Positions 1 through 64,000 of a stretch of DNA of 64,000 bases are shown in pieces. The stretch spans positions 248,001-312,000 of the forward strand of contig NZ_JPWF01000005.1 of NCBI RefSeq assembly GCF_003326675.1, given 5' to 3'. The position numbers were made by a program, and so were the translations under genes. Under the pieces are notes generated by a model, which ran no database searches, had not been told where the DNA came from, and worked only from the letters and a program-made list of their open reading frames with translations. Numbering within the stretch: position 1 is the first letter of the stretch; each line of letters starts with the position of its first letter. Source of the DNA: Thalassospira profundimaris (GTDB lineage: Bacteria; Pseudomonadota; Alphaproteobacteria; Rhodospirillales; Thalassospiraceae).

Positions 1-1112
1 GTTACTCCGTCTCGGTGTTGAATTGTGCGTTCGAGCGGATTGGTGTGGGGTACGGACTTGCTGTTGCCCCGCGGCAACGCAACCGTGAAATGGTCCGTAA
101 TGGACAGGCTGACGGGTTCTTTTTGGCCCGTATCAGCGAGTTTATGGATGAATATGCCGTCGCCTCAAACCCACTGACTCTTGAAAAATGGGTGTGGGTA
201 TCACCGTCTCGCCGCGCAATCGAAATCGGCAGTCATCAAGTTCCCAAACCCGACGGTGTTGCAACTATCGGGGCAATCCTTGGTTCGAACGAAGCCGAAT
301 GGCTTAGCGAACAAGGGTACAGCGATCTGGTTCGGGCGCCATCAATTGCGTCGCTGGTTGGACAGGTCGCGGCCGGACGCGTTGATTTTGCCTTGGTCGA
401 TAAACACAGCTTTGAAATTGCCCGAACCGAACAGGGGATTGGTGCCGAACAGTTTAACGTTCAATTTGAACGCTATGCCCCGCTCGTTGTTTACTTCTCC
501 AAGCGTTATGTGGCGCAGTTCCCTGATCTTATTGACCGTCTGAATGCGGTTCTGGAATTTTGCGAAGCCAATCCGATGACGCTCGAGCCTTGGGAACGCG
601 ACGCGATTGAACGGGTGCAACTGCCCATCGTGCGTCAGTTGGCGAAATCCCCGGAACTGATTGCACATGTTCGCGCGTCACTTGGTGGCGGCAAGTTACC
701 CGCCGATCAGCGTCGTCTGGTCGATGAAGAATGGACGACAATGGGGCGTCTTGGCCAACCCAGCATGAAGGCCCGCGGAATTCTGGGTAACGAACTGTCC
801 GAATTTCTGAGGGAGTTCAAGGTTTCGAATGGTGATCAGGTTGCCGAGGCATTTGTGTTTGATGTTTATGGGCAAACCATCGGCATGAACCGCCTGACAT
901 CGGATTTCGATCAATCCGATGAACCACAATATCAGATGGCCCAAAGCATTAATCGCGATCATGCCCTGATTGATGATATCCGCTTTGATGCTTCTACCCG
1001 GACTTTCCTGTCGCAAATCACGGTGCCGATCCTTGATCCGGAAAGCGGTCAGACCCTTGCGGTTCTGACCGTCGGGCTTGATGTGTCGGCGGCCCTGCGT
1101 CCGGAAAGCTGA
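1..1112 (+). CDS. ABC-type substrate-binding/sensor-like protein, 5' truncated
   Basis: The reading frame is open from the left window edge, so the N-terminus lies outside the window. The visible part (about 370 residues) starts inside what looks like the second lobe of a family 3 periplasmic solute-binding fold. After it comes a C-terminal segment (roughly residues 240-360) ending in a sensor-like block with V-F-D-x-Y-G and a late beta-rich stretch, which resembles a Cache/PAS-like ligand domain. No membrane segment is visible. The ligand cannot be named. It ends just before a convergent cytochrome gene. The domain assignment rests on pattern recognition only. Confidence 0.6.
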   Translation, partial: YSVSVLNCAFERIGVGYGLAVAPRQRNREMVRNGQADGFFLARISEFMDEYAVASNPLTLEKWVWVSPSRRAIEIGSHQVPKPDGVATIGAILGSNEAEWLSEQGYSDLVRAPSIASLVGQVAAGRVDFALVDKHSFEIARTEQGIGAEQFNVQFERYAPLVVYFSKRYVAQFPDLIDRLNAVLEFCEANPMTLEPWERDAIERVQLPIVRQLAKSPELIAHVRASLGGGKLPADQRRLVDEEWTTMGRLGQPSMKARGILGNELSEFLREFKVSNGDQVAEAFVFDVYGQTIGMNRLTSDFDQSDEPQYQMAQSINRDHALIDDIRFDASTRTFLSQITVPILDPESGQTLAVLTVGLDVSAALRPES

Positions 1113-1128
1113 TCTTTTATCAGCCAGC

Positions 1129-1680
1129 TTATTTTGCGTCGGGATCGGTGATGGCAATTGTGATGTTGCTATACCAGTCGGCGGCTTCCTGCATTTCGGT
1201 TTCGCTGAGATCTTTGGCAATCTGGGACATGATGTCATGTGTCCGTTTGTCGGTACGGAATGCCTTCAGCTGCGTTTCAATATAGATGTTGGTTTCCCCC
1301 GCAAGGTTGGGGGCATCTTCGAGTTCCGAAATACCGGTTACGCCGTGGCAAGCGACACACAGTTCCGGCGCATCATCCTCTGTCTTGCCAGAAGGCAGGG
1401 TTGCTTCGACCGTAAAGTGGTTAAACCATGTTGCGACCTTGTTGATCTGATCATCAGACAGGCCGCGGGCTACAACCGTCATCATTTCATGTTCGCGGGT
1501 GCCGGTTTTAAAGGCCTGAAGCTGTGCGATCAGATAATCAATCGGCTCGCCGCCGATATGCGGGGCAATTGGAATACGGGCCTTGCCATCGAGCCCGTGA
1601 CAGGTCCGGCACATACCGGCAACCTTGCGCCCGTCTTTAAGCTCGGTGGCATCCTGGGCCAATAAAGTCCCGGCGGGCAA
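1129..1680 (-). CDS. di-haem cytochrome c (c4-like), signal peptide out of frame
   Basis: A periplasmic electron carrier with two c-type haem sites, C-R-T-C-H near residue 23 and C-V-A-C-H near residue 87, in two tandem domains of about 90 residues. This is the plan of the cytochrome c4/c553 family. The likely partner is the PQQ-type dehydrogenase encoded just upstream, as its electron acceptor. The frame opens only with a TTG codon at 1680, which leaves no signal peptide. A perfectly placed signal peptide is encoded just upstream in another frame (see the next entry). As written, the protein would not be exported or haem-loaded, so the gene is either recently broken or carries a sequence error. 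Confidence 0.75.
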   Translation of the reverse strand: MPAGTLLAQDATELKDGRKVAGMCRTCHGLDGKARIPIAPHIGGEPIDYLIAQLQAFKTGTREHEMMTVVARGLSDDQINKVATWFNHFTVEATLPSGKTEDDAPELCVACHGVTGISELEDAPNLAGETNIYIETQLKAFRTDKRTHDIMSQIAKDLSETEMQEAADWYSNITIAITDPDAK

Positions 1681-1726
1681 AAGCCGGCAAAAGCCCGCCG
1701 AGAAGTGCGATCATTAAAATCCGCAT
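1679..1726 (-). pseudogene. frame-shifted signal peptide of the di-haem cytochrome
   Basis: An ATG at 1726 overlaps the stop of the upstream dehydrogenase gene as TGATG, the usual sign of translational coupling. From it, MRILMIALLGGLLPA can be read, a good signal peptide start. Around 1671-1693 the minus strand holds cttttgccgg followed directly by cttttgcccg, an imperfect 10-bp tandem duplication. Removing one copy joins the signal peptide in frame to the cytochrome and gives LLPAGTLLAQDATE. With both copies the frame runs out of register. Confidence 0.7.
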
Positions 1727-2979
1727 CAATTGCCCTCGTACCAGATGCGATAGAGCGCACCGGCAAGATCATCGGACACGATGATGGAGCCGTCACGCAG
1801 TTGGGCAACGTCAACCGGACGACCAAGATATTCATCATTCTCGTCGATCCAGCCTTCGGCAAAGGGTTCGGTGGTGGCATTGCCCTCGGCATCAATGAAG
1901 GTCACCATCACACGCGCCCCGACCGGGGTGGTGCGGTTCCATGACCCGTGCTGGGCCGAGAAAATCGCGTTCTTGTACTTTGCCGGGAACATCTTGCCCG
2001 AATAGAACGACATCCCAAGATCAGCAGCATGAGCAACGGTTTCAACCGCCGGCATTACCACGTCATACGGGACTTCCTGTCCGGCATATTCATTGGTGCG
2101 GATATCACCGCCGCCATACCATGGATGACCAAAATGCTGACCGGCAGCGGTTTGGCGGTTGATTTCACCGGGCGGGATATCGTCGCCCATGCCATCGACC
2201 TGGTTGTCGGTCCACCACAATTCGCCGGTTTCGGGATGGAAGTCATGCCCGACCGAGTTGCGCACCCCATAGGTATAAACCTCGCGCTCTGTGCCATCGG
2301 TCTTGATGCGGATGATGCCGCCAATCCCGACTTCACGATAAAGGTCCAGCTTGTTTTCCGGGGCAACGTTAAACGGCTGACCCAGCGAGATGTAAAGTTT
2401 GCCATCCGGTCCGATTTTGCAGACGCGCGCCGTGTGGTTATAGCTTTCCTCTGACGGCGGGATCAGATCGCCCTGTTTGACGACATTGAAGGCCGCAACG
2501 TCCGGGCTTTCATAAAAGAACTCGGCCGCCGGGAAGGTCAGAACACGGTTCTGTTCGGCGATATACAGCATCCCGTCAGGCGAGAAGCAGGGGCCGTTTG
2601 GAATGCTGAAGCGAAGGGATGGTGCAAAGTCCTTTACCTCGTCGGCAACCCGGTCCTTGTTGCGGTCGGTGACTGACCAGACCTTGTCCTTGCGTGTGCC
2701 GACAAAGGTGACAACACCCTGTGGTCCGACCGCAATGTGACGGGCGTCGGGGACAACCGCATAAAGCCCGATTTTGAAGCCATCAGGAAGCTTGATGCGT
2801 TCAAGCGTTCTTTTGATGCCTTCGGCATAATCACCGCCCTGTTCGATGCGGGTGAATTCGGTGATTCCGGTAGATTGGAAGTTAGAGAGTTTTTCGAGAT
2901 TGTCCGGTGCCGGTGCTTGCGCGTGGGCGGTTCCGGAAATGGCAAGCGCAATACTCGCCATAAGCAGGCGTTTCGTCAT
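1726..2979 (-). CDS. PQQ-dependent sugar dehydrogenase (glucose/sorbosone dehydrogenase family)
   Basis: A soluble periplasmic beta-propeller oxidoreductase expected to oxidise an aldose or related sugar with PQQ and pass electrons to a cytochrome c. The 417-residue product begins with a clear signal peptide (MTKRLLMASIALAISGTAHA). It shows the family's blade motifs, including Y-G-V-R-N-S-V-G-H-D-F and G-x-x-F-G-H-P-W-Y, and an ending rich in D-G-S-I-I-V-S-D-D, which is typical of Gdh/YliI proteins. The start at 2979 is chosen over the longer frame because a GGGAGG ribosome site lies just upstream and the signal peptide begins there. It is coupled by a TGATG overlap to the downstream cytochrome. 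The substrate is unknown. Confidence 0.85.
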   Translation of the reverse strand: MTKRLLMASIALAISGTAHAQAPAPDNLEKLSNFQSTGITEFTRIEQGGDYAEGIKRTLERIKLPDGFKIGLYAVVPDARHIAVGPQGVVTFVGTRKDKVWSVTDRNKDRVADEVKDFAPSLRFSIPNGPCFSPDGMLYIAEQNRVLTFPAAEFFYESPDVAAFNVVKQGDLIPPSEESYNHTARVCKIGPDGKLYISLGQPFNVAPENKLDLYREVGIGGIIRIKTDGTEREVYTYGVRNSVGHDFHPETGELWWTDNQVDGMGDDIPPGEINRQTAAGQHFGHPWYGGGDIRTNEYAGQEVPYDVVMPAVETVAHAADLGMSFYSGKMFPAKYKNAIFSAQHGSWNRTTPVGARVMVTFIDAEGNATTEPFAEGWIDENDEYLGRPVDVAQLRDGSIIVSDDLAGALYRIWYEGN

Positions 2980-3127
2980 TACGTAGTCCTCCCGATTGTA
3001 ACGGGTGCCATTGGCCGGCACCCGTGCCGTTCCTGCAATGCGTGCGGACGGCTTGTATGCAAGCATTGCGCGCAATCGGAATAAACGTCTAGGTTGATTT
3101 CACGATGTGAAAATGTATAGAATTGGT

Positions 3128-3415
3128 TCAGTTGCCCAATGCAGCCTGATATTCGGCCGGTGTCATGGTTTTCAGGGCAAGCGCATGTACCCGTTCCTTA
3201 AGCAGGGTATCAAGCGCGCCATAGACCAGTCGTTGACGATTGACGCGGTTTTGGCCTTCGAACTTTTCCGATACAACCAGCACCGAAAAATGGGACTCGC
3301 CACGCGGGTCTGCACCCGAATGACCGGCATGTTTGGAAGAGTCGTCGATGATCTGCAATTCGACCGGCGCGAATTGTTCGGTCAGGATGTCGCGGATCTG
3401 ATTGGCTACCTGCAT
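3128..3415 (-). CDS. bolA: BolA family protein
   Basis: A small BolA-like protein of 95 residues. BolA proteins pair with monothiol glutaredoxins in iron-sulfur trafficking, or act as regulators. The family core is visible: the I-D-D-S-S-K-H-A-G-H block followed by S-H-F-S-V-L-V-V-S and the R-Q-R-L-V-Y-x-A-L helix near the C-terminus. The ATG at 3415 fits the usual family length better than the TTG at 3448. It is divergent from the dnaJ-domain gene. In many alphaproteobacteria bolA, this dnaJ-like gene, cobS and cobT lie together, which supports all four calls. Confidence 0.9.
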   Translation of the reverse strand: MQVANQIRDILTEQFAPVELQIIDDSSKHAGHSGADPRGESHFSVLVVSEKFEGQNRVNRQRLVYGALDTLLKERVHALALKTMTPAEYQAALGN

Positions 3416-3574
3416 GATAAGGGTCTCTATTCTCTGGGATGTTTGCAAATCGCTGCAAAAAACGAATCTGAGCGTCAGGTTCTGTCACGCGATGGCAGTT
3501 TTTCAAGCCTTTTATCGCATTTAATCGATCCGTATGATATTGCGTGCATCGTTTTCCAGAACATATAGACGCAG

Positions 3575-4219
3575 ATGAACCGAGGACACCGCAACAAGCG
3601 CAAGACGCTTTATCACAATGAACCCATCCTGCCCGATTGCGATTGGCCGGGTTGCGAGGGGCATGGTGAGTTTCGTGCGCCCAAGGATCGCAAGCTGCGG
3701 GACTATTACAAATTCTGTCTGGATCACGTTCGCGAATACAACAAATCCTGGAACTATTACGAGGGTATGAAGGCCGAGGATATCGAGGACGATATGCGTC
3801 GTGATACCCATTGGCAGCGCCCGACATGGAAGTTCGGCCATATCCGCGGCTCCAAGAAGCCATTCAACTTCAAGTTCAAGGACGGGTTCGGGTTCTTTAA
3901 CGAAGAAGGCGACCAGACCCATCATGGTCCGGGTGGCGATGCCGGTGCCGAACGTCAACGCAAACGTGAAGAAGCCCAGCGTCGCGCCGGCGCCCTTGGG
4001 ATGCCAAGCGAACAGCAACAGGCAATGGCGACCCTTGATCTTGGCTGGCCGTTTACCCGGGACGAGCTGAAAGCCAAATACAAGGCGCTTTCCAAAAAGT
4101 ATCATCCCGATGCCAATGGCGGGGACAAGGGTTCCGAGGAACGCTTTAAAAAGATCAGCGCGGCCTATAGTTCGCTTATGAGCTATATCCGTGATCTTGA
4201 AGCCCGCGTGACCCTTTGA
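3575..4219 (+). CDS. DnaJ-domain protein (J-domain at C-terminus)
   Basis: A 214-residue cytoplasmic co-chaperone-like protein whose J-domain is at the C-terminal end (about residues 150-212). It carries K-Y-K-A-L-S-K-K-Y-H-P-D with the essential HPD motif. The N-terminal two thirds has a C-D-W-P-G-C cysteine pair and a charged, aromatic-rich segment. There is no G/F region and no zinc-finger region, so this is a type III J-protein that would recruit DnaK to a particular client. It sits between divergent bolA and cobS, a conserved alphaproteobacterial arrangement. Its client is not known. Confidence 0.85.
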   Translation: MNRGHRNKRKTLYHNEPILPDCDWPGCEGHGEFRAPKDRKLRDYYKFCLDHVREYNKSWNYYEGMKAEDIEDDMRRDTHWQRPTWKFGHIRGSKKPFNFKFKDGFGFFNEEGDQTHHGPGGDAGAERQRKREEAQRRAGALGMPSEQQQAMATLDLGWPFTRDELKAKYKALSKKYHPDANGGDKGSEERFKKISAAYSSLMSYIRDLEARVTL

Positions 4220-4430
4220 TCGGGTCGGCTATCTTCCGATAATTTCAAAAAATCCGGTCATTCTGGTTGCGGTTTGCGCAACAGAGATGTCTTATCGACG
4301 GAACCTTTTGCCGGAATAGTGAATTTTTGCGCATCTTCCCTTTGTGTGATGCGACTAAACCGCTATTAATGAGCAAGTTTAATGAAACGACCGCGTCACC
4401 ATGCCGGTCCGAGATAATGCGCGAGTACTT

Positions 4431-5438
4431 ATGAGCCAAGGTTACGAAGCGACGGGTGCGGCGGCTGAACATCCGCTGGATACGCCTGATACCACCATTT
4501 CCGTACGTGAAACGTTCGGGATCGATGTTGATATGGAAGTCCCGGCATTCAGCCAGGGCAGTGAACACGTGCCGGTCGCTGATCCGACCTATCGTTTTGA
4601 CCGTGACACCACATTGGCAATTCTTGCGGGCTTTGCCCACAACCGCCGTGTGATGATTCAGGGTTATCACGGCACAGGTAAATCGACCCATATCGAACAG
4701 GTGGCTTCGCGCCTGAACTGGCCATGTGTGCGTGTGAACCTTGATAGCCATATCAGCCGTATCGACCTGATCGGCAAGGACGCAATTGTGCTCCGTGATG
4801 GCAAACAGATCACGGAATTCCGCGAAGGCATCTTGCCCTGGGCACTGAAGCGTCCGGTCGCGATGGTGTTTGATGAATATGATGCCGGTCGTCCGGACGT
4901 CATGTTTGTGATCCAGCGTGTTCTGGAAGTCGATGGCAAGCTGACCCTTCTTGATCAGAACAAGGTCATCCATCCGCATTCGCATTTCCGCCTGTTTGCG
5001 ACGTCAAACACGGTTGGCCTTGGCGATACCACCGGCCTTTATCACGGCACCCAGCAGATCAACCAGGCCCAGATGGACCGCTGGTCTATTGTAGCGACGC
5101 TGAACTATCTGTCGGTTGCCGATGAAACCAACATCGTTGCTGCCAAGGTTCCGGCATTTGATAACGCCGAAGGCCGTCAGAAGATCGAGGCAATGGTTGC
5201 GCTTGCCAACCTGACCCGTCAGGGGTTCGTGTCGGGCGATATTTCAACCGTGATGAGCCCGCGTACGGTGATCACGCTGGCGGAAAACACCAAGATTTTC
5301 GGTGATGTTTCCTATGCCTTCCGGGTCACGTTCCTTAATCGTTGCGATGAAGTCGAACGTCCTATTCTGGCGGAATATTATCAGCGTTGCTTTGGCGAAG
5401 AACTGCCTGAAGAAGCCATCAATGTGATGGTTCGCTAG
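4431..5438 (+). CDS. cobS: cobaltochelatase subunit CobS (AAA+ ATPase)
   Basis: The AAA+ motor subunit of the ATP-dependent aerobic cobaltochelatase, which with CobT and CobN inserts cobalt into hydrogenobyrinate a,c-diamide in vitamin B12 synthesis. Walker A reads G-Y-H-G-T-G-K-S-T about 80 residues in, and Walker B is V-F-D-E-Y-D. The S-V-R-E-T-F-G-I-D N-terminal block and the G-L-Y-H-G-T-Q-Q-I-N-Q-A-Q-M-D-R-W signature are diagnostic. The start at 4431 gives the usual family length; an ATG at 4401 is also possible, and neither has a strong ribosome site. cobT begins 3 bases after the stop, so the two are probably co-translated. cobN is not in the window. Confidence 0.93.
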   Translation: MSQGYEATGAAAEHPLDTPDTTISVRETFGIDVDMEVPAFSQGSEHVPVADPTYRFDRDTTLAILAGFAHNRRVMIQGYHGTGKSTHIEQVASRLNWPCVRVNLDSHISRIDLIGKDAIVLRDGKQITEFREGILPWALKRPVAMVFDEYDAGRPDVMFVIQRVLEVDGKLTLLDQNKVIHPHSHFRLFATSNTVGLGDTTGLYHGTQQINQAQMDRWSIVATLNYLSVADETNIVAAKVPAFDNAEGRQKIEAMVALANLTRQGFVSGDISTVMSPRTVITLAENTKIFGDVSYAFRVTFLNRCDEVERPILAEYYQRCFGEELPEEAINVMVR

Positions 5439-5441
5439 GGC

Positions 5442-7415
5442 GTGTCTTTAAAGCAGCTTGGCGAGCTGGTTCCACAAGCGAGTAGTAAGATGAAGAATGA
5501 TGAGGCTCTTTCCGGCTTCTTGCGCGGCACGGCAGCGACATTTCGTGCGCTTGCCGGGCGCAATGATCTGGAAGTCGGCTTTGTCAAAGGCGGGCGTCCG
5601 GGGGGCTATGGCGAACATGTGCGTTTGCCAATGCCCAAACAGGTTTTGCCCAAGGATGAAGTCGCAGACCTGCGTGGCATTGCTGATGGCTGGGCGCTTA
5701 AGATGCGCCACCATGACGCAGTCCTGCACGCCAAGCGTATGCCCGAAACAGCCGAGGCTCAGGCTGTTTACGATGCGCTTGAAACGGCACGCTGCGAGGC
5801 GGTGGGATCGCGTTATTTCCCCGGTGTACGCAAGAACCTGCGTGATCATGCGCAGCAGGATTGCCACGCCAAAAACTATCATCGCCTGACATCGCGTGAA
5901 GATGCCCCGTTTGCTGACGCAATCGGGATGCTGGCACGCGAGATATTTACCGGCGAACGCGCACCGGAAAGTGCCCGTCCGCTGATTGATCTTTGGCGCA
6001 CCCATATCGAAGAAAACGCCGGGGCTGATCTTTCGGATTTGCGCGACGTTCTTGACGATCAGGACGCCTTTGCACGCGGCATGCGCCGTTTGCTTGATCA
6101 TCTTTCGCTGGAAGAAGACCTTGATGATGTCCCGCCCGAGGAAGAGGGCGAGGATGACGAGGAAAAAGAAGGCGAAACCGATCCCGAACAGGAAGATATG
6201 GAAAGTCAGGGCGGCCAGCAGGGCCAGAATGACGATTCCGAGCCTGACGGAAGTGATCAGCAACAGGATGCCGGTTCCGAAGATGCCGAAGCCGGTGACG
6301 GTGATATCGACGATCAGCAGCTTGAAGCCATGTCCCAGGAAGAAAAACCTGCCGGACCGGGTGAACAGCCGGAATTTGATGGTCGTAACGAGCCGCTTGA
6401 ACGTGGTTACGAGCCGTTTACGCGTGAATTCGACGAAGTCGTAACCGCAGATGACCTTTGCGAAAACCTTGAACTGTCGCGTTTGCGGGCCATGCTTGAT
6501 AAGCAGCTTGCCAACCTTCAGAACGTGGTGTCACGTCTTGCCAACCGCTTGCAGCGTCGCCTGATGGCGCAGCAGAACCGTGGTTGGGACTTTGACCTTG
6601 AAGAAGGCATTCTTGATGCAGCGAAGCTTGCCCGTATTGTGGCAACGCCTTCGACGTCGCTTTCGTTCAAGCAGGAACAGGATACCAATTTCCGCGATAC
6701 GGTTGTGACCCTTCTGATCGACAATTCCGGTTCGATGCGGGGGCGTCCGATTACCATTGCTGCCCTGTCGGCGGATATTCTGGCGCGTACGCTGGAACGG
6801 TGCGGGGTGAAGGTCGAAATTCTTGGCTTTACCACCCGTCAGTGGAAAGGCGGTCAATCGCGGGAACGCTGGGTCGATACGGGCAAGCCGCCCAAACCCG
6901 GTCGGTTGAACGATCTGCGTCACATCATCTATAAGGCGGCCGATACGCCCTGGCGTCGCGCCCGCAAGAACCTTGGCCTGATGTTGCGCGAAGGGCTGCT
7001 TAAGGAAAATATCGACGGCGAAGCATTGCTTTGGGCGCATGAACGTTTGCTTGGCCGTTCCGAGCAGCGCCGGATTTTGATGGTTATTTCCGATGGTGCG
7101 CCAGTCGATGATTCGACGCTTTCGGTCAATTCCGGGAATTATCTGGAGCGTCATCTGCGTGAAGTGATCAGCTGGATCGAAACCAAATCACCGGTCGAAC
7201 TTTTGGCGATTGGTATTGGCCATGACGTGACGCGGTATTACCGTCGTGCGGTGACGATCAATGATCCCGAAGAACTTGGCGGTACGATGCTTGCTGAATT
7301 GTCGGACCTGTTTGATGAACAGGGTGCGCGTCAGCCGAAGCGTCCGATGCGCCATGTCCCCGCCGATGGTGGACAGGCACGTGACCGTGCGGCCGGCGAC
7401 CGGGATCGCTGGTAA
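5442..7415 (+). CDS. cobT: cobaltochelatase subunit CobT
   Basis: The von Willebrand-type (VWA) partner of CobS in the aerobic cobaltochelatase. The 657-residue product has an N-terminal helical domain, a strongly acidic glutamate/aspartate/glutamine-rich linker (about residues 225-330), and a C-terminal VWA domain. Its metal-ion site reads [10 protein letters not shown] near residue 425. This N-domain, acidic linker and MIDAS order is the CobT family plan. The GTG start at 5442 lies 3 bases after the cobS stop. The protein ends with a basic, proline-rich tail. Confidence 0.93.
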
Positions 7416-7433
7416 GGGCAGGGTGCATTCAGG

Positions 7434-8273
7434 ATGACGGCGATCACCCGATTTGCACCTAGTCCGACCGGATATCTACATCTTGGCCATGCGGCCTCGG
7501 CACTGTTTTCAATGAAACAGGCTGGGCCACATGGCCGTTTTCTTTTGCGGATCGAAGATATCGACCAAACCCGGTGCCGCCCGGAATATCTTGATGCGAT
7601 TTACGAAGACCTTTCCTGGATCGGACTGCGTTGGGAAGAGCCGGTGCGTGTTCAGTCCAATCATTTCGCAGACTATCAGGCGGTCCTTGATCGCCTGACG
7701 GATATGGAATTGCTGTATCCGTGTTTCTGCACCCGCAAGGACATTCAGGCCGAGATCGAACGGATCGGAAATGCCCCGCATGGGCCGGATGGGGCCCTTT
7801 ATCCGGGAACATGTCGTCATTGTTCGGCACAGGAACGCGCAGACCGGATCGCTGCGGGCGAAAGCTATGCCCTGCGGCTTGATATGAGCGGCGCGATCAA
7901 TCGGGTTGGATCGAACCTTGTATGGTTTGATCGATCCGCCGGACGACAGATTGCCACGCCGGAGATCTTTGGCGACGTGGTTCTGGCCCGCAAGGATACG
8001 CCGACGAGCTACCATGTCTCTGTCACCCATGATGACCATCTTCAGGGCATCAATCTGATCACCCGTGGTCAGGATTTGTTCTTTGCCAGCCACCTGCATC
8101 GTTTGATGCAGGAATTGCTCGGTTATGACGTGCCGGAATATCACCACCACGGGCTTTTGACCGGGCCGGACGGCAAACGGTTTGCCAAGCGTGATAAATC
8201 CAAAACCCTGCGTTCGATGCGCGACGAGGGCATGACACCGGAAGCCGTGCGGGACCTTGCCGATCAGTTCTGA
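7434..8273 (+). CDS. gluQ: glutamyl-Q tRNA(Asp) synthetase
   Basis: Attaches glutamate to queuosine in the anticodon wobble position of tRNA-Asp. The 279-residue product is a glutamyl-tRNA synthetase catalytic core without the anticodon-binding domain. It opens with R-F-A-P-S-P-T-G-Y-L-H-L-G-H (the HIGH-type motif) and has a zinc-binding set C-F-C ... C-R-H-C near residues 100-130. The KMSKS-like signature appears as K-R-F-A-K-R-D-K-S near the end. The length is normal for GluQRS. It lies 18 bases after cobT in the same direction and may share its transcript. Confidence 0.92.
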   Translation: MTAITRFAPSPTGYLHLGHAASALFSMKQAGPHGRFLLRIEDIDQTRCRPEYLDAIYEDLSWIGLRWEEPVRVQSNHFADYQAVLDRLTDMELLYPCFCTRKDIQAEIERIGNAPHGPDGALYPGTCRHCSAQERADRIAAGESYALRLDMSGAINRVGSNLVWFDRSAGRQIATPEIFGDVVLARKDTPTSYHVSVTHDDHLQGINLITRGQDLFFASHLHRLMQELLGYDVPEYHHHGLLTGPDGKRFAKRDKSKTLRSMRDEGMTPEAVRDLADQF

Positions 8274-8286
8274 TGCCTTGCCGGAC

Positions 8287-9207
8287 CTATGCTGGTGATG
8301 TGGTTTCAAGCAGGTCCGGGCGTTCGGTAAACCAGTTGCGGATAAAATCAATCATCAGCCGGTTCTTGATCGGCAGGTTCCCCTGATAGGGATAAACCAG
8401 ATAGATCGGCCGCAAGGGGGACCGATAACCTTCAAGTGCTGTTTCAATCCGACCGGCGCGAATTTCCGGCATTGCGACATAGCGCGGCAAACGGGCAACG
8501 CCCAGTCCCTGAACCGTGGCATTGCGGATCAGGGGATAGTGGTTCAGGCGCAAGTTGCCTTCGGCTGTGATCGAAGTCGGACCGTCATCGGAAAAGAACA
8601 CCCACTTGCGGTCCTTGTAATACTGAAAGTTGACAAGGCAATTGTGACTGGCAAGGTCTGCGGGCGTTTGCGGTTTGGGGTGGGTTTTCCAATATGCCGG
8701 GCTGGCGCAAATCAGTTCGGAAAGCTGCCCTAGCGGAATGGCGACCTGATCCGGGTCATCGGTCAGGCCCGCCCGGATTGCCAGATCAATATGGGCGGAT
8801 TGCAAATCACGGAATGTATTTTCCAGCTCCATCTCGATCTGAATGCGCGGATGGGTCTGTTGAAAGGCGACGATGATGTCATGCAGGAACATCTCGCCAA
8901 AGGAAACCGGGACGGTGATACGCACAGTGCCAACCGGTTCGCCGCGCAGGGCTTCGACGGCCTCGAATGCGGCATCTGCACTTTGGGTGATGCTTTGGCA
9001 ATAACCCAGAAAGGTCGCGCCGATTTCGGTCAGTTCAAGCTTGCGGGTCGACCGAAACAGCAATTGCGCACCCAGCACATCTTCAAGGCGTTTGACATGC
9101 TGGCTGATCAGGCCCTTGGACACACCGGTGGCGCGGGCGGCATCGGTAAAGCTGCCCTGTTCGATGATGGCCGCAAAGCTGCGCATTTCGCTGAGATAAT
9201 CTTTCAT
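8287..9207 (-). CDS. LysR-family transcriptional regulator
   Basis: A 306-residue regulator with an N-terminal winged helix-turn-helix (G-S-F-T-D-A-A-R-A-T-G-V-S-K-G-L-I-S-Q-H-V-K-R-L-E, with its first residues near 17) and a C-terminal LysR substrate-binding domain. The pattern matches the clade often called DsdC/AaeR-like regulators of redox genes. It is divergently oriented to the short-chain dehydrogenase gene at 9310, the classic LysR arrangement. It therefore probably controls that gene and itself from the shared 100-bp AT-rich gap. The inducer is unknown. It converges on gluQ. Confidence 0.9.
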   Translation of the reverse strand: MKDYLSEMRSFAAIIEQGSFTDAARATGVSKGLISQHVKRLEDVLGAQLLFRSTRKLELTEIGATFLGYCQSITQSADAAFEAVEALRGEPVGTVRITVPVSFGEMFLHDIIVAFQQTHPRIQIEMELENTFRDLQSAHIDLAIRAGLTDDPDQVAIPLGQLSELICASPAYWKTHPKPQTPADLASHNCLVNFQYYKDRKWVFFSDDGPTSITAEGNLRLNHYPLIRNATVQGLGVARLPRYVAMPEIRAGRIETALEGYRSPLRPIYLVYPYQGNLPIKNRLMIDFIRNWFTERPDLLETTSPA

Positions 9208-9309
9208 TGTTTAAAATATTAAACGAATGGTTCGATATTATCCAGATTATCGGATGAACTGTTCTGTGAAATCATCCAGTCATTACAGTTTCCATGGATG
9301 GAGGATGAT

Positions 9310-9909
9310 ATGAAGGTTCTGTTGATTGGGGCATCGGGGATTATCGGCAAAGGTGTTGATGCCGAATTGTCGCCACGTCACGAAATTATCCGGGCATCGC
9401 GCAGCAGCGGTGATGTGAATGTCGATCTGAAAGACAAGGCATCCATTCGCGCGATGTTTGAAAAGGTCGGAACGGTTGATGCCGTTGTCTCGACCACCGG
9501 TAAGGTGCATTTCGGTGATTTCGCCGAAATGGACGAGGACAAATACCGTATCGGGATTGATGACAAACTGTTTGGGCAGATCAATCTGGTGCTGATCGGG
9601 CGTGACTATGTGTCCGCACGCGGGTCCTTTACCCTGACCACAGGCATCTTGGCCAAGGATCCGATCCAGTATGGCAGTTCGGCATCGATGGTGAATGGTG
9701 CGATTGAGGGTTTCGTCAAATCCGCGGCAATCGAAATGACGCCGGGACTTCGAATCAACGCGGTCAGTCCCGGTGTGATCACCGAGGCAATGGAAGGATA
9801 TGCCCCCTATTTCCGCGGGCATGATCCGGTTCCGGCAGCACGTGCAGCCCTTGGTTACGCCAAATCGGTCGAGGGGCTTCAGACCGGGCAGGTGTTTGAA
9901 ATATTTTAA
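9310..9909 (+). CDS. short-chain dehydrogenase/reductase
   Basis: A compact 199-residue NAD(P)-dependent oxidoreductase. The N-terminus has the nucleotide-binding G-A-S-G-I-I-G-K-G signature (residues 7-15). A Y-G-S-S-A-S-M-V-N-G-A segment resembles the region around the SDR active site, although the usual Tyr-x-x-x-Lys pair is not clear in it. The ATG at 9310 is preferred to the one at 9298 because a GGAGG ribosome site precedes it at correct spacing. It is divergent from the LysR regulator that probably controls it. The substrate is unknown, and the short length groups it with minimal SDRs such as YbbO/CsgA-like proteins. Confidence 0.85.
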   Translation: MKVLLIGASGIIGKGVDAELSPRHEIIRASRSSGDVNVDLKDKASIRAMFEKVGTVDAVVSTTGKVHFGDFAEMDEDKYRIGIDDKLFGQINLVLIGRDYVSARGSFTLTTGILAKDPIQYGSSASMVNGAIEGFVKSAAIEMTPGLRINAVSPGVITEAMEGYAPYFRGHDPVPAARAALGYAKSVEGLQTGQVFEIF

Positions 9910-10091
9910 TTTTCTGAAATGAGGGTCGGGGGAGCGGACGCATGGTCCGGTTTCCCCTGATCATCTTGCGGCTGTGCGGGCAAAAACAGGTCCCCGGTTT
10001 TTTGTGCTTCTCGCTATTCTCGTTGGTGTTCGATAGTACCTATGTATAGGATTGTCTATTCAAGCGATGAGGGCAGAGGCAACAAGACCAG

Positions 10092-12173
10092 ATGGAAAAA
10101 CACACCAGTTTGGTCAGGCGAATCGCAAGTCGATTTATTGATCCCCGGATTGCACTAAAAGCTGGTGATGAACTGACCGGCAAGGTGCGGTGCGATCTTC
10201 TTGATCTTGCCTATCGAAACAATTGGGCAAATATCCTGGTCAACCTTGCGGCGGCAGGTGGGCTGGTTGCTGTGTTATGGCTTCAGGGGGATTTGGTCGA
10301 ACTTACCGTATGGTGGGCGGTCATTGTTACGGTGTTGTGTACCATCCGCCTGTGGGGCGGTTACCTTTTCCGACGCGCGCGTAAGGCTGTCTCCGAGCTT
10401 GATCCGTCAGATTTCAAAAAATGGCACCAGCGGTATGTGGTTGGTGTTCTAAGTGCGGGCTTTTTGTGGTCGGTGATCGGAATACTGGAAATTCCGACAG
10501 TACGTGGCGAAAGCCAGTTCATGACACTGATCATCATTGCCGGTCTGGCGGGCGGTGCGACCGGTATTCTTGCCCCGGTCTTCCTGGTCGGGCGGATTTA
10601 CCTGATTGCATTATTGTTCCCGCCTGCTGTCATCCTGACGATCATGGCGGACTCAAATTATGTTCTTGCCTTCCTGACGCTGATTTTCCTGTTTGTTATG
10701 CTGGTGACACACCGCAACAACCATGCTGTTTTGTTCCGGTCCTTGGTGCTTAAACATCAGAATGATCATCTGGTCGAAGATTTGCGCCAGAAAAACAGAA
10801 TTACGGAAAACTGGAACGCGACCCTGGAAACCCGGGTGGCGGAACGCACGGAAGAACTTCGAAAACTTGTCGAACACGATACCCTGACCGGCATTTTGAA
10901 TCGTGACGGAATTGTCGGCTGGTTCAATCAGAAACGTCAGTCCGACCGCAACCTTGATTATGCGGTTCTGTTTATCGATCTTGACCGGTTCAAACAGATC
11001 AATGACGGACTAAGCCATGCGATCGGGGACGAGGTTCTGAGGATCGTGAGCGACCGGCTTAAGGTTTATGCCGATGATCAACGCGCAGTCGGACGATGGG
11101 GCGGTGATGAATTCCTGATGGTGCTGGCTACCTCGCATGATGCCTTGCCTGAGCTTGTCGAGGAGACAATTGAAAAGGCGCGGATTGCTGTGGGGGAACC
11201 GATCATGATTTGTGGGCATTCCCTGCATGTCGGTTTCAGCACGGGGGTTGCCTTTGCCGCCGCCCGTAATCCCGGAATTTCCGAGCTGATCCATTGGGCC
11301 GACCTTGCCGCAGCCGAGGTCAAACGATCCGGGCGAGGCAATGTACGCAGTTATGATCGCACTTTGTTGACCGAACAGGAACGGCGTCTGGTGATCAATC
11401 AGGCCCTGCGTCGGGCACTTGGTGCCAACGAGTTCCATCTTGAATATCAGCCGGTAATAGATGCACAGGATGGCAATATCGTCGCCTATGAGGCGCTTCT
11501 GCGGTGGAACAGTCATGAGCTTGGTTCTGTCCCGCCCGATGAATTCATCCCGATTGCCGAGGAAAGTGCACTGATTGTCGAGATCGGCGAATGGTGCCTT
11601 CGCACGGCATGTTTGGCAATTGCGCGGGCCTTGCCGACAGATGATGAAACCAAGATTGCGGTCAATGTGTCGATCCGCCAGCTCGTCGCACCGGGATTTG
11701 CCGAGACGGTTTCGCGTATTCTTCATGAAACCGGACTGGCGTCGACCCGTTTGATCCTTGAAGTTACCGAATCAATCTTTGAAGAACGGCAAAGATCGCA
11801 GATTGCCGGTGTGATTGACCAACTGTTTGATATGGGGATCGGCATTCATATTGATGATTTCGGGACCGGATATTCGTCCCTGTCGCGTCTGCATCAAATC
11901 CAGATCGATGCGGTCAAGATCGATAAATCATTCATTTTGAAGATGGATGAAAATGCCCGCGTCGTCATCGAAGGGGCGATTTTGATCGCTCATCGGTTTG
12001 GCTTGCAGGTCGTTGCCGAAGGGGTCGAAACAGAACAGCAACGTGATATGCTTAACGATATGGGGGTTGACGCCTATCAGGGATACTATTTTGCCCGACC
12101 AGGAGCCATTCCATGTGTGGAATGTCATTGGCAAAGCCCAAATGTATCGTTGATGTCGCAGACCGATCTCTAG
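10092..12173 (+). CDS. membrane GGDEF-EAL protein (cyclic-di-GMP turnover)
   Basis: A 693-residue signalling enzyme with five or six hydrophobic segments in the first 210 residues, a short coiled-coil linker, a GGDEF domain and a C-terminal EAL domain. The cyclase signature R-W-G-G-D-E-F is intact near residue 335. The phosphodiesterase motifs Y-E-A-L-L-R-W (about residue 466) and I-D-D-F-G-T-G-Y-S-S-L are also intact, so either or both activities are possible. No PAS or receiver domain is seen, so the membrane region is the likely sensory part. It is followed by a terminator and appears monocistronic. Confidence 0.92.
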   Translation: MEKHTSLVRRIASRFIDPRIALKAGDELTGKVRCDLLDLAYRNNWANILVNLAAAGGLVAVLWLQGDLVELTVWWAVIVTVLCTIRLWGGYLFRRARKAVSELDPSDFKKWHQRYVVGVLSAGFLWSVIGILEIPTVRGESQFMTLIIIAGLAGGATGILAPVFLVGRIYLIALLFPPAVILTIMADSNYVLAFLTLIFLFVMLVTHRNNHAVLFRSLVLKHQNDHLVEDLRQKNRITENWNATLETRVAERTEELRKLVEHDTLTGILNRDGIVGWFNQKRQSDRNLDYAVLFIDLDRFKQINDGLSHAIGDEVLRIVSDRLKVYADDQRAVGRWGGDEFLMVLATSHDALPELVEETIEKARIAVGEPIMICGHSLHVGFSTGVAFAAARNPGISELIHWADLAAAEVKRSGRGNVRSYDRTLLTEQERRLVINQALRRALGANEFHLEYQPVIDAQDGNIVAYEALLRWNSHELGSVPPDEFIPIAEESALIVEIGEWCLRTACLAIARALPTDDETKIAVNVSIRQLVAPGFAETVSRILHETGLASTRLILEVTESIFEERQRSQIAGVIDQLFDMGIGIHIDDFGTGYSSLSRLHQIQIDAVKIDKSFILKMDENARVVIEGAILIAHRFGLQVVAEGVETEQQRDMLNDMGVDAYQGYYFARPGAIPCVECHWQSPNVSLMSQTDL

Positions 12174-12257
12174 GAGGTTTTTGCCCTCGGGTTCCTTGCA
12201 TTGGTTTGGGGGTGACATGGAACGTTGGGCAAGCTCGTCATCCCGGTGGAAATAAAA

Positions 12258-12291
12258 AAAACGGCCTGTCACATCAGTGATGGGCCGTTTT
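12258..12291. terminator. bidirectional terminator between GGDEF-EAL and small membrane gene
   Basis: A long hairpin with outer arms AAAACGGCC and GGCCGTTTT and an inner TCAC/GTGA stem. It is flanked by A and T runs, so it can stop transcription from both converging genes. Confidence 0.8.
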
Positions 12292-12320
12292 AAGTGCTGA
12301 TCTGTTTTTGGGGGGCAGTA

Positions 12321-12509
12321 TCAGCGGCTGAAATCAATCAGAGCAAGGAAGCAGACCGGCACCAGCGCCAGTGCGACATAAATCCAGAAGGATGCGACCG
12401 GTACGCCGAAATGCGCCAGAACGTAACCGGCAAGATAAAGTACCAGACCAACCACTGCGACCAGCAGTATGCCCAACAACGGCAAAGATACTTTGCTATC
12501 TGTTTTCAT
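12321..12509 (-). CDS. small two-helix membrane protein, unknown function
   Basis: A 62-residue protein with two hydrophobic helices (about residues 9-30 and 40-58) separated by a short H-F-G-V-P turn and ending in I-D-F-S-R. A GGGAG ribosome site lies about 10 bases before the ATG, and a strong terminator follows, which supports real expression. I do not recognise the family. It stands alone between two convergent or divergent neighbours. Confidence 0.6.
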   Translation of the reverse strand: MKTDSKVSLPLLGILLVAVVGLVLYLAGYVLAHFGVPVASFWIYVALALVPVCFLALIDFSR

Positions 12510-12892
12510 ATCCCGTCATGCTCCCGAAACGGATTTTTTAACTCATGGTGTTGAAGCTAGCATTCTTTGCAGCTTTGCGTTTTGATCCGTGTCAATCAAC
12601 GCTAGAGATTAAGTGTACCGGTGTGCGTAGTCAGGACCGTACTTGCGGGAATCGTCATATCCCTTTAACCCCTGTTGATATAAAAGATCGGCGATATTGG
12701 CCGAGAATCGATTTCTTACAAGGCTCTGATCGGTCTGTTTGGCCGGTGATAACCATGCCAGATATTGTCGTGCTGGTTTGGAAAGGCGCAGATTCCGTGC
12801 GGTTGAGTTGGGTAAAAACCGACCCAAACCAAGGATTATTGTGAAAACAGCTCGGATAAGCGTTTTTGTCGCAGATTTCGGTTGATGAAGGC

Positions 12893-12921
12893 TTGACGAC
12901 ATTGGTCAGAGCAGGTAATAA
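12893..12921 (+). promoter_or_regulatory. candidate rpmB promoter
   Basis: TTGACG at 12893-12898 and TAATAA at 12916-12921 are separated by 17 bases. They lie about 75 bases upstream of the L28 start codon. The -35 box is good and the -10 box is weak. Confidence 0.45.
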
Positions 12922-12995
12922 CCCGGCTCCAAGCGCGGGCCTGCATGTTCAGGCCAAGCGTCCTTTTGCGAATTTATAGACCAGGAGATCAGGTC

Positions 12996-13289
12996 ATGGC
13001 ACGTCGCTGCCCGGTATCCGGCAAAGGCGTTTTGGTCGGCATGAATGTGAGCCACGCCCACAATCGTACCAAACGTCGTTTCCTCCCGAACCTGCAGCCG
13101 ACCTCGCTGCTTAGTGAGTCGCTCGGTCGTTCGGTGCGTCTGCGTCTGACCACCAATGCTGTCCGCACCATCGAAAAACGTGGTGGTCTGGATGCATATC
13201 TGCTCAGCACTGCAAATGCAAAGCTGCCGGCAGATTTGGTGAAAATCAAACGCCAGGTCGCCAAAGCTGTTGAAGCAAAAGCTGCCTAA
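12996..13289 (+). CDS. rpmB: 50S ribosomal protein L28
   Basis: A structural protein of the large ribosomal subunit. The 97-residue product starts M-A-R-R-C-P-V-S-G-K-G and continues with N-V-S-H-A-H-N-R-T-K-R-R-F, both diagnostic of bacterial L28. It lacks the second zinc-binding cysteine pair seen in some bacteria. The ATG at 12996 is chosen because an AGGAG site precedes it and because upstream extension is not part of the family. It is monocistronic with two terminators downstream. Confidence 0.97.
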   Translation: MARRCPVSGKGVLVGMNVSHAHNRTKRRFLPNLQPTSLLSESLGRSVRLRLTTNAVRTIEKRGGLDAYLLSTANAKLPADLVKIKRQVAKAVEAKAA

Positions 13290-13320
13290 TTCAGGCTTCT
13301 GCTTTACAGACAGATATACG

Positions 13321-13347
13321 AAGGCTCGCTTCTGGCGGGCCTTTCGT
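13321..13347 (+). terminator. rpmB terminator 1
   Basis: A 9-bp stem (AAGGCTCGC with GCGGGCCTT, one G-T pair) with a TTCTG loop and a short T-rich tail, about 30 bases after the rpmB stop. Confidence 0.7.
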
Positions 13348-13383
13348 TTATCTGATCGCAGGGCTTTTAAAGCCACAAGACAA

Positions 13384-13415
13384 GCTGCACCATCGTGGAT
13401 GGCGCGGCTTTTTTT
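13384..13415 (+). terminator. rpmB terminator 2
   Basis: A GC-rich 11-bp stem (GCTGCACCATC with GATGGCGCGGC, one mismatch and one G-T pair), a 3-base loop and seven Ts. It backs up the first terminator. The 245 bases from here to the HNH gene show no other gene. Confidence 0.75.
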
Positions 13416-13659
13416 GTGCCGTGCGGCAATCGGAAAAGGCCGGAGTCGCAAGGTTTGCCGTGTTCTTGAACGGTGAAAAGGCGACTCGGCAGAACGCGGC
13501 CTTTGCGCTTTTGCGAAATTGGTCTATACTTTGCTCTATCAGTGGTTTACGTCGCCGCGTCGCCCGGTTTGGTGAAACGTCACGATTTCTTCATCACCAG
13601 CGATTCCCGAACCTGCTAAACAAGGCAAGCGACTCGGTAAACACGGTGGAGCGGATGAT

Positions 13660-14226
13660 ATGCATTTATCGCCCAATGCGTGTCCGGCACTTGTTCTTAA
13701 CGCCGACTTTCGGCCGTTGAGCTACTTCCCGCTGTCTCTATGGTCATGGCAGGATACGCTCAAGGCGGTCTTTCTTGAACGCGTCGATGTTCTTTCGGAA
13801 TACGACCGCGAAGTGCGTTCCCCTTCCTTTAAAATGAAGCTGCCCAGCGTCATTTCGCTTAAGGAATATGTCCCGCTTAAAAGCAGCCCGGCATTCACAC
13901 GTTTTAACGTTTTTCTGCGGGATGAATTTTCGTGCCAGTATTGCGGTGACCGGCTTCCGACCAACGAGCTGACCTTTGATCACGTGATCCCGCGCGCGCG
14001 CGGCGGGCGTACCAACTGGGAAAACATCGTTACGGCCTGTTCGGACTGCAACCTGTTCAAGGGCAGCCGTTCGGTGCGCGAAGCGGGCCTGCGGCTGCGC
14101 AGGACGCCGGGACAGCCCAGTATGCACGAACTGCAGAGTACAGGACGCCGTTTCCCGCCAAACTATCTTCATGAAAGTTGGCGGGATTTTTTGTACTGGG
14201 ATACGGAACTCGAATACGACTTCTGA
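13660..14226 (+). CDS. HNH endonuclease family protein
   Basis: A 188-residue protein with an HNH fold. The zinc pair C-Q-Y-C-G-D, the catalytic stretch L-T-F-D-H-V-I-P-R-A-R-G-G-R-T-N-W-E-N and the second pair C-S-D-C-N are all present (residues 91-130). The N-terminal half has the N-A-D-F-R-P-L-S-Y-F-P-L-S-L-W-S-W motif of a chromosomal HNH family widespread in alphaproteobacteria, unlike mobile homing nucleases. A GGAG ribosome site precedes the start. The cellular role of this family is not established. Confidence 0.85.
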   Translation: MHLSPNACPALVLNADFRPLSYFPLSLWSWQDTLKAVFLERVDVLSEYDREVRSPSFKMKLPSVISLKEYVPLKSSPAFTRFNVFLRDEFSCQYCGDRLPTNELTFDHVIPRARGGRTNWENIVTACSDCNLFKGSRSVREAGLRLRRTPGQPSMHELQSTGRRFPPNYLHESWRDFLYWDTELEYDF

Positions 14227-14265
14227 TCGGCCTGTATTTTTGCACAGAACGGCCAGACAACAAAA

Positions 14266-14292
14266 AAGCCGACGGCAGGACCGTCGGCTTTG
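14266..14292. terminator. bidirectional terminator between HNH gene and TonB receptor
   Basis: A perfect 10-bp stem (AAGCCGACGG with CCGTCGGCTT) with a 5-base loop. It has A runs before it and T-rich sequence after it, and serves both converging genes. Confidence 0.85.
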
Positions 14293-14316
14293 TTTTGTGC
14301 GGTGGTTCAGGAAGAC

Positions 14317-16500
14317 TTACAGATCAAGGGTAAGCTTCAGCAGCGCACTACGTCCTTCGCCGTAACCGCAGGCCGTGGCCGAGCTACAACCGGCAACATA
14401 TTCCTTATCAAACAGGTTGTTGACATTCAGGCTGAGGTTCCACTGGTTCTCGACGCCATAGCCAAGGCCCGCATCAAACAGAGTGACGGCCGGTACTTCG
14501 TACTGGTTGGCTTCATCGGCATAGGAAGCCCCCTGATAGCGGACACCACCACCGAGACGAAGGCCGCTAAGCGTGCCCTGACGGATGGTGTAATCAAGCC
14601 CAAGGGTTGCCATTTCGGTCGGGACGGTGACCGGCTGTTTGCCGATCACGCTGGTGTCTTCGTCTTTGGTGACTTCAAGGTCATAGGCGGTTGCACTGGC
14701 GCTGAGAAGAAGGTTTTCGGTAAGGTTGGCCTTGGCTTCAAATTCGATGCCCTGGGAGCTGACTTCGCCAAGCTGGCGTTCGTTCTGGAAGGTGCCGGTG
14801 ATGACGTTCTGACGGGTCAGGTCAAAGACCGCGACGGTGAACAGGCCGTCAAAGCTTTTTGGAACGTATTTCAGGCCTGCTTCGTACTGGCTGCCGGTTT
14901 CAGGTTCATAGACACCCTTGGAGCTTGAACCAAGAACCGGGTTAAAGAAGGTCGCAACGCTGACATAGGGGGTCAGCCCGTTGTCAAAGCTGTAGGCAAG
15001 ACCGGCACGGCCACTCCATTCGCCAGCGGTTTCGCCGTAATTGTTGTATTTGGAAATCGGATCGTCGCCATCGGTCGTGACATAGTCATAGCGACCGTTA
15101 AGGGTGGTGATCCAGCCGTCACCAAACCGGATCTGATCCTGTGCATAGACACCGATCTGGTTCATGACGATGTCCTGATCAAGATAGGCGGACCGTGCGA
15201 CCTGTGTCGTGCCGTGAACAGGGTTCAGCGGATCGATATCGGTGCCTGCACCGGAATATTCCTTGCGCGACATGTCAAAGCGTTTGAGGTCGATGCCCCC
15301 CAATAGGGTGTGGTTAAGCGCACCGGTCGCAAAGCGCTGTTCAAGCTGGTTATCAAGACCGATTGACGTGATCTGGGTGCGATGTTCAAAGCCCCAGCGA
15401 TCAAGATCGTAATTGGTGGTGGTGGGCGTTGTCCCGCCGGTGGCATAGCCGCTTGGGTAATAATAAATTTCATGAATGTCGGCATGGCCAATCCGCGCAT
15501 TCTGGCGGAAGGTCAGGTCGTCATTGATATCATGTTCAAGTTCATATCCGACCATGACCTGACGGCGCAGGTTCTTATCAAGATCGGGTTCCGAGAAATT
15601 GGTTTCCGGGTCAATCTTGCCATAAGGCGCGTCTTTGACCGTACCGAAATAGGGCAGGAAGCCCAGACCGCCATTATGCTTGCCGTCAACAAAGGTAAAG
15701 CTGCTCAGCAGGGTCAGGCTGGTATCTTCGTTCGGGGTCCAGGCAAAGCTTGGCGCGACTGTTCCCTGAAAACCTTCGTTGTCGTCGGCCTGTTCGTCGC
15801 CATTGGTAAAGTTACCGGTCAGGCGATAGGCGGCAACATCACTGAGCTTGTCGCTGAAATCAACGCCGGTGCCGTATTTGCCGGTTTCGGTGACGGAAAA
15901 CTCAAGACGGCGCAGCGGCTCATCCGTCGGGCGTTTGCTGACATAATTGACCATGCCGCCCGGGTTGCTGCTGCCATAGAGGACAGAGGCAACACCACGC
16001 AGAACTTCTACCCGTTCAAGATTGTAATCATTGATCTGAAACGCGCCAAAGCCATAGGCGTAGTTTTGCAGGCCATCAAGATATGCCCCGCTTTGGGTGG
16101 CCTCAAAGCCGCGGATGAAGAACCAGTTGGTATCCGAATCCGAACCATAGGGCTGGGTGAATACGCCTGCGGTATAGCGCAATGCTTCATCGACTTTGTC
16201 GACACCCCGGCTGTCCATTTCCTTGCGGCCGATGACCGATACCGATTGCGGGATTTCCTCGATGGAGGTGCTGGTTTTTGAACCCGTCGCACTATGGGTC
16301 GCGACATAGCCGTTGACCGGTGCGCTTGCAGATGCCCGGTCGGTCTCGATCAGCAACGGTTCAAGCGCAATTCCCTGGTCTTCTGCGGTTGCCGTATCAT
16401 CGCCTGACTGCGCCATCGCAACGTTCGAGGCTGCAAAGCTCAATGCGAATGCGGTACTGAGCAAAAGGGTCTTAGACAATTTCTGTCCTGCGTAAAACAT
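14317..16500 (-). CDS. TonB-dependent siderophore receptor
   Basis: An outer-membrane gated channel for ferric siderophores, 727 residues with a signal peptide ending A-M-A near residue 31. The plug domain follows (S-I-E-E-I-P-Q-S-V-S-V-I-G and R-G-V-A-S-V-L-Y-G-S-S-N-P-G-G-M-V-N-Y-V-S-K-R-P), then a 22-strand-type barrel ending in L-K-L-T-L-D-L. The plug sequence is typical of the FpvA/FhuE type, which takes hydroxamate or mixed siderophores. The start at 16500 is supported by an AGGGA site. It lies downstream of an AraC-type activator in the same direction, and a Fur box lies upstream of that regulator. Iron-limited expression is inferred. Confidence 0.9.
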   Translation of the reverse strand: MFYAGQKLSKTLLLSTAFALSFAASNVAMAQSGDDTATAEDQGIALEPLLIETDRASASAPVNGYVATHSATGSKTSTSIEEIPQSVSVIGRKEMDSRGVDKVDEALRYTAGVFTQPYGSDSDTNWFFIRGFEATQSGAYLDGLQNYAYGFGAFQINDYNLERVEVLRGVASVLYGSSNPGGMVNYVSKRPTDEPLRRLEFSVTETGKYGTGVDFSDKLSDVAAYRLTGNFTNGDEQADDNEGFQGTVAPSFAWTPNEDTSLTLLSSFTFVDGKHNGGLGFLPYFGTVKDAPYGKIDPETNFSEPDLDKNLRRQVMVGYELEHDINDDLTFRQNARIGHADIHEIYYYPSGYATGGTTPTTTNYDLDRWGFEHRTQITSIGLDNQLEQRFATGALNHTLLGGIDLKRFDMSRKEYSGAGTDIDPLNPVHGTTQVARSAYLDQDIVMNQIGVYAQDQIRFGDGWITTLNGRYDYVTTDGDDPISKYNNYGETAGEWSGRAGLAYSFDNGLTPYVSVATFFNPVLGSSSKGVYEPETGSQYEAGLKYVPKSFDGLFTVAVFDLTRQNVITGTFQNERQLGEVSSQGIEFEAKANLTENLLLSASATAYDLEVTKDEDTSVIGKQPVTVPTEMATLGLDYTIRQGTLSGLRLGGGVRYQGASYADEANQYEVPAVTLFDAGLGYGVENQWNLSLNVNNLFDKEYVAGCSSATACGYGEGRSALLKLTLDL

Positions 16501-16647
16501 CTGGATTCCCTGTGTCGGTTGTCTGTGACGACGACCTGCTGGGCGGGAACCGGCCGGCCATCTTTTATGATGGGCCATTGGTTATCACGCGCGCGACGGG
16601 GAAATATTGAACCGGATTTTGGTGGATTGAACGGATTTTGGCTAAAA

Positions 16648-17544
16648 TCAGGCAAGCTGTTCCTTACGCCAGGCACCGGGGGTTGTTCCAACGATCTTGC
16701 GAAACACCCGGGTCAAATGGGCCTGATCGGCAAAGCCGACACCGGCCGCAACCGAGGCCAGCGGCGTATCACCTTTTTTAAGCAGGTTCTTGGCGCGCTC
16801 AACCCGGGCTTTCATTTGCCATTGCTGTGGGGGCATTCCGGTGGATTCCCGAAAGGCCGAACAGAAATAGGATTGCGACAGACCGGTCAGTTGCGCCAAT
16901 TCATCAAGCCGGATGGTCCGCCCGCAGTTTTCTTCGATGTAATCGACGGTCTTACGCAGCTGATAGGGGGCAAGTTTGCCGCGCTTGCGCTGCGGTTCTA
17001 TGGCCTGTACCGGGCTAAGAAGTGCTGTGACCAAGGCCGTTACCAGACTTTCGCCATAGATTTGCGGGCTTGTCATGCCGCTTTCAAGGTCATCGGCAAG
17101 CAGGCGAACCAGCGCGTTGATGCGCGGATCGCAAAAGCCGATCCGCGGTGTTTCAAGGGCAACGCGATCAAACGCATTGCCAATACTGTTTTCAAGGGCA
17201 TCGATATCAAGATGGATATCAAGATGTCGCAATCGACATTTGCCGCGGACCTCGGACGATACTTCCATCCCGGCAGGGACATAGGACAGGCATCCTTGTC
17301 CGCGCGGTCCGGGGCGGTTGACCCCATCGGATGCCCGAACTTCAACATTCCCGTCGCCAACACAATCAAGAAATGCAACAAGGCGGGGGGCATGCGAAAC
17401 ATAGGTTCCGCCTGCATCGGGTTCGCATTCGACATGCCAAAGGTCGGTAATGGCCGCGTTCCAGCGACGAAAACGCAAATCATCCAGAAGGGAGATCCCC
17501 TCGATTTGGCTGGTCATTTGCGGATGGAACGTCATGTCGGGCAA
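16648..17544 (-). CDS. AraC-family regulator, probably of siderophore uptake
   Basis: A 298-residue activator with an N-terminal sensing domain and a C-terminal double helix-turn-helix (about residues 195-295). It contains the L-A-Q-L-T-G-L-S-Q-S-Y-F-C-S-A-F-R-E-S-T-G helix and the V-A-A-G-V-G-F-A-D-Q-A-H-L-T-R-V-F-R second motif typical of AraC/XylS. It sits just upstream of the TonB-dependent receptor on the same strand. By analogy with PchR-type activators it may respond to the ferri-siderophore, but the ligand is inferred from context only. The Fur-box-like site 80 bases upstream points to iron control. Confidence 0.88.
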   Translation of the reverse strand: MPDMTFHPQMTSQIEGISLLDDLRFRRWNAAITDLWHVECEPDAGGTYVSHAPRLVAFLDCVGDGNVEVRASDGVNRPGPRGQGCLSYVPAGMEVSSEVRGKCRLRHLDIHLDIDALENSIGNAFDRVALETPRIGFCDPRINALVRLLADDLESGMTSPQIYGESLVTALVTALLSPVQAIEPQRKRGKLAPYQLRKTVDYIEENCGRTIRLDELAQLTGLSQSYFCSAFRESTGMPPQQWQMKARVERAKNLLKKGDTPLASVAAGVGFADQAHLTRVFRKIVGTTPGAWRKEQLA

Positions 17545-17626
17545 TCCTGCGCGGGTCCTTGGTATTCTGTGTGGTTGGCGTGGTTGAGAATCTGGGCGCG
17601 ACTATAACCCGGAATCGGCTGCAAAC

Positions 17627-17645
17627 AATAACAATTCTCATTATC
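17627..17645. promoter_or_regulatory. Fur-box-like operator upstream of AraC regulator
   Basis: Read on the minus strand the 19 bases are gataatgagaattgttatt, close to the Fur consensus of repeated GATAAT units. The site lies about 85 bases upstream of the AraC-type start codon. Confidence 0.6.
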
Positions 17646-17700
17646 ATTGGTTGAATTGTTCATTTTCTGATCAAATGATCGCGTCGCGCGTGTGTTTTCC

Positions 17701-17734
17701 AAAAAGAAACCCGCCCAGGATGCCGGGCGGGTTT
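17701..17734 (-). terminator. dsbB terminator
   Basis: AAACCCGCCC pairs with GGGCGGGTTT in a perfect 10-bp stem with an 8-base loop. On the minus strand it is followed by a T-rich run. It lies about 55 bases after the dsbB stop. Confidence 0.8.
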
Positions 17735-17789
17735 ACTTATGTCGGTGTTGTCTGGATGGGAATGCGAACACGTGGGTCGGCAAAATGCC

Positions 17790-18344
17790 TTATGCGTTGT
17801 CCTGTTTCATCCAGCGCGACGGTGCGATAAAGCAAAAGACCGTCAGGGCGGCGGAGAAGAACACATTCACGGTTGGCATGGTGATGCCAAACAAGGTCCA
17901 GTCGATCTTGTCACAGCGAATGATCGGCTGTGCCAAAAGCTGTGCCTTAAGTTCGGCCAGGGAACTTGCACCACTTTGCACACCACCGCACATGGCCGGT
18001 CCCTGCCACCAGAGTTCCTGAACGCCAACGTGATAGATCGCAATGCCAGTGCCAACCGCAAAGGTCACACCGCACAAATAAACAATCGCGCGGGCGGCTT
18101 TGGGGAAGCGCACCAGAACCAGCGCCAGAAGTGACAGGCCGATCACGGCATAAAACGGCTTACGCTGATACAGGCACAGAATGCAGGGCAGCAGTTTCTG
18201 AACATATTGCGCATAAAGCGCGAAACCGATGCTGCCCGCAGAGACCAGAAACAGGATGATTGGCGCAAGGGCCGGGGCATAGTGTGGACGAAGCAATTTA
18301 AGCATCTGCGGATCCGAATCTCGTCTTCCTTGAAAACTGTTCAT
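17790..18344 (-). CDS. dsbB: disulfide bond formation protein DsbB
   Basis: An inner-membrane oxidoreductase that reoxidises DsbA and passes electrons to quinone. The 184-residue product has four predicted membrane helices, the first redox pair C-I-L-C after helix 1, and a second periplasmic pair (A-M-C-G-G and I-I-R-C-D) between helices 3 and 4. The L-C-L-Y-Q-R segment after the CxxC is characteristic of the family. The start may be 18344 or 18305, and neither has a strong ribosome site. It follows the DedA-family gene by 4 bases and is probably co-transcribed with it. Confidence 0.9.
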   Translation of the reverse strand: MNSFQGRRDSDPQMLKLLRPHYAPALAPIILFLVSAGSIGFALYAQYVQKLLPCILCLYQRKPFYAVIGLSLLALVLVRFPKAARAIVYLCGVTFAVGTGIAIYHVGVQELWWQGPAMCGGVQSGASSLAELKAQLLAQPIIRCDKIDWTLFGITMPTVNVFFSAALTVFCFIAPSRWMKQDNA

Positions 18345-18348
18345 GGGA

Positions 18349-18936
18349 TCATCCGTGCGGGATCAGTTTGATCGCGGCGAACCCACCGACAAGAACCACG
18401 ATAAATATGGTAAAAACGAGGCCCAGTCGCTTTTCGATGAAATCGCGAATGGCGGGGCCGAATTTCCAGATCAGGGCGGCAATCACAAAGAACCGCAATC
18501 CGCGCGCCGCAATCGAGGCAAGGGTAAAGACAAGCGGGTCAAGTGCCGTGACGCCAGACAGAATGGTAATGACCTTATAGGGGAACGGTGTGATACCGGC
18601 GATCAGTACAGCCCAAGCCCCCCATTCGTTATAATAATCGCGGAACTGGTCAAACTTTGCGCCATAGCCGTAAAGTTCAAGCACCGGACGTCCGACCGTT
18701 TCAAACAGGAAGAAGCCGATCCCGTAGCCGATCATACCGCCCAGAACCGATCCAACCAGGCAGATCAGCGCATAGCGCCATGCCTTGGTCGGGGCGGCAA
18801 TGATCATCGGGATCAACAGAATGTCAGGCGGGATCGGAAAGACCGAACTTTCAATCAGCGCAATGAAGAAAAGGGCCAAGCCTGCATGACGGTGGCTTGC
18901 AAGGTTCATGGTCCAGTCATACAGGCTGCGGATCAC
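18349..18936 (-). CDS. DedA/YqaA-family membrane protein
   Basis: A 195-residue inner-membrane protein of the VTT/DedA superfamily. The early acidic motif F-I-E-S-S-V-F-P-I-P-P-D corresponds to the family's E-x-x-x-x-x-P-x-P signature. The A-G-I-T-P-F-P-Y-K-V segment matches the conserved re-entrant loop, which in this family is linked to lipid or proton transport. A GTG start is used. It lies immediately upstream of dsbB. The substrate is not known for this subgroup. Confidence 0.85.
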   Translation of the reverse strand: MIRSLYDWTMNLASHRHAGLALFFIALIESSVFPIPPDILLIPMIIAAPTKAWRYALICLVGSVLGGMIGYGIGFFLFETVGRPVLELYGYGAKFDQFRDYYNEWGAWAVLIAGITPFPYKVITILSGVTALDPLVFTLASIAARGLRFFVIAALIWKFGPAIRDFIEKRLGLVFTIFIVVLVGGFAAIKLIPHG

Positions 18937-19082
18937 GGCAGGTGCGCCTTATCTTGTTTGTGGGTCTTGTGGTGAATGGCGCAGGGCCTTGAATATCGGC
19001 GCGATCAAAGCGCATTTCGGGGCTAATCGCAATGATGCAGTTCGCGAACGCAAATTCTGCAACATTTTTGCATAAAGCCCCA

Positions 19083-19110
19083 TTGACCCCGCGAAATTTA
19101 CAGCTATTAT
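19083..19110 (+). promoter_or_regulatory. tRNA-Leu promoter
   Basis: TTGACC at 19083-19088, a 16-base spacer and TATTAT at 19105-19110 are followed by a GC-rich discriminator typical of stable-RNA promoters. The tRNA starts 43 bases further on. Confidence 0.6.
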
Positions 19111-19152
19111 CCCGCCCGTCGATGGAGGGTGCCACATGCACCCAAATTGCCT

Positions 19153-19238
19153 GCCCCTGTGGCGGAATTGGTAGACGCGGCAGACTCAAAATCTGTTTCA
19201 CTTAGTGAGTGGGAGTTCGATTCTCCCCGGGGGCACCA
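19153..19238 (+). tRNA. tRNA-Leu (CAA)
   Basis: A class II tRNA gene of 86 bases including an encoded CCA. The acceptor GCCCCTG pairs with CGGGGGC, the discriminator is A, and the anticodon loop CTCAAAA gives anticodon CAA, which reads UUG. A long variable arm and the GTTCGATTC T-loop are present. The 3' end is the integration site of the mobile element that follows; the element restores the same 3' sequence, so the tRNA stays intact. Confidence 0.95.
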
Positions 19239-19247
19239 TCGCTTTTC
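19211..19247 (+). repeat. attL, 37-bp direct repeat
   Basis: The T-arm, acceptor 3' strand, CCA and nine following bases of tRNA-Leu. Identical to 35544-35580. Confidence 0.92.
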
Positions 19248-19286
19248 CATTGTTTTATAATGACTTAACGAACGTTCAAAGTTGGT

Positions 19287-19307
19287 TGTGTACCTATTGT
19301 GTGTACC
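19287..19307 (+). repeat. TGTGTACC repeats, possible recombinase arm sites
   Basis: TGTGTACC occurs at 19287-19294 and again at 19300-19307, a 13-base period, about 40 bases inside attL. A third copy with longer identity (GTGTGTACCAA) lies at 35446-35456, near attR. The placement at both ends is what recombinase arm-binding sites look like, but this is inference. Confidence 0.35.
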
Positions 19308-19322
19308 AATCAGGTGTTCCTT

Positions 19323-20999
19323 ATGTCATTGGCTACAAACGTAGTTAGGATTGCTGGCAGATATTATTTTCGTTGCCGCATCCCAGAAGACATCAAACCT
19401 TACCTAAAACGTCAGGCTTACAAGATTGCACTGCGAACAGCAGAACCTTCCAGTGCAAGGCGAAAGGCTGCTATCGTATCTCGACACATGTTGATGTTTT
19501 TTGATGAGATACGAATGTCTGACAAATCAGAGAAAGAACAACTCGAAGCCAAATTGGAAGAAATGCTTGATGAGAAGCATAAAGGGCTTGCTAAAATTCT
19601 GGCTCAGAAAATTATCATAGATGAATATTCAGCAGAAATGCAGCTACGAATAGTTGAGATGAAAAATCTCGATTTGTATCTTCAGAACGTCCTTCAGGAT
19701 GCCGAGCTAAGAAGGCAAACATATTACAGCAATCAGAAATCCAGAAAATTAGAAAAAGTTGGTGATGACCTGAAGTATGAAAAGAGAAAACTGAAAGAAA
19801 TTGAAGACGGAAAACTGGATATAAAAAAGAGAAATCCAGAGGCAAATCAGAAGCTGATGTACTTTGTTGATAAGGTTGAAAAAAACAAGAAAGGCAAAAT
19901 TCTAGACCATAGCCTGCCTCAATATCGAAGGGCGGTAAGCCTCTTTACAGGTCTGGTTGGGGACAAACCAGTTCATGAATATAAACTGTCAGACTTTGAA
20001 GAGTATCAGTCCCTCTTTCTGAGGGTGCCGCTAGACTACCAGAAAATTGCGTCAGGTAATCCGCTGAAAGCAATTGAAGTTAATGACAATTTACCTGATG
20101 GGCAAAAATACGACACTTATAAATGGAAAACATTTAAAGGTAAGCATGCTAGCTCTATCAGGGTTGTTTTTGATTATATTAAAAAACATAAAATATTAGA
20201 ATATAACCCAATGAGTGACTTTAAGTTGGAGGAGCCAGTATATGATTATACAGCTACCAGAAGAAAGCCTAAAAGGTCATTCAAGAATGAAGAGCTTGTT
20301 AAAATATTTAACGTTCCTCTTTTTCATTCCTGTCTGAATTCGGTTAACTGGATGACACCAGGGAATTATCCAATCAGGGACTTTAAGTTTTGGGGTATCT
20401 TGATTGGATTGTTTACGGGAGCTCGTTCAAGTGAAATCGGTCAACTCCTTATCATGGATGTTGTCAATTATAATAATATTCCTCATTTTCATATCGTTGA
20501 CCAATATACCTATGAAGATGTTTTGGATTATGATTTAAATATCAGCGAAGAGGAATTGGATGAAATAAACAAGAGAACCAAGAACAAAAAGTCAGTTCGG
20601 TTGGTTCCGGTTCATAACGAATTAATTAAAATGGGTTTTCTCGATTATTTAGAGAAACGGAAGTCAGAGTGTCAAAGTCATTCGGAGCAGCTATTTCCTG
20701 ATTGGTACGCAGATAAGTATGGCAGGCATTCTACTTTGATGGCTGAAAGGTTTTCATATCTTCTTGATAAATCTGGAATAAAAACACAAGCTATTTCATT
20801 CCATAGTTTCCGTCATACTTTCAAGGATGCAATGAGGCGTGCAGATTTGCCCTATGGTGTTCAGAGAAAATTCATGGGACATTCTTTGAACGATGTTAAT
20901 GAGGAATATGGAATTGACAAACTTCAGAAAAAGCATTCTGAGGAAATAAATAATATCAGTTATGATACGCTCGATTTTTCCCACCTTTATGTAAAGTAA
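19323..20999 (+). CDS. site-specific tyrosine recombinase (integrase)
   Basis: The likely integrase of the element, because it lies directly inside attL. It has about 558 residues. The long N-terminal half contains a DUF6538-like start (N-V-V-R-I-A-G-R-Y-Y-F-R-C-R-I-P) and a lysine-rich coiled-coil region. The catalytic C-terminal half shows G-A-R-S-S-E-I-G-Q-L (first Arg), H-S-F-R-H-T-F (His-x-x-Arg) and G-H-S-L-N-D-V-N-E-E-Y-G (nucleophile Tyr). The start at 19323 is chosen because the protein family begins there; a GTG lies at 19299. No promoter of its own is evident, so read-through from the tRNA promoter is possible. Confidence 0.92.
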   Translation: MSLATNVVRIAGRYYFRCRIPEDIKPYLKRQAYKIALRTAEPSSARRKAAIVSRHMLMFFDEIRMSDKSEKEQLEAKLEEMLDEKHKGLAKILAQKIIIDEYSAEMQLRIVEMKNLDLYLQNVLQDAELRRQTYYSNQKSRKLEKVGDDLKYEKRKLKEIEDGKLDIKKRNPEANQKLMYFVDKVEKNKKGKILDHSLPQYRRAVSLFTGLVGDKPVHEYKLSDFEEYQSLFLRVPLDYQKIASGNPLKAIEVNDNLPDGQKYDTYKWKTFKGKHASSIRVVFDYIKKHKILEYNPMSDFKLEEPVYDYTATRRKPKRSFKNEELVKIFNVPLFHSCLNSVNWMTPGNYPIRDFKFWGILIGLFTGARSSEIGQLLIMDVVNYNNIPHFHIVDQYTYEDVLDYDLNISEEELDEINKRTKNKKSVRLVPVHNELIKMGFLDYLEKRKSECQSHSEQLFPDWYADKYGRHSTLMAERFSYLLDKSGIKTQAISFHSFRHTFKDAMRRADLPYGVQRKFMGHSLNDVNEEYGIDKLQKKHSEEINNISYDTLDFSHLYVK

Positions 21000-21034
21000 A
21001 ATACTATACATCGGATTCTCCGGCAGGTGTAATT

Positions 21035-21065
21035 TCTGAAACCCCTCTGTTTGTTGGGTTTTAGA
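21035..21065 (+). terminator. hairpin after first integrase
   Basis: TCTGAAACCC and GGGTTTTAGA form a 10-bp stem with one mismatch around an 11-base loop, 36 bases after the integrase stop. It lacks a good T run, so termination is likely but not certain. Confidence 0.45.
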
Positions 21066-21148
21066 AGGTTGATATGTTTTGTTATTATATTGTTGCCTTT
21101 TGCATTTATTTTTCTTAATTTTAAATAAACAATAAAAAGGAAAATATA

Positions 21149-22183
21149 ATGGCAAGTATCAGAAAGAGGAAAGGTAAATTCACAATCACAATTAATGTTC
21201 CGCGAGATTATCCATATAAGGTATATGCTAAAACTTTCTCAAAAACATTTAATAGTAAAAAAGATGCCCTGTTTTGGGCAAGGCATACACATGATTCAAT
21301 GAAGTTGGGGGCTTGGAGGGATCCAAGGCTTCTTGATGAAGATAAAGAACAGGATACCCTGTTTATGGATGTTCTGAACCGATACCTCAAAGAGGTCAGT
21401 GTCCATAAGAAGGGGCATGATAAGGAAATCGGTCGTATTAAGAAATATATGGCCCATCCGATAGGGCAGAAATTTCTATATAAAATCAAATCTTCTGACA
21501 TTGCTGATATTCGTGATGAATTGCTCAAGCAGGGCAAAGCAGCATCAACCATCCGAAATGAAATTTTCATTCTGTCCAATGTGTTTCAGGTAGCCAAGTT
21601 TGATTGGGGTTATTCCAGTCTGGAAAATCCTGTCGAGATATTACGACAAAGAAAGAACAGCTTGCCCAAACCGGCTCCAGGCCGTGAGAGAAGGCTTGAA
21701 GGTGATGAAGAGCATCGTCTCATGGAAGCCATTGAGAAAGGACATGATAGCCAAGAAATGAAAGCTATCATCATAGTTGCTCTGGAAACTGGAATGAGAC
21801 TTGGAGAAATCCTTGGAGCGAAACGAGCATGGCTTAAAGGTGATGTATTATCCCTACCGGATACCAAAAACGGAACCAGTAGAGATGTCATACTCTCACA
21901 GAAGGCATTAGATGCTATCCAAAACCTTCATTTAAGGCTCTCTGGTGACATCTTTGGCCTGAATAAGGACAAAGTGGAGTACAGATGGAAAATGGCACTC
22001 AGAGAGGCCAAAATCAGCAATCTGAGAATTCATGACCTGAGACACGAAGCTCTAAGCCGTATGGTTGCCAAAGGAGCAAACCTCAAAATCATTATGAGGC
22101 AATCAGGTCACAAATCTGTTGATATGCTTATGAGGTATACCCACCCAACAAATGACGATGTTAGGAAGATGTTAGTGGGGTGA
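21149..22183 (+). CDS. second tyrosine recombinase
   Basis: A 344-residue phage-type integrase with all active-site boxes visible: T-G-M-R-L-G-E-I-L (Arg), H-D-L-R-H-E-A-L-S-R (His-x-x-Arg) and G-H-K-S-V-D-M-L-M-R-Y-T-H (Tyr). A SAM-like core-binding domain precedes them and an AP2-like N-terminal arm domain comes first. A clear AAAAGGA ribosome site precedes the ATG. It is much shorter than, and only distantly similar to, the first integrase. It may resolve or excise the element, or may be the remnant of a second element. No separate attachment repeats were found for it. Confidence 0.9.
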   Translation: MASIRKRKGKFTITINVPRDYPYKVYAKTFSKTFNSKKDALFWARHTHDSMKLGAWRDPRLLDEDKEQDTLFMDVLNRYLKEVSVHKKGHDKEIGRIKKYMAHPIGQKFLYKIKSSDIADIRDELLKQGKAASTIRNEIFILSNVFQVAKFDWGYSSLENPVEILRQRKNSLPKPAPGRERRLEGDEEHRLMEAIEKGHDSQEMKAIIIVALETGMRLGEILGAKRAWLKGDVLSLPDTKNGTSRDVILSQKALDAIQNLHLRLSGDIFGLNKDKVEYRWKMALREAKISNLRIHDLRHEALSRMVAKGANLKIIMRQSGHKSVDMLMRYTHPTNDDVRKMLVG

Positions 22184-22277
22184 ATTTATATAGAAAATAA
22201 ATTAAACTTAATGACGTTCCTATCAAGAATGCAGCAGCTATGAATGTGGCGGAAAATATATTACTATATTTTATCCC

Positions 22278-22667
22278 CTAGGGGGTTGTTTTTTCTTCTG
22301 AAGATTCATTGTAATTAAAGTTAAGAAATACCATTCTTGAAAAATCTTTAGAATTTAAATGAGGGTAATCAGAGAGCTTGGCCTTTATACTGCTTGGAGC
22401 TGTTTTGGTGTTTTCTATACAAGCCAATCCTTTGTACTTGTTTTGAAAAAAGATATGAATTGGTTTCTTTTCACTTGCTAAATCCCGGCCAGCCTTCCTT
22501 ATAAGATTTCCATTGCCGACTAAAAATACGTTAGGTTCTATGAAACTCTGCTTACCCATCGTCAGTGCAACAAAACTATTTCCTTTTTTTAAAATAGAAC
22601 CTCCATTTTTCACACCTAATGCTTTTTTTATTTCTTCTAGTTCGTAACGTTTTCCTAGCTCAAACAT
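22278..22667 (-). CDS. hypothetical protein, element-borne
   Basis: A 129-residue soluble protein of unknown family. It starts F-E-L-G-K-R-Y-E-L-E-E-I-K-K-A-L-G-V, continues with a glycine-rich block (G-G-S-I-L-K-K-G-N-S-F-V-A-L) and has a polar tail ending E-E-K-T-T-P. A good AAGGTGA ribosome site precedes the ATG at 22667. There are no membrane segments. The alternating strand pattern suggests a small beta-rich fold, but no function can be given. It lies between the second recombinase (convergent) and the H-NS-like gene (same strand, 216 bases upstream). Confidence 0.65.
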   Translation of the reverse strand: MFELGKRYELEEIKKALGVKNGGSILKKGNSFVALTMGKQSFIEPNVFLVGNGNLIRKAGRDLASEKKPIHIFFQNKYKGLACIENTKTAPSSIKAKLSDYPHLNSKDFSRMVFLNFNYNESSEEKTTP

Positions 22668-22883
22668 AGTTTCACCTTACCCGGTTTGCTTGGTTAAATA
22701 TTATCTTACCATGTAGATAGCATGAAACAACATCCTACCAAAGATTTCCAACTATTTTATGAAGTGCCTCAAGAAGTTAGGCATTGGCAAACTTGTTTTA
22801 TGTAAAAGAGGGGCAGGTTTTTTTCCTCTTTTCTTTCATAATTTGTAATTAAGGTTAGTTGGAGGCACCCGTAGAGGTTCTTC

Positions 22884-23297
22884 TTAAGCTTTAAGGGATT
22901 TCTTATGAGCCTCAAAGTTCGGATGTTCAGGATTCAGGTACTCAGGGTCGTTCTTGATTTCCTCAACAGACACACCCTTTTCCTCTGCTACACGTAGCAC
23001 CCAAGCAATAACACGACCACGACCAGTCCAGGTTTCATCGTGGTTATCTGGATTGCGATATTTGGGGGTTATTGACTGTTTGGCTTTGGGGCTGGATACC
23101 GAAGTCGTGCCAGAGAACTTGAAAATCTCAGGATAAAGTTCACGAATTGAGAAACCGGCGTCATGGAGTTTTTGGTCAAATTCTCCACGAAGGTCTTTAA
23201 TCGCTTGTTCTTTGCGGTTTTCAACTTCGTTCTCAGCTTGTGCCATTAAATCTTTAAGTTCCTGGTAGCTGAGTTTTGAAATATCAACTTTAGCCAT
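22884..23297 (-). CDS. H-NS-family nucleoid protein
   Basis: A 137-residue H-NS-like xenogeneic silencer that binds AT-rich DNA. The N-terminal half is a helical oligomerisation region (L-S-Y-Q-E-L-K-D-L-M-A-Q-A-E-N-E-V-E). The C-terminal half holds the DNA-binding signature Y-R-N-P-D-N-H-D-E-T-W-T-G-R-G-R followed by W-V. Here the minor-groove hook reads T-G-R-G-R. The ATG at 23297 has a GGAG ribosome site; an upstream TTG at 23309 is less likely. On a mobile element it may silence the AT-rich cargo or help it escape host silencing. Confidence 0.88.
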   Translation of the reverse strand: MAKVDISKLSYQELKDLMAQAENEVENRKEQAIKDLRGEFDQKLHDAGFSIRELYPEIFKFSGTTSVSSPKAKQSITPKYRNPDNHDETWTGRGRVIAWVLRVAEEKGVSVEEIKNDPEYLNPEHPNFEAHKKSLKA

Positions 23298-23346
23298 AAT
23301 TTTCTCCAAATATAATTAATATAAACCTGTTTTAGATTATCTTTTC

Positions 23347-24102
23347 TCACAATTCAATGCTGGATTTCTCATTAGGTTTTGCTGCTGCTGGATATTTAAT
23401 CCAGAGCGTTCTCTGTGAGTAAAACAGACTGAATACCCAAGGCACGGTTAATGCTAGGCTTCCCAGGAAAAATAATTGTGAGATTATAATGCTGCTATTG
23501 GAATTCTGCTCATCAGCGAGTGCAAAGCTATTCCAAAAAGCTAATTTCAGGGAGCTCTGCTGCTCTGGGATTATTAAGTGCAGAAAAATCAAGATTAAGC
23601 AGGAAAATGATAAATATGATGCCTTCTGCATGTTGGCATGTTCGTTTTCGTGCACTTCCTTTTCCTTCTCAAGAACCTGGAAAGCTATGCTGTCTTGAGT
23701 TTTCTGAGCATAATCCAGAAGCTCGTCTTCGTTGACATAGGAATACTTTGACGGGCGGTCATGAAGGATGAGCGGTATTTTAAAAATCATGAAAATTGAA
23801 ATGGCAAACCAATCCACTATCACTTTTGTCACGCTGACAAAACACGACATAAAAATCGAGTATCCGATTATAAATAAAATTATATAGCCAATATTTAGGG
23901 ATGTCCCAAAATCATCCAGTCGCAGAGAGGCCAAGTTTCCTTTGCCGGTTATTGCCAAAGTCAGGTCGCTAAAAAGAGCCAAGCTGGAGAGCGCCAGGCA
24001 GAAGGAAAATTTTGTTGATTGTTCTGTAAGGCCGATAAAGCCTTCGTAAGTTTTTTGTATCAGTGACATTTGCTCTGCCGTTGCACTTGAACTCATACGC
24101 AT
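23347..24102 (-). CDS. four-helix membrane protein, unknown function
   Basis: A protein of about 251 residues with four hydrophobic segments in two pairs: roughly residues 32-52 and 72-98, then 165-180 and 208-228. A cytoplasmic-looking charged helical stretch lies between the pairs (Q-V-L-E-K-E-K-E-V-H-E-N-E-H). I do not recognise the family. The start is uncertain (24102 or 24096), and no ribosome site is visible at either. It lies 50 bases upstream of the H-NS-like gene on the same strand. Confidence 0.6.
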   Translation of the reverse strand: MRMSSSATAEQMSLIQKTYEGFIGLTEQSTKFSFCLALSSLALFSDLTLAITGKGNLASLRLDDFGTSLNIGYIILFIIGYSIFMSCFVSVTKVIVDWFAISIFMIFKIPLILHDRPSKYSYVNEDELLDYAQKTQDSIAFQVLEKEKEVHENEHANMQKASYLSFSCLILIFLHLIIPEQQSSLKLAFWNSFALADEQNSNSSIIISQLFFLGSLALTVPWVFSLFYSQRTLWIKYPAAAKPNEKSSIEL

Positions 24103-24212
24103 CAATCAAATAATTGATATTAATAGTAAATTCAGGAATGCATTGCTGTCAAACTTCTTTGGATAGAATGGTTCAAGCTGAGAAATTGGGATAACTTGAA
24201 CCTGTCGACGGG

Positions 24213-24428
24213 TTACAGCTTGTCCAGTGCTTCTGCCAGCTTTTTGATATCGGCGGTCATGCTGTCCAGTGTGTCGTGTAAATCGGTGTATGTGTCCTCG
24301 TCACTTTGCTTCCAGCTTCCATCGTAAAACTTCATTTCGAATTTGTTGGTTGTGCTTCTTAAGGACAGAACGAGAAGCTCAACCTCATGTTCAAATCTTT
24401 TTATTCTCTTTTTTGAAATTATATCCAT
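24213..24428 (-). CDS. small acidic-helical protein, unknown function
   Basis: A 71-residue protein preceded by an AAGGATG ribosome site. The N-terminus is basic (I-S-K-K-R-I-K-R-F) and the rest looks helical with heptad-like leucines (L-H-D-T-L-D-S-M-T-A-D-I-K-K-L-A-E-A-L-D). It is divergent from the primase gene across a large inverted repeat, so it could regulate replication, but no DNA-binding motif is evident. Confidence 0.6.
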   Translation of the reverse strand: MDIISKKRIKRFEHEVELLVLSLRSTTNKFEMKFYDGSWKQSDEDTYTDLHDTLDSMTADIKKLAEALDKL

Positions 24429-24438
24429 ATTATTTCAT

Positions 24439-24498
24439 CCTTTTTATTAATTGATTTTTATTATAATTTAATATATGATTAAATCAATAATAAAAAGG
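24439..24498. promoter_or_regulatory. 60-bp inverted repeat between divergent small gene and primase gene
   Basis: The arms are cctttttattaattgattt (24439-24457) and aaatcaataataaaaagg (24481-24498), complementary except for one extra base. Each arm includes the ribosome site of the adjacent divergent gene, and the 23-base AT-only centre could hold both -10 regions. The symmetry suits a shared operator or a translation-control structure. Confidence 0.6.
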
Positions 24499-24506
24499 AG
24501 ATTTAA

Positions 24507-25799
24507 ATGGTTGCGTTATTAAAAACAGAAAATGTGTTGCAAATAGAGGACTTTAAGTATCCAGAAGGTGGTATGTTTGCAACCCTGCAAAAAACACAAA
24601 AGGGTATGTTTCAGAAATTTTACCATATGAAACAGATGCATTTTATATATGAGAACAAGCAGAATTTGGATGATTTCTATATCACTCAAAGTGTATTTGA
24701 CGGGAAAAGCAGGAAGAAGATAAATCTAAAGTATTTCAATCACGCTTGGGTGGATATTGATTATTATAATGTTCCAGTGCTTTCGGGGTTATCCAAAGAC
24801 CAAGTGGTTGGGCAGATTATCGACTTTATCCGTGATGAAGCTATTCCTTTTCCTACGAGCATTATCGATTCCGGGAAGGGGATATATTTAAAATGGGCAT
24901 TTTCTAGCTATATTCAGAAACAGGCTGGCAGAAAGCTGGAGGCCCTCAATAAGGCATTGATTAAAAAATTTTCACATTTCGGCGCTGACCCAGTGGCATT
25001 CGACGTGTCCAGGGTTCTTCGTGTCGTTGGAAGTATCAATACAAAGACCGGTGCGGCAGTCAGGATTATTCATCAAACTTCCGAATTCCACGATTTTGAA
25101 ATGTTTTGTGATGAGGTTTTTGAGCCATATGAGGCTTCTTCGGAAGCGAAGCGTTGCAAGGTCGTTTCCTTCAGGAGTGAAAATGCCAAAAGACGAGTTA
25201 TTTCTGCCGGGAATTTCACACGACAAGACTTCGCGTGGAAGGTTCTGTGCGATATTGAAAGCTTGATTAAAGCCCGTTTTGGAGGAGCTACGGTTCCCGA
25301 GAGATACAGAGACCTCTATGGTTTCATCGGGGCCTGTCAGATATCTACAGCCCTTGCTGACGACAAGGCGGCTGACGTTAAGCAAGAAATACTCACTTGG
25401 GCTAAACAGTGGCTTGCTTGCAGTTATGTTGATGATGAGTTTCAACACTATCTGTCCAGTCTTCTTGACCGAGTGTCTCGTCATCGAAGGGGCGAAAAAG
25501 TCGAATTCAGGGGGAAGCTAATTACTCCGGTTTACACCTACAGGAAGGATACTCTGATAGATAAACTTAAGGTCGAGAGCTCTGAAATGAGTGGGCTTAA
25601 TTTAAATGTTCTGATTGATACCAGAACAAAATACGAAAGAAAAAATCAGAAAAGAAGGAAAACAAATAATATTGAACTTATAAGGGCGGCGATTGGCAGA
25701 ATTGTTGCAAATGGTGGAGACGCTACTGTGGATGCTATTGCGGCGGAAGCGGGCGTATCAAAAAGCACCGTTATTAGAAATGTCGATAATTTATTATAA
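24507..25799 (+). CDS. archaeo-eukaryotic-primase-type replication protein
   Basis: A 430-residue replication initiator or primase of the plasmid/element AEP kind. The catalytic metal motif is W-V-D-I-D (Asp83, Asp85). It is followed by I-D-S-G-K-G-I-Y-L-K-W (about 120-130) and D-P-V-A-F-D-V-S-R-V-L-R-V-V-G-S-I-N-T-K (161-180), matching RepB'-like primases. The C-terminus has a helix-turn-helix (A-I-A-A-E-A-G-V-S-K-S-T-V-I-R-N-V-D). A strong AAAAAGGAG ribosome site precedes the start. Next to it lies a 570-bp non-coding stretch that could hold the origin. It suggests that the element replicates at least briefly when excised. Confidence 0.8.
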   Translation: MVALLKTENVLQIEDFKYPEGGMFATLQKTQKGMFQKFYHMKQMHFIYENKQNLDDFYITQSVFDGKSRKKINLKYFNHAWVDIDYYNVPVLSGLSKDQVVGQIIDFIRDEAIPFPTSIIDSGKGIYLKWAFSSYIQKQAGRKLEALNKALIKKFSHFGADPVAFDVSRVLRVVGSINTKTGAAVRIIHQTSEFHDFEMFCDEVFEPYEASSEAKRCKVVSFRSENAKRRVISAGNFTRQDFAWKVLCDIESLIKARFGGATVPERYRDLYGFIGACQISTALADDKAADVKQEILTWAKQWLACSYVDDEFQHYLSSLLDRVSRHRRGEKVEFRGKLITPVYTYRKDTLIDKLKVESSEMSGLNLNVLIDTRTKYERKNQKRRKTNNIELIRAAIGRIVANGGDATVDAIAAEAGVSKSTVIRNVDNLL

Positions 25800-26370
25800 A
25801 CCGTTTTGATTTGTTTATGATATTTAATTATTCTGTATATGTTGGTTTTTAATGTTTTCAGCGTATTTATTTTGTCACATGTTATGTTTGTGGTGTCAAA
25901 TATGGTCTGTAACTAATATATATGCGAAGCATAGAAGGAGTATAACCTCCGATAGTTACGTAATAAATATCAAAATATGATTTATTTGTTTTAATGTATT
26001 GATTTGAATCCTGATATAAAATAATGATGATTCCAATGTTGTAGTAAATGTTTTAGAAAATATAATTAGGTAGCCGTTGTTTGTCTAGTTGGGTTTTTGA
26101 AAGGGAGGTTCCGTCCTCCTCTTCAGGGTAGGGGGGGGAGTCCAGCAACGGGGCATGTCAGCAAAACAGAGTGAGATAACGGATAACCGGTATCTTTTAG
26201 GTTGCAAAGACTGTCTGCGTTATGGTGCTGTCATCTTATCTTTTGAATTGAGAGAGCCTACCATTTCAAGGTCATCCTTATCGGGGGAAGATTGAAGCTC
26301 TCCAATACCCTTAGTTCTGTGACACCTTATTTCTTTAAGAAGCATCAAGCTTACCAAGGACCAAAGAAGA
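25800..26370. other. 571-bp non-coding region, possible replication origin or leader
   Basis: No convincing gene was found here. The first 300 bases are very AT-rich. They contain a 7-bp inverted repeat GTAACTA (25909-25915) / TAGTTAC (25953-25959) that encloses a smaller GGAG/CTCC hairpin (25937-25950). Near 26104-26122 a GGAGG/CCTCC hairpin is followed by a run of eight Gs. Iterons were not seen. Its position directly after the primase gene suits an origin, and it must also contain the promoter of the methyltransferase operon. Confidence 0.4.
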
Positions 26371-29040
26371 ATGAATATTGCTGAAATTGAAATGGCTCTG
26401 GCTACCATCGCAGAACAGGAATTTGATAAGGCAGGGTTCCCATTTCAGTTCATCGAATGTTTTAAGGTCCCAAAAGCAACTGTCACGAAGCTCAAAGGAA
26501 CCCTGAATAAGGCTTCGGTGCAGGGGGAGCTCCTGTGGCCCAAGAAGCTCTACTACAAGCCCTGTAAAGAAGGTGATGTAGAGCAAGCACTCGATGGCAT
26601 GATGGATGAAGGTCTGACCAAGACCCATAAACCACAATACCTATTGGTGACAGATGGAGTAAAATTCTCTGCCTATGACCGGAGCAGAGAAATTTATCAA
26701 CATGGTGATTTTTCAGGGCTGAATGAGAGTTTCGACTTCTTCTTGTCGCTTGCCGGTATTGAGCGTTACGAAGCTGTTGAAGAAGCTCTGGCGGACATCA
26801 GGGCCGCTGGCCGCCTGGCAAAGTTTTATGACGCTGTACTAGCCGATAATCCTGATTGGAACGATGAAGGTCACGTTCACACGATAAACCTGTTTCTGAC
26901 CCGGATTCTGTTTTGCATGTTTGCAGAAGATACCGGGATATTTGAGCAGGATTTATTCTCCAAATCGTTGAATGAATATACTGATATTAATGGTGGAGAC
27001 GTAGGCAGTTTTCTTGACCAGATTTTCGCGGTCATGGATACGCCTGATAAAGAAAGAGCCAATCTTCCGGGCTTTATACGTGCTTTCCCCTACGTAAACG
27101 GAGGATTGTTCAAAGACCGCATTGAAACACCAAGGTTTACACGGTTGTCACGCCGTCTGCTGATTGAGGCAGCACGCCTAAACTGGCGGGAAATTAATCC
27201 AGATATATTTGGTTCCATGATTCAGGCGGTTGTTGAGCCTGGAATGCGTGGTGACTTGGGTTTGCACTACACCTCTGTCCCCAATATTATGAAGGTGCTT
27301 CAGCCCTTGTTTTTGCTGGATTTGGAAAAGCAATTCGCAGACAGCCAGGACAGTGTAGGCAAGCTGAATAAGTTGCATCAAAGGCTGGCAAAAATACGGG
27401 TATTTGACCCTGCCTGTGGTTCTGGAAACTTTCTTATCATTGCCTATCGAGAGCTGCGTAAGCTTGAAATGCGAATTTACAAGCGTCTCAGAGAGCTAAC
27501 TGGCGAGCTTGGTTGGAAATGGTCTGAGGTTACGCTCTCGAACTTCTATGGAATTGAATACGCCGATTTTGCCGCTGAAACTGCAAAGCTATCGCTGTGG
27601 ATTGCGGAATACCAAGTCAACAGGCAGTTCGCTGAAGTTTTTGGGGATGCACCACCTGCATTACCTCTAAAAGACGGTGGTAATATTCATCACAGAAATG
27701 CGTTAACGACTGACTGGGAGGATATCTGTCCTCCTGCCGAAAATGACGTTGAAACGTACATAGTAGGTAATCCTCCATATCTAGGGAGGGCGCAACAAAC
27801 GAAAGAACACAAAAAAGATATATCTTTTGTATTTTCTGATATTTCAAAAAAATACAAGAAACTGGATTATGTTGCTTGCTGGCTGATTAAAGCCGCTAAA
27901 TATACTGGAGAAAATAAGAATATATCTTTTGCGTTTGTGGCAACTAACTCTGTTTGTCAGGGGGAGCAAGTCCCCTTGCTTTGGCCGCATGTTTTGGGAG
28001 ATACACGCGAAATCTATTTTGCGCATCAATCTTTTAAATGGAAAAATCTTGCTTCAGGAAATGCAGGCGTCACATGCGTTGTAGTTGGTGTGAGAGGGAA
28101 GAAAGGCGGTCCTAAGACAATGTATGTGAACGATGTTGCTTACAGAGTGAGTAACATTAATGGGTATCTAATTGATTACTCAGATATATATATTGAACCA
28201 ATTAGTAATGCTAAAACAAAAAAAGAAGTTATGAAGTTCGGAAATATGCCAGCCGATGGGGGGAATCTCCTTTTATCGACAGAAGAGAAGAATGAAATTT
28301 TAAATTCATTTCCTGAGGCAGATTTCCTGTTTAGAAGAATAATGGGTTCAAAAGAGTTTATTAAAAAAAGGGACAGGTGGTGTCTGTGGATTGACGACAA
28401 AAATCTCAACGCCGCTTTGAAAATTCCTCCTATTCAAGAGAGGATAATAAGAACCAAAGAAATGAGATTGAATAGCGTGGATGCAGGGACAAAATCTTTG
28501 TCTGAAGCTCCCCATCAATTTCGAGAGATGAATATCGCAAGTGAACATTCCATTATAGTCCCTCGCGTTACATCAGAATCTAGGCCTTATGTTCAAGTAG
28601 GATTGCTTGATGGAAAAACCATCATAAGTGACTCTGCTTTTGCCCTTTATGACGCGCCGCTTTATCTCTTTGCTATCATATCTTCTAAGTTGCATGTCGT
28701 TTGGATTAAGGCAGTATGTGGGCAGCTCGAAACACGTATTCGATATTCAAACACACTAGGATACAACACGTTCCCAGTTCCTAAGCTGTATCAAAAAGAC
28801 ATAGAGTCGCTTGAAGAATTGGCTTGGAGGGTTATTGAAGCCAGAGAGCAGCATCCTGGCAAAACAATGGCAGACTTGTATGACCCTAAGAAGATGCCCC
28901 TCAACCTTCTGAAAGTTCATCAGGAGCTCGATGACGCATTAGAGACCTTGTATATCGGTAGGCCCTTCAAGAATGATACAGAACGCCTTGAGCACCTTTT
29001 CAAGATGTACGCAAAAATGACCAGGAAAAAGGCTGGATAG
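26371..29040 (+). CDS. MmeI-like class I DNA methyltransferase (type IIL/IIG-like)
   Basis: An 889-residue SAM-dependent DNA methyltransferase with the layout of the MmeI-type fused restriction-modification enzymes. SAM motif I is F-D-P-A-C-G-S-G-N-F (345-354), the adenine-specific catalytic motif IV is G-N-P-P-Y (466-470), and the last third looks like a target-recognition region ending in a helical spacer. The N-terminal domain, which in MmeI holds the D...ExK nuclease site, here reads G-E-L-L-W-P-K-K-L-Y-Y-K-P-C-K (52-66) without the ExK triad. Cleavage may therefore be lost and supplied by the downstream genes. The stop TAG abuts the next ATG. Confidence 0.85.
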   Translation: MNIAEIEMALATIAEQEFDKAGFPFQFIECFKVPKATVTKLKGTLNKASVQGELLWPKKLYYKPCKEGDVEQALDGMMDEGLTKTHKPQYLLVTDGVKFSAYDRSREIYQHGDFSGLNESFDFFLSLAGIERYEAVEEALADIRAAGRLAKFYDAVLADNPDWNDEGHVHTINLFLTRILFCMFAEDTGIFEQDLFSKSLNEYTDINGGDVGSFLDQIFAVMDTPDKERANLPGFIRAFPYVNGGLFKDRIETPRFTRLSRRLLIEAARLNWREINPDIFGSMIQAVVEPGMRGDLGLHYTSVPNIMKVLQPLFLLDLEKQFADSQDSVGKLNKLHQRLAKIRVFDPACGSGNFLIIAYRELRKLEMRIYKRLRELTGELGWKWSEVTLSNFYGIEYADFAAETAKLSLWIAEYQVNRQFAEVFGDAPPALPLKDGGNIHHRNALTTDWEDICPPAENDVETYIVGNPPYLGRAQQTKEHKKDISFVFSDISKKYKKLDYVACWLIKAAKYTGENKNISFAFVATNSVCQGEQVPLLWPHVLGDTREIYFAHQSFKWKNLASGNAGVTCVVVGVRGKKGGPKTMYVNDVAYRVSNINGYLIDYSDIYIEPISNAKTKKEVMKFGNMPADGGNLLLSTEEKNEILNSFPEADFLFRRIMGSKEFIKKRDRWCLWIDDKNLNAALKIPPIQERIIRTKEMRLNSVDAGTKSLSEAPHQFREMNIASEHSIIVPRVTSESRPYVQVGLLDGKTIISDSAFALYDAPLYLFAIISSKLHVVWIKAVCGQLETRIRYSNTLGYNTFPVPKLYQKDIESLEELAWRVIEAREQHPGKTMADLYDPKKMPLNLLKVHQELDDALETLYIGRPFKNDTERLEHLFKMYAKMTRKKAG

Positions 29041-31059
29041 ATGCAGGATTTTGTCAGAGTAAATTATGCCCAGTCTGGAGAAAGCCAGACTTCTAATGAG
29101 ATGGGCATGCGGGCAATGCAGGCCAGAGTCTTTCAAAACAGGCATTCCCAGTATCTTCTTGTGAAAGCCCCACCTGCATCAGGAAAATCCCGTGCGTTGA
29201 TGTTTATTGGTCTCGATAAGCTTGAAAATCAGGGCATTCGAAAAGTTATTGTTGCTGTTCCCGAGCGTTCCATTGGTTCTTCTTTCAAGAATACCAACCT
29301 GACTGAGCATGGGTTTTTTAGGGACTGGCAAGTTGAAGATGAATGGAACCTTTGCAAGGCAGGCGTTGCAAACGGCAAAGTTCAGTCATTTCTGAGTTTT
29401 ATGGACTCGGATGATGAAATTCTGGTGTGCACGCATTCGACGCTGCGTTTCGCCTTTGACGAAATCATAGCAACAAAAGGTATCGGTGCTTTTGATGACT
29501 GCTTGCTGGCAATTGATGAGTTTCATCATGTGTCAGCAGATGCGACCAGTAAGCTGGGTGAACTGGTAAGATTGCTTATTCAGGCAGATAATGCTCATCT
29601 GGTTGCAATGACAGGTTCTTATTTCAGGGGCGATGCTACGCCTGTTTTAAGGCCAGAGGACGAAGAAAAATTCAATCGGGTGTCCTACACCTATTATGAG
29701 CAGTTGAATGGCTACACGCACCTTAAAACGCTTGGAATAGGCTATCATTTTTATCGAGGCCGATATATCGACGCGATTAATGAAATTCTGGACCCAGCCA
29801 AGAAAACGATTGTGCATATTCCTCATGTAGGTGCGGCTGCGGCTTTGGGTAACAAATACGATGAAACAGACCGTATCATAGACCATTTAGGAGACATTCT
29901 GGGCCAACAAGACCCTGTGACGGGATTTTATCGCGTCCAAACCAAAAGTGGCGCTGTTATCAAAGTTGCTGATTTGGTTACTGAGGATGGGCGAGAGAAG
30001 GTTATTGAAGGCCTTCGGACAATAGAAAAGCGTGAAGACCTTGACGTTATTATTGCCTTGGGTATGGCAAAGGAAGGTTTTGACTGGATTTGGTGCGAAC
30101 ATGCTCTGACCATTGGCTATAAAGGGTCCTTGACTGAAGTAATTCAGATTATCGGGCGAACGACCCGCGATGCTCCTGGCAAAGAACATGCACAATTTAC
30201 CAATTTGATAGCCGAGCCTGATGCGACCCAGGACAGGGTGACAGATGCTGTTAACAACATGCTGAAGGCGATAGCAGCATCCTTGTTGATGGAGCAGGTG
30301 CTTGCGCCAAATTTCAAGTTCAAGACCCATAAAGGCGATGATGAAATTGATGGTTCAAGGCCCGATGTTGATGTTTCGACAACAGGTGACGGACCGGAAA
30401 TTGCGATTAAAGGCTTTAAGGAGCCAAGCAGTGACAGGGTAAAGCAAATCATTGAAAGTGATATTGCCGACCTTACGGCAGCAATTTTCCAAAACGAAGA
30501 CGTTCTTCGGGCTGCGATGAATCCCGATGAAATTGCCCCGGAAGTTGTCAATCAGGTGTTCATTCCAAAGGTGATTGAGCAAAAATACAAAGATTTGACG
30601 GAGGAAGAGATTGAAGAAATCCGTCAACATGTCGTTGCCAATGCCGTTTTCACGAATACCAATGATGAAATTGATGATGAGGAAGCCAAGACAAAGAAAA
30701 ACCTTGGTTTTGTGCGGATAGCAGAGAAATTTATCAATCTTGATGACCTCGATATTGATTTGATTGATAGCATCAATCCGTTCCAATTGGCCTATGAGGT
30801 CATGTCCAAATCTGTAGACGCTGCAGTTCTAAGTCGTATCCATCAGACTATTACTGCAAAGAAAATTGCAATGTCTAAGGAGGAAGCAGAAGTCCTCTAT
30901 CCACGTATCAAAAAGTTTCACGCAGAGCATGGCCGTGAACCGGATTTGGCTTCGCAAAACCCAATGGAAAAGCGGATGGCGGAGGCCTTGGCCTGGATTA
31001 GGGAAGCCAAGCGGAAGAAGAAGGCTGCTGAAATGGCCGCAGGTTTGAACAATGCCTAA
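29041..31059 (+). CDS. DEAD/DEAH-type SF2 helicase of the defence operon
   Basis: A 672-residue superfamily 2 helicase/translocase. Walker A is A-P-P-A-S-G-K-S (43-50), Walker B is L-L-A-I-D-E-F-H-H (155-163, a DEFH variant), motif III is M-T-G-S-Y (190-194) and motif VI is Q-I-I-G-R-T-T-R (369-376). The C-terminal 270 residues are helical and highly charged. They end in a block (about 620-665) containing F-H-A-E-H-G-R-E-P and E-K-R-M-A-E-A-L, which recurs in the next gene. It starts directly after the methyltransferase stop and overlaps the GIY-YIG gene by 8 bases. It is inferred to be the ATP motor of a restriction-like complex. Confidence 0.88.
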   Translation: MQDFVRVNYAQSGESQTSNEMGMRAMQARVFQNRHSQYLLVKAPPASGKSRALMFIGLDKLENQGIRKVIVAVPERSIGSSFKNTNLTEHGFFRDWQVEDEWNLCKAGVANGKVQSFLSFMDSDDEILVCTHSTLRFAFDEIIATKGIGAFDDCLLAIDEFHHVSADATSKLGELVRLLIQADNAHLVAMTGSYFRGDATPVLRPEDEEKFNRVSYTYYEQLNGYTHLKTLGIGYHFYRGRYIDAINEILDPAKKTIVHIPHVGAAAALGNKYDETDRIIDHLGDILGQQDPVTGFYRVQTKSGAVIKVADLVTEDGREKVIEGLRTIEKREDLDVIIALGMAKEGFDWIWCEHALTIGYKGSLTEVIQIIGRTTRDAPGKEHAQFTNLIAEPDATQDRVTDAVNNMLKAIAASLLMEQVLAPNFKFKTHKGDDEIDGSRPDVDVSTTGDGPEIAIKGFKEPSSDRVKQIIESDIADLTAAIFQNEDVLRAAMNPDEIAPEVVNQVFIPKVIEQKYKDLTEEEIEEIRQHVVANAVFTNTNDEIDDEEAKTKKNLGFVRIAEKFINLDDLDIDLIDSINPFQLAYEVMSKSVDAAVLSRIHQTITAKKIAMSKEEAEVLYPRIKKFHAEHGREPDLASQNPMEKRMAEALAWIREAKRKKKAAEMAAGLNNA

Positions 31060-32284
31060 GATGTCTCTTGATGACATATTTGACGATGAGCTTGTTGGTG
31101 AAGTCGAGGTCAAGGTTAAAGAAGTTGACCCCGAAGCAACGCGGATTCTGTCAAGTTTCGAAGAGATAAACCGGTTTATTGACCGGTATGGCCATGTTCC
31201 TGGTGCAGGTGCAGAGTTAAAGCCCTCTGTATCCGAGAGAAATCTGCAGTTGCGCTTAAAAGGGCTTCTGAAAGACAGAAACGCACTTGAGATACTTGCA
31301 TCTCATGACCGGCATAATCTGTTGAAGGATGTTGAGAAAAAAAATGCTGAAATTCAGTCGGTAAGCTCGCCCGACGAAGATGAATTTCCAGCAATGAGTC
31401 TTGACGAAATTCTTGATTCTGATGACGAGCTTTTATCTACCGACTCAGACGACATTTTTAATATAAAAAATGTTCCGACCAGTGCGCAGAAAAAAGTATC
31501 CAAGGCTGATTGGAAATCGGAGCGTATAAAATGCGAGGACTTCGACAAATTCGAACCGCTGTTTGATGAGTGTATGAAAGACCTTAAATCAGGTCGCAGA
31601 AAGGCCATTGAGTTTCAAAAAGAGCAAGAAATTCAAGCGGGCGAATTCTTCATTCTCAATGGGGTTACTGTCTTTGTCGCCGAAGTCGGTGAGACCCAAA
31701 TCCGAAACGGGAAAAAAAACGCGCGTTTGCGTGTGATTTTTGACAATGGGATGGAGGGAAACAACCTTCTCCGGTCACTTGCTACCGAGCTTTACAAAGA
31801 CCCGAATGGCAGGCGTATATCGTCACCCGTTAGTGGACCACTCTTTGATGATGTGGAGGACACTGAAAAAGGTGTCCTGACTGGTGTTGTATATGTCGTA
31901 AGGAGCTTGTCAAATGACCCGTCTATCAAGGCATTGGACGGGAATTTGTTCAAGATTGGTGTTACCAAGGGGACCCTCGAGGACAGGATTAGAAATGCGG
32001 TTGAAGACCCAACATTTTTAATGGCTCCAGTACATCCTTTGCGCAGTTTTGCGTTGATGGATGTTGACCCGGTAAAGGTTGAAAATCTGCTACATCGCTT
32101 TTTCAGCGAAGCAAGGCTTGATATCGAAATTCAGGACAGGTTTGGCAGGTTTGTGAAGCCAAGGGAATGGTTCCTTTTGCCATTGCCCGTAGTGGAAAAA
32201 GCAATCCGGTTGCTATTCGCTGGGACCATAGTTGACTATGAATATGACCCTGGAAATGGGGAAATTGTGTTTCGTAAAACTTGA
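31052..32284 (+). CDS. GIY-YIG (T5orf172-like) nuclease of the defence operon
   Basis: A 410-residue protein with a C-terminal GIY-YIG nuclease fold. The first strand G-V-V-Y-V-V (278-283), L-F-K-I-G-V-T (299-305), Arg312 and the metal-binding Glu344 in V-E-N-L-L-H-R-F-F are in the right order and spacing. Residues 30-90 resemble the last domain of the preceding helicase. A short acidic motif M-S-L-D-D/E-I occurs twice, at residues 4-9 and 115-120. It overlaps the helicase gene by 8 bases, so the three genes form one coupled operon. It is the best candidate for the DNA-cutting subunit. Confidence 0.82.
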   Translation: MPKMSLDDIFDDELVGEVEVKVKEVDPEATRILSSFEEINRFIDRYGHVPGAGAELKPSVSERNLQLRLKGLLKDRNALEILASHDRHNLLKDVEKKNAEIQSVSSPDEDEFPAMSLDEILDSDDELLSTDSDDIFNIKNVPTSAQKKVSKADWKSERIKCEDFDKFEPLFDECMKDLKSGRRKAIEFQKEQEIQAGEFFILNGVTVFVAEVGETQIRNGKKNARLRVIFDNGMEGNNLLRSLATELYKDPNGRRISSPVSGPLFDDVEDTEKGVLTGVVYVVRSLSNDPSIKALDGNLFKIGVTKGTLEDRIRNAVEDPTFLMAPVHPLRSFALMDVDPVKVENLLHRFFSEARLDIEIQDRFGRFVKPREWFLLPLPVVEKAIRLLFAGTIVDYEYDPGNGEIVFRKT

Positions 32285-32289
32285 GTTGT

Positions 32290-32508
32290 TCACTCTTGTT
32301 TTTGCTTCGCAAAGAACTCGACAACTTCGACATTTAAGGCCCCGGCAAGGGCAGCGAGCGTGGTTATTGTAGGGCTGCGTTTGCCGTTTTCAATCTGGCT
32401 TAAAAAGCTCGGGGCAAGCCCTGCCCGATGCGAAAGAGCCTCCTGACTCATACCGCTTTTAAGCCTTATCCGACGTAAGTTTGAGCCAACCGTCTCTCGT
32501 ATGTCCAT
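32290..32508 (-). CDS. XRE-family helix-turn-helix regulator
   Basis: A 72-residue Cro/C1-type regulator that is almost only the DNA-binding domain: L-R-R-I-R-L-K-S-G-M-S-Q-E-A-L-S-H-R-A-G-L-A followed by S-F-L-S-Q-I-E-N-G-K-R-S-P-T. Its size and position resemble restriction-modification controller (C) proteins. It converges on the GIY-YIG gene and is divergent from the membrane-protein gene. No ribosome site precedes the ATG, so the mRNA may be leaderless. A perfect 14-bp palindrome 36 bases upstream is its probable operator. Confidence 0.88.
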   Translation of the reverse strand: MDIRETVGSNLRRIRLKSGMSQEALSHRAGLAPSFLSQIENGKRSPTITTLAALAGALNVEVVEFFAKQKQE

Positions 32509-32543
32509 CGCGAGACGGTAGTGTTTTCATTGGCCTTTAACCA

Positions 32544-32557
32544 TTTACTATAGTAAA
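32544..32557. promoter_or_regulatory. TTTACTATAGTAAA palindrome, candidate XRE operator
   Basis: A perfect 14-bp palindrome in the divergent gap. Its centre contains TATAGT on both strands, a -10-like hexamer for each neighbour, so a bound regulator would block both promoters. Confidence 0.6.
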
Positions 32558-32581
32558 AGATTTGTGCTTTCTGATTAGATA

Positions 32582-33565
32582 ATGAGTAACAATCTCAGAG
32601 GAGTACGAAGGTTGGAAAATGCGAGTGAATTTATCCCAGAGAAACGTAGTTGGTTGAAAAACCGATTGGTACTGCAGGTGATATTTCTTGTGGTGGTTGG
32701 CCCTCTGATGATTTTTCTTCTGGGGGGCCTATACGCTGAGATGCGCTGGTCACAGAGGTCTTTCTATGAGGCACCTTTTACACCTTGGTTGATTACCGCT
32801 GCGCTGGTTTTCTGGATGCCGTATCGACTGACCAGAAAGCCTTTGGAAAACAAGGTAGCCAATGACCCGCTTGCTAAAGTCGTAATCAGGGCAACCAAGC
32901 TCCACTTCGAAAAAGATATGAAAGGAAGTGGTGTTATTTTATGGGCGATGGCTGTGCTATTGGGCGGGCTTCTGCCGAGTTTGATACTTATCCCGATTAC
33001 ATCTCCGAATACCGAGATGGTGTGGTTTTTTGCCCTTCCAATGGTTTTGGGTTGGCGTTTCTTCATTCCCCAATGGTTGGAAAACCGCGAGGTCAGAAAT
33101 GCTCTTACGGTGACAGCAAAGCTCAGAGAATTTCTTGGTGACGATATCGGCTACTATGTTGCCGGTGATAGAGGCGGCATAGCAATTTCTAGAGATAATC
33201 AGACGTTTGCATTTGTACGCATGGACAAAAAGAAAATAGCCAAGTCTGGAACCGTCGCCTGGAATGACATTAGAAAATGGGGAGAGCGAGAGAGTGTCGC
33301 AAATACCATCCGGGCCATCGGCAGAACAAGCACAACCGAAGCGATTGATGTTATGAGCTATAACGGTCAGGAGCATAACAAAGCCGCGCAGAACACTGGT
33401 TTGTATCTTGAATACGACCTTTCTGACCTTGAAAATGACCGCATCGTAATACCCCTGAAAAGTTATCAGGCCGCAACTTGGAGTAAGATAATGAGCCGCT
33501 TGAAAAATGGCGAACTTGCAAGTGTTGTGGAGCCAGAGTTTGTTCCTGCCGCTCGGGTATCGTAA
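32582..33565 (+). CDS. membrane protein, unknown function
   Basis: A 327-residue protein with two pairs of hydrophobic helices in its first half (about residues 29-50, 66-82, 119-138 and 145-162). The soluble C-terminal domain of roughly 150 residues contains G-D-R-G-G-I-A-I-S-R-D-N-Q-T-F-A-F-V and a short R-K-W-G-E-R-E-S motif. I do not recognise it with confidence. The divergent position opposite the XRE regulator, with a shared palindromic operator, suggests the two are co-regulated. It could be an accessory defence or transfer protein. A strong terminator follows. Confidence 0.6.
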   Translation: MSNNLRGVRRLENASEFIPEKRSWLKNRLVLQVIFLVVVGPLMIFLLGGLYAEMRWSQRSFYEAPFTPWLITAALVFWMPYRLTRKPLENKVANDPLAKVVIRATKLHFEKDMKGSGVILWAMAVLLGGLLPSLILIPITSPNTEMVWFFALPMVLGWRFFIPQWLENREVRNALTVTAKLREFLGDDIGYYVAGDRGGIAISRDNQTFAFVRMDKKKIAKSGTVAWNDIRKWGERESVANTIRAIGRTSTTEAIDVMSYNGQEHNKAAQNTGLYLEYDLSDLENDRIVIPLKSYQAATWSKIMSRLKNGELASVVEPEFVPAARVS

Positions 33566-33590
33566 TAAAAATAGGTGCTTATTTTAATGG

Positions 33591-33621
33591 AGCTCCCTTC
33601 TATTTGAAGGGAGCTTTTTTA
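33591..33621 (+). terminator. strong terminator after membrane-protein gene
   Basis: AGCTCCCTTC and GAAGGGAGCT form a perfect 10-bp stem with a TATTT loop, followed by six Ts. Confidence 0.88.
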
Positions 33622-33723
33622 TTTCTTGTTCTATGCATAGGTTTTGCAATCCTAGCAAAATTAAGGTGCCTATTTTTGTAAGCCAGCCGTGTTAATCGTG
33701 CCCACAGCACTCAAACATTCTGG

Positions 33724-33743
33724 CAAGGGGCTCTGCCCCGTTG
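33724..33743. other. candidate oriT hairpin upstream of mobC
   Basis: CAAGGGGC, TCT, GCCCC(G)TTG is an inverted repeat about 50 bases before mobC. A GC-rich hairpin just upstream of mobC-relaxase genes is where an origin of transfer is expected. The nick site cannot be placed. Confidence 0.45.
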
Positions 33744-33792
33744 ACCCCGAGTAGACTCCTTAAAACCAATAATAATAACGGAGGTACGTATT

Positions 33793-34113
33793 ATGGTTGC
33801 AAGAAATAGGTTTTTAAAAATAAGGGTTAGTGAACAAGAAAAGAAATTATTCAAATCAGGGGCGAACACCTCTGGGATGAATTTATCAGTATGGGCCAGA
33901 CAGTCTTTGGCCTTGGCAGCACGCAAGAAAACAATTGAGAGCTACAGGGAACTCATCCAAGCAATTTACTCAGTACAGACAGAGTTAAATTGTGTTGGCA
34001 ACAACATCAATCAGCTTACCCGCTACGCACATAGTAAACATGAACAAGCTGACCTCGTATACATCAAATGCCTGCTTCAGGGGATGTCTGAAAAGATAAA
34101 CAGTCTGAGGTAA
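33793..34113 (+). CDS. mobC: MobC-like relaxosome accessory protein
   Basis: A 106-residue ribbon-helix-helix-type protein that would bind oriT and help the relaxase. The start F-L-K-I-R-V-S-E-Q-E-K-K-L-F-K matches the DNA-binding ribbon. The stretch E-L-N-C-V-G-N-N-I-N-Q-L-T-R-Y-A-H is the signature of the bacterial MobC family. A GGAGG ribosome site precedes the ATG. It ends 4 bases before the relaxase start codon, a typical mobCA pair. Confidence 0.85.
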   Translation: MVARNRFLKIRVSEQEKKLFKSGANTSGMNLSVWARQSLALAARKKTIESYRELIQAIYSVQTELNCVGNNINQLTRYAHSKHEQADLVYIKCLLQGMSEKINSLR

Positions 34114-34117
34114 CCTG

Positions 34118-35425
34118 ATGATTTTGAATACGACGAGAATCAGGACTTCAGGCGGTTTTCGAAACCTCAAAAACCATCTGCTTCATAAAGACTTGGAGAA
34201 TGAACGTATTGAGCTTCTTGTTGGGTGGGAGGGAGATTTTGAAAAGTTCCATCGAGAAGCAGAGTTCGATGGTTGCAAGTTCTCTATGAGGCACATTTCT
34301 ATCAATGCTGGGCGTCCGATGGACGATAAAAACGAGCATAGGGCCGTTGAACTTATCCTGAGTGAGTTTAATGCAAATGAAAGGCCTTACATCCTGGTTC
34401 GTCATACAAAGAAGCTGTCTGATGGAAGTCCTAACAATCATCTTCACCTGATTGTGCCAGAGAGATTTTTGGGAAGAACTTTGGATTCAAAATTTTTCAA
34501 AGTGAGAAACGAAAAGATATCCAGGCTACTGGAACTGGAATTCGGACATCAGTTGACGGTTGGCAGGCATAACCGCTCTGTTGCGCAATTTCTATCATCT
34601 CAGGGGGATTGTCCAGAAACCCTTCTTCACATTGCAGAAACACCTCGCCCAGTGGCCTCATTTGGGGCCGCAGAACATCAAGAACTTAAGAGGAAGGGCT
34701 TGCAACTTCCTGCCCTCAAACAAGAGGTAAAGCAGGCATTCAAGGATGCATCTGACATCAGTGTTTTCTCAGAGAAACTGGGTGAAATGAATCTTGTGCT
34801 CAGGCGGGGAGAGAAAGCCTTTGTCATTGAGCATGAAAACGGCACGTTTGTTGGTGCCTGTCACAGATTACTAAAAATAAGAAAAATGGAATTCGACAAC
34901 TTAATGGAGGAACACAATGGCTCAATTGCAAAACGTCACAGGCGCAATACAGAAGACGAAGAAGAATACAGACGACATTCTAAAAATCTTGGAGCAGGAA
35001 GATGGCGAGAGCCCACTCAATCTCATGATGGACCTGCTTGCCGAAATCGTCACAGGGCAAAGAATGATTTGTCAAAGGTTGGACTTAATCGAATCACAGA
35101 TAGAAGGCTTGAAAAGAGGAAGAAGGATATAGTTCGGCTTTTTACCTCATTGGGTGATAGGTCCCCTTTAGACGAGGAAACGTATCAAGCGGACTACGCC
35201 AGTTTTCAAGAAACATCATCTAGAGTTTTGGCAGCTTACCAGCGTTTTAAAGATAGCCAGGGAAAGGGGGAGGTGTATCGGCTTATCAGGAATGTTGAGA
35301 ATGCTATACAGGCTAGCGCGTTTCCTCTTGCTTCGTCGCAAGATAGTGCATCCCTTCAAGCGGAAACAACCGAGGATAAGGTTAGAACGATAAAGCCAGC
35401 CCCAAAGTTCTTGCCGCCATTTTGA
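34118..35425 (+). CDS. relaxase / mobilization nuclease
   Basis: A 435-residue relaxase that would nick oriT and pilot the strand during mobilization. The N-terminus reads S-G-G-F-R-N-L-K-N-H-L-L, a motif of a relaxase subfamily common in alphaproteobacterial elements. The metal-binding histidine pair is N-N-H-L-H-L-I-V-P-E-R (about 105-115). The first tyrosine is only at residue 90, so His20 or His24 rather than an N-terminal Tyr may be the nucleophile, as in MobM. Residues about 260-340 are highly charged and overlap a second gene in another frame. Mature helical C-terminal sequence follows. Confidence 0.82.
   Translation: MILNTTRIRTSGGFRNLKNHLLHKDLENERIELLVGWEGDFEKFHREAEFDGCKFSMRHISINAGRPMDDKNEHRAVELILSEFNANERPYILVRHTKKLSDGSPNNHLHLIVPERFLGRTLDSKFFKVRNEKISRLLELEFGHQLTVGRHNRSVAQFLSSQGDCPETLLHIAETPRPVASFGAAEHQELKRKGLQLPALKQEVKQAFKDASDISVFSEKLGEMNLVLRRGEKAFVIEHENGTFVGACHRLLKIRKMEFDNLMEEHNGSIAKRHRRNTEDEEEYRRHSKNLGAGRWREPTQSHDGPACRNRHRAKNDLSKVGLNRITDRRLEKRKKDIVRLFTSLGDRSPLDEETYQADYASFQETSSRVLAAYQRFKDSQGKGEVYRLIRNVENAIQASAFPLASSQDSASLQAETTEDKVRTIKPAPKFLPPF
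34917..35132 (+). CDS. small protein nested in the relaxase gene (MobB-like position)
   Basis: A 71-residue reading frame entirely inside the relaxase gene but in a different frame. A GGAGG ribosome site lies 7 bases before the ATG, which is stronger than most starts nearby. The product looks like a genuine helical protein (D-D-I-L-K-I-L-E ... L-N-L-M-M-D-L-L-A-E-I-V-T-G-Q ... L-D-L-I-E-S-Q-I-E-G-L-K). The relaxase frame over the same bases is an irregular charged linker. Genes overlapping relaxases are known from RSF1010 (mobB in mobA). The role as a relaxosome helper is inferred. Confidence 0.6.
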   Translation: MAQLQNVTGAIQKTKKNTDDILKILEQEDGESPLNLMMDLLAEIVTGQRMICQRLDLIESQIEGLKRGRRI

Positions 35426-35543
35426 CCTTGCTATGCGTATGGGATGTGTGTACCAAATACTAAATGAGCCGCACAAATCGGCTTTGAGTGTCGTTTAAGT
35501 CGTTGTGAAACAAAGAACATGATTGGTGTATAATATACTCATA

Positions 35544-35580
35544 GGGAGTTCGATTCTCCCCGGGGGCACCATCGCTTTTC
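35544..35580 (+). repeat. attR, 37-bp direct repeat
   Basis: Identical to 19211-19247. It marks the right end of the element; only a tRNA 3' fragment is present here. Confidence 0.92.
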
Positions 35581-35608
35581 AAACCCAGCCAGTTCATGGT
35601 TGGGTTTT
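35581..35608 (+). terminator. original tRNA-Leu terminator, displaced by integration
   Basis: AAACCCAGCC pairs with GGTTGGGTTT (10 bp, one G-T pair) around a 7-base loop, followed by T-rich sequence. It directly follows attR, so in the empty site it would lie just after the tRNA gene. Confidence 0.7.
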
Positions 35609-35662
35609 GTTGTTTCTGGCGAAGTGTATCGGGCTACGGGGGCTAGCGAGCAGGCTGGCAAC

Positions 35663-35703
35663 TTGACGACCGTCAAGGTCGGGTTGGTGGATCTCTTTAT
35701 GAT
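35663..35703 (+). promoter_or_regulatory. FNR/Dnr-type promoter of predicted sRNA
   Basis: TTGACGACCGTCAA (35663-35676) is a perfect palindrome of the FNR/Dnr type. TATGAT (35698-35703) follows with a centre-to-centre distance of 31 bases, exactly the class II activated-promoter layout. It predicts a transcript start near 35711. Confidence 0.65.
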
Positions 35704-35710
35704 TGATTGT

Positions 35711-35790
35711 CAGCAACGCATTGAATTGATGACTCCCCAAAACATCAATGTGTTGAAGGGCTGCGTATTCCGTCGCAGCCCTTGTTTTTT
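35711..35790 (+). ncRNA. predicted anaerobically induced small RNA, about 80 nt
   Basis: From the predicted start, the RNA would form an 11-bp hairpin (35714-35724 with 35745-35755, one G-U pair). Its loop contains GACTCCCCAAAACA. A perfect 10-bp terminator stem follows (AAGGGCTGCG 35756-35765, CGCAGCCCTT 35774-35783) and then GTTTTTT. There is no open reading frame with a ribosome site. The terminator works only in the plus direction, so it does not belong to the convergent ubiV gene. The C-rich loop is perfectly complementary over 10 bases (35734-35743) to the predicted norC leader (39536-39545). Expression and targets are inferred. Confidence 0.6.
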
Positions 35791-35807
35791 GGCCCGTCCC
35801 GACAAGA

Positions 35808-36725
35808 TTATTCAGCCCCTTGACCCAAAGTGTTGCGCAACTCTGCACCGGCCATGCCATGCAGGAAGCCGTCCGAAAATGCCATGGGCAGTGACATGTT
35901 TTTCAGGTTCTGGCGCAATTCATCCGCAGAGATTTGGCGATCAAGCAACTGGCGATAAAGTTGCGCCACACAGGTCATATCGAGACTGTGCGGAGAAAGT
36001 CGGAACGCATTGACGCCGGCATTTTGAAGATCCTCGATGCTGTCGGAAAGTTCGACATAATGGCTCGACATGGTCTGTAAGCCATTCACGGCAAGGAATG
36101 GTGCATTATCAAGTGTTGCGACATCCATTCCGTCAATGTGGTCGCCGCAGACATATCTGCACCCGTCCTTATGCAGGCCACGCGCGCGTGCGGAATAACA
36201 GCGTGCCGAAATTGCCAACGGCATCCGGCCGAAAATCTGGATTTCGATTTCTGCCGATTTGCGTGTTTCGCACAGGCGCGCGATTGACGTCATCGGCAAT
36301 TCCCAGGGAAGGGAAATGCGCTTTGCACCCTGATCTTCAAAATATGAAAGCGTACTTTCATTATAGATATTGATGTAGGGACCAATGACGTGCGGCTTCC
36401 CGGCCAGCAGGCCCGCCGCCGAAATGTCATTGGCTTCGACAAGAAGGTCGGGCATCTGGGTGATTTCTTTGATCTGGTCGCTTTCGCGTCCATTCATCAC
36501 CAGTGCAAGGGTTGAAAGAACCACTTCTTTTCCGGCGCGCTGCAACCGTTCGATTACGTCGGGAAGGTGTTTGTCGAAAAATGGCATGCGCTTGGCGCAA
36601 ACGACTTCCCCGACATGGACAATATCAATGTCGGCTTCATCGGCAACTTGTGCATAAAAATCGTGTTTTCGCTGTTCGTCCCAGTGAAACAGGATCGGCC
36701 CCATGACCAAACGTGATTTTGTCAT
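35808..36725 (-). CDS. ubiV: UbiV, oxygen-independent ubiquinone synthesis (U32 family)
   Basis: With UbiU and UbiT it carries out the oxygen-independent ring hydroxylations of ubiquinone synthesis. The 305-residue U32-type protein keeps the four cysteines expected for its 4Fe-4S cluster: Cys43, Cys176, Cys189 and Cys193 (A-R-C-Y and G-C-R-Y-V-C). The F-S-D-G-F-L-H-G C-terminal motif is typical. It overlaps ubiU by 4 bases (ATGA), the third gene of a ubiT-ubiU-ubiV operon. Its position beside denitrification genes fits a need for quinone without oxygen. Confidence 0.9.
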   Translation of the reverse strand: MTKSRLVMGPILFHWDEQRKHDFYAQVADEADIDIVHVGEVVCAKRMPFFDKHLPDVIERLQRAGKEVVLSTLALVMNGRESDQIKEITQMPDLLVEANDISAAGLLAGKPHVIGPYINIYNESTLSYFEDQGAKRISLPWELPMTSIARLCETRKSAEIEIQIFGRMPLAISARCYSARARGLHKDGCRYVCGDHIDGMDVATLDNAPFLAVNGLQTMSSHYVELSDSIEDLQNAGVNAFRLSPHSLDMTCVAQLYRQLLDRQISADELRQNLKNMSLPMAFSDGFLHGMAGAELRNTLGQGAE

Positions 36726-37699
36726 TGCCAGCTTCTCCGATATGCGCCTGTTGTATCGCTTTGACCCTCGCTAAGCGTACTAAGGCTTGAACGGGTCGTT
36801 AGTTGGCCTTGGGAAATGCGATCAAGTGATGCCCGGAACGCACTGACAACCTGCGAAATATAGGCCTTGCCGCGCTGGCGGCCTTCAATCTTTAGCGCCG
36901 TGACACCGGCCTCGGCCAGTTCGGGCAAGATTGCTGTGACATCCAGACTGGTGGGTTCCTCGAACAAATAACCCGATTTGTTCATCGCGCGGAAACGGCC
37001 CTTGCAAAGGGTCGGGTAGCCGACCTTTTCATTCTGGTCATAGATATTGATGGTAAAATCGCCGAGCCTGGAAACGGTCATGTCATCACGTTCTTCGTAA
37101 TGGACATGGGCTGCCGGCGAACAGACACCGTTCATATTGGGGCTTTCCCCGGTCGCATAGGATGACAGCGAACAACGCCCTTCGGCCATCACACACATGC
37201 CGCCAAATGCAAAAACCTCGGTTTCAACAGGGATGCGGTGATTGAGATACCGGATTTCTTCAAGCGATAGAACACGGGGCAGAACAACCCGGCGTACAGC
37301 AAATTCCCGATGATAGAACTTTATGGCCTCTTCGTTCGACGCTGATGCCTGAACCGAGAGATGCAACCGGGCGTCCGGGTGACGGTCGCGGGCATATCGC
37401 AGCAGACCGATATCGGCAAGGATCACCGCATCAACACCAATTGCTACGGCGTCATCAATCGCAGCCTGCCAGATATATTCGATACCTGCCTGTGGATAGG
37501 TGTTGCACGCAAGGTAAACATGGACATCGTGTTTATGGGCATATCTGACAGCATCGCGAAGTTCATCGCGCGAGAAATTCAGTCCCGGAAAATTCCGCGC
37601 ATTGGTCGCGTCGCGAAAACCGCAATAGACAACATCGGCACCGGCATCAACGGCGGCATGAAGACTGGCAGGGGTTCCTGCCGGACAAACGAGTTCCAT
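36722..37699 (-). CDS. ubiU: UbiU, oxygen-independent ubiquinone synthesis (U32 family)
   Basis: The partner of UbiV in the oxygen-independent hydroxylation complex. It is 325 residues long and starts M-E-L-V-C-P-A-G-T-P. The cluster-binding cysteines fall at 169, 176, 193 and 232 (G-G-M-C-V-M-A-E-G-R-C, N-G-V-C-S-P and T-L-C-K-G-R-F), the same numbering as in the E. coli protein. The U32 signature E-x-F-x-x-G-x-x-C is clear. It follows ubiT by 23 bases and overlaps ubiV by 4. Confidence 0.92.
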   Translation of the reverse strand: MELVCPAGTPASLHAAVDAGADVVYCGFRDATNARNFPGLNFSRDELRDAVRYAHKHDVHVYLACNTYPQAGIEYIWQAAIDDAVAIGVDAVILADIGLLRYARDRHPDARLHLSVQASASNEEAIKFYHREFAVRRVVLPRVLSLEEIRYLNHRIPVETEVFAFGGMCVMAEGRCSLSSYATGESPNMNGVCSPAAHVHYEERDDMTVSRLGDFTINIYDQNEKVGYPTLCKGRFRAMNKSGYLFEEPTSLDVTAILPELAEAGVTALKIEGRQRGKAYISQVVSAFRASLDRISQGQLTTRSSLSTLSEGQSDTTGAYRRSWQ

Positions 37700-37722
37700 A
37701 TCGTTCCTGTGACTGGCTGTGA

Positions 37723-38433
37723 CTAGGTGTGGTCGTTAAAGGCAAAGTCATCTTTGGGGCTGGTGGTCTGGGCGGGCTTTGCACGACGACTATTGCGTTG
37801 AAGGGAATTTTCGATCCGGGACATGGCTTCTGCCTGCGCAGTTGTGCGCTTGTCCAGACCACCCAAACGTCTTTCAAGTGACGCAGTCAGGGCGTGCGCA
37901 GATCGGTCCATGTCATGTTGCACTTGGCCATAGAGGGTTTCGGCAAAGCGCAGCATGACGCGTGCGGCGGGGCTTGCTACACCAAAGCTGTTACTGACAG
38001 CTGTGCGAAGGTCAATTTCCTCGCCGTCAAGCGCATTGCGCAGGGCGACAACCAGATCGGTGCGCCCCTCGATCCGAAGGGTGCGCGAAAAGAACAATGC
38101 ATCCCCGTCAGATTTGCCCTGAAGCAATTCCAGCAAGGCGGGCAGCGGCCCGGAAATCCGGGCGGCAACGGGTTCTTCGGAAGGATGGCAGACCGGACGG
38201 AGTTCCGGCTGGTCCGGATCGATTTTCAGATAGAACATCATGTCCAGATCAGTTGGCGCAATCAGCAGGGCAAATGTTTCACGCTCTGTCACCCGTTCGA
38301 ACACCGCCTTATGGCGTGTGTGCATGGTTGCCATCGCATGGTTACAGATTTTCTGAACCAGCGCCCTGGGCGCATTGCGGACAAAGGGACTGATCAGCAA
38401 AAAGGGGGTGAAAGACGGGTGGCTTTCTGACAC
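37723..38433 (-). CDS. ubiT: UbiT-like SCP2-domain lipid carrier for anaerobic ubiquinone synthesis
   Basis: A 236-residue protein whose N-terminal 150 residues form an SCP2 sterol-carrier-like domain (F-Y-L-K-I-D-P-D ... A-R-I-S-G-P-L-P-A-L-L-E-L-L-Q-G-K-S-D-G-D-A-L-F-F-S-R-T-L, read in pieces). This matches UbiT, which binds quinone intermediates. It leads the operon with ubiU and ubiV. A basic, lower-complexity tail of about 80 residues extends beyond the E. coli length. It uses a GTG start with a CGGAG site. A perfect FNR-type box with a correctly spaced -10 lies upstream. Confidence 0.85.
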   Translation of the reverse strand: MSESHPSFTPFLLISPFVRNAPRALVQKICNHAMATMHTRHKAVFERVTERETFALLIAPTDLDMMFYLKIDPDQPELRPVCHPSEEPVAARISGPLPALLELLQGKSDGDALFFSRTLRIEGRTDLVVALRNALDGEEIDLRTAVSNSFGVASPAARVMLRFAETLYGQVQHDMDRSAHALTASLERRLGGLDKRTTAQAEAMSRIENSLQRNSRRAKPAQTTSPKDDFAFNDHT

Positions 38434-38489
38434 GGGGTGCTCCGGAATTTTGACGATCAGAAGTATCGCGTTTGTCCGCCCACTTGTGG

Positions 38490-38503
38490 TTGATGTCTGT
38501 CAA
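38490..38503 (-). promoter_or_regulatory. FNR/Dnr box for ubiTUV
   Basis: TTGATGTCTGTCAA. GATACT on the minus strand (38462-38467) lies 32 bases away centre to centre, which gives a class II promoter starting near 38455, about 22 bases before the ubiT start codon. Confidence 0.65.
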
Positions 38504-38612
38504 GCCTCTGTAAGGTTTGTATTTTTCCAACTTTCAAGAAGGGCTGAGCCCGTTGGATCAAAAGAAAAGGTTTCCAGCCACAAGCCATGGATTTTTTTAT
38601 GCCAACGATAAT

Positions 38613-38626
38613 TTGACCATCGTCAA
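38613..38626 (+). promoter_or_regulatory. FNR/Dnr box for the RIC gene
   Basis: TTGACCATCGTCAA, a full palindromic match 67 bases before the RIC start codon, in the divergent gap with ubiT. Confidence 0.6.
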
Positions 38627-38692
38627 AGTGAAACCGACTGAATGCAGCATTGTCTAATGGTTCATTCGCCGCTGATTTGAGAGGAAAATCGC

Positions 38693-39400
38693 ATGTGCGC
38701 TGCGTCGGGGACTAGTCAGACAATCTTTACCGCTGATGATCTTGTTGATCAGAATATTGGCGCACTGGTCGCTTATTACCCGGGGGCCACATTGGTTTTC
38801 CGACAATACGGGATCGGGTTTTGCTGCCACGCGGACCAGACATTGAGTGAACTGGCCCTAAAAAAGGGGCTGGATGTCAATCTTGTCGCCAACGCGCTTT
38901 ATCAACTTCCCAAAGGGCCGGTGAGTTTGCCAAATCCGAATGATACGGATGCCTTTATTGATTTCATTTTGACCCGCTATCATCAGGTCCATCGCGACGA
39001 GATTGCCGAACTGGTCTTACTGGCCCGCAAGGTTGAAGCCGTTCATGGCGACCATCCCGATGTTCCTGCCGGGTTGGCAGATGAATTGTTTGCGACCGCC
39101 GAAAATCTCGACATGCATATGGCCAAGGAGGAAGCAGTTTTGTTCCCCGCCATGCGCGAGATGCACAAAAATGGTGTCATATCACCCGCATTGGCATTGC
39201 CAATTCATTGTATGAGAGAAGAGCACGATGATCACGGGCAGGCCATTCACCGCCTGCAGGAACTGACAAATAACTGCACAGTGCCAGAAGGCGTATGCGC
39301 CTCCTGGCGCGCGCTTTATAGCGGAACAGGCAAGCTGATCGAAGATCTGGTTGCCCACATGTATCTGGAAAACGCGATCCTGTTTCCGCAATTTGAATGA
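38693..39400 (+). CDS. RIC-family iron-sulfur cluster repair protein (YtfE/NorA/DnrN-like)
   Basis: A 235-residue di-iron protein that repairs iron-sulfur centres damaged by nitric oxide. The N-terminal ScdA domain shows Y-G-I-G-F-C-C-H-A-D-Q (39-49). The C-terminal hemerythrin-like domain supplies iron-binding histidines and glutamates (Y-H-Q-V-H-R-D-E, L-D-M-H-M-A-K-E-E, R-E-E-H-D-D-H and L-V-A-H-M-Y-L-E-N). GAGAGG precedes the start. It is placed directly before norC and has its own FNR-type box and terminator, as expected for an NO-stress gene (called norA or dnrN elsewhere). Confidence 0.92.
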   Translation: MCAASGTSQTIFTADDLVDQNIGALVAYYPGATLVFRQYGIGFCCHADQTLSELALKKGLDVNLVANALYQLPKGPVSLPNPNDTDAFIDFILTRYHQVHRDEIAELVLLARKVEAVHGDHPDVPAGLADELFATAENLDMHMAKEEAVLFPAMREMHKNGVISPALALPIHCMREEHDDHGQAIHRLQELTNNCTVPEGVCASWRALYSGTGKLIEDLVAHMYLENAILFPQFE

Positions 39401-39452
39401 CCGTTTCAGGTATCTCCGGCCCTGTTTACAGATGTTTTCCCCGCTGCATTCT

Positions 39453-39479
39453 GCCCCGCCTTATGGCGGGGCTTTTTTT
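39453..39479 (+). terminator. RIC gene terminator
   Basis: GCCCCGCC and GGCGGGGC form a perfect 8-bp stem with a TTAT loop, followed by seven Ts. It isolates the RIC gene from norC. Confidence 0.92.
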
Positions 39480-39482
39480 CGT

Positions 39483-39496
39483 TTGACGGTCGTCAA
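39483..39496 (+). promoter_or_regulatory. FNR/Dnr box for norCBQDEF
   Basis: TTGACGGTCGTCAA, centred 41.5 bases before a predicted start near 39531. The -10 region is poor, as expected for an activator-dependent promoter. Confidence 0.65.
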
Positions 39497-39532
39497 GGTG
39501 GAAAAACTTCGATCAGGAAAAGATGCGACGAT

Positions 39533-39554
39533 GCCGTTTTGGGGACAGAGCGGC
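39533..39554 (+). other. norC leader hairpin with loop complementary to the predicted sRNA
   Basis: GCCG and CGGC pair around a 14-base loop ttttggggacagag at the very start of the predicted norC transcript. GTTTTGGGGA (39536-39545) is the exact complement of sRNA bases 35734-35743, so a loop-loop contact is possible. Confidence 0.4.
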
Positions 39555-39588
39555 AATGAGTTGTCAATCGGAGTGAGGATTCGTTCAC

Positions 39589-40041
39589 ATGTCGGAGCGT
39601 CTGACAAAATCTGCTGCCCGAAACATTTTCTACGGCGGGACGATCTTCTTTCTGGTCATCTTTCTTGGACTGACTTTGCACAGTCACAACTACATCGTTA
39701 ACGAGTCAACCAACGAAGACACGCTGACGGAATCGGTAGTGGCGGGCAAGCATATCTGGGAACGCAATTCCTGCATCAATTGTCACACATTGTTGGGGGA
39801 AGGTGCCTATTTCGCGCCCGAGCTTGGCAATGTCTGGGTGCGTTATGGCGGAAAGGATGACCCGGAAGGAGCACGCGACATGCTTAAAGCATGGATGCAA
39901 GCCCAGCCGAGCGGAATTGAGGGCCGCCGCCAAATGCCGCAGTTCAACCTGACAGATCGGGAACTTGATGAATTGGTCGACTTCCTGAAATGGACCAGTG
40001 AAATCGATACCCAGAACTGGCCGCCAAACGAGGCGGGATAA
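39589..40041 (+). CDS. norC: nitric oxide reductase subunit C (NorC)
   Basis: The membrane-anchored cytochrome c subunit of the cNor complex, which feeds electrons to NorB. It is 150 residues long with one N-terminal membrane helix (about 13-33), the haem site C-I-N-C-H (62-66) and the distal Met in Q-M-P-Q-F. A GGAGTGAGG site lies upstream of the ATG. It is the first gene of norCBQDEF and has its own FNR-type box. Confidence 0.95.
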   Translation: MSERLTKSAARNIFYGGTIFFLVIFLGLTLHSHNYIVNESTNEDTLTESVVAGKHIWERNSCINCHTLLGEGAYFAPELGNVWVRYGGKDDPEGARDMLKAWMQAQPSGIEGRRQMPQFNLTDRELDELVDFLKWTSEIDTQNWPPNEAG

Positions 40042-40067
40042 CCGGTTTTGAAGGAAACGAGGCTACA

Positions 40068-41411
40068 ATGAAATATCAATCACAAAAGGTAGCGCTGTAT
40101 TACATATATGGCGCACTGGCATTGTTCGCAGCCCAGATTCTGTTTGGTGTCGTTGCCGGCACTGTCTATGTCTTGCCGAATCTGTTTTCTGAAATATTGC
40201 CGTTTAACGTTATCCGGATGATCCACACCAACGCATTGATTGTGTGGTTGTTGATGGGCTATTTCGGGGCGGCTTATTATCTGCTTCCCGAAGAATGCGA
40301 AACCGAAATCCACAGCCCGAAACTGGCAATCATCCAGTTCTGGTTGTTCCTGATTGCAGCCGGTGCGGCTGTTGTCGGTTATATCTTTGGCATCCACGAA
40401 GGACGAGAGTTCCTTGAACAGCCCTTGCCGATCAAGGTCGGTATTGTTGTTGTGGCGCTTATGTTCCTCTACAACACGACCATGACCTTGCTTAAAGGTC
40501 GGAAAACTGCTGTTTCCAACGTGTTGATGGTCGCGCTGTGGTTTGTCGCCCTGTTGTTCCTGTTTGCATTTTATAACCCGTCAAATCTGGCGGTGGATAA
40601 AATGTACTGGTGGTACGTCGTTCACCTTTGGGTCGAAGGCGTTTGGGAACTGATCATGGCGTCAATTCTGGCGTTTCTGATGATCAAGATGACCGGTGTC
40701 GACCGTGAAGTGGTCGAGAAATGGCTTTATGTCATGGTCTCGCTGACGCTGTTTACCGGCATTCTGGGTACCGGACACCATTATTACTGGATCGGAACGC
40801 CGGGTTACTGGCAGTGGATTGGCAACGTGTTCTCGACGCTTGAGGTCGTGCCATTCTTTGCCATGGTGGTGTTCTGTTTCTACATGGTTTGGAAAGGCGG
40901 GCGGGATCATCCGAACAAGTCCGCATTGTTGTGGTCTTTGGGATGTTCGGTCATGGCGTTCTTTGGCGCAGGTGTGTGGGGTTTCATGCATACCCTGTCG
41001 TCGATCAACTATTACACGCATGGCACCCAGGTAACCGCGGCACATGGACATCTGGCCTTTTACGGGGCCTATGTGATGCTCAATCTCGCGATATTTACCT
41101 ATGCACTTCCTTACCTGCGCGGGCGCGAACCCTATAACCAGCAGCTCAATATGTGGGGGTTCTGGATTACGACCAGTGGCATGGCATTCATGACCTTTAC
41201 CCTGACCTTTGCCGGTGTTGTTCAAACTCACCTGCAACGTGTTCTGGGCATGAATTACATGGACGTCCAGGATCAGGTCGCCTTGTTCTACTGGATGCGG
41301 TTGGGATCGGGGATTGCTGTTTTGATCGGGGTGACCTTCATTATCTGGGCTTTGGTGGTGCCGCCGCGTGCCGCTTCTGTCCGGGCAAAGATCAGTCAAC
41401 CCGCCGAATGA
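40068..41411 (+). CDS. norB: nitric oxide reductase subunit B (NorB)
   Basis: The catalytic haem-copper oxidase-type subunit that reduces two NO to N2O. It is 447 residues long with twelve predicted helices. Haem and FeB ligands are visible in R-M-I-H-T-N-A, V-V-H-L-W-V-E-G-V-W-E (with the NorB-specific glutamate), G-T-G-H-H-Y-Y-W and A-A-H-G-H-L-A-F-Y-G-A. It lies 26 bases after norC. A strong hairpin with a T run follows before norQ. Confidence 0.96.
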   Translation: MKYQSQKVALYYIYGALALFAAQILFGVVAGTVYVLPNLFSEILPFNVIRMIHTNALIVWLLMGYFGAAYYLLPEECETEIHSPKLAIIQFWLFLIAAGAAVVGYIFGIHEGREFLEQPLPIKVGIVVVALMFLYNTTMTLLKGRKTAVSNVLMVALWFVALLFLFAFYNPSNLAVDKMYWWYVVHLWVEGVWELIMASILAFLMIKMTGVDREVVEKWLYVMVSLTLFTGILGTGHHYYWIGTPGYWQWIGNVFSTLEVVPFFAMVVFCFYMVWKGGRDHPNKSALLWSLGCSVMAFFGAGVWGFMHTLSSINYYTHGTQVTAAHGHLAFYGAYVMLNLAIFTYALPYLRGREPYNQQLNMWGFWITTSGMAFMTFTLTFAGVVQTHLQRVLGMNYMDVQDQVALFYWMRLGSGIAVLIGVTFIIWALVVPPRAASVRAKISQPAE

Positions 41412-41469
41412 CGGCAATCAAGTCAGTGTGTCGTATTTCGTGCTTTTTATAAGCCGAGACATGCTGCGG

Positions 41470-41511
41470 ATAACGGCCGGTTGGTTCCCGCTAACCGGCC
41501 GTTATGTTTTT
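41470..41511 (+). terminator. strong hairpin between norB and norQ
   Basis: ATAACGGCCGGTT (41470-41482) and AACCGGCCGTTAT (41493-41505) form a perfect 13-bp stem with a 10-base loop, followed by GTTTTT. It looks like a partial terminator that would make norCB more abundant than norQDEF. Confidence 0.8.
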
Positions 41512-41539
41512 CGGGTTATCGAGCGACAGGAGCACAGAG

Positions 41540-42349
41540 ATGTCCAGCGCCCTTAAGGAATTCACACCCAAAGCCGATGTTCCCTTCTATCAGGCCACCG
41601 GTCACGAAGAGCAACTTTTCGAAACTGCCTGGCAGCGTAAATTGCCGCTTTTGCTAAAGGGGCCAACAGGATGCGGGAAGACGCGCTTTGTCTCGCACAT
41701 GGCGGCCAAACTTGGCGTCCCGCTTTATACCGTATCGTGTCACGACGATTTGACAGCAGCTGATTTAACGGGACGCTACCTGATCAAGGGCGGGGAAACT
41801 GTCTGGGTTGACGGGCCTTTGACGCGGGCTGTCCGTCATGGCGGAATTTGTTATTTGGATGAAGTTGTCGAAGCACGCAAAGACGTTACCGTGGTGCTTC
41901 ATCCTTTAACCGATGACCGGCGTTTGCTGCCACTTGATCGCACCGGGGAACTTCTAGAGGCGCCGGATAATTTCATGCTCGTGGTGTCTTATAACCCCGG
42001 ATATCAGAACCTTCTCAAGCAGCTCAAACCATCAACGCGTCAACGTTTTCTGGCCGCAGAGTTTGATTTCCCGGACGCCCGGACCGAAACCGATATTCTG
42101 ATGCGTGAAACCGGTATTGATCACGATGCCGCCGAAATTCTGGTGCGTATTGCCGGTGCAATCCGAAACCTTGCCGGTGTTGATCTGGAAGAAGCGGCCT
42201 CAACCCGGTTGCTGATCTATTGTGCGACACTTTTAAAAGCCGGTGTGTCCTTTGATGATGCGGTAAAGGCCGCCATCGTAGAACCGCTAAGCGATGATGC
42301 AGACATCAAAGCTGGCTTGCATGAAGCCATTGGCATCATTCGTGGTTAA
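41540..42349 (+). CDS. norQ: NorQ, MoxR-type AAA+ activator of NO reductase
   Basis: An ATPase that, with NorD, is needed to mature NorCB, probably by inserting the FeB iron. It is 269 residues of the CbbQ/NorQ family. Walker A is G-P-T-G-C-G-K-T (about 40-47), Walker B is I-C-Y-L-D-E-V-V-E, and the sensor stretch is V-V-S-Y-N-P-G-Y-Q-N. The start at 41540 has a GGAG ribosome site, while the ATG at 41504 lies inside the upstream hairpin. norD follows after 17 bases. Confidence 0.92.
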   Translation: MSSALKEFTPKADVPFYQATGHEEQLFETAWQRKLPLLLKGPTGCGKTRFVSHMAAKLGVPLYTVSCHDDLTAADLTGRYLIKGGETVWVDGPLTRAVRHGGICYLDEVVEARKDVTVVLHPLTDDRRLLPLDRTGELLEAPDNFMLVVSYNPGYQNLLKQLKPSTRQRFLAAEFDFPDARTETDILMRETGIDHDAAEILVRIAGAIRNLAGVDLEEAASTRLLIYCATLLKAGVSFDDAVKAAIVEPLSDDADIKAGLHEAIGIIRG

Positions 42350-42366
42350 GCACCGGGGGCGATGAC

Positions 42367-44340
42367 ATGAGTTTCGATTTTCTGGAATTTGAAGAACAGG
42401 TCGGGATGTTGTGGCACCGGATTGCATCGCGCAATCAGGAAAGCTATCGCGAATATACCGAAAGTGCCGTCCGTTTTTCCGAACTTCGGGCAAGTTTACC
42501 TGTCCTGTTTCGGGCACTGGGCGGTAACCCTGCGCTTGAATTTTCTCAAATCGATAAACGGGTCTCAACCCATAGACTGGGTTGGCGGCAACGGATCGGT
42601 CTGGTGGACGAACAGATTGCAATGGCGGAAATGAACGAGATTGCAGTGAAAATGCCGCCTGCGATTGCATTGTTTCCGTCACCTGCGCTTAATCGTGATC
42701 TGTATATCTGGTATATGGCGTGGTTTGCGACGTCATCTCCGATACGGGTCCCGGACGCGATAAAGCACGATCCCTTTGCATCCGATATCTTGCGGCTTGT
42801 TCATGCGATGCAAACAGACCGGGCCTTGCAACAGGTATTTCCCGGTATTGCCGCGATGCGCAATCGACTTTACGCCGCGTTTTGTCAATTGCGACCGGCT
42901 CGGCGTTTGCCTGCACTTGAACAGAAAGTTGAAGACTGTGTTCTGGCATTTCTGCGCGGCGGGGATACCGGGATAGAAAACCCGTTTCAGGCTTTGCTTG
43001 ATGCATGTTGTCAAAACGAAGCTGAAATTTCTGAACTGATCGCTGCATCCGGCTTAAGGCCACACCGTTATGCGCCGTTCCTTCCGGTTCCTTTATGGGG
43101 GGAGGCAATCTGTGTCGGAACCTCCAGTCGGAGTAACGACAATGATCCCGATGAAACGGATGAGCAGGCACAAGACGGAAATCAGGAACGAAAAAAGCGT
43201 GCCCGTCGACGCAAGAATGATCAGGCGGGTCGCAATGATCCGCTGGCACTGAACCGGTTTGAGAAAATCATTTCGATTGCTGAAATGGTCAATGTGAACC
43301 GGCCAATGGATGACGAAGACGAACAGGATGCCCGCAAGGCAGCAGACGAGCTTGAGGAAATGGAGATTTCCGACTGCAAACGGAAAGCTGCTACCAAGCT
43401 TCGCTTTGATCTTGATCTTCCGCCGCGTGATGCGGATGACGGCAAGCTGATAGGTGAATGGACCTATCCGGAATGGGATTACCGTCAACAAAGCTATCGC
43501 CCGGACTTTTGTAAAGTGGTCATGCAATCGGGTGATGAAACCGTCAGCGACACAGATATCTGGCAACCGGGGGAACTGGAACGTCAGCAGATCCGCAAGA
43601 TCCGGCGTCAGTTCGAGGCATTCCGCCCCCGGCATCAAGTTTTGCGCGGGCAGTTCGATGGTTCCGAACTCGATCTTGAAGCCCTTGTCCGTGCCCAATG
43701 TGACCGTCAGGGCAGTGGGGAACTTAATAACCGCATTTATCTGAATACTGTCCGTCGCGCTCGCGATTTGTCGGTGGCTGTTTTGATCGACGTGTCACTT
43801 TCAACGGATGCCTGGATCAAGGACAACCGTGTACTTGATGTTGAAAAGCAGGCCTTGTCGGTTCTTGCCAGTGGACTGGATGCCTGTGGCGATGATTTCG
43901 GGGTTTACAGTTTCACTTCGCGCAGGCGCGAATGGGTGCGCATCAATGCAATTAAGGGCTTTGATGAAAACTGGTCACCGCTATGCCAGCAGCGCATTCA
44001 AAAACTAAGACCCGGTTACTATACCCGCCTTGGCACAGCCATTCGCCATATGGGAAAATTGCTCGAAGAACGTCCGCATCAACATCGGTTGATGTTGGTG
44101 ATTACCGATGGCAAGCCCAACGATATTGATCATTACGAAGGGCGTTATGGCATCGAAGACAGCCGTCGCGCTGTTCGCGAGTGTCGCAAAGCGGGGCTGG
44201 GACTTTTCGGTGTGACGGTGGATCGCAGGGCCCAGGATTATTTCCCCTATATTTTTGGTGCGGGTGGTCATGCCATCGTTGCACGGCTTGAAAATCTTCC
44301 GGCCGCATTGCCGCGCATCTATCGACAACTGGTGTGCTGA
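42367..44340 (+). CDS. norD: NorD, VWA-domain protein for NO reductase activation
   Basis: The partner of NorQ, analogous to the CobS/CobT pairing elsewhere in this window. It is 657 residues long. It has an N-terminal helical region, an acidic and basic low-complexity linker (about residues 260-350) and a C-terminal von Willebrand domain with an altered metal site, V-L-I-D-V-S-L-S-T-D. The downstream block V-I-T-D-G-K-P-N-D-I-D-H-Y-E-G-R-Y-G-I-E-D is a NorD hallmark. Its stop is one base before the norE start. Confidence 0.93.
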   Translation: MSFDFLEFEEQVGMLWHRIASRNQESYREYTESAVRFSELRASLPVLFRALGGNPALEFSQIDKRVSTHRLGWRQRIGLVDEQIAMAEMNEIAVKMPPAIALFPSPALNRDLYIWYMAWFATSSPIRVPDAIKHDPFASDILRLVHAMQTDRALQQVFPGIAAMRNRLYAAFCQLRPARRLPALEQKVEDCVLAFLRGGDTGIENPFQALLDACCQNEAEISELIAASGLRPHRYAPFLPVPLWGEAICVGTSSRSNDNDPDETDEQAQDGNQERKKRARRRKNDQAGRNDPLALNRFEKIISIAEMVNVNRPMDDEDEQDARKAADELEEMEISDCKRKAATKLRFDLDLPPRDADDGKLIGEWTYPEWDYRQQSYRPDFCKVVMQSGDETVSDTDIWQPGELERQQIRKIRRQFEAFRPRHQVLRGQFDGSELDLEALVRAQCDRQGSGELNNRIYLNTVRRARDLSVAVLIDVSLSTDAWIKDNRVLDVEKQALSVLASGLDACGDDFGVYSFTSRRREWVRINAIKGFDENWSPLCQQRIQKLRPGYYTRLGTAIRHMGKLLEERPHQHRLMLVITDGKPNDIDHYEGRYGIEDSRRAVRECRKAGLGLFGVTVDRRAQDYFPYIFGAGGHAIVARLENLPAALPRIYRQLVC

Positions 44341-44341
44341 C

Positions 44342-44935
44342 ATGACGGCCCAAACCCAACTGAGTTCAGGCGCAGAAGATAACGACACGGCATCCTGGGG
44401 TGGACTGGAACTTTTGCCCGGTCACCCGATCATGTGGGTTCTGATTTTGTCGGAACTGGTGGTTTTTGGCGCGTTTCTTCTGACATTTTCGGGCGCGCGC
44501 GTTGTTGATCCACAAGGGTTTGCTCAGGATCAGATGCAGCTTGATCGTCTTGCCGGTGGCATCAATACACTTGTGCTTCTTACCAGCGGTCTTTTTGCAG
44601 TCTTTGCCATCCAGGCGGTGAATACGGGTAACATATGCCGTTCTCGGCTTTGGCTTGTTCTGGCATCGCTTGGCGGTGCAATCTTTCTTATCATCAAGAT
44701 GATCGAGTATAGGGCAAAGTTTGATGCCGGTATCGGTCTTGAAAGCAGCACGTTTTTCACACTTTATTTTCTGATCACCGGGTTTCATGCCCTGCATGTT
44801 GTTCTGGGGATCGGAATATTGATGGTTGTTGCAATCTGGCCAAGCCGGATCAATGTCGAAACCGGTGCGGCATTCTGGCACATGGTCGATATGGTCTGGG
44901 TCCTTGTTTTCCCGGTGATCTATCTGGTGCGGTAA
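44342..44935 (+). CDS. norE: NorE, cytochrome oxidase subunit III-like protein
   Basis: A membrane protein of 197 residues with five helices in the cytochrome c oxidase subunit III fold. It carries the conserved F-L-I/T-G-F-H-A-L-H-V-V-L-G-I-G type segment and a final W-H-M-V-D-M-V-W-V motif. NorE supports full NO reductase activity in other denitrifiers, but its exact role is unsettled. The start at 44342 is one base after the norD stop, so translation is coupled; longer upstream frames would run into norD. Confidence 0.9.
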   Translation: MTAQTQLSSGAEDNDTASWGGLELLPGHPIMWVLILSELVVFGAFLLTFSGARVVDPQGFAQDQMQLDRLAGGINTLVLLTSGLFAVFAIQAVNTGNICRSRLWLVLASLGGAIFLIIKMIEYRAKFDAGIGLESSTFFTLYFLITGFHALHVVLGIGILMVVAIWPSRINVETGAAFWHMVDMVWVLVFPVIYLVR

Positions 44936-44941
44936 GGGCAT

Positions 44942-45301
44942 ATGAAAAAGAGTCTTGAGATCACCGATGTTGCGGCCATCGATATGGCCGGTTCATGCAT
45001 CGCCTCTGTACGCACTGCTTGCGTCGTTTGGGGGATCGCAAGCATCACAACATTGATCGCAGTCATTCTGGCACTGGGTGACAATGCGGTTGAACCAATC
45101 ACGCTAAACATGTTTGCCACAGGATTTATCGTTGCGGTCGGATGCATCAAGGCCGCGTTGATTTTGCGATATTATCTTGGTCTTGGCCCTGCCGCGGGCA
45201 GTTGGCGGGCGATGTTTATTGCATTTCTGATTGTTATTTTTCTTGGTGTTCTTGCTGCTCAGGGCGTGGTGATCCTGATGACGCCCCAAGCAGCAAGCTG
45301 A
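44942..45301 (+). CDS. norF: NorF-like small membrane protein
   Basis: A 119-residue protein with three predicted helices (about 27-46, 53-80 and 87-112), resembling the cytochrome oxidase subunit IV/NorF family. It carries the I-K-A-A-L-I-L-R-Y-Y-L-G-L-G-P loop characteristic of NorF. It starts 6 bases after norE and ends the nor operon, 12 bases from the convergent nirN stop. Sequence conservation in this family is low, so the call leans on position. Confidence 0.85.
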   Translation: MKKSLEITDVAAIDMAGSCIASVRTACVVWGIASITTLIAVILALGDNAVEPITLNMFATGFIVAVGCIKAALILRYYLGLGPAAGSWRAMFIAFLIVIFLGVLAAQGVVILMTPQAAS

Positions 45302-45313
45302 TTGCGCTCAGCT

Positions 45314-46921
45314 CTAGTGGCTGGTGCCTTCCGAGTAGGTGATCTTGTTAAAGACATTGTATTTGCCAACCGGCTTTTTCATCGGCAGGCGTTTGATTTC
45401 TTCAAACGTATTGGCGTCGTAAACAATCACCGCACCGTCATCATCCCAGATCGAAAGCAGTGCGTGTGTTCCACTGCGATCAAATTCGACATGGGCGGCC
45501 ACTTTTCCCGGTTCCGGGCGCAAGGTTTTGACAATTTCGAGGGTCCGTTTGTCGATGATATGTACGGCATCCTTGTTTGGCCCGAAAAACACATCGACCC
45601 AGGCATAGGGCGTGTTTTCATGACTGCGGGTAAAGAAGCCCGGGCCCAGTGTCTCGATGACCTTGATCGTTTCCCAGCTTTCCATATCAATGACGCTGAT
45701 TTTCGGATCTTTGAGGTGCGGGGTGGCAAGAACCGGCCGACCTTGATACTCAAAGGTAATGCCGGAACCAAGATGGGGCATGCCTTCAAGGGCAATATCG
45801 GCAATTTTGCGTCCGATATTCAGGTTGATGACCTGTCCGTCGCGTCCATTGCGCGCCGCCCCCACCAGATAACGGTAATCCTGATCAAAAAAGAAATCGT
45901 CCAACCCGTCATCAAGCCGGATGCGTCGAACCGGGAACGGGCCATATTGGACATCAAGTGCTTCGACCATGTTTGCTTCGTAATTATGGACAAAGCCTGG
46001 ATAAACCGGTTGCGGAGTATCGGCATAGGATATTTCCCAGACTTCGGGAAAATCTTTCAGGGCGATAATGAAGCTTTGTCTTGGGGGTGCTGTATAAACC
46101 GCAGAAACGCGTGATGATTGGCCGTGGTCCCCATCCACCGGGATCTGTTTGATCGGGCGTAGATCACGGGCATCAAGCAAAACCAGTGTATGGGGTAACA
46201 TATTGCCCGCCATCAGGTATCGTCCGTCGTCCGACACCGCAACGTTGCGGGTGTTCACCCCGACGCGGATTTCGGCAACGGTTTGAAGGGAATACAGATC
46301 GTACATCTGGACCCAGCCATCGCGTGAGGCCAGATAGACAAACCGGCCATCCGGGGAATATTTAGCACCTCCATGAAGGGCAAACCGGGTAGGAAATCGA
46401 TCAAGGGGCGTAAAGGTGTCGCCATCAAGAATGGTGATATGGTGATCGCCGGCCTCGACCACGGTAAACAGATTTAACGGATCGGCCGTGAACTTCGGTT
46501 TGACCGGCAACTGATTGGGTTCGACGAACACGGTGTGGCTGTCGATGATGTTGGCCATATTCCAGGATGGCGTTTCTGAAAGTGGTTGGCGCAACCAGCT
46601 TGCCAAAAGATCAATCTCTGTCTTGTTCAGGACTTGATCGAATGCCGGCATCTGCGTTGCGGCCCGTCCATTTGAAATAACATCGTTCAGCATGCTGCCG
46701 CGCAATCGCGTAAGGCTTTCGGGCAACAATGCTGGCCCCATCCCGCCAAGTCGATCCCCGTTGTGGCAAGCGGCACAATGCGTTCCATAAAGTGCGTTGG
46801 CGTCTGCAAATTGTGATGATGTTAATGCTGCATCATCGGCCCGTGCCACTGCCTGAAAGCAGATCAGCATTGTCGCAGCCATCAGTGTCGAGCGGAATGG
46901 CTGAAAAGTTACCTTGGGCAT
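45314..46921 (-). CDS. nirN: NirN, dihydro-haem d1 dehydrogenase
   Basis: A periplasmic cytochrome that carries out the last step of haem d1 synthesis by introducing the acrylate double bond. It is 535 residues long with a signal peptide, one c-type haem site C-A-A-C-H near residue 50 and an eight-bladed NirS-like propeller. It differs from NirS by its shorter N-terminus and Y-N-V-F-N-K-I-T ending. It is the last gene of the nir operon and overlaps nirJ by 13 bases. Confidence 0.92.
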   Translation of the reverse strand: MPKVTFQPFRSTLMAATMLICFQAVARADDAALTSSQFADANALYGTHCAACHNGDRLGGMGPALLPESLTRLRGSMLNDVISNGRAATQMPAFDQVLNKTEIDLLASWLRQPLSETPSWNMANIIDSHTVFVEPNQLPVKPKFTADPLNLFTVVEAGDHHITILDGDTFTPLDRFPTRFALHGGAKYSPDGRFVYLASRDGWVQMYDLYSLQTVAEIRVGVNTRNVAVSDDGRYLMAGNMLPHTLVLLDARDLRPIKQIPVDGDHGQSSRVSAVYTAPPRQSFIIALKDFPEVWEISYADTPQPVYPGFVHNYEANMVEALDVQYGPFPVRRIRLDDGLDDFFFDQDYRYLVGAARNGRDGQVINLNIGRKIADIALEGMPHLGSGITFEYQGRPVLATPHLKDPKISVIDMESWETIKVIETLGPGFFTRSHENTPYAWVDVFFGPNKDAVHIIDKRTLEIVKTLRPEPGKVAAHVEFDRSGTHALLSIWDDDGAVIVYDANTFEEIKRLPMKKPVGKYNVFNKITYSEGTSH

Positions 46922-48162
46922 GATGGGTACTCCACCTGACCCTGTCGTTTGGTCGCAGCAAAGGGAACTGTTTTGATCCGTTCGTACTGTCCGGATATGC
47001 CAAGTTCCCCATCATCAAGATAACACCCCGGATCTTCTGCCCAGGGATCACCTGTCAGCTGATAGGCGCGGGTACGTGTGTTGCCGCCGCAAATCTCGAG
47101 ATATTTGCATTCGCCGCAGCGTCCCCCGACGGCGCGCGGTCGTTGCTTTAAACCGGCCAGCAAAGGGTCACTCGTGTCCTGCCAGATGTCTGAAAACGGA
47201 CGTTGCAAAACATTGCCAAGCGTATGTTGCCACCACATGGTGTCGGGGTGGACATTGCCAAGATTGTCAATATTGGCAACATTGACGCCTGACGCATTAC
47301 CACCCCAGCGTTTCAGCAGATTGCCAATTTTCTCGGACGCGGCGGGGTAATTTTGATCAATCCAGAACTTCAGAAACACACCATCGGCATCATTGTTACC
47401 CGTGACATAATCACGGTGAATGCCGGCTTTGATTTCAGCTTCGCAGCGGGCAAATATCATTAATAATGCCTCGCGCGTCATGTTGTAGAAGGCATGATCC
47501 TTGCGGTTGTGATTTCCCCGTCCAGCATAGTTCAGATGCGAGAAATAGAACTTGTCTATCTGTTCTCGTTCAACAAGATCAAGAAGGCCGGGAAGGTCCT
47601 GATAGTTTTCCCGTGTCATGGTAAAACGAATGCCAACAGGCAAGTCTGCATCCCGACAAAGACGTGCACCGCGTAATGCCAGATCGAAACCACCCTCCAG
47701 ACGGCGAAAATAGTCATGGGTTTCGTGAAGGCCGTCCAGGCTGATCCCGACATAGTCGTAATTGGCATTTGCGATCTGATCGATGTTCTTGTCGTCAATC
47801 AGGGTGCCGTTACTTGAAAGTGCGACATAAAAACCAAGTTCCTTGGCATATGCCGAGATGTCAAAAATATCCGGCCGCATAAGAGGTTCGCCGCCGGACA
47901 GGATTAATACCGGGACATTGAAATCACGCAGATTTTCCATCGTTTTGAAAACTTGCGCGGTGGTCAGTTCACCCGGGAAATCTTTATCGACGGCGGATGC
48001 ATAACAATGACGGCATGTCAGATTGCAACGCCGGATCAGGTTCCAGATCACCACAGGACCGCGATTTTGCAACGGCGCACGTGAACGTCTATCGGGGATT
48101 TCCGGAACAGAGCTGTCAGATATCTGAATTGCGGTTCGGATATATTGGCTTAGTCGCAACAT
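46909..48162 (-). CDS. nirJ: NirJ, radical SAM haem d1 biosynthesis protein
   Basis: A cytoplasmic radical-SAM enzyme that converts 12,18-didecarboxysirohaem by replacing propionates with oxo groups. It is 417 residues long. The SAM-cluster motif is C-N-L-T-C-R-H-C (about 46-53), followed by S-G-G-E-P-L. A C-terminal SPASM-like cysteine set is visible (R-C-G-E-C-K-Y-L-E-I-C-G-G-N, later G-C). It overlaps nirH by 13 bases and nirN by 13. Confidence 0.94.
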   Translation of the reverse strand: MLRLSQYIRTAIQISDSSVPEIPDRRSRAPLQNRGPVVIWNLIRRCNLTCRHCYASAVDKDFPGELTTAQVFKTMENLRDFNVPVLILSGGEPLMRPDIFDISAYAKELGFYVALSSNGTLIDDKNIDQIANANYDYVGISLDGLHETHDYFRRLEGGFDLALRGARLCRDADLPVGIRFTMTRENYQDLPGLLDLVEREQIDKFYFSHLNYAGRGNHNRKDHAFYNMTREALLMIFARCEAEIKAGIHRDYVTGNNDADGVFLKFWIDQNYPAASEKIGNLLKRWGGNASGVNVANIDNLGNVHPDTMWWQHTLGNVLQRPFSDIWQDTSDPLLAGLKQRPRAVGGRCGECKYLEICGGNTRTRAYQLTGDPWAEDPGCYLDDGELGISGQYERIKTVPFAATKRQGQVEYPSCPR

Positions 48163-48674
48163 TTGCGTTCTCCGCCCTTGTGCCAGCGCAGACCGGTTTT
48201 CTTGAGAATACGGCGGCTGTAAAGAATGCGATGATCACGTGCTGCATCACCAAGAAGATCACGTATTTCGGCAACATGTGCCTCAACAACATCCCGCGAT
48301 GTACCGTGAACCATTGCGAACAGGTTAAACGGCCATTCGGGCAAATGCCGTGGGCGGCGGTAACAGTGGGACACAAAATCAAGCGCGCCGATCTGTTCCC
48401 CCACCTGATCAACGAGCTGATCTTCTATGTCCCAGACGCTCATACCGTTTGCTTGGTAACCCAGCTTGTAATGATTGGGAATGATCCCGATGCGCCGAAT
48501 GATGCCGACATCAAGCATCCGTTGGATGCGTTGTTCTACCACATCGGGACTAAGGCCAAGCCCAAGTCCGATATCGCTATATGGGGTTGAACTGATCGGT
48601 AGGCCGGTTTGGGTCGCACGGATCAGGGCCTGATCAATTCCATCAAGTTCAGGAAGATCATCCGGGATGTTCAT
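48150..48674 (-). CDS. nirH: NirH, sirohaem decarboxylase subunit (Lrp/AsnC-type)
   Basis: One of four related Lrp-like proteins that together decarboxylate sirohaem to 12,18-didecarboxysirohaem. It is 174 residues long. The N-terminal helix-turn-helix-like part (P-Y-S-D-I-G-L-G-L-G-L-S-P-D-V-V) is followed by the active-site region with H-C-Y-R-R and W-P-F-N-L-F-A-M-V-H-G, the same pattern as in NirL. It overlaps nirG by 4 bases (ATGA) and nirJ by 13. Confidence 0.88.
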   Translation of the reverse strand: MNIPDDLPELDGIDQALIRATQTGLPISSTPYSDIGLGLGLSPDVVEQRIQRMLDVGIIRRIGIIPNHYKLGYQANGMSVWDIEDQLVDQVGEQIGALDFVSHCYRRPRHLPEWPFNLFAMVHGTSRDVVEAHVAEIRDLLGDAARDHRILYSRRILKKTGLRWHKGGERKCCD

Positions 48675-49120
48675 TGCGGAACCTCCAGCTTGAGTTCGAG
48701 AAAATACTCTTTCTCTTTCGGGAAGTTCAGGACGTTCAGACCGGTTTTTTCCTCGATCTGATGCAGTACATTTTCGAGCATGTTTTCATCACATGCCAGA
48801 ACGACAAACCACATATTCAGATGGTCTTCCCGTTCGTAATTATGGGCAACTTCTTCAAAAGAATTGACTTGCTCGGCAACGGCATCAAAGCGTTCAGGAG
48901 GAACCGACATTGCTGCAAGTGTGACAGCACCGCCAAGTTTCTCTGTGTTGAAAAGGGGGCCGAAACGGCTGACATATCCGTCTGATATTAGGTTTTTGAC
49001 ACCTTTGATGACGGTTTCTTCCGAATATCCCAATCGTTCTGCCAAAAGTCGGAAAGGATGAGGGCAGATGGGAAATCCACCCTGAAGATTGTTAAGCAAA
49101 TCACGTTCAAGCTGGTTCAT
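48671..49120 (-). CDS. nirG: NirG, sirohaem decarboxylase subunit (Lrp/AsnC-type)
   Basis: A 149-residue member of the NirDLGH complex with the H-N-Y-E-R-E-D-H-L-N-M-W-F-V-V motif, whose histidine is implicated in decarboxylation. It is most similar to NirD in this window. The ATG at 49120 is chosen because it has a GGAG-type site and begins the family's conserved helix; it overlaps nirL by 14 bases. Confidence 0.88.
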   Translation of the reverse strand: MNQLERDLLNNLQGGFPICPHPFRLLAERLGYSEETVIKGVKNLISDGYVSRFGPLFNTEKLGGAVTLAAMSVPPERFDAVAEQVNSFEEVAHNYEREDHLNMWFVVLACDENMLENVLHQIEEKTGLNVLNFPKEKEYFLELKLEVPQ

Positions 49121-49634
49121 GTTGCTCTCCTGCTGGAATAACACTGCTGGTTGGAGAGAGGCTGTATTTGCCTGCGTGCTGGGCAAAGCAACGTTTGCTG
49201 AACAGGACTTTTTGCGGCACATCTGTCAGGCCGAGCTGTGCGACCATGTGTCGGATTTGTGCCCGAACAATCATTTTTTCGCGGCCATGTATCATGCAAT
49301 ACAGATTGAACGGCCAGATGCCGGGGACCCGTTCGCGCTGATAACACAGGGTGACATAGGACAGTGCCGCCATCCTTTTGCCAATGTCGCGGACATCCTG
49401 ATCGGGGATGTCAAAGACGCACATTGCATTTGCCTGGTAACCCAATGCTCTGTGACGCAGGATGGCACCGAACCTGTTGATCAAACCGTCCTGCATCAAT
49501 TGATGAAGGGCATTCATGACATCGGCTTCAGACGTGCCAATACTGTCGGCAAGGGTCCGATAGGGATGTGAACAAATCGGAAGTCCGTTCCGAAGTTCTT
49601 CAATCAGCTGATGTTGCAGTGCTGTCAGTTCCAT
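49107..49634 (-). CDS. nirL: NirL, sirohaem decarboxylase subunit (Lrp/AsnC-type)
   Basis: A 175-residue paralogue of NirH with L-C-Y-Q-R-E-R-V-P-G-I-W-P-F-N-L-Y-C-M-I-H-G in the substrate region. An arginine/serine-rich 25-residue tail extends past the NirH length and overlaps the ribosome site of nirG. It overlaps the end of nirD by 10 bases. The order D-L-G-H matches the classical Pseudomonas operon. Confidence 0.88.
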   Translation of the reverse strand: MELTALQHQLIEELRNGLPICSHPYRTLADSIGTSEADVMNALHQLMQDGLINRFGAILRHRALGYQANAMCVFDIPDQDVRDIGKRMAALSYVTLCYQRERVPGIWPFNLYCMIHGREKMIVRAQIRHMVAQLGLTDVPQKVLFSKRCFAQHAGKYSLSPTSSVIPAGEQHEPA

Positions 49635-50086
49635 TGCAGAGCAAAACCCAAATCAAGCCTGTAATGTTCCACCATTGGCATCCGATGAACCTTAAGGCTG
49701 GTTACAATCTCGATATCGCGGATGGTACGGGTCAATGTTGGCTGGTCGGCTGCTGTGACCACGAACCATAAATTGAGTTTATCTTCCCGTTCGTAGTTGT
49801 GATTGATTTCGGTAAAGCGGCCGAGTTTTTGCGCAACTTTTTCTATGTCGGCTTCGGGAACTTCCATCGCCGCCAAGGTCGATGCACCAATACGACCCGT
49901 TGCATAGGTCGCGCCGATACGTGCCAGATATCCTTTGGCCTTCAAGTCTTTGAACGCGTCAATGACGGTGGCCTCATCGCATCCAAGCTTAGTGGCAAGC
50001 GTGGAATATGGATCGGGTTCAATCGGAAAATTGTGCTGACAGACATCAATCAGACGACGCTGGATCGGGCTAAGGGTTTTGTCCAC
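49625..50086 (-). CDS. nirD: NirD, sirohaem decarboxylase subunit (Lrp/AsnC-type)
   Basis: A 153-residue protein of the same family, with I-N-H-N-Y-E-R-E-D-K-L-N-L-W-F-V-V-T-A as in NirG and an N-terminal P-Y-S-T-L-A-T-K-L-G-C-D-E-A-T-V helix-turn-helix-like segment. GGAGG precedes the start. It lies 11 bases after nirF. Confidence 0.88.
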   Translation of the reverse strand: MDKTLSPIQRRLIDVCQHNFPIEPDPYSTLATKLGCDEATVIDAFKDLKAKGYLARIGATYATGRIGASTLAAMEVPEADIEKVAQKLGRFTEINHNYEREDKLNLWFVVTAADQPTLTRTIRDIEIVTSLKVHRMPMVEHYRLDLGFALQWN

Positions 50087-50097
50087 GATCTGCCTCC

Positions 50098-51321
50098 TTA
50101 TAAGCCGGTTTGACCGGCCCGATGCGACATGAAAATACCGCTGGGGCTGGGCAGAGGAAGTTCGGCAAACCGGGTTAAGGTATAGGGGTTATAGCCAATG
50201 ACCTTGTTGTCATCGCGAACCGACAGCCACACCTGATCACCGCGCGGACTGAATTCCATATGCAGAACACCGGTTCCGGGTTTGAGCTCGCCACTGATTT
50301 CCAGACTTTCGGTATCAATGATCTGAACGGTGTCATAATCAGGTACGGAAAAGTTGACCCATACATGCTTGCCATCCGGGTGCGCCATTACGAAAACCGG
50401 CTGCCCATGAACTGCAATTCGACCGGTCTCTTTCCAGCTGTCTGTATCAATTACCAGAACTTCATGGCGTCCAACTGCCGGGACAAATGCCTGTTTTCCT
50501 GCCACTGCCCAACCTTCGAGATGGGGCATTTTGTAGACAGGAAGTCGAGTTTCACCTTTGCCATAATGATCAAGAATACGGCGCACCCCATTTTCAGGAT
50601 GCCACAGGTCAATCATCACCATACCGTCTTCACCAAACAGTCCGGCAATGTAATACCGACCGTCAGGTGTAATCAGAGCGTCATAGGGTTGTGTGCCGAT
50701 ATTCTCAAAGCGGGTGATTTCAGGTGTCGTGCCAGACGAAAAATCAACAATCCAGATTTCACCGGAATCCCAAAGACTAAAAACAAACCGGTTGCCCGGT
50801 GCATCGACCAGTCCGACCACTTTTGAACGGTCGGGACCTTTGCCGATTGTTGCCGGGATATCGGCAACCAGATCGAGTGTTTGACTGTCAAAGACCCGAA
50901 CGCCACCGGGTTCGTAATTGGCAACTGCAACAAGTTTGCCGTCCTGGCTTATGGCGCCGCCGATGCTGTTGCCGGCCTGCATGGCGCGACCAACAATCGT
51001 CTGATTAAGGATATCAACCTTGGTCAGACCGCCGTCGCGGCCAAACACAAACGCAAATTGCCCGTTACGGGAATAAACGATGGATGCGTGGGACAAATCG
51101 CCAAGCCCCGCAACTTTTCCGGTCCATTGATGGGCGGTTGTATCAAGAATGGCGACCTGTCCGTCTGCCCGGGCGATCACTGTGGCAAGATCGGCTGTGC
51201 CACGTAATGAAGAAGGCGCTGATGAACACGCGCCAAGGAACAGGACGCAACATGCAACAACACAATTGCGCATGGTTGTGCCCACTGTCTGGCGTTCGCG
51301 GGTGGGAGGTAATTGATCCAT
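50098..51321 (-). CDS. nirF: NirF, haem d1 biosynthesis propeller lipoprotein
   Basis: A periplasmic, probably lipid-anchored haem d1 pathway protein of 407 residues. It has a NirS-like eight-bladed propeller without a haem c site (blade motifs F-V-F-G-R-D-G-G-L-T-K and V-A-V-A-N-Y-E-P-G-G-V). A lipobox L-G-A-C follows the hydrophobic segment at residues 18-31. The start at 51321 overlaps the nirC stop as TGATG and has AAGGAGG upstream. It implies an unusually long 16-residue leader before a second ATG (51273) that would give a standard signal peptide. Confidence 0.9.
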   Translation of the reverse strand: MDQLPPTRERQTVGTTMRNCVVACCVLFLGACSSAPSSLRGTADLATVIARADGQVAILDTTAHQWTGKVAGLGDLSHASIVYSRNGQFAFVFGRDGGLTKVDILNQTIVGRAMQAGNSIGGAISQDGKLVAVANYEPGGVRVFDSQTLDLVADIPATIGKGPDRSKVVGLVDAPGNRFVFSLWDSGEIWIVDFSSGTTPEITRFENIGTQPYDALITPDGRYYIAGLFGEDGMVMIDLWHPENGVRRILDHYGKGETRLPVYKMPHLEGWAVAGKQAFVPAVGRHEVLVIDTDSWKETGRIAVHGQPVFVMAHPDGKHVWVNFSVPDYDTVQIIDTESLEISGELKPGTGVLHMEFSPRGDQVWLSVRDDNKVIGYNPYTLTRFAELPLPSPSGIFMSHRAGQTGL

Positions 51322-51659
51322 CAGTTGTTTCCTCCTTGTTTCAGATATTGCGCCATCCAGATCGCGTCACGTTGCGAGACAACGGCGCGCCAGGGCGGCA
51401 TGGCTGTTCCGGGAAGGCCATCAAGAATGATGGTGGTCAGATCATCGATGCTGTAGGCGATCAGATTTTCGGGCAGCAAAGGCGAGCCAAGCCCGCCCTT
51501 GAAGGTCATTCCGTGACACGAACCACAATCTTGGCGCACCATCCGTTCAAGCTGTGCTGGTGCCTTGTCGTGCACAATTTCCTGCGACTGGGACGGGGCG
51601 GGTATCGCCAAGCTCCATCCCAAGGTCGCAAGCAGCATGTATTTATGCTGTTTTCGCAT
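51321..51659 (-). CDS. nirC: NirC, small cytochrome c
   Basis: A periplasmic mono-haem cytochrome of about 112 residues, with a signal peptide (L-L-A-T-L-G-W-S-L-A-I-P-A-P-S) and the haem motif C-G-S-C-H. NirC can donate electrons to NirS and probably serves haem d1 maturation. The L-P-E-N-L-I-A-Y-S and G-T-A-M-P-P-W segments are typical. Its start overlaps the end of nirE by 17 bases, and its stop overlaps the nirF start. Confidence 0.88.
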   Translation of the reverse strand: MRKQHKYMLLATLGWSLAIPAPSQSQEIVHDKAPAQLERMVRQDCGSCHGMTFKGGLGSPLLPENLIAYSIDDLTTIILDGLPGTAMPPWRAVVSQRDAIWMAQYLKQGGNN

Positions 51660-52470
51660 AATGCAGGCCTTTGTCGGAATGTGCCGGGGTCGGGTGATCA
51701 AGTCTGTCCACTGCGATCAAATCACAAAGAGGTGGTTGCAACCGATCGGCAAGGGAAATGACCCGCCCGATGACAATCATGCAGGGCGGCGAAATTTGTA
51801 TACGTTCCAGATCGGTACAAAGCCGCCCCAGCGTTGTGCGTAAATGGCGTTGTTCCAAAGTGGAGCCATTTTCAATGATCATTGTCGGCGTCTGGTCTGA
51901 CAGGCCATGTTCCATCAGTTTGCCCGCGATCAGGGGCATGGTTTTCACCCCCATATAAATGGCAAGTGTCGTATCGGGGTCGGCCAGTGATCGCCAGTCA
52001 TGGCTCGGAACGGCATCGGCCTGCATATGCCCGGTCACAAAGCGTACACCGCTTGCCAGTCCGCGATGGGTCAATGGCAGGTTGAGTTTCGCCATGCAAC
52101 CGGCAGCTGCGGTAATGCCGGGAATAACTTCGAACGGGATGTTATGAAAACTGAGATGCTCAGCTTCTTCTCCGCCGCGCCCGAAAATATAGGGATCACC
52201 GCCCTTTAGCCGGACGATATGTTGGTGGGAATACGCCAAGTGAACCAGCAATGTGTTGATTTCACATTGTTTCAGGCTATGTCGCCCTGTTGATTTACCA
52301 ACATAAATGCGTTCGGCAAACGGATTGACCAGATCAAGAATATCTTCAGAAACAAGCCGGTCATAGACGACAACATCCGCACGGTCCAACAGACGTGCGG
52401 CTTTGATTGTCAGCAGTTCCGGGTCTCCTGGTCCGGCACCAACAAGATAGATATTTCCCGGTTTGCTCAT
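51643..52470 (-). CDS. nirE: NirE, uroporphyrinogen-III C-methyltransferase
   Basis: A SAM-dependent enzyme that makes precorrin-2, the first committed precursor of haem d1. It is 275 residues long. The start V-G-A-G-P-G-D-P-E-L-L-T is diagnostic, followed by V-V-Y-D-R-L-V-S and the R-L-K-G-G-D-P-Y-I-F-G-R-G-G-E-E loop, and L-P-L-T-H-R-G-L-A. The start at 52470 is taken because an AGGAAA site precedes it. Its place between nirS and nirC marks it as the nir-dedicated copy rather than a cobalamin gene. Confidence 0.9.
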   Translation of the reverse strand: MSKPGNIYLVGAGPGDPELLTIKAARLLDRADVVVYDRLVSEDILDLVNPFAERIYVGKSTGRHSLKQCEINTLLVHLAYSHQHIVRLKGGDPYIFGRGGEEAEHLSFHNIPFEVIPGITAAAGCMAKLNLPLTHRGLASGVRFVTGHMQADAVPSHDWRSLADPDTTLAIYMGVKTMPLIAGKLMEHGLSDQTPTMIIENGSTLEQRHLRTTLGRLCTDLERIQISPPCMIVIGRVISLADRLQPPLCDLIAVDRLDHPTPAHSDKGLHYAKTA

Positions 52471-52510
52471 GGCAGTTTTCCTTTCGGGGATTATCCAAAT
52501 GCACGGAAGT

Positions 52511-52533
52511 CCGGGGACCACTGGGGTCCCCGG
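52511..52533 (-). other. GC-rich hairpin between nirS and nirE
   Basis: CCGGGGACC and GGTCCCCGG form a perfect 9-bp stem with a 5-base loop, 11 bases after the nirS stop. There is no T run, so it is more likely an mRNA-stabilising or processing structure than a terminator. Confidence 0.65.
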
Positions 52534-52543
52534 CGCCACACGG

Positions 52544-54322
<1,779 letters not shown>

Positions 54323-54341
54323 CTATTCCCTCTAAGCAGCC

Positions 54342-54355
54342 TTGATGGTGGTCAA
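54342..54355 (-). promoter_or_regulatory. FNR/Dnr box for nirS
   Basis: TTGATGGTGGTCAA. TAAACT on the minus strand (54316-54321) lies 30 bases away centre to centre, giving a start near 54307, about 40 bases before the nirS start codon. Confidence 0.65.
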
Positions 54356-54393
54356 ATACCCATACAGAATTTATGGTTTTGAGTTGTTCAAGT

Positions 54394-54407
54394 TTGACCG
54401 GAGTCAA
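54394..54407 (+). promoter_or_regulatory. FNR/Dnr box for the cbiX-like gene and regulators
   Basis: TTGACCGGAGTCAA, in the divergent gap with nirS and 56 bases before the cbiX-like start codon. Predicted start near 54442. Confidence 0.55.
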
Positions 54408-54462
54408 TACCCGTTCCGGGAAACTGAACAAGACTGTCCTCTCCCGGCAAGAGAGGTCCCAA

Positions 54463-55257
54463 ATGGCGTTTTGTGCCCCTACCTTAATTATAGTTGCGCA
54501 TGGTGCACAAAATACCTGCAGTGCGCCCGGTGGTTTGTTGAAAGTACTTCTTCATCAACGCCTGCCACACTTTGATGTCGGGCTTGGGTTTTTGCGGGGG
54601 AAACCAAATATTTCGGCGGTTCTCGCCGATGTTCAGGCGAAAAGCCCCGAAGACATTTTGCTTTTTCCACTGTTCTTCGGGCAAAGCCCCCTGGTGACCA
54701 AAGAACTGCCTGAAAAGGTCCGTCGTGTGATTTCAAGCCCGGTTCGGGTTTTGCCGGCTGCGGGTGATCTGCCGGGACTTCCAAGAATGTTGGCATCCCG
54801 AATTTCGGCTCGCCTTGGTTCGGATGGCTATAACAGGGAACGGACCGCGATCTTCCTGATTTCACATGGGCGGAAAACCGACAAGGAACCGGCATCCAAT
54901 CTGACTGGAATACGCAAGGCCGTTGCCCATATCACGGACTTCGATGAAATCTATAATGTCCAGCTTGAAGGCGCGGTTTCGTTGAAGAACTGGCGCACGA
55001 TGACCCATCTGCGCAAGGCGCTGTTCATCCCGCTTATGGCCGGTGATGGCGATCATTGTTTGCACGATATTCCCGATGCTGTGAATGCCCGCTCTGATGA
55101 GCATGTGGATATTCTTGCACCGGTCGGCACGTGGTGGGAATTGTCAAACCTGCTGGCGGATTATGTCAATCGCAATTGGTTGAGTTGCCGATGCGTTACC
55201 GGGAAATCCAAGTCTTCTGAAACAAGGGAACTGGCGCCATGTCTTACCGAAGATTGA
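54463..55257 (+). CDS. CbiX/SirB-like sirohydrochlorin chelatase
   Basis: A 264-residue protein of the CbiX/SirB/HemH class II chelatase fold. Two halves each begin with a histidine motif, L-I-I-V-A-H-G-A near residue 12 and I-F-L-I-S-H-G-R near residue 132, as in the two-domain CbiX. Beside nirE it could insert iron into sirohydrochlorin to make sirohaem for haem d1. This is inferred from context, and cobalt insertion cannot be excluded by sequence alone. The ATG at 54463 has a GAGAGG site. It overlaps the first Crp/Fnr gene by 19 bases. Confidence 0.7.
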   Translation: MAFCAPTLIIVAHGAQNTCSAPGGLLKVLLHQRLPHFDVGLGFLRGKPNISAVLADVQAKSPEDILLFPLFFGQSPLVTKELPEKVRRVISSPVRVLPAAGDLPGLPRMLASRISARLGSDGYNRERTAIFLISHGRKTDKEPASNLTGIRKAVAHITDFDEIYNVQLEGAVSLKNWRTMTHLRKALFIPLMAGDGDHCLHDIPDAVNARSDEHVDILAPVGTWWELSNLLADYVNRNWLSCRCVTGKSKSSETRELAPCLTED

Positions 55258-55910
55258 CTGAGGCTGACCTTGGTCTGATTTCGAAAATCCCGGTAATGTC
55301 TGCTTTCTCAAAAACAGAAATCCCCACTGTTATTGGCGGGTCTTGTGTATCTGTTTTTCCCAAGCGCGAGTTGTTGTTCAACGAAGGGGACGTTGCCGAT
55401 CAATTTTACATCTTGCTCAAAGGCCGGGTGCGCTTGTTTCGTGTTCTTGATGATGGAAGGGTCGCCTTGTTTCATCTGGTATCTCCGGGCGAGGCCTTTG
55501 CAGAAGCGGTGGTGCTTTCGGGTCAAAATTATCCTGTCTCGGCCGAATGTGATGCAGAGTCGGAAATTGCCGCGATCAGCCGCTTTCAGCTGATCAACCG
55601 ACTGCAACGAGATCCACTTCTGGTCGGACGTATGATGCAGACACTGATTGAACGTGAACGGTTCTTTTTTAAAGAATTGAACGATTTGCGCCAGCTTACC
55701 CCGATACAGCGCCTGATCGAGTTTCTGTTATCCCGAAACGGCGAAGAAACGGCTGTGGCAAAGCATATCATCGCCAACCGGATCGGGGTCACACCCGAGA
55801 CATTTTCGCGCGCATTGCGACGTCTTTCAGACGAGGGGCTGATTGCCCGGGACTCAGAGATGAGTATCCTTGATCTTGAAGGGTTACAGCGGTTTATGCA
55901 GCAGCAATGA
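55239..55910 (+). CDS. Crp/Fnr-family regulator 1 (Dnr/NnrR-like)
   Basis: A 223-residue regulator with an N-terminal cyclic-nucleotide-binding-like fold (N-E-G-D-V-A-D-Q-F-Y-I-L-L-K-G-R-V), a long dimer helix and a C-terminal winged helix. Its recognition helix P-E-T-F-S-R-A-L-R-R-L has the Glu-x-x-Ser-Arg pattern that reads TTGA half-sites. It lacks the N-terminal cysteine cluster of FNR, so an NO-sensing Dnr/NnrR role is likelier than direct oxygen sensing. It overlaps the chelatase gene by 19 bases. Confidence 0.88.
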   Translation: MSYRRLTEADLGLISKIPVMSAFSKTEIPTVIGGSCVSVFPKRELLFNEGDVADQFYILLKGRVRLFRVLDDGRVALFHLVSPGEAFAEAVVLSGQNYPVSAECDAESEIAAISRFQLINRLQRDPLLVGRMMQTLIERERFFFKELNDLRQLTPIQRLIEFLLSRNGEETAVAKHIIANRIGVTPETFSRALRRLSDEGLIARDSEMSILDLEGLQRFMQQQ

Positions 55911-56025
55911 CATGCTTCTACTTATTGTTTTCAAGGACTCGCCCCGAAATTGATTTGGAACAAAAAGTTCGACCGGCTTCACTGTTAGAGTTGTTCCAGT
56001 ATCGAGTGACGTTTCCCGTATCACT

Positions 56026-56778
56026 ATGGACAATATCATGACCAAAGATATTGAGCGCATTTCAGGCGTATTGCGATTTGCGCGCTATTTTCGGACCTGG
56101 CCACAAGAAGACATTCTTGAACTTGCTTCCCTGTGCGAATGGGTTCGTTTCGAAGCAGATACAATGATGATCCGTGCCGATGAACCGGCCGAAGCCCTGT
56201 ATCTGATTGTGAACGGTCATGTAGAGTTGTCCTATAAGGATGGTGAAGGCAAGAACGGCGTTATTGATCTTTTGGGTGACGGCCAATTGGTCGGGGAATG
56301 TGCGCTGGCCCCTGACGGGCATTATGCTGTTTCGCTAAAAACGCTCGAAGCAACCACCGCTATTCGGATTGATGGTCTTCTGTTTTCCAAATTCCTTTCG
56401 GCGCATTTTGATCGGGCATTGACGATGATGTCTGTCATGACCGAACGCTTGTGTCAGATGTTACGCCAGACCGAAGAACTCAAATGCCGTTCGGCGGCTC
56501 AGCGTTTGGGTATCTATCTTCTTGCCGATGCCGTGCCGATTGACGATGTCCACGAGACACCGCTAACCATCGAAAAGTCTGCGCTTGCACGGAAACTGGG
56601 AATGACCAGTGAAACCTTTTCTCGCGCCTTGAAAAAGCTTTCCGAGCTTGGCGTGACGCAACATTCCAATGGACGGATCATCCGTATTTCCGATGCCGAG
56701 ATGTTAGCCGACTGGTGCGGCCTTTCGGACAGTGAACGTAAAGAGGGGCAGGAAAATGCATTCCAGGCCGTTATCTGA
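56026..56778 (+). CDS. Crp/Fnr-family regulator 2
   Basis: A 250-residue paralogue with the same plan (I-R-A-D-E-P-A-E-A-L-Y-L-I-V-N-G-H-V in the sensor domain; S-E-T-F-S-R-A-L-K-K-L recognition helix). It has no FNR cysteine cluster. It starts 116 bases after regulator 1, and a weak TTGA-type site (55950-55963) lies in the gap. The C-terminal 40-residue extension is longer than usual. It overlaps regulator 3 by 23 bases, so the two are co-translated. Confidence 0.87.
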   Translation: MDNIMTKDIERISGVLRFARYFRTWPQEDILELASLCEWVRFEADTMMIRADEPAEALYLIVNGHVELSYKDGEGKNGVIDLLGDGQLVGECALAPDGHYAVSLKTLEATTAIRIDGLLFSKFLSAHFDRALTMMSVMTERLCQMLRQTEELKCRSAAQRLGIYLLADAVPIDDVHETPLTIEKSALARKLGMTSETFSRALKKLSELGVTQHSNGRIIRISDAEMLADWCGLSDSERKEGQENAFQAVI

Positions 56779-57451
56779 TGCTGATCGCGATGTGATGTCG
56801 CAAGTCCCGTTGCTGGTCGCCCTTGGTCAGACGCGTTTGACAAGCTTGCTTGGAAAATGCCGGGTCGAATGTCATGCCCGCGGTGCGCATCTTTTTTGTG
56901 CGGGCGATATTGCAGATCGGTTTTACATTCTGTTGTCAGGTCATCTTCGCCTTGTGAAGACGTCCCCCCAAGGCGAGGAAACGGTGATGAATTTCCTCAC
57001 AGAACCGGGATCATTTGCCGAGGCCGTTTCCTTTGCCGGGCGTTCCTATCCTGTGGAATGTCAGGTCATTGAAGACTGCGAAATTGTTTCTATTCCACGT
57101 GATGCCTATCTTGCGATATTGCGAAGCGCACCGGATGTTGCAGGCAGTGTTCTTGCAGGTTTCCTGCGGTGGGAACGGTTCTTCATGGAAGAAATATACA
57201 AAATGCGGCACACGCGCCCGATCCAGCGTATTGCCTCTTTCCTGATCGATTTCGAAGATCGAAACGGGGAAAAGCTTGATGATCCCAACGGGACCAACTT
57301 CCCGGAAAAACGCCAGATCGCAAGCCGGATTGGTATTACGCCAGAAACCTTTTCCCGGTCTTTGCGAAAACTGGAAGCAGCCGGTGCCATTGCATCAGGG
57401 CCAAAGCTTCAGATCATTGATCGGGCGGCGTTGCTGGAACTGGCACGCTGA
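56756..57451 (+). CDS. Crp/Fnr-family regulator 3
   Basis: A 231-residue regulator with F-C-A-G-D-I-A-D-R-F-Y-I-L-L-S-G-H-L in the sensor half and P-E-T-F-S-R-S-L-R-K-L as recognition helix, again Glu-x-x-Ser-Arg. It is closer to regulator 1 than to regulator 2 (shared W/E-R-F-F-x-E-E/L motif in the dimer helix). The ATG at 56756 is preferred over 56732 because of a GGCAGGA site. It converges on nnrS. Confidence 0.87.
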   Translation: MHSRPLSDADRDVMSQVPLLVALGQTRLTSLLGKCRVECHARGAHLFCAGDIADRFYILLSGHLRLVKTSPQGEETVMNFLTEPGSFAEAVSFAGRSYPVECQVIEDCEIVSIPRDAYLAILRSAPDVAGSVLAGFLRWERFFMEEIYKMRHTRPIQRIASFLIDFEDRNGEKLDDPNGTNFPEKRQIASRIGITPETFSRSLRKLEAAGAIASGPKLQIIDRAALLELAR

Positions 57452-57474
57452 TCATCAACACATTTCTTTCGGCG

Positions 57475-58656
57475 CTATGTTTTGAATGGATGGTCGTTTT
57501 GGGGTGGGCCGTTTGATGATGGTTGTTTGTAAAAACGCCAGATAATGCCGACCAGTGTGCTGAGAAAAAGGGTGAAAGCCGCGACCCAAAGCAGGGATGA
57601 CGCAATAAGAAATTCAGTTGTTCCAACTGTCTGAAAGGCTGCCATCCGGGTGATTGCTGCCCCCAGAATGCACACACTGGCGATGCGCATGGTGATTGGA
57701 AGAACCAGAGCAAAGCGCAACCGTTGCAGAACAGTTCGGCACATGATCGTGATCGACAACAATGCAAATCCGCCGATCATCACCCCGTGTAATCCGACAA
57801 GTGATGGTGCATCGCCGATACTGATCTGACAGATATAAAAAATCAGTCCAATGGCCAACATGGCATATCCCATATGAAGGGATGTCAGATCAAACGCGTC
57901 AATAACCCGCCAAACCCGCCAATTCCATAGACGACGTGCGATAATAGTCGCAGCAACGGCGCCAAAGAAGGTGGTGATTGCGACAGGTAGGACAAGCAAA
58001 TCGGAAAGTCCTGTGACAAGCAGGGCAATTACGCCATACGTCTCAAGACGTCCTTGTGCCATATAGGGCTGGTACATATCGCGCTTTTGCAACGCGCCAG
58101 ATGTGGCGGCCGCGATGATACGACCCCCCATCAGGAAAACCAGAATGATCAGAAGCCAGATCACCCCGCGAAGTGCCACTTCGCTTGCCGATGGTTCCTG
58201 CAAAACCTGCCCTGCCTGAAAGATGATTTCAGACAGCAGAAGCAAACCGATGACAAGTCCCGGAAGTGCGGACTTCCATCGTTTGGCAGCCCGAAAAAAC
58301 TGCAATCCGGCATGGATGAAAAGCAGGGCAAAGACCGAAATGCTTGCGAAAGTACCGATATAAATACCCGCAGGTTCCGGGATAAATATGGAGATCTGCG
58401 CAATAAGCCAAAACAGGGAAAATGGCACAATGACGCGATTACCCGGTCGTGTCAGAAGATATCCACCAAGTACGACCTGGCTGTATCCGACAAGCAATGC
58501 ATGGCCATGCCAAAACGATCTTTGTGGTATCGGCAGAACGGACAGAACCGAAAAATAGTCCGGAATCCAGAGCAAGACTTGAAGGGGGACCGCGACGATC
58601 GCAATACCCCCGGCCATCACGAAAAGGTTGGCGAATGCTGTCCGGATTACGCGCAT
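57475..58656 (-). CDS. nnrS: NnrS-family membrane protein
   Basis: A haem- and copper-binding inner-membrane protein of 393 residues with about twelve helices, linked to relief of NO stress and to denitrification. Conserved histidines appear in F-W-H-G-H-A-L-L-V-G-Y and L-V-G-L-H-G-V-M-I-G-G-F, and a further histidine in S-L-H-M-G-Y-A-M. It starts 6 bases after the nosX-like gene on the same strand, so it may belong to the nos transcript. A polar tail ends the protein. Confidence 0.9.
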   Translation of the reverse strand: MRVIRTAFANLFVMAGGIAIVAVPLQVLLWIPDYFSVLSVLPIPQRSFWHGHALLVGYSQVVLGGYLLTRPGNRVIVPFSLFWLIAQISIFIPEPAGIYIGTFASISVFALLFIHAGLQFFRAAKRWKSALPGLVIGLLLLSEIIFQAGQVLQEPSASEVALRGVIWLLIILVFLMGGRIIAAATSGALQKRDMYQPYMAQGRLETYGVIALLVTGLSDLLVLPVAITTFFGAVAATIIARRLWNWRVWRVIDAFDLTSLHMGYAMLAIGLIFYICQISIGDAPSLVGLHGVMIGGFALLSITIMCRTVLQRLRFALVLPITMRIASVCILGAAITRMAAFQTVGTTEFLIASSLLWVAAFTLFLSTLVGIIWRFYKQPSSNGPPQNDHPFKT

Positions 58657-58662
58657 AACGGC

Positions 58663-59595
58663 CTAGACCAGTTTTGCTGTGGGAAACCTTTGTAGCATAG
58701 CTGCAATCTCTGTGTCAGTTGCCAGGCACATGGCCGTACTCAATGCGTCGGCAAGGGCTGCTTTGGGTGCTGTGACACTGATCGTTCCTTGGCGTGCTGT
58801 GGCGGGCATCCCTGTTCTGGGATCAAGGATATGACCGATCAGGCCATCCTGATCAAAGAATGTTCCACCGGGCGATGACGTGGCCAATGCGTTGTCATGC
58901 AGGATCACAGCTTCTTTTCGGATATCGGTGCCGGTATCAATCGACACCGGCCAACCATTGCCTTCAGGATGTCCACCAATTGCTGCGAATTCACCCGTAT
59001 TGATCAGAACATTGGTCAGTCCCTCCTTGCGCAACAGCGATGCGATGCGGTCGGCAACATACCCTTGGGCAATGCCGTTCAGGGTAAGGGCCATTGCCGG
59101 AATTTTGAAGGTGATCTGATCAGGATCCATTCGGACGTGACGCCAACCGGTTTGCTGTAATACCTGCTGGATTTCTTGCGCCTTGGGTTTATGTCCCTTG
59201 GCATAGCTTTCTGCATATAGCTGCCAAAGTGGCTGTACCGTTGGGTCAAAAAGGCCGTTACTGGCCTGATGAACTGTCTCGCAAAGCCCCAAACATTCCA
59301 GAAGCTCAAACGGTGGGGTGTCGATGCGACCTGTGCGGTTTAGCTGCGCAAGTGTCGAATGTGCACGATAAAGGCTGAAAATATTCTCCAGCCTGTCGAG
59401 TTCCTGTGTGGCACGGGCGAGGATGTTTTGCGCATCCGGGTGCGAGAGCGTAATCGAGGCCGCAGAACCCATTGCAACCCCTTTCCAGCTTTGCAACGGA
59501 TGTTCTGTATGTGCAAACGACGTAAAGGGCAGGCTGCTAAGCGCACCGGTTGCCGCGCAAATACTCAAAAAACGGCGTCGTGAAATAGCTGGCAT
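58663..59595 (-). CDS. nosX: NosX-like FAD:protein FMN transferase (ApbE family)
   Basis: A periplasmic flavinyltransferase expected to attach FMN to NosR and so sustain electron supply to N2O reductase. It is 310 residues long. A twin-arginine signal (S-R-R-R-F-L) begins the protein. ApbE motifs G-x-A-Q-G-Y-V-A-D-R, N-T-G-E-F-A-A-I-G-G and H-I-L-D-P-R-T-G-M-P are visible. The start at 59595 is taken because a GAGG site precedes it and the twin-arginine motif then sits near the N-terminus. It overlaps nosL by 10 bases. nosR itself is not in the window. Confidence 0.88.
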   Translation of the reverse strand: MPAISRRRFLSICAATGALSSLPFTSFAHTEHPLQSWKGVAMGSAASITLSHPDAQNILARATQELDRLENIFSLYRAHSTLAQLNRTGRIDTPPFELLECLGLCETVHQASNGLFDPTVQPLWQLYAESYAKGHKPKAQEIQQVLQQTGWRHVRMDPDQITFKIPAMALTLNGIAQGYVADRIASLLRKEGLTNVLINTGEFAAIGGHPEGNGWPVSIDTGTDIRKEAVILHDNALATSSPGGTFFDQDGLIGHILDPRTGMPATARQGTISVTAPKAALADALSTAMCLATDTEIAAMLQRFPTAKLV

Positions 59596-59603
59596 GGCGG
59601 GCC

Positions 59604-60206
59604 TCATTCTTTACGGAGTTTTTCAAGACGACCCCGATAGTCGTCCTCGTCAGGTGTGTGTGCAATTTCGTCAGATGGATGCGACATATTCAGTGCCGCA
59701 TTGTCCAGAACAGTGGCATCATCAATGTCGGCGAGCCGCACAACTTGACCACCGTGTTGTTCTGCAAATTTCTGTGCATCGTCGGGATTGGAAAATGGCA
59801 CCAGTTCCGGTGATCCCATGCCACCTGCCATATTTGATCCGACGACGAAGTGTGCTGATGTTGCTGCGATCCAGTTTTCGCGTCCGACATTGTTCCAGTC
59901 CGCAGACTTGGACATGTCGGTCACATAGATTACCCGGATTTTGTAGTTCTGTTCGGGCATACGGTCATATGCGATGCCGTCGCGAACCTGACTGAAAAAC
60001 AGTGGATAGGGCAAGCCATCAAGATGGATTTGCGCCTTGGGACCGGGATGTTCGAGAATGTTCATCTGACAGAAATAGCCGACCGCCTCTTCTGTCATGG
60101 CAATGGGCGGTGGCAGCGTTTCGCTGACCTGTTCCTGGCATCCGGCCAGAACCACAAGGCCGCCAGCGAATATGATTGCCGATATGGTACGTGATCCGAG
60201 GGTCAT
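59604..60206 (-). CDS. nosL: NosL, copper-delivery lipoprotein
   Basis: An outer-membrane-type lipoprotein that supplies Cu(I) for NosZ assembly. It is 200 residues long with a signal peptide ending in the lipobox L-A-G-C. The copper-binding motif Y-F-C-Q-M-N is followed by a methionine/histidine-containing domain (T-S-A-H-F-V-V-G-S-N-M-A-G-G-M-G). A histidine/aspartate-rich tail extends beyond the core. The start at 60206 overlaps the nosY stop by 4 bases, as is usual in this operon. Confidence 0.9.
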   Translation of the reverse strand: MTLGSRTISAIIFAGGLVVLAGCQEQVSETLPPPIAMTEEAVGYFCQMNILEHPGPKAQIHLDGLPYPLFFSQVRDGIAYDRMPEQNYKIRVIYVTDMSKSADWNNVGRENWIAATSAHFVVGSNMAGGMGSPELVPFSNPDDAQKFAEQHGGQVVRLADIDDATVLDNAALNMSHPSDEIAHTPDEDDYRGRLEKLRKE

Positions 60207-61024
60207 GGCGTCACCTTCCTGAAGGTAGCCCATGCAAGGGTTGTGGCAATAACCGGCCAGACAGCAATAGAGATCAGGGCATAAAGCGGCGGGATACTGT
60301 TGGCCGCCCCGGTAAGACCGGCCGCGGCAGCGGTAGCTTCGGACATGGCAAGGTTATAGATGCGAAACGCATCCGCGGGATTGCCAATCAGAAGCCACGG
60401 GAAATAGCCGGTTGTAAATGCCCCGCCATCATCGGCGACAATTGCGGCAAGCAGACCAAGGTCATATAGGACAATCAGCACAAGCCATAGCCCGATCACA
60501 AGTCCGGCGGCTGCACCGGGTCGGCGCGAGAATGCCGAAATGCCATAGCCAATACCAAGGAAAGTAGCCCCAAGCAGGATGGATGACCAGAACAGCCGCA
60601 AGAGTGCGGGCAGTCCAACAAGGGCATTCGTGTCGCTGACAACAGCGGTAAGTGCTGCAATGCCGTATCCTGCGGCAACGGCAATGGCAAGGATCGCAAG
60701 ATGGGCGATAAATTTACCAAGGAGCAATTCGCCGCGTGCAACCGGATAAGTCAGAACAAGCGACAGGGTTCCACGTTCAATTTCCCCTGCGATTGCATCA
60801 AATGACATCAAAAGCGCAACCAGCGGGACAAGATAAACTGCAAGCGATGTCAGGCTGGCGACTGTGACTGAAAGTTTGTCGGCACCAAGTGCGCCGGTTG
60901 GCGCGCTCCCGGCAGCAGACAGCACAAGCGAGAACAAGACCATCATCACGACTGAAATCGTGATCCAGCGATTGCGCAAGGCAATGACAAATTCTGTTCG
61001 GCTGGAAGCAAGGATACGGTTCAT
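60203..61024 (-). CDS. nosY: NosY, ABC permease for NosZ copper-site maturation
   Basis: The six-helix integral membrane part of the NosDFY transporter that supports assembly of the CuZ site. It is 273 residues long. The E-I-E-R-G-T-L-S-L-V-L-T-Y-P-V-A-R loop after helix 1 or 2 is the coupling helix typical of NosY-type permeases. It overlaps nosF by 4 bases and nosL by 4 bases. Confidence 0.92.
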   Translation of the reverse strand: MNRILASSRTEFVIALRNRWITISVVMMVLFSLVLSAAGSAPTGALGADKLSVTVASLTSLAVYLVPLVALLMSFDAIAGEIERGTLSLVLTYPVARGELLLGKFIAHLAILAIAVAAGYGIAALTAVVSDTNALVGLPALLRLFWSSILLGATFLGIGYGISAFSRRPGAAAGLVIGLWLVLIVLYDLGLLAAIVADDGGAFTTGYFPWLLIGNPADAFRIYNLAMSEATAAAAGLTGAANSIPPLYALISIAVWPVIATTLAWATFRKVTP

Positions 61025-61911
61025 GCGCCACCTCCTTTACTGAAATGGCTATAGATATCTTCAAGGCTTGGCGGAATAACATCGACGTCTTCGACCAGTG
61101 ACCCAAGGGCCGAAATATCGCCAAGACGGGCAAGCTTTTCCTCGGAATTACAAACCAGATCGACCATCACGCCATTTCGACGATCACCGGAAAGTTTGCT
61201 GGCGACTTCATCTGCGTTGCCTGTCGTGGCCGAGACCTGCAAGCGGATCGGCAGTGATGCCCTTCGCCGCAAATTCGCCAACGTGTCATTCGCAACCATG
61301 ACGCCAGACGAAAGAATGACGATGCGATCCGTTCTGGCTTCTACTTCGGTCAGGGCGTGGGAAGAAAGCAGGATCGCCGTTCCCTGAGCCGCAAGTTCGT
61401 CAAGAATGACATAAAATTCCCGCCGGGAAACCGGATCGAGCCCGCTGGTCGGCTCGTCAAGAACCAGAAGCCGTGGTTTGCCGATCAAGGCCTGTGCCAG
61501 TCCGACACGCTGTCGCATTCCTTTGGAATATGTTCCGATACGTCTCTTTGCCGCAGGTCCCAAACCGACACGTTCAAGAAGGGGTGTCGCATGCTTTGTC
61601 GGTTCGCCACGCAGCCGCAAATAGTGGCAAAGCTGTTCCTGTCCGGTCAGAGCCGGATGGAATGCTGCGTTTTCCGGAAGATATGCAGTTCCGGTTTTCG
61701 CAATGATGCTGCCCGGTGCGTGACCTAAAACCGAGACAGTTCCCTCGTTAGCGGGAATAAGCCCCAGAATGATTTTCATCAGGGTCGATTTGCCCGCACC
61801 ATTATGGCCAAGCAATGCCACACGTTCGCCGGCATTGACGTCAAAGCTGACTGCGTCAAGAACCGTGCGATCATCGTAGCGTTTAGTGACTTGCGAGAGG
61901 GTCAGACACAT
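61021..61911 (-). CDS. nosF: NosF, ABC ATPase for NosZ copper-site maturation
   Basis: The ATP-binding subunit partnering NosY and NosD. It is 296 residues long. Walker A is G-H-N-G-A-G-K-S-T-L, the ABC signature is Y-S-K-G-M-R-Q-R-V-G-L-A-Q and Walker B is L-L-V-L-D-E-P-T-S-G-L-D-P. The start at 61911 has an AAAGGA site and overlaps nosD by 29 bases; the longer frame to 61962 is inside nosD. Confidence 0.94.
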   Translation of the reverse strand: MCLTLSQVTKRYDDRTVLDAVSFDVNAGERVALLGHNGAGKSTLMKIILGLIPANEGTVSVLGHAPGSIIAKTGTAYLPENAAFHPALTGQEQLCHYLRLRGEPTKHATPLLERVGLGPAAKRRIGTYSKGMRQRVGLAQALIGKPRLLVLDEPTSGLDPVSRREFYVILDELAAQGTAILLSSHALTEVEARTDRIVILSSGVMVANDTLANLRRRASLPIRLQVSATTGNADEVASKLSGDRRNGVMVDLVCNSEEKLARLGDISALGSLVEDVDVIPPSLEDIYSHFSKGGGA

Positions 61912-63220
61912 TTTCAGTCCTTTCACGCAGCCATACAGGATTGGCGCGAGCAACCTTTTCAAGTGACGTAATGGTTTCCGGAACCGCTATTTCGATCGGT
62001 TCCATCAGCGGGAAACTGTCGAGGACACCACCGGGCAACGTGGCAGGGAAGTGGGCCTGGCTCCAGCGGATCAACTGAACCGCTGGCGAGCCGAGCAACA
62101 TACCGGCAGCGGGCTGTGACCACAGGATATGATCCATAAGATCATTCGGGCGGAAGCGGCTGTCGGCGATGCCATTGCCATCAAGGTCAAAGGCAGGATG
62201 ATCCGACCAGAAGTTCCCCCGGCTATCAAAGCTCCATTCCACATCGCGGGTGCCGACATATTTGACTTGGGTCTGGTTGCCGACAAAGGCGTTGCCGGTC
62301 AGCGCATTTTTTTCCGAACCTGCTGTGAAATGAATGCCGATACCGCATCCTTCAAACCGGTTATCGCCGATAAGATTGCGGTGGGCGTTATAAATGAACA
62401 GACATTTGTCCCCGGTTCCGCGAACCAGATTGCCGACCAGATCGGCATTGTTGGTGTAATTAAGCATCAGTCCCTGATCGCGATCAGCAAGGGACATATT
62501 GTTCCGCACGGTGATCCGGTTCGAATACATCAGGGCAAAGCCAAGGTGGTTGCCAACGGAAACATTGCCCGAAATTTCGGAATCATGGGCATACATGTAA
62601 TGCACGGCAAAGCGCAGATCACGCATCAGGTTGTCACGGAAAATGCCCCGGTTCGACGTATTGACGAAGATGCCGTCACGGCCGTACCGAATGTCATTGT
62701 CTGCGACCAGTGTTCCGGGGGCATTCCAGACATAAATCCCGTTACCCCGTGAATTCATTCTGTGATCACGACGTCCGACAATGGTATTGGTGCGAACGGT
62801 GGTGTTCTTTGCCCCGTGAATGTCGATGCCATACAGATTGCCGATGATCCGGTTGTTCTCGATCAGGATGCGGGCAGCTTCGCGTTGAAGCTGTATGCCG
62901 GAATCAATTGTTTCATGTGACGATCCTGATCCGACAATCTCAAGACCGCGAATGGTAATATCGGACCCGGTAATCGTGATGACACTGCCGGTTTCATTGC
63001 CGTCAAGGACTGCCGCATTACCCCCATCAACAGTGATCGGTTTATCAAGCAAAACCGGTCCCTGGTGACGGCCAGGTTGAAGAAGAAGCACATCGCCGGG
63101 GGATGCCCCGGCGATGGCAGATAACAGCGCCCCGTCTGTTGCAGGCACAGATCGCGTTGCGGCAAAAAGCTGCAACGGTAAAAAGATCATGGCCAAAATC
63201 ATCAGGACGGGGCGCAGCAT
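61883..63220 (-). CDS. nosD: NosD, periplasmic beta-helix copper-processing protein
   Basis: A periplasmic right-handed beta-helix protein that receives Cu from NosL and passes it to NosZ, docking on NosFY. It is 445 residues long with a signal peptide. Repeated carbohydrate-binding-like/sugar-hydrolase coils are visible (I-T-I-R-G-L-E-I-V-G-S-G, N-R-I-I-G-N-L-Y-G-I-D, G-N-L-V-R-G-T-G-D-K-C-L-F-I-Y-N-A). It starts 5 bases after the nosZ stop and overlaps nosF by 29 bases. Confidence 0.93.
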   Translation of the reverse strand: MLRPVLMILAMIFLPLQLFAATRSVPATDGALLSAIAGASPGDVLLLQPGRHQGPVLLDKPITVDGGNAAVLDGNETGSVITITGSDITIRGLEIVGSGSSHETIDSGIQLQREAARILIENNRIIGNLYGIDIHGAKNTTVRTNTIVGRRDHRMNSRGNGIYVWNAPGTLVADNDIRYGRDGIFVNTSNRGIFRDNLMRDLRFAVHYMYAHDSEISGNVSVGNHLGFALMYSNRITVRNNMSLADRDQGLMLNYTNNADLVGNLVRGTGDKCLFIYNAHRNLIGDNRFEGCGIGIHFTAGSEKNALTGNAFVGNQTQVKYVGTRDVEWSFDSRGNFWSDHPAFDLDGNGIADSRFRPNDLMDHILWSQPAAGMLLGSPAVQLIRWSQAHFPATLPGGVLDSFPLMEPIEIAVPETITSLEKVARANPVWLRERTENVSDPLASH

Positions 63221-63225
63221 GGCGG

Positions 63226-64000
63226 TTAGCTCCTTGGTTCAACAAACATGCGTCCGCGCATTTCCATGTGCAGGGCATGGCAGAACCACTGGCAGTAATA
63301 CCAATAGACGCCGGGTTTGGAGGCGACAAAGGTTGCCGATGCGGTTGCCTGCGGGGCAATCTCAAATGCAACACCGTGATCACCCAGGGTAAATCCGTGG
63401 GTAAGATCGTCGATGTCGTCCATGTTGGTGACGATAACGGTTACCTCGTCACCTTCTTTGACCGTGAAGGATTCAAGGCTGAAGGTTGGTGCGGTACTGG
63501 TCATATAGACACGTACCTTGTTGCCGTCGCGGACAACCGTTTCAGCCCATTCGTCGATATTGACGCCATCGGCCTCGGCTTGTGCGCGGGTCTTTGCCCA
63601 CATCGGGTCCTGACGGTTCCAGACGCTGAGCGGATTGACGACCGAACGGTGAACAATGATGGAATCATGCGGCTCGGCAAAAGTCGGGCCATCATGCATC
63701 AACACCAGATCATCACCCTGCATCGAGAACAGCTGCTCGTTTTCCGGTTTCAGCGGCCCGACATTCAGGAAGCGGTCTTTGGAGAATTTGTTCATCGAAA
63801 TGAACCATTTTCCGTCTGCTTCAAGTGTCTCGCCCATCGAGGTGGAGTTGTGGCCCGGTTGGTAATGCACGTCGACCTTCTTGATGATCGGATCGACCTG
63901 CTCGCCGGCATAGGCCCGAACAGCTTTTTCGATGTTCCATTTGACCACCTGACTGTCCAGGAACAGGGTGGTCAAGGCGTTGCCCTTGCCGTCAAACGCG
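63226..64000 (-). CDS. nosZ: nitrous oxide reductase NosZ, C-terminal part
   Basis: The frame is open to the right window edge, so only about the last 258 residues are present. They begin A-F-D-G-K-G-N-A within the propeller and end with the cupredoxin domain. Its binuclear CuA site is complete: [12 protein letters not shown] (Cys, Cys, His, Met) with the earlier histidine in D-D-L-T-H-G-F. It is the first gene of nosZDFYLX here; its start and promoter lie outside. Confidence 0.96.

What the first reader, a model, noticed from the sequence alone, without database searches (positions are those of the whole stretch)
26371..32284. Coupled methyltransferase-helicase-GIY-YIG operon as a candidate uncharacterised defence system
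Three genes overlap or abut on one strand: an 889-residue MmeI-like methyltransferase, a 672-residue SF2 helicase with a DEFH box, and a 410-residue GIY-YIG protein. A small XRE regulator lies opposite, all inside an integrative element. The set has the parts of a restriction system (modification, motor, nuclease) but does not match BREX (no PglZ or BrxL), DISARM (no DrmB) or type I or III RM (no HsdS/HsdR or Mod/Res). I know of no named system with exactly this trio, though I cannot search.
Basis: partly seen in the sequence, partly recalled or inferred. Interest (0 to 1): 0.82.

Follow-up and report, generated by a model that had tools for sequence, protein, structure and literature searches.

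The report
Mobile DnmA–YeeB–YeeC restriction-type operon
Three bacterial genes on a mobile DNA element form an intact copy of a widespread, already described but poorly understood gene set (a DNA-marking enzyme, a DNA motor and a likely DNA cutter) that probably marks the cell's own DNA and destroys unmarked DNA, though the cutting itself is inferred here, not shown.

Summary
An MmeI-like methyltransferase (A), an SF2 motor (B) and a T5orf172/GIY-YIG protein (C) abut at 26371-32284, in a 16.3-kb element at tRNA-Leu, probably in Thalassospira.

The trio is not undescribed: it is the DnmA(YeeA)-YeeB-YeeC cluster. PMC9973331 reports the same gene order in other bacteria, and PMC7261158 cites an earlier proposal of a "Type I-like RM system".

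In the best 80 titled loci with B, A lies upstream in 69 of 69 testable cases and C downstream in 79 of 79. Of 127 methyltransferases with partners, 0 keep the MmeI nuclease triad; 9 of 9 near-full-length stand-alone homologues keep it. The cutter has therefore probably moved to C. The target-recognition half of A is divergent in 12 of 13 dereplicated pairs whose B is at least 90% identical. A variable slot lies between A and B (gap over 300 nt in 41 of 121 loci) but hardly between B and C (1 of 136).

Most likely it is an ATP-dependent, Type I-like restriction-modification system. Restriction is unproven: B. subtilis tests were negative; Vibrio crassostreae deletions are reported positive.

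Verdict: new member of a known kind, with new detail.

The parts
26371..29040 (+). A: DnmA/YeeA-like predicted m6A methyltransferase of the MmeI family (889 aa); carries the target-recognition domain; endonuclease triad degenerate (E53/K63/C65 where MmeI has D70/E80/K82)
   Evidence: Pfam; phmmer alignment to MmeI 5hr4 E 5.1e-173; motif comparison; DPACGSGNF at residue 346 and NPPY at 467
27660..28803 (+). block of A (about residues 430-811: motif IV and target-recognition domain) that does not match the sister element in Thalassospira sp. HJ
   Evidence: blastn of the two elements: 93.3% identity up to 27659 and 95.5% from 28804, no match between; protein identity 94% N-terminal, 43% in this half
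29041..31059 (+). B: YeeB-like SF2 helicase/translocase (672 aa); no nuclease domain found by Pfam
   Evidence: Pfam; invariant G48-K49-S50, D159-E160-F161-H162, T191-G192-S193, Q369, G372-R373 and R376 among 50 selected proteins; AlphaFold model; Foldseek matches incl. Hel308, MrfA, EcoR124I HsdR
31052..32284 (+). C: YeeC-like protein (410 aa): N-terminal helical part, Tudor/KOW-like middle (weak evidence), C-terminal T5orf172/GIY-YIG domain with the conserved residues present
   Evidence: Pfam; invariant G278, Y281, K301, G303, R312, E344, H348, E372, W373 in 64 selected full-length proteins; model; Foldseek
30796..31029 (+). C-terminal stretch of B (residues 586-663) whose profile matches the N-terminus of C
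   Evidence: hhalign 95.5%, E 1.4e-8; the 15 other windows of B give 0.9% or less (first seen)
32290..32508 (-). XRE/Cro-type HTH protein, convergent with C; element gene, not a conserved partner
   Evidence: HTH_3 9.1e-18; tblastn in 140 loci
19211..19247 (.). left attachment repeat, overlapping the 3' end of tRNA-Leu(caa) 19153-19238
35544..35580 (.). right attachment repeat
19299..20999 (+). tyrosine integrase of the element (the GTG start is the program's choice)
   Evidence: Phage_integrase 2.3e-8, DUF6538
21149..22183 (+). second tyrosine integrase
   Evidence: Phage_integrase 5.1e-24
33793..35425 (+). mobilisation genes: NikA/MobC-like protein and MobA-like relaxase (the relaxase match is below Pfam's cut-off)

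Best explanation
It is an intact DnmA-YeeB-YeeC operon carried by an integrative mobilisable element, and it most likely works as a Type I-like, ATP-dependent restriction-modification system. A reads a short asymmetric site and methylates adenine on one strand, protecting the host. When A meets an unmethylated site on incoming DNA it loads B, a motor that moves along DNA, and C, a GIY-YIG nuclease, cuts. Shown here by sequence: intact methyltransferase, ATPase and GIY-YIG-type residues; loss of A's own nuclease triad; strict partnership of A, B and C; an exchangeable recognition half of A beside a nearly unchanged B. Inferred: that the three form one complex, that cutting needs ATP, that C is the cutter, and that two head-to-head unmethylated sites may be needed, which would solve the one-strand methylation problem as in Type III and ISP enzymes (recalled). 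Shown elsewhere for a homologue: DnmA of B. subtilis makes m6A at GACGAG (PMC7261158).
For: Order A-B-C in 69/69 (A) and 79/79 (C) testable loci out of 80. Triad D-E-K in 0 of 127 partnered A proteins and in 9 of 9 near-full-length stand-alone MmeI homologues; D70/E80/K82 are the MmeI catalytic residues (PMC4833311 passage). GIY-YIG-type residues invariant in 64 selected C proteins and helicase motifs invariant in 50 selected B proteins, all present in the window. Recognition half of A below 70% identical in 12 of 13 dereplicated pairs whose B is 90% or more identical. Profile match between the B C-terminus and C N-terminus. B resembles HsdR of EcoR124I among many other SF2 motors. Genes between A and B include toxin- and defence-type families. 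Vibrio crassostreae dnmA and yeeB deletions raised sensitivity to some phages, as told in PMC9973331.
Against: In B. [quoted passage not shown] Loss of dnmA did not change plasmid transformation or growth (PMC7261158). The DnmA motif is not avoided in phage genomes. No cutting by B or C was reported in the passages I read. No A-B or B-C fusion was found by a frame check in 140 loci, so a complex is not shown. The whole-chain Foldseek search of C had no match at E 0.001 or better, and none of its 50 rows shown is a GIY-YIG nuclease.
Confidence: 0.66

Rival explanations
1. A relic: A is active as an orphan regulatory methyltransferase while B and C no longer restrict, as concluded for B. subtilis.
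For: Negative phage and transformation tests in B. subtilis.
Against: The invariant residues of B and C are present in the window; all three genes are kept in order in all testable titled loci; the copy sits on a mobile element closely matching one in another species. PMC9973331 itself notes that B. subtilis YeeB and YeeC lack stretches present in Vibrio.
Confidence: 0.14
2. Defence without site-specific cutting by C: A marks self, B blocks phage replication or processes DNA as in BREX or DISARM, and C acts in another way, for example on ends or on RNA.
For: B has weak resemblance to PbeA and Dnd restriction helicase models; C's middle domain weakly resembles Tudor/KOW folds; phages do not avoid the DnmA site.
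Against: GIY-YIG-type residues of C are invariant in 64 selected proteins, and A has lost its nuclease triad where B and C are present, which fits C being the cutter.
Confidence: 0.13
3. The operon mainly maintains or controls its own element (addiction-like), with phage defence secondary.
For: It lies on a mobilisable element; relatives of B are in 263 plasmid records.
Against: Loci come from records of many phyla, a number of them on contigs of several hundred kilobases or more; deletion of dnmA in B. subtilis gave no growth defect, against post-segregational killing there.
Confidence: 0.07

Closest known systems
DnmA(YeeA)-YeeB-YeeC cluster of Bacillus subtilis and homologues, incl. Vibrio crassostreae (PMC9973331, PMC7261158)
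   Same: Same three families in the same order: MmeI-like methyltransferase without nuclease motif, SF2 helicase, T5orf172 protein.
   Different: The B. subtilis copy is reported inactive and short of C-terminal stretches in YeeB and YeeC relative to Vibrio. The window copy is on a tRNA-Leu element and has all invariant residues. Not aligned directly to B. subtilis here; a Bacillus locus seen is L048 (B. mediterraneensis).
MmeI / Type IIL restriction-modification enzymes
   Same: A aligns to MmeI over residues 53-884 (E 5.1e-173), with all five MmeI domains.
   Different: MmeI cuts by its own D70/E80/K82. The window has E/K/C there and goes with partner genes.
Type I restriction-modification (HsdR-HsdM-HsdS)
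   Same: Separate motor gene, exchangeable specificity (recalled for HsdS), cargo genes inside the operon (PMC12255303 and PMC12629846 passages).
   Different: No HsdS; recognition is in the same protein as methylation; motor and putative nuclease are two proteins; the nuclease is GIY-YIG-type rather than the PD-ExK of HsdR (recalled).
PADLOC REase_MTase_IIG (PDLC03598)
   Same: A matches at 1.9e-291.
   Different: The label implies a built-in nuclease, whose triad is absent in the sequence.

Membership tests
DnmA-YeeB-YeeC cluster | MmeI-family methyltransferase lacking the endonuclease motif | tested here: met
DnmA-YeeB-YeeC cluster | SF2 helicase gene directly downstream | tested here: met
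DnmA-YeeB-YeeC cluster | T5orf172 / GIY-YIG gene next downstream | tested here: met
DnmA-YeeB-YeeC cluster | conserved order across species | tested here: met
   80 titled loci selected by B: A 69/69, C 79/79 testable
DnmA-YeeB-YeeC cluster | direct sequence match to the B. subtilis proteins | not tested
   B. subtilis sequences were not fetched; its genome matches the MmeI_TRD family in the control set
Type IIL (MmeI) restriction enzyme | PD-ExK nuclease triad in the same chain | tested here: not met
Type I RM | HsdS specificity subunit and HsdR with nuclease plus motor | tested here: not met
   no such match of the three proteins in Pfam or in the PADLOC rows shown (25 of 36 rows for A)
Type I-like mechanism | ATP-dependent translocation and cutting at a distance by one complex | not testable with these tools
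   needs purified proteins
BREX | PglZ and BrxL (or BrxC) | tested here: not met
   no such match in the rows shown for 8 proteins of the element (25 of 36 rows shown for A; integrases, XRE and mobilisation proteins not scanned there)
DISARM | DrmB (DUF1998) | tested here: not met
   no DrmB row for the same 8 proteins; only partial DrmMI matches of A
Anti-phage defence system | protection in an infection assay | not testable with these tools
   reported for V. crassostreae homologues, absent in B. subtilis

The most novel reading that the evidence does not exclude
DnmA-YeeB-YeeC is not a relic but a major functional restriction class of its own. An MmeI methyltransferase lost its built-in nuclease and was rewired to a separate SF2 motor and GIY-YIG cutter. 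Its specificity is changed by swapping the back half of the methyltransferase, and its operon has a dedicated docking slot between methyltransferase and motor for interchangeable back-up effectors (SLFN_AlbA_2, RhuM, Fic, PD-ExK and others).
Probability: 0.5. Interest if true: 0.62.

Novelty: new member of a known kind. Interest (0 to 1): 0.4.

Why it matters
Yet the B. subtilis copy was judged inactive. The triad count (0 of 127 against 9 of 9) gives a simple sequence test that separates self-cutting MmeI enzymes from partner-dependent ones, and it suggests that some 'Type IIG' calls by PADLOC name the wrong cutter. The recognition-half swaps point to natural allele pairs, such as this element and its Thalassospira sp. 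HJ sister, for testing specificity with motor and nuclease held nearly constant. The cargo slot would extend the known habit of embedding second defences in Type I operons to this system.

Tried and rejected
XRE protein as a conserved regulator: rejected; beside C it was found only in the sister copy. Gene fusions as proof of a complex: none by a frame check in 140 loci. Solved relatives by sequence: only MmeI for A (E up to 0.001); for B one unrelated match at E 0.017; none for C up to E 1. Foldseek of C: the best rows were EF-P/eIF5A/Tudor-type folds at E 0.01 or worse, with no GIY-YIG nuclease among the 50 shown of 579; read only as a hint for the middle domain. Empty-site test: the right flank matched 20 of 29 same-genus genomes, the window's own included, the others mostly at 68-76% identity; not carried further. 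ORFs downstream of C were listed for 42 loci of 63 with room but not scanned.

Literature: 10 searches, listings only; then passages of PMC9973331, PMC7261158, PMC4833311, PMC12255303 and PMC12629846. Passages of PMC13230959, PMC12707154 and PMC13092281 showed nothing on the trio as a defence system for the words searched; PMC12707154 mentions DnmA once as an orphan methyltransferase. Piel et al. (V. crassostreae), Morgan et al. 2009 and Makarova et al. 2011 were not held and are known only through the citing papers.

Rows dropped or set apart. L032 is the same record as L015 and was left out of the pair analysis. L150, twin of L140, was left out of the 61-protein cargo alignment. The triad count took 105 of the 140 B-selected loci (B on the + strand of the locus, A match over 800 residues), the window and 21 of the 25 partnered loci; ORFs of 800 aa or less were left out there (partnered L192, L202, L205, L211; stand-alone L190, L220). 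Of 3 loci cut at contig ends, 2 keep D-E-K and 1 (L213) does not. L221 scored as lacking the triad in its first 260 residues; the pattern was found at residue 1004 of that long ORF. One strong family match (G212) was not fetched. Near-duplicate viral contigs are in the 127 (L140/L150, L133/L151). 'Partnered' means B found in the fetched stretch; in L184 and L194 C lay outside it. The C alignment A3 and B alignment A4 are selections (64 and 50 rows) of longer lists printed; a plasmid C whose end is lost (L024) is not in A3.
Full report
What is there. A carries all five MmeI domains and aligns to MmeI (PDB 5hr4) over residues 53-884 with E 5.1e-173. B is an SF2 helicase (ResIII above Pfam's cut-off, DEAD and Helicase_C just under it) with D159-E160-F161-H162. 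C ends in a T5orf172/MUG113 domain, placed in the GIY-YIG superfamily from recalled knowledge. A 72-aa XRE protein lies opposite at 32290-32508.

Surroundings. G+C falls from about 54% on the left to 38-46% between 20 and 36 kb. A tRNA-Leu(caa) at 19153-19238 marks the left end. Thirty-seven identical bases at 19211-19247 and 35544-35580 bound a 16.3-kb element with two tyrosine integrases, a NikA/MobC-like protein and a relaxase-like protein, the last below Pfam's cut-off. A closely similar element (93-95% in the matching blocks) lies in G003, which also has a tRNA-Leu(caa) near its left end but, by eye, different genes on the right. The G003 contig has the length (439494) of the record NZ_JYII01000006.1, Thalassospira sp. 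HJ. The tool lists G003 as the same genus as the window's genome, so the host is probably Thalassospira (inference).

It is already described. PMC9973331 (passages read) describes dnmA-yeeB-yeeC in B. subtilis, an MmeI-like methyltransferase followed by a helicase and a T5orf172 protein. It reports the same order around DnmA homologues of other species, finds no phage protection in B. subtilis against three phages, and tells that Vibrio crassostreae dnmA and yeeB deletions raise sensitivity to some phages and not others. PMC7261158 (passages) says that DnmA belongs to MmeI homologues that lack the endonuclease motif and are flanked by yeeB- and yeeC-like genes, cites the suggestion of a Type I-like RM system, and finds no effect on transformation. 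I did not align the window proteins to the B. subtilis ones; the assignment rests on architecture and order.

How strict is the partnership? A was found upstream in all 69 where the contig reaches, with 11 at contig edges; C was found downstream in all 79 where it reaches. In 43 viral-collection loci, A was found in 29 of 30 testable (L141 has only a 234-residue match) and C in 40 of 42 testable (not in L145 and L154, whose B matches are incomplete); 28 show both. Seven relatives of the window genome with C all have A and B; C was found in 8 of 100 genomes there, counting the window's own. By record titles the 80 include Pseudomonadota, Bacteroidota, Bacillota, Actinomycetota, Planctomycetes, Chlamydiae, Saccharibacteria and a Methanosarcinaceae archaeon. 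On plasmids B matches 263 of 72,556 records and C 225. These loci were chosen by B and are its best matches, so they measure how often B has partners, not how often A stands alone.

Where is the cutter? MmeI cuts with D70, E80 and K82 (PMC4833311 passage). In the window those positions are E53, K63 and C65. To ask whether this is general I searched for the MmeI recognition-domain family: 34 of 299 genomes drawn from the phylum and 42 of 337 drawn from the class, the two draws overlapping. I fetched 39 places of strong matches: 25 have B in the fetched stretch, 11 stand alone, 3 are cut at contig ends. The triad was read in 127 partnered proteins (the window, 105 of the 140 loci above, 21 of these 25): 0 keep D-E-K and 0 keep E-x-K; one has E at position 80 and none K at 82. 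Of the 11 stand-alone ones, 2 are fragments; of the other 9, 8 keep D-E-K at the aligned place and the ninth has the pattern at residue 1004 of a longer ORF. Of the 3 cut ones, 2 keep it and 1 does not. That A without the motif goes with yeeB- and yeeC-like genes was noted before for a set of homologues; the two-sided count is made here. C keeps G278, Y281, K301, G303, R312, E344, H348, E372 and W373 in the 64 proteins aligned, and B keeps its Walker A, DEFH, TGS and GR..R residues in the 50 aligned; the window has them all. The simplest reading is that cutting moved from A to C, with B as motor.

Target recognition is swapped. Between the window element and its sister, B is 96% and C 97% identical and the first 430 residues of A 94%, but residues 430-810 only 43%. 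In DNA, the match stops at 27659 and resumes at 28804. Among 102 systems (5,151 pairs), dereplicated to 100, 12 of 13 pairs with B at 90% or more have that half of A under 70%; the exception is 71%. C is 75-99% identical in those pairs. This resembles HsdS exchange in Type I systems (recalled) and suggests that B and C do not depend on one recognition sequence. Pairs share members and are not all independent.

A cargo slot. The A-B gap exceeds 300 nt in 26 of 71 titled-genome loci, 9 of 33 viral-collection loci and 6 of 17 others, whereas the B-C gap does so in 1 of 79, 0 of 40 and 0 of 17. Gaps were measured between ends of BLAST matches. The 41 gapped loci hold 70 ORFs of 60 aa or more, 66 of them on the operon strand; 39 of the 41 have at least one such ORF, L099 and L147 none. 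Of 61 operon-strand proteins of 89 aa or more (62 less one twin), 11 match HATPase_c_4, 10 SLFN_AlbA_2, 6 RhuM, 5 Fic, 2 PDDEXK_4, 2 DUF3800, and single ones YhcG, Abi_C, PIN, HigB-like and FRG (25 of 29 families shown). PADLOC labels 9 as PDC-S23 and 6 or 7, by model, as PDC-S05 (25 of 249 rows shown). Embedding of second defences is known for Type I systems (PMC12255303 and PMC12629846 passages), which also cite a preprint on embedded defences that is not held. My ten searches listed nothing that I recognised as describing such a slot in this cluster; that preprint might. The window copy itself has no cargo.

B and C may be linked. The last helices of B (586-663) and the N-terminus of C match by profile comparison (95.5%, E 1.4e-8 for this one comparison), while 15 other windows of B give 0.9% or less. 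The C model has mean pLDDT 84 but pTM 0.43, so its domains are placed loosely; the B model has pLDDT 78 and pTM 0.73. Foldseek puts B among SF2 motors, including EcoR124I HsdR, Hel308 and MrfA. For C it finds only weak EF-P/Tudor-like matches.

Mechanism and standing. The best explanation is a Type I-like, ATP-dependent restriction-modification system, at 0.66. Recognition, methylation chemistry, ATPase and GIY-YIG chemistry are inferred from conserved residues; complex formation, translocation and cutting are not shown. The strongest evidence against is the lack of any restriction phenotype in B. subtilis. The finding is a new, intact, mobile member of a known but poorly understood kind.

Noticed in passing
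26371-29040: PADLOC-DB 2.0.0 calls A a Type IIG restriction enzyme (1.9e-291) although the nuclease triad is gone; the same model may mislabel other partner-dependent MmeI-like methyltransferases.
   Followed up: partly
22884-23309: H-NS-like protein (Histone_HNS 4.6e-8) on the element, possibly silencing foreign DNA.
   Followed up: no
24507-25799: Protein with a weak RepB-primase match (0.0017, below Pfam's cut-off) and a C-terminal HTH-like stretch, upstream of the trio; could be the element's replication gene.
   Followed up: no
23347-24105 and 32582-33565: Two proteins of the element (252 and 327 aa, hydrophobic stretches by eye) with no Pfam, NCBIfam or PADLOC match at the limits used.
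   Followed up: no
L025 12965-19983: On a Zymomonas mobilis plasmid the trio is followed by MotA/TolQ, OmpA, EH-signature and helicase genes, which looks like a Zorya system (annotation; the Zorya label is recalled).
   Followed up: no
L017, L020, L021 downstream of C: Genes after C look by eye like McrC-type (L017, L021) and SIR2 plus HerA-type (L020) defence genes; not scanned.
   Followed up: no
L023 7032-12141: Proteus terrae plasmid: the annotated methyltransferase gene is short and starts right beside IS26, and the GIY-YIG part is annotated as two ORFs, near resistance genes. Described only.
   Followed up: no
L024 10938-11906: In a Rhodococcus plasmid the end of C is lost, next to a transposase gene.
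   Followed up: no
L221 9151-14763: A stand-alone MmeI-like enzyme lies in the later part of a 1,871-aa ORF, its nuclease triad at residue 1004; a possible fusion with an unknown N-terminal half.
   Followed up: no
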